From Lachnospiraceae bacterium (GTDB taxonomy: Bacteria; Bacillota_A; Clostridia; Lachnospirales; Lachnospiraceae), in the NCBI GenBank assembly GCA_017416055.1, contig JAFQDI010000224.1, forward strand, positions 1 to 5,517: DNA of 5,517 nucleotides, written 5' to 3'. The notes under the pieces were generated by a model. It searched no databases. It saw only the letters and a list, made by a program, of their open reading frames with translations, and was not told the origin of the DNA. Positions 1 through 5,517 of this stretch are shown one piece after another. Within the stretch, counting starts at the first letter, position 1. Every line of letters starts with the position of its first letter. The position numbers were made by a program, and so were the translations under genes.

Positions 1-63
1 CTTGTTTTCCACAGCCACATCAAACAGGGCATCGCCGTATGTCTTTGAAATCAGCTTCGCCAT
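1..63 (-). CDS. atpH: ATP synthase F1 subunit delta, N-terminal fragment (cut by window edge)
   Basis: Only the first 21 codons are present; the gene runs off the left edge. The translation begins MAKLISKTYGDALFDVAVEN, matching the usual start of the delta (OSCP-type) subunit, in which a short helix leads into a Y-A/G-x-A-L-F/Y motif. Delta sits on top of the F1 head and joins it to the peripheral stalk made by subunit b. The ATG (61-63) lies inside the end of atpF, with a 13-nt overlap (51-63), so translation of the two genes is probably coupled. This is the normal place for atpH in bacterial atp operons. The identification rests on few residues but is well supported by the position after atpF. 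Confidence 0.85.
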   Translation of the reverse strand, partial: MAKLISKTYGDALFDVAVENK

Positions 64-569
64 GTCTCATCACCTATCTCGCTCAATGTCTCCTCGACCA
101 GTTTGTCCTGGATCTCGGTATTCATCGATGCAGAAACCACTTTTCCGGCCATCATGGAAGCAATGGTGATCATCTCCTGCTTCATTCCGTCAACAGCCTT
201 CTTCTTTTCCAATTCGATCTCTGTGTTGGCTCTCGCCATCACGATCGCAGCTTCCGCCTTCGCACGAGCAATGATCTCTTCCTCCTGCTTCAGCGCTTTC
301 TTTCTGGCAGCATTCAAAATTTCCTCAGCTTCCTGATTGATATTGGTCAGCTTATCCTCATAGTCAGCCTTCAATGCGATAGCATCCTCTTTTTCCTGCT
401 TTGCCGTCGAAAGATCCGATGCAATTTTCTCCCGGCGCTTGTTCATCACAGCTCTGGCCGGATTGAAAATCAGATAGGACAGTGCAAAGACTAGGATAAA
501 CAGGTTGATTCCCATGATGATCACATCCTGGATAAACTGAGCATCTAATCCAAACAGTCTGTCGAGCAT
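51..569 (-). CDS. atpF: ATP synthase Fo subunit b (peripheral stalk)
   Basis: A 172-residue protein of typical subunit b length. A short N-terminus is followed by one hydrophobic helix at about residues 16-35, then N-P-A-R at 36-39, the usual transition out of the membrane. Residues from about 44 to 135 form a long charged helix rich in Ala, Lys and Glu with coiled-coil character, and the C-terminal part should bind delta. In the enzyme, b (normally a dimer) holds the catalytic head still against the rotating c ring. The ATG at 567-569 has a strong AAAGGAGG (578-585) 8 nt upstream. The 71-nt gap from atpE is GC-rich and can fold a small hairpin (GCGG/CCGC, 621-632). The gene overlaps atpH by 13 nt. 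No anomalies were seen. Confidence 0.97.
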   Translation of the reverse strand: MLDRLFGLDAQFIQDVIIMGINLFILVFALSYLIFNPARAVMNKRREKIASDLSTAKQEKEDAIALKADYEDKLTNINQEAEEILNAARKKALKQEEEIIARAKAEAAIVMARANTEIELEKKKAVDGMKQEMITIASMMAGKVVSASMNTEIQDKLVEETLSEIGDETWRS

Positions 570-640
570 GATGTCTGCCTCCTTTCTCCCTTATTCACCT
601 GCCGCAAACCGCCCTCTTTCGCGGTCCACCGCATGGCCGA

Positions 641-919
<279 letters not shown>

Positions 920-987
920 TCACATATCTGTGGCGTATTTTTGCGGTGATCGATGAATTCCATCAACATCACGATGCATCATTTATG

Positions 988-1005
988 TCAAGCCCGAAGG
1001 CTTGA
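988..1005 (-). promoter_or_regulatory. UUCG-capped RNA hairpin between atpB and atpE
   Basis: On the minus strand the sequence reads TCAAGCC-TTCG-GGCTTGA: a perfect 7-bp stem closed by C(UUCG)G, one of the most stable RNA tetraloops. It begins about 50 nt after the atpB stop and ends 86 nt before the atpE start. No T-run follows, so it does not look like an intrinsic terminator. A likely role is an RNA processing or 3'-end stability element that sets the relative amounts of atpB and atpE message; this role is inference. Confidence 0.55.
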
Positions 1006-1055
1006 ATCCCTTTTAGAAAAATATCCTTGCCGGCATCCCCACTGCAATCCCCTGT

Positions 1056-1760
1056 TTACTGCTTGTCTCCAATGTATATCGTGGTCAACATACAAAGCAC
1101 ATACGTCTGAATACATCCGGAGAAAACATCCAGATATGCATGCAAAAACGACGGGATTCCGATATGCAGCAGCATCGGCAGCAATCCATACCACAGCGCA
1201 GTGATAATCGTACCGCCCAGCAGGTTCGCAAACAGACGCATGGACATCGACACCGGAACCGCAAGTTCTCCGATCACATTGATGGGGAACAGGAAAAATA
1301 CCGGTTCAAAAAAACTTTTGAAATATCCCAGTTTATTCACCCGTATCGCCGTGAACTGGATGACAAAAAAGTTCGTCAGACCGATGGCAAACGTCGTTCC
1401 GAAATCCGCTGTCGGCGGGCGCAATCCAAACAGTCCGGAAAGGTTACTCACCAACACGAACAAAAACACTGTTCCAACGTAGCCCAGGAACCCGTCACCA
1501 CTTTTCATGTTGCTGTGGATCAAATTCTCCAAAAACTCGATTCCGTACTCAATGACATTCTGAAATCCGGAAGGCACTTCTGTCGCTTTCTTCATCGTGC
1601 GGTTCACAAAAATGCCCAGAATCAAAAGTCCGATGCTCACTGCAAGCATGGAGAGATGTGTCGTGGTGATCCACAACGTCTGGCCGAACAGCTCGTAACT
1701 GAACACACCTTTGATATAAAAGTCCAGGTCTGCGCCTCCGCTACATAATAACATCTGCAT
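1056..1760 (-). CDS. atpB: ATP synthase Fo subunit a (ion channel / stator)
   Basis: A 234-residue, strongly hydrophobic protein with about five or six membrane segments (roughly 30-52, 91-113, 121-140, 152-170, 177-199 and 203-230). It forms the two half-channels for the coupling ion next to the c ring. The essential stator arginine is R175 in S-M-R-L-F-A-N, equivalent to E. coli aR210. Q218 in G-C-I-Q-T-Y-V matches aQ252. At the place of E. coli E219 (Arg+9) there is T184, so that proton-path carboxylate is missing. The frame also opens with a GTG (1767-1769), but that codon directly abuts the AGGA (1771-1774). The ATG at 1758-1760, 10 nt from it, is preferred. The atpI stop lies 20 nt upstream. 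Confidence 0.96.
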   Translation of the reverse strand: MQMLLCSGGADLDFYIKGVFSYELFGQTLWITTTHLSMLAVSIGLLILGIFVNRTMKKATEVPSGFQNVIEYGIEFLENLIHSNMKSGDGFLGYVGTVFLFVLVSNLSGLFGLRPPTADFGTTFAIGLTNFFVIQFTAIRVNKLGYFKSFFEPVFFLFPINVIGELAVPVSMSMRLFANLLGGTIITALWYGLLPMLLHIGIPSFLHAYLDVFSGCIQTYVLCMLTTIYIGDKQ

Positions 1761-1780
1761 ACTTTTCACTTCCTATCCGT

Positions 1781-2308
1781 TTATCTCTTGCCGAAAAACC
1801 GCTCCATCCAACGATCAATGCGATCCGGCTTATCCTCATCATCTTCATCATCCCAATCATCTTCCTCTTCTTCCTCCTCCGGAAGATAGAGTGCATCCGG
1901 GCTGATTTCATCCTTTATCTTAAACCATTTGCAGAACAACTGATGTGTGATGGGTTGAAAAAACACACTAACTTTGATGGAAAACAATGCCAGCAGCGCC
2001 ACCACTACATCAAACAGGTTCCATCGAACCGCAATGAAGGTGCCAAGTGTAATGAACACCATCCGCATCAGATACGATCTCTTGATACTGCGCTTTGCCA
2101 TCTGCCCGTCGCCGGATTCAAATGCATTCTCCACCGATACGCTCATCGAGTAAAACAGTGCCATCGATGCAATAATCCCGACCGCAAATCCAATCGTCTC
2201 CTTCGAGAGAAACCCGGTGATAAATCCCAGAAGCAGTACGCCGACGATTCCGATCAAAGCGATCCCGGACCACACCTCGAACAGTGTCCACTTTAGCTTT
2301 TCATTCAT
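1781..2308 (-). CDS. atpI: ATP synthase subunit I (AtpI-like) with an acidic C-terminal tail
   Basis: A 175-residue membrane protein with four predicted membrane helices (about 13-33, 39-57, 81-97 and 99-117), placed just before atpB, where AtpI (ATP synthase I family) is found. Family members assist c-ring assembly and have been linked with AtpZ to divalent cation handling. After the helices, residues 144-159 form a run in which 15 of 16 residues are Asp or Glu (W152 is the exception), followed by an amphipathic basic/aromatic end (to R175). Typical AtpI proteins are about 120-130 residues, so the tail is an extension. The ATG at 2306-2308 has AGGAGGG (2314-2320) 5 nt upstream and overlaps the end of atpZ by 8 nt. 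The frame stays open upstream to 2362, but that part lies inside atpZ. The family call is from context and topology. Confidence 0.82.
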   Translation of the reverse strand: MNEKLKWTLFEVWSGIALIGIVGVLLLGFITGFLSKETIGFAVGIIASMALFYSMSVSVENAFESGDGQMAKRSIKRSYLMRMVFITLGTFIAVRWNLFDVVVALLALFSIKVSVFFQPITHQLFCKWFKIKDEISPDALYLPEEEEEEDDWDDEDDEDKPDRIDRWMERFFGKR

Positions 2309-2531
2309 CCCTTCCCTCCTGCTCAACGAACCGCTTAGCAAGATTGTAAGCACCCTTGGCACCGCCGAGAAGTCCCAGGATCAGCAAGGGAAGAGTCGTC
2401 GACCAGCCGTATCGATTGTCTAACCACAGCCCCAATGCCAGAAACACTCCTGTCGTCGACAACACTGTAAGGCTGAGCTGTGTCACCATGGCAAAGGCCT
2501 TTCCCACGCTTCCGTTTCGTTTTTTCTTCAT
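2301..2531 (-). CDS. atpZ: AtpZ-like ATP synthase accessory membrane protein
   Basis: A 76-residue protein with two membrane helices (about 17-37 and 45-63) separated by L-D-N-R-Y-G-W. This short D-x-x-Y/F-G loop, followed by L-L-I-L-G and ending G-A-x-x-x-Y-N-L, is the pattern of the AtpZ / F0F1-ATPase 'gene 1' family. In Bacillus pseudofirmus AtpZ works with AtpI, and the pair has been associated with Mg2+/Ca2+ supply and ATP synthase function. Here it is the first gene of the ATPase block and overlaps atpI by 8 nt, supporting joint function. The ATG at 2529-2531 has GGAG about 9 nt upstream. The 28-nt gap to rpiB shows no terminator, so it is probably co-transcribed with the genes upstream. 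Confidence 0.88.
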   Translation of the reverse strand: MKKKRNGSVGKAFAMVTQLSLTVLSTTGVFLALGLWLDNRYGWSTTLPLLILGLLGGAKGAYNLAKRFVEQEGRDE

Positions 2532-2559
2532 CTGCTCTGTCTCCGGTCGTTACCTACTG

Positions 2560-3000
2560 TCACTCTGCGTCTTCCGCCTCGATCATCCCAATCCGTCTCG
2601 CATGGCGCTCATCACCGGAAAACTCGGTGTTCAAAAAGGTGTCAACGATCTTCACTGCGAGCTCAGGTCCGACCACACGGCCGCCTAGCGCAATGATATT
2701 TGTATCGTTATGCAATCTGGTCGCCTCGGCACTGAAGCAGTCTGAGCAGAGCGCGCAACGGATACCCTTACACTTGTTTGCCGCAATCGAGATACCAATT
2801 CCGGTTCCACAGATTAAAATGCCTTTCTCGCACTCGCCGCTCTGAATCGCCTTCGCAACTTTGCGGGCGTAAATCGGATAATCAACCGACTGCGTGTCAT
2901 AACAACCGTAATCACGGTAAGCAAGTCCCTTTTTCTCCAGATAAGCGATAATCTCCTGTTTTAATGCATAACCACCATGGTCATTTCCCAATGCAATCAT
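2560..3000 (-). CDS. rpiB: Ribose-5-phosphate isomerase B
   Basis: A 146-residue cytosolic enzyme of the LacAB/RpiB family, which interconverts ribose 5-phosphate and ribulose 5-phosphate in the pentose phosphate pathway. The N-terminal A-L-G-N-D-H-G-G (residues 3-10) has the Asp-His pair of the active site. C64-G-T-G-I-G is the catalytic Cys with the phosphate/anion loop, and L-H-N-D-T-N and R-H-x-R-R toward the end match the remaining substrate-binding regions. Length is normal. Three possible starts lie in a row (TTG 3006, ATG 3003, ATG 3000). GGGAGG (3008-3013) is 7 nt from the ATG at 2998-3000, and that start gives the family-like M-I-A-L. The preceding gene ends at 3003. An allose-6-phosphate isomerase role is possible in this family but has no support here. 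Confidence 0.95.
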   Translation of the reverse strand: MIALGNDHGGYALKQEIIAYLEKKGLAYRDYGCYDTQSVDYPIYARKVAKAIQSGECEKGILICGTGIGISIAANKCKGIRCALCSDCFSAEATRLHNDTNIIALGGRVVGPELAVKIVDTFLNTEFSGDERHARRIGMIEAEDAE

Positions 3001-3002
3001 CA

Positions 3003-3449
3003 TCAATCCTCCCTAAATAATCTCTCGGCCGCCATCTTGGTCAGCAAGTCAATATGCTCATAACACACTTCGTAATCCGCGAGACTTCCTCCCAGCGGAA
3101 TCTCCACATCTCCCTTTTCACCGACGAAATTACGGAGTTTATATACTTTCGCCGACGGGTACATTTCCCGAACCAAGAGCACGTCCTGATCACACATTGC
3201 CAACAAGAGCGTATCCTCAGTGATATCCATCGCCGTCAACGGCTCACTGAACTCTTTCGGCAATTCTATGCCGTGACTCTGCATGACGCTGACCATCTTC
3301 GCATTCATCGGCTCAGGAAACAACACCACTACACCGCGAGAAATCGCCTCGATCTCCCGCTCTCCGACGATCCGGTTAAATACACTTTCCGCCGCCGGTC
3401 CGAGACACGTGTTGTCTGTGGAAACAAAGATCACTCGTTTGTACTTCAT
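3003..3449 (-). CDS. Low-molecular-weight phosphatase homologue lacking catalytic residues (pseudophosphatase-like)
   Basis: A 148-residue protein of normal length for the low-molecular-weight protein tyrosine/arginine phosphatase family, in the slot held by ywlE in Bacillus subtilis. The fold signature is clear: V-I-F-V-S-T-D-N-T-C-L-G-P-A-A-E (6-21) aligns with the P-loop I-I-F-V-C-T-G-N-T-C-R-S-P-M-A-E of YwlE, and G-G-S-L-A-D-Y (120-126) matches the late G-G-S motif. Yet the nucleophilic Cys is S10, the phosphate-binding Arg is L16, the following Ser is G17, and the Asp of the D-P motif is I117. Only the second P-loop Cys (C15) remains. The frame has no stop or shift. Catalysis by the usual mechanism should be impossible; a binding or regulatory role is inference. 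The start is ATG 3447-3449 with GAGG 8 nt upstream; a TTG at 3452 is possible. Confidence 0.85.
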   Translation of the reverse strand: MKYKRVIFVSTDNTCLGPAAESVFNRIVGEREIEAISRGVVVLFPEPMNAKMVSVMQSHGIELPKEFSEPLTAMDITEDTLLLAMCDQDVLLVREMYPSAKVYKLRNFVGEKGDVEIPLGGSLADYEVCYEHIDLLTKMAAERLFRED

Positions 3450-3467
3450 CAATCATTCCTCAATGTA

Positions 3468-4535
3468 TCATAGATAAATAATATGGTAACCGGCAGCCTT
3501 CATCAGTCGATTCATTACCGCCGCGCCAAGTTCTGTCTCCTCGAACGTCTCTGAGAGAAGGACTTCCACCCCATCTTGATCCGCCTCGCGCAAAATACGG
3601 AACAGATTGTGCGCAATCATCTCCGGATGCCTGCGAAAGCCCACACTGACCGCTTCCCTTTCGGCAAAGAACGATTTCGTCTCCTCCGTACAGATAATTC
3701 TCACCCTTTTTCCCTGAGTTATACTCTCCTTCGAAAGCTCCAGCAGCTTTCTGCAAACTTTCTCCGACTCTCCGCTCACCAGCGTCATCTCTGCCTTTGG
3801 TGCGTAATGGCGGTACTTCATCCCCGGTGCTTTCGGACGAACATGCTCGGTATTCTCTCCTGTGCTGGCCTTATCTACTTCAGTGTGACCAATCACGTTC
3901 TCAATCATCGTCTGGGTAATATATCCGGGGCGCAAAATCGTCGGCACACCTTCTGTCAGATCAATGATCGTCGACTCCAGACCAATCCCCACTTCGCCGC
4001 CATCCAGGATCATCTCGATCCGCCCATCCATGTCTTCCCACACATGAGAGGCCATCGTAGGGCTGGGTCGACCGGAACGGTTCGCACTGGGCGCCGCGAT
4101 CGGAACACCTGCCGCACGAATCAGCGCAGCCGCAACCGGATGACTGGGCATTCGAATCGCAACCGTATCAAGACCTCCGGTACTTTCCTTCGGAACCAAC
4201 TCGGATTTCAGAAAAACAAGCGTCATCGGTCCCGGCCAAAATGCATCCATCAGTTTTTCGGCTGTCTCCGGAATTTCTGAAACAAGAGAATAAAGTTCAT
4301 TTCGGTCTGCAATATGAAGAATCAACGGATTGTCCGATGGTCTGCCCTTTGCAGCATAGATCGCTTTTGCAGAGCGAGGATCCAGACCATTTCCACCCAG
4401 ACCGTACACCGTTTCCGTGGGGAATCCCACCAATCCTCCGGAACGAATAATCTCACCGGCTCGATCCAATGCTATTTTATCTATTTTTTCCTGATCCACC
4501 GGAATTAATTCCGTATCCATGCGTATTACCTGCAT
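3468..4535 (-). CDS. tsaC: L-threonylcarbamoyladenylate synthase (TsaC/Sua5 type)
   Basis: A 355-residue protein, the long Sua5/YwlC form (B. subtilis YwlC is of similar size). It makes threonylcarbamoyl-AMP from threonine, bicarbonate and ATP, the first step of t6A formation at position 37 of ANN-decoding tRNAs. The YrdC-like domain covers about residues 15-205, with F-P-T-E-T-V-Y-G-L (38-46), K-G-R-P-S-D-N-P-L (63-71), W-P-G-P-M-T (100-105), S-A-N-R-S-G-R-P-S-P-T (150-160) and G-L-E-S-T-I-I-D (185-192). The linker P-G-M-K-Y-R-H-Y-A-P (237-246), typical of Sua5, leads to the C-terminal Sua5 domain. The ATG at 4533-4535 has AGGG 5 nt upstream; an in-frame ATG at 4520 is a less likely start. 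It is the first gene after the predicted promoter, and its stop is 18 nt from the next gene. Confidence 0.96.
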   Translation of the reverse strand: MQVIRMDTELIPVDQEKIDKIALDRAGEIIRSGGLVGFPTETVYGLGGNGLDPRSAKAIYAAKGRPSDNPLILHIADRNELYSLVSEIPETAEKLMDAFWPGPMTLVFLKSELVPKESTGGLDTVAIRMPSHPVAAALIRAAGVPIAAPSANRSGRPSPTMASHVWEDMDGRIEMILDGGEVGIGLESTIIDLTEGVPTILRPGYITQTMIENVIGHTEVDKASTGENTEHVRPKAPGMKYRHYAPKAEMTLVSGESEKVCRKLLELSKESITQGKRVRIICTEETKSFFAEREAVSVGFRRHPEMIAHNLFRILREADQDGVEVLLSETFEETELGAAVMNRLMKAAGYHIIYL

Positions 4536-4590
4536 TCCTTCCCTGTGTCAGTTTGTCGTGTTTCTCCATGTCAAAAAACAAATTAAATTT

Positions 4591-4619
4591 AGTATAACAT
4601 AGCTTCGGCAAAAAACCAA
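4591..4619 (-). promoter_or_regulatory. Predicted vegetative promoter of the tsaC operon
   Basis: On the minus strand, TTGGTT (4614-4619) is followed after 17 nt by TATACT (4591-4596). A TG one base before the -10 hexamer makes it an extended -10 element, which would offset the weak -35 (three of six consensus bases). Transcription would start near 4584, giving a leader of about 50 nt before tsaC. This is the only good promoter seen between the lipoprotein gene and the atp genes, so it may serve the whole block. Confidence 0.6.
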
Positions 4620-4712
4620 CCCATTTTGGCAAAAGTTCAATATAATAAATTCTTATGGTAAAATAGCGCGGACCGTAAACGCTCCTCTTGACAAAAGGTA
4701 TCTTCTACCATC

Positions 4713-5363
4713 TCAAAAGCCAAACAGTTCAAGCCAAGAGTAGTTGTCATACAACGGATAAAAGCCCACCGCACAATAAGGATAGCGTTCCTCCTGCCCC
4801 TCATATCCGGGAATATCGTGTGCAATCAAGGTGAATCCCGCTGAAGAATTCGTTATCGTTATCGTGTCGCACCCTGTCGTGCATTTACCGTACGGCGAGG
4901 GAGCAGTATCACTGCAAGGCATGTATTTGAGTTCAAGTCTGAAGTCTGAATGAAGAACACTTTTCTCGAGATAATCGACAGGAAGCAGACCTTGCGTATA
5001 AGCACATTTTGCATAATAAACACAATTGTGAAAGAAATTTATGATTCTGATCAGCCTGGGATCATTTCTATCCAATGAGATGGATTCTCCACCCTTATAT
5101 AATATCGCAGAAAGAGGAACACTGTGCGTGTCGGGATATGGCTCATATTTATCGGAAGGTATATCAGAAATAATCGCTCTGATCTCTTCGTCGGATAAAT
5201 AGTCCCCCTCTTTTCCGGCAAAAAACGGATCAGAACAGAAAGCTTCGCTTACAAAAGAGGTGTTTTCCTCACTACTTGAGTGTTCAACATCAGCATAACC
5301 GCATCCCACAAACGAAGTCAGCATTGTTAGCAAAATCAGACATATAAACATTCTCTTAAACAT
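4713..5363 (-). CDS. Predicted secreted lipoprotein of unknown function
   Basis: I do not recognise the family. The 216-residue product starts M-F-K-R, has a hydrophobic stretch (6-19) and a lipobox-like F-V-G-C with the lipidation Cys at residue 21, as in lipoproteins anchored outside the Gram-positive membrane. The Ser/Glu-rich stretch at 29-40 looks like a linker. The mature part has seven further cysteines (43, 114, 120, 150, 161, 165, 197), including C-T-T-G-C at 161-165, many aromatic residues and no membrane helix. The frame is open back to 5429, but the promoter -10 box lies inside that extension and AAGGAGAG (5374-5381) precedes the ATG at 5361-5363, so the shorter start is chosen. 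It appears to be a single-gene unit. Base composition looks more AT-rich than in the atp genes. Confidence 0.8.
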   Translation of the reverse strand: MFKRMFICLILLTMLTSFVGCGYADVEHSSSEENTSFVSEAFCSDPFFAGKEGDYLSDEEIRAIISDIPSDKYEPYPDTHSVPLSAILYKGGESISLDRNDPRLIRIINFFHNCVYYAKCAYTQGLLPVDYLEKSVLHSDFRLELKYMPCSDTAPSPYGKCTTGCDTITITNSSAGFTLIAHDIPGYEGQEERYPYCAVGFYPLYDNYSWLELFGF

Positions 5364-5387
5364 GTTTTTATCACTCTCCTTGGTTTC

Positions 5388-5416
5388 ATTATAGTACGCT
5401 TTGGAGTGGTTTGCAA
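5388..5416 (-). promoter_or_regulatory. Predicted promoter of the lipoprotein gene
   Basis: On the minus strand, TTGCAA (5411-5416), a 17-nt spacer and a perfect TATAAT (5388-5393). Transcription would start near 5381, right at the ribosome binding site, leaving a very short leader of roughly 18 nt. It lies between the group II intron end and the lipoprotein gene, so the gene need not depend on transcription from the intron side. Confidence 0.72.
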
Positions 5417-5459
5417 GTTTTTGAGGCAAAACATAACCTCGTTTGCATCCGTATGAGCA

Positions 5460-5517
5460 ATCGAGTAGGAGGAAATTTCTCTAACAGAGAAATTTCCGAC
5501 CTCTCACACCACCGTGC
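5460..5517 (-). mobile_element. 3' end of a group II intron (end of domain V plus domain VI)
   Basis: Read on the minus strand, the window edge begins with GCACGGT, the 3' strand of a domain V helix. The joining sequence GGTGTGAGAGG, domain VI and the terminal CTCGAT follow, a combination familiar from bacterial group II introns. The last intron base is taken as 5460, because group II introns end in AY and A5461-T5460 fits. The 5' half of domain V, with its catalytic triad, and any reverse transcriptase/maturase gene would lie beyond 5517. The intron is on the same strand as the lipoprotein gene, about 45 nt before its -35 box. The subclass cannot be decided from this fragment. Confidence 0.85.
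5463..5505 (-). ncRNA. Group II intron domain VI with bulged branch-point adenosine
   Basis: A perfect 12-bp inverted repeat (5471-5482 with 5486-5497, 3-nt loop) forms the upper stem. Below it, after a small internal loop (T5499, C5498 opposite T5470), A5502-G5501-G5500 pairs with C5469-C5468-T5467 and G5505-A5504-G5503 pairs with C5465-T5464-C5463. This leaves A5466 unpaired between the two lower helices. It is the seventh base from the predicted 3' splice site, the expected distance for the branch-point A that attacks the 5' splice site to form the lariat. Confidence 0.85.

Follow-up and report, generated by a model that had tools for sequence, protein, structure and literature searches.

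The gene between tsaC and rpiB in the stretch of DNA analysed here (5,517 nucleotides from a Lachnospiraceae bacterium, henceforth the window) encodes a low-molecular-weight phosphatase (LMW-PTP) fold without its catalytic residues. Since these residues are lost, selection keeps the gene, and relatives carry it next to TsaC or fused with it, this pseudo-YwlE is probably a retired enzyme that a gut bacterium keeps for a non-catalytic job. That it is a non-catalytic and selected descendant of YwlE we regard as very likely. A fuller account has in our view a little better than an even chance: a positional descendant of ywlE would have turned into a pseudophosphatase when the decay of McsB freed its active site, and would have been kept as a regulatory or scaffolding subunit of TsaC.

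The window has the gene order tsaC-ywlE-rpiB near the atp genes (Table 1), which makes the gene a YwlE orthologue by position. It is separated from the tsaC stop by an 18-nt gap, has GAGGA 7 nt upstream of its ATG, and is not fused to tsaC. Its product (MKYKRVIFVSTDNTCLGPAAE...) matches Pfam LMWPc (PF01451) with 62.7 bits, for a cut-off of 23.2, and its predicted fold is that of LMW-PTPs. Alignment to YwlE and to the T. tengcongensis PTP, whose chain is labelled 'RpiB' in PDB 4egs, places S10, L16 and I117 at the positions of the catalytic Cys, the P-loop Arg and the Asp of the D-P motif, and the P-loop Gly is also replaced, by D12. Hence, the protein has neither the C-x5-R P-loop of catalytic LMW-PTPs and arginine phosphatases (S10...L16) nor the general-acid Asp (I117-P118). 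The preliminary description had read S10, L16, G17 and I117 as replacements within a fold that is kept, with C15 still in the loop, and the reading frame, the Pfam score and the alignment bear this out. Compared with the arginine phosphatase YwlE of B. subtilis and G. stearothermophilus (PDB 4kk3, 4kk4, 4pic), the window protein lacks Cys, Gly, Arg, Ser and the D-P Asp, and it carries a motif, F-x-E-P-x-N-x-K, that none of the aligned YwlE sequences has. With the tyrosine phosphatases Wzb, MptpA and human ACP1 it shares the PF01451 fold, without CX5R and D-P. The window gene therefore combines the three marks of a pseudophosphatase: lost catalytic residues, a predicted fold that is kept, and purifying selection.

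Table 1. Features of the window
Feature	Position	Strand	Remarks
ATP synthase genes (gene1-like, I chain, a, c, b subunits)	51..2531	-	downstream context
ATP synthase c subunit	641..901	-	Q and A-E-T-T-G-L-Y residues, resembling the Na+-binding type
AtpI-like protein	1781..2335	-	long acidic C-terminal tail (EEEEEEDDWDDEDDEDK)
rpiB	2560..3003	-	downstream of pseudo-YwlE; first ATG overlaps the pseudo-YwlE stop (TGATG)
pseudo-YwlE, LMW-PTP fold without catalytic residues	3003..3449	-	148 aa, ATG start at 3449
I117 replacing the general-acid Asp (D-P motif), P118 kept	3099..3101	-	residue reading, alignments
residues 41-51, VVLFPEPMNAK	3297..3329	-	F44-x-E46-P47-x-N49-x-K51 is one of the best-conserved stretches in the family
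degenerate P-loop, residues 10-18, S-T-D-N-T-C-L-G-P	3396..3422	-	intact members: C-x-G-N-x-C-R-[SG]-P
tsaC/sua5, threonylcarbamoyl-AMP synthase	3468..4535	-	Pfam PF01300+PF03481, TIGR00057; upstream of pseudo-YwlE
lipoprotein-like ORF	4713..5363	-	upstream of tsaC; no Pfam match at E 0.001

The same replacements are found in close relatives. A protein search gave 43 relatives, and residues were counted in the window protein and its 26 closest full-length relatives from other contigs, leaving out the fragments P0028, P0029, P0033, P0035, P0036 and P0037. The alignment of homologous P-loops that had been called for shows that the altered loop recurs: S10 is present in 25 of these 27 proteins (two have Cys), L16 in 26, and D12, T14, C15 and P18 in all, and tsaC linkage is usual. 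None of the 27 has Asp at position 117. A profile search gave 2617 proteins at E<=1e-5, of which the best 120 were listed and whose total may include ordinary LMW-PTPs.

To see how far the loss extends, we drew an unbiased sample of 150 genomes from the GTDB family of Eubacterium oxidoreducens (genome G050, locus L080), taken as Lachnospiraceae. Sua5_C was found in 147 of them, and the DNA 3' of tsaC was read in 137, the other 10 being loci of a genome scan. An LMWPc reading frame lies within about 0.9 kb of tsaC in 75 of the 147 genomes, always on the tsaC strand. The other 72 have no copy within this distance, and the tsaC-adjacent pseudo-YwlE is therefore dispensable or relocated in many relatives. 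In G216, a family member with VVLFPEPVNPK and the degenerate loop CTENTYQSP (L284) is found on the opposite strand, at a distance of about 1.8 kb from tsaC. Of the 75 linked copies, 28 have retained C10, 8 G12, 56 R16 and 38 D117, and only 8 all four. Losing the full catalytic set is thus the rule for the tsaC-linked copy across the sampled family (67/75). Conservation is higher than at the catalytic positions in the loop that follows strand 2 (F44 in 75, E46 in 73, P47 in 75, N49 in 73 and K51 in 71 copies). We rejected the idea that the VVLFPEP motif arose together with the catalytic loss, as the motif is also present in intact copies. The loss belongs to the tsaC-linked copy, since CX5R is intact in all 20 second LMW-PTP copies that were taken, from among the higher-scoring ones, from 20 genomes of the group.

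What might the partner of such a protein be? TsaC, RpiB and the ATP synthase had all been proposed, and the genome scan favours the first. Among the best 80 of the 265 loci, tsaC adjoins the gene upstream in 74 of the 75 testable ones (L024 being the sole locus without it), whereas RpiB is downstream in 57 of the 78 with enough flank and AtpB lies within 5.5 kb in 14 of 58. These loci were set aside in judging how well the motif is conserved, because the scan patterns include VV[LS]FPEP. In 13 of the 75 linked copies of the family sample, pseudo-YwlE is in one frame with tsaC, and TsaC fusions were gained or lost at least six times on the tree. All 13 are degenerate copies, but a restriction of fusion to such copies is not significant (13/67 vs 0/8, p 0.34). 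In an isolate of Diplocloster agilis (L057), PF01300, PF03481 and PF01451 occur together in one protein of 503 aa, and a search for long proteins gave 40 homologues, of which 35 have these three domains. Hence, in some relatives Sua5/TsaC has added a C-terminal pseudo-LMWPc domain (PF01300+PF03481+PF01451). The F, E, P, N and K of F-x-E-P-x-N-x-K are invariant in all 38 aligned fusion rows (33 of the 35 three-domain proteins and five scan loci, some metagenomic rows looking chimeric at the TsaC end), and the P-loop varies. In a first, mixed alignment the rows with LMWPc alone seemed to shift onto the N-terminal 'FPTE' stretch of TsaC; we took this likeness as chance and discarded the alignment. 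A model of the TsaC-LMWPc fusion folded each domain and gave no confident arrangement between them (pLDDT 85.9, pTM 0.65).

These data must be interpreted with care, since the tsaC-ywlE adjacency, near rpiB and the atp genes as in B. subtilis, is ancestral; tsaC linkage alone is thus weak evidence of partnership. The conserved pseudophosphatase might instead use F-x-E-P-x-N-x-K to bind another partner, such as the intact second LMW-PTP, ClpC or a YwlE substrate, with TsaC adjacency simply inherited. The motif is, after all, present in intact copies, an intact second LMW-PTP occurs in the 20 genomes chosen for having one, and pseudo-YwlE is also fused to Upp: P0141, P0150 and P0152 carry it in front of uracil phosphoribosyltransferase and not behind TsaC. 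With UPRTase in 3 of the 40 long homologues, operon neighbours would seem to fuse easily in this family, and the 'RpiB' label of the 4egs chain is a further hint of this. We nevertheless think a partner other than TsaC rather unlikely, given that TsaC adjoins nearly all testable loci among the best 80 even where rpiB or atp moved away, and given the repeated changes of fusion state.

Could the gene simply be decaying? Its Nei-Gojobori dN/dS ranges from 0.025 to 0.12 in 19 pairs, several of which have dS above 1, and tsaC and rpiB give similar values in those pairs; between the window and its closest locus, L001, it is 0.077 at a saturated dS of 2.2. A neutral or relaxed decay of an unneeded phosphatase, its frame held open by operon position or translational coupling, would fit the many different P-loops of the family, with 15-16 parsimony changes of Cys10 on the tree, and the 72 genomes without an adjacent copy. 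Yet, it is hard to reconcile with these ratios, with the altered loop conserved in the window's clade and with the persistence of F-x-E-P-x-N-x-K, and we consider it very improbable. The selection for a non-catalytic role put forward in the preliminary description is thus supported. Its several independent losses hold only in part, since some of them share one history. In a tree from which the catalytic columns had been removed, and in which many deep forks are weak, the window's clade falls within C-x-[DE]-N-T-C-R-S copies and contains both C-x-D-N-T-C-L-G (P0017, P0022) and S-x-[DN]-[ND]-T-C-L-G. This suggests that Gly was lost first, then Arg and Ser, then Cys. It also suggests that the change from Cys to Ser happened at least twice or was reversed within the clade, because P0022 has Cys and its sister P0027 does not. 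Across the family, the number of Cys10 changes led us to reject a single loss event.

A surviving enzyme activity, with altered chemistry and S10 or C15 as nucleophile, is just as hard to credit. C15 is invariant in the clade, the predicted fold is intact, and in a YwlE C7S structure the active-site Ser is described as phosphorylated (PDB 4kk4). But Arg16, Gly12 and Asp117 are gone together, and other family members have C, A, D, G or T at position 10. A sequencing or assembly error, to which we give practically no weight, is refuted: relatives on other contigs, one of them 99% identical, carry these residues too, and so does L001.

If YwlE removes what McsB writes, the state of the one may depend on the other. 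McsB was found in 35 of the 150 sample genomes, the same 35 by PF00217 and NF002194, and five of them passed the curated NF002194 cut-off, all with an intact tsaC-linked copy. As controls, the two profiles matched none of 14 named genomes, including B. subtilis. The latter should have McsB, so false negatives may occur. CtsR (PF05848) was found in none of the 150 genomes, though McsB was in 35, with a control that matched in L. lactis only and not in B. subtilis. Only 8 of the 35 McsB retain the essential Cys of the C-P-T-N motif; by our own alignment to this motif, we take it to be the same position as C167 in B. subtilis and Cys157 in S. aureus. The C167S variant of B. subtilis mcsB is reported to be kinase-inactive (PMC7235348), and S. 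aureus Cys157 is called catalytically essential in a review (PMC12467219). Most McsB copies (L081-L096, L197-L226, L285-L299) thus look like pseudokinases, and many have NGDDH or similar in place of NEEDH.

A tsaC-adjacent YwlE copy is present in 14 of the 35 McsB genomes. Its catalytic set is intact in 6 of 7 genomes with a Cys-containing McsB, in 1 of 7 with a Cys-less one (G212) and in 1 of 61 without McsB (G086), so that most intact copies come with a Cys-containing McsB. The association is strong when genomes are treated as independent (Fisher p 9.5e-7); by independent pairs, most of which went in the same direction, two supported contrasts remained, too few for significance. The exceptions are G113, with a Cys-McsB and a degenerate YwlE, and G086, where YwlE is intact and McsB was not found. 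An intact YwlE beside a Cys-less McsB, as in G212, would fit a scenario where the writer decays first, and G113 would argue against it. PF00217 had no match in the genome closest to the window (G001), which is a metagenome-assembled genome, with a control also silent in B. subtilis.

Taken together, one might propose the following. In Lachnospiraceae the writer McsB would have been lost or inactivated, freeing the active site of the eraser YwlE. The protein would then have been kept for a surface independent of catalysis, the F-x-E-P-x-N-x-K loop already present in intact copies, whose likeliest docking partner would be TsaC or the t6A machinery. TsaC is put forward as the partner because of linkage and fusion, and the t6A enzyme TsaD of B. 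subtilis is itself reported to be under the control of McsB and YwlE (PMC7546277). Pseudo-YwlE, made from the same operon, would serve TsaC as a small subunit with a regulatory or scaffolding role; this is our best guess, though it falls somewhat short of an even chance. The loop may simply serve the fold, since intact copies have it too. From its residues, the window protein is predicted to lack phosphatase activity and to bind phosphate poorly. The earlier proposal that it binds phosphate or phosphoarginine thus finds no support, as the Arg that would hold phosphate is gone and an acidic residue stands at the P-loop Gly; for the same reason (Arg16 and Gly12 lost) a reader of phosphate or phosphoarginine is disfavoured. 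A broader and more tentative reading, which we think has well under an even chance, is that arginine phosphorylation largely collapsed in Lachnospiraceae and that several lineages turned YwlE into a non-catalytic part of TsaC, either as a subunit or as a domain, with F-x-E-P-x-N-x-K as the docking site. If true, TsaC and the rebuilt YwlE would form a regulated t6A-synthesis enzyme. The loop may have tied YwlE to t6A synthesis even before, when YwlE was still active.

Pseudophosphatases as such are already known. Those of the PTPRU type belong to a different PTP class from LMW-PTPs. PTPRU, a eukaryotic case, likewise keeps the fold and has lost catalysis, and a non-catalytic role is proposed for it (PMC7320164); unlike it, pseudo-YwlE is bacterial, family-wide and comes with TsaC fusions. 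We found no bacterial LMW-PTP pseudophosphatase family and no TsaC-LMWPc fusion in the open-access PMC literature (titles and abstract starts, without preprints). The window would add a case, seen in many genomes, of a decaying writer-eraser pair whose eraser is retained as a pseudoenzyme. LMW-PTP annotations beside tsaC in Lachnospiraceae would mostly not be phosphatases, as 67 of 75 lack the full catalytic set. Natural TsaC fusions offer material with which a link between YwlE and t6A tRNA modification can be tested.
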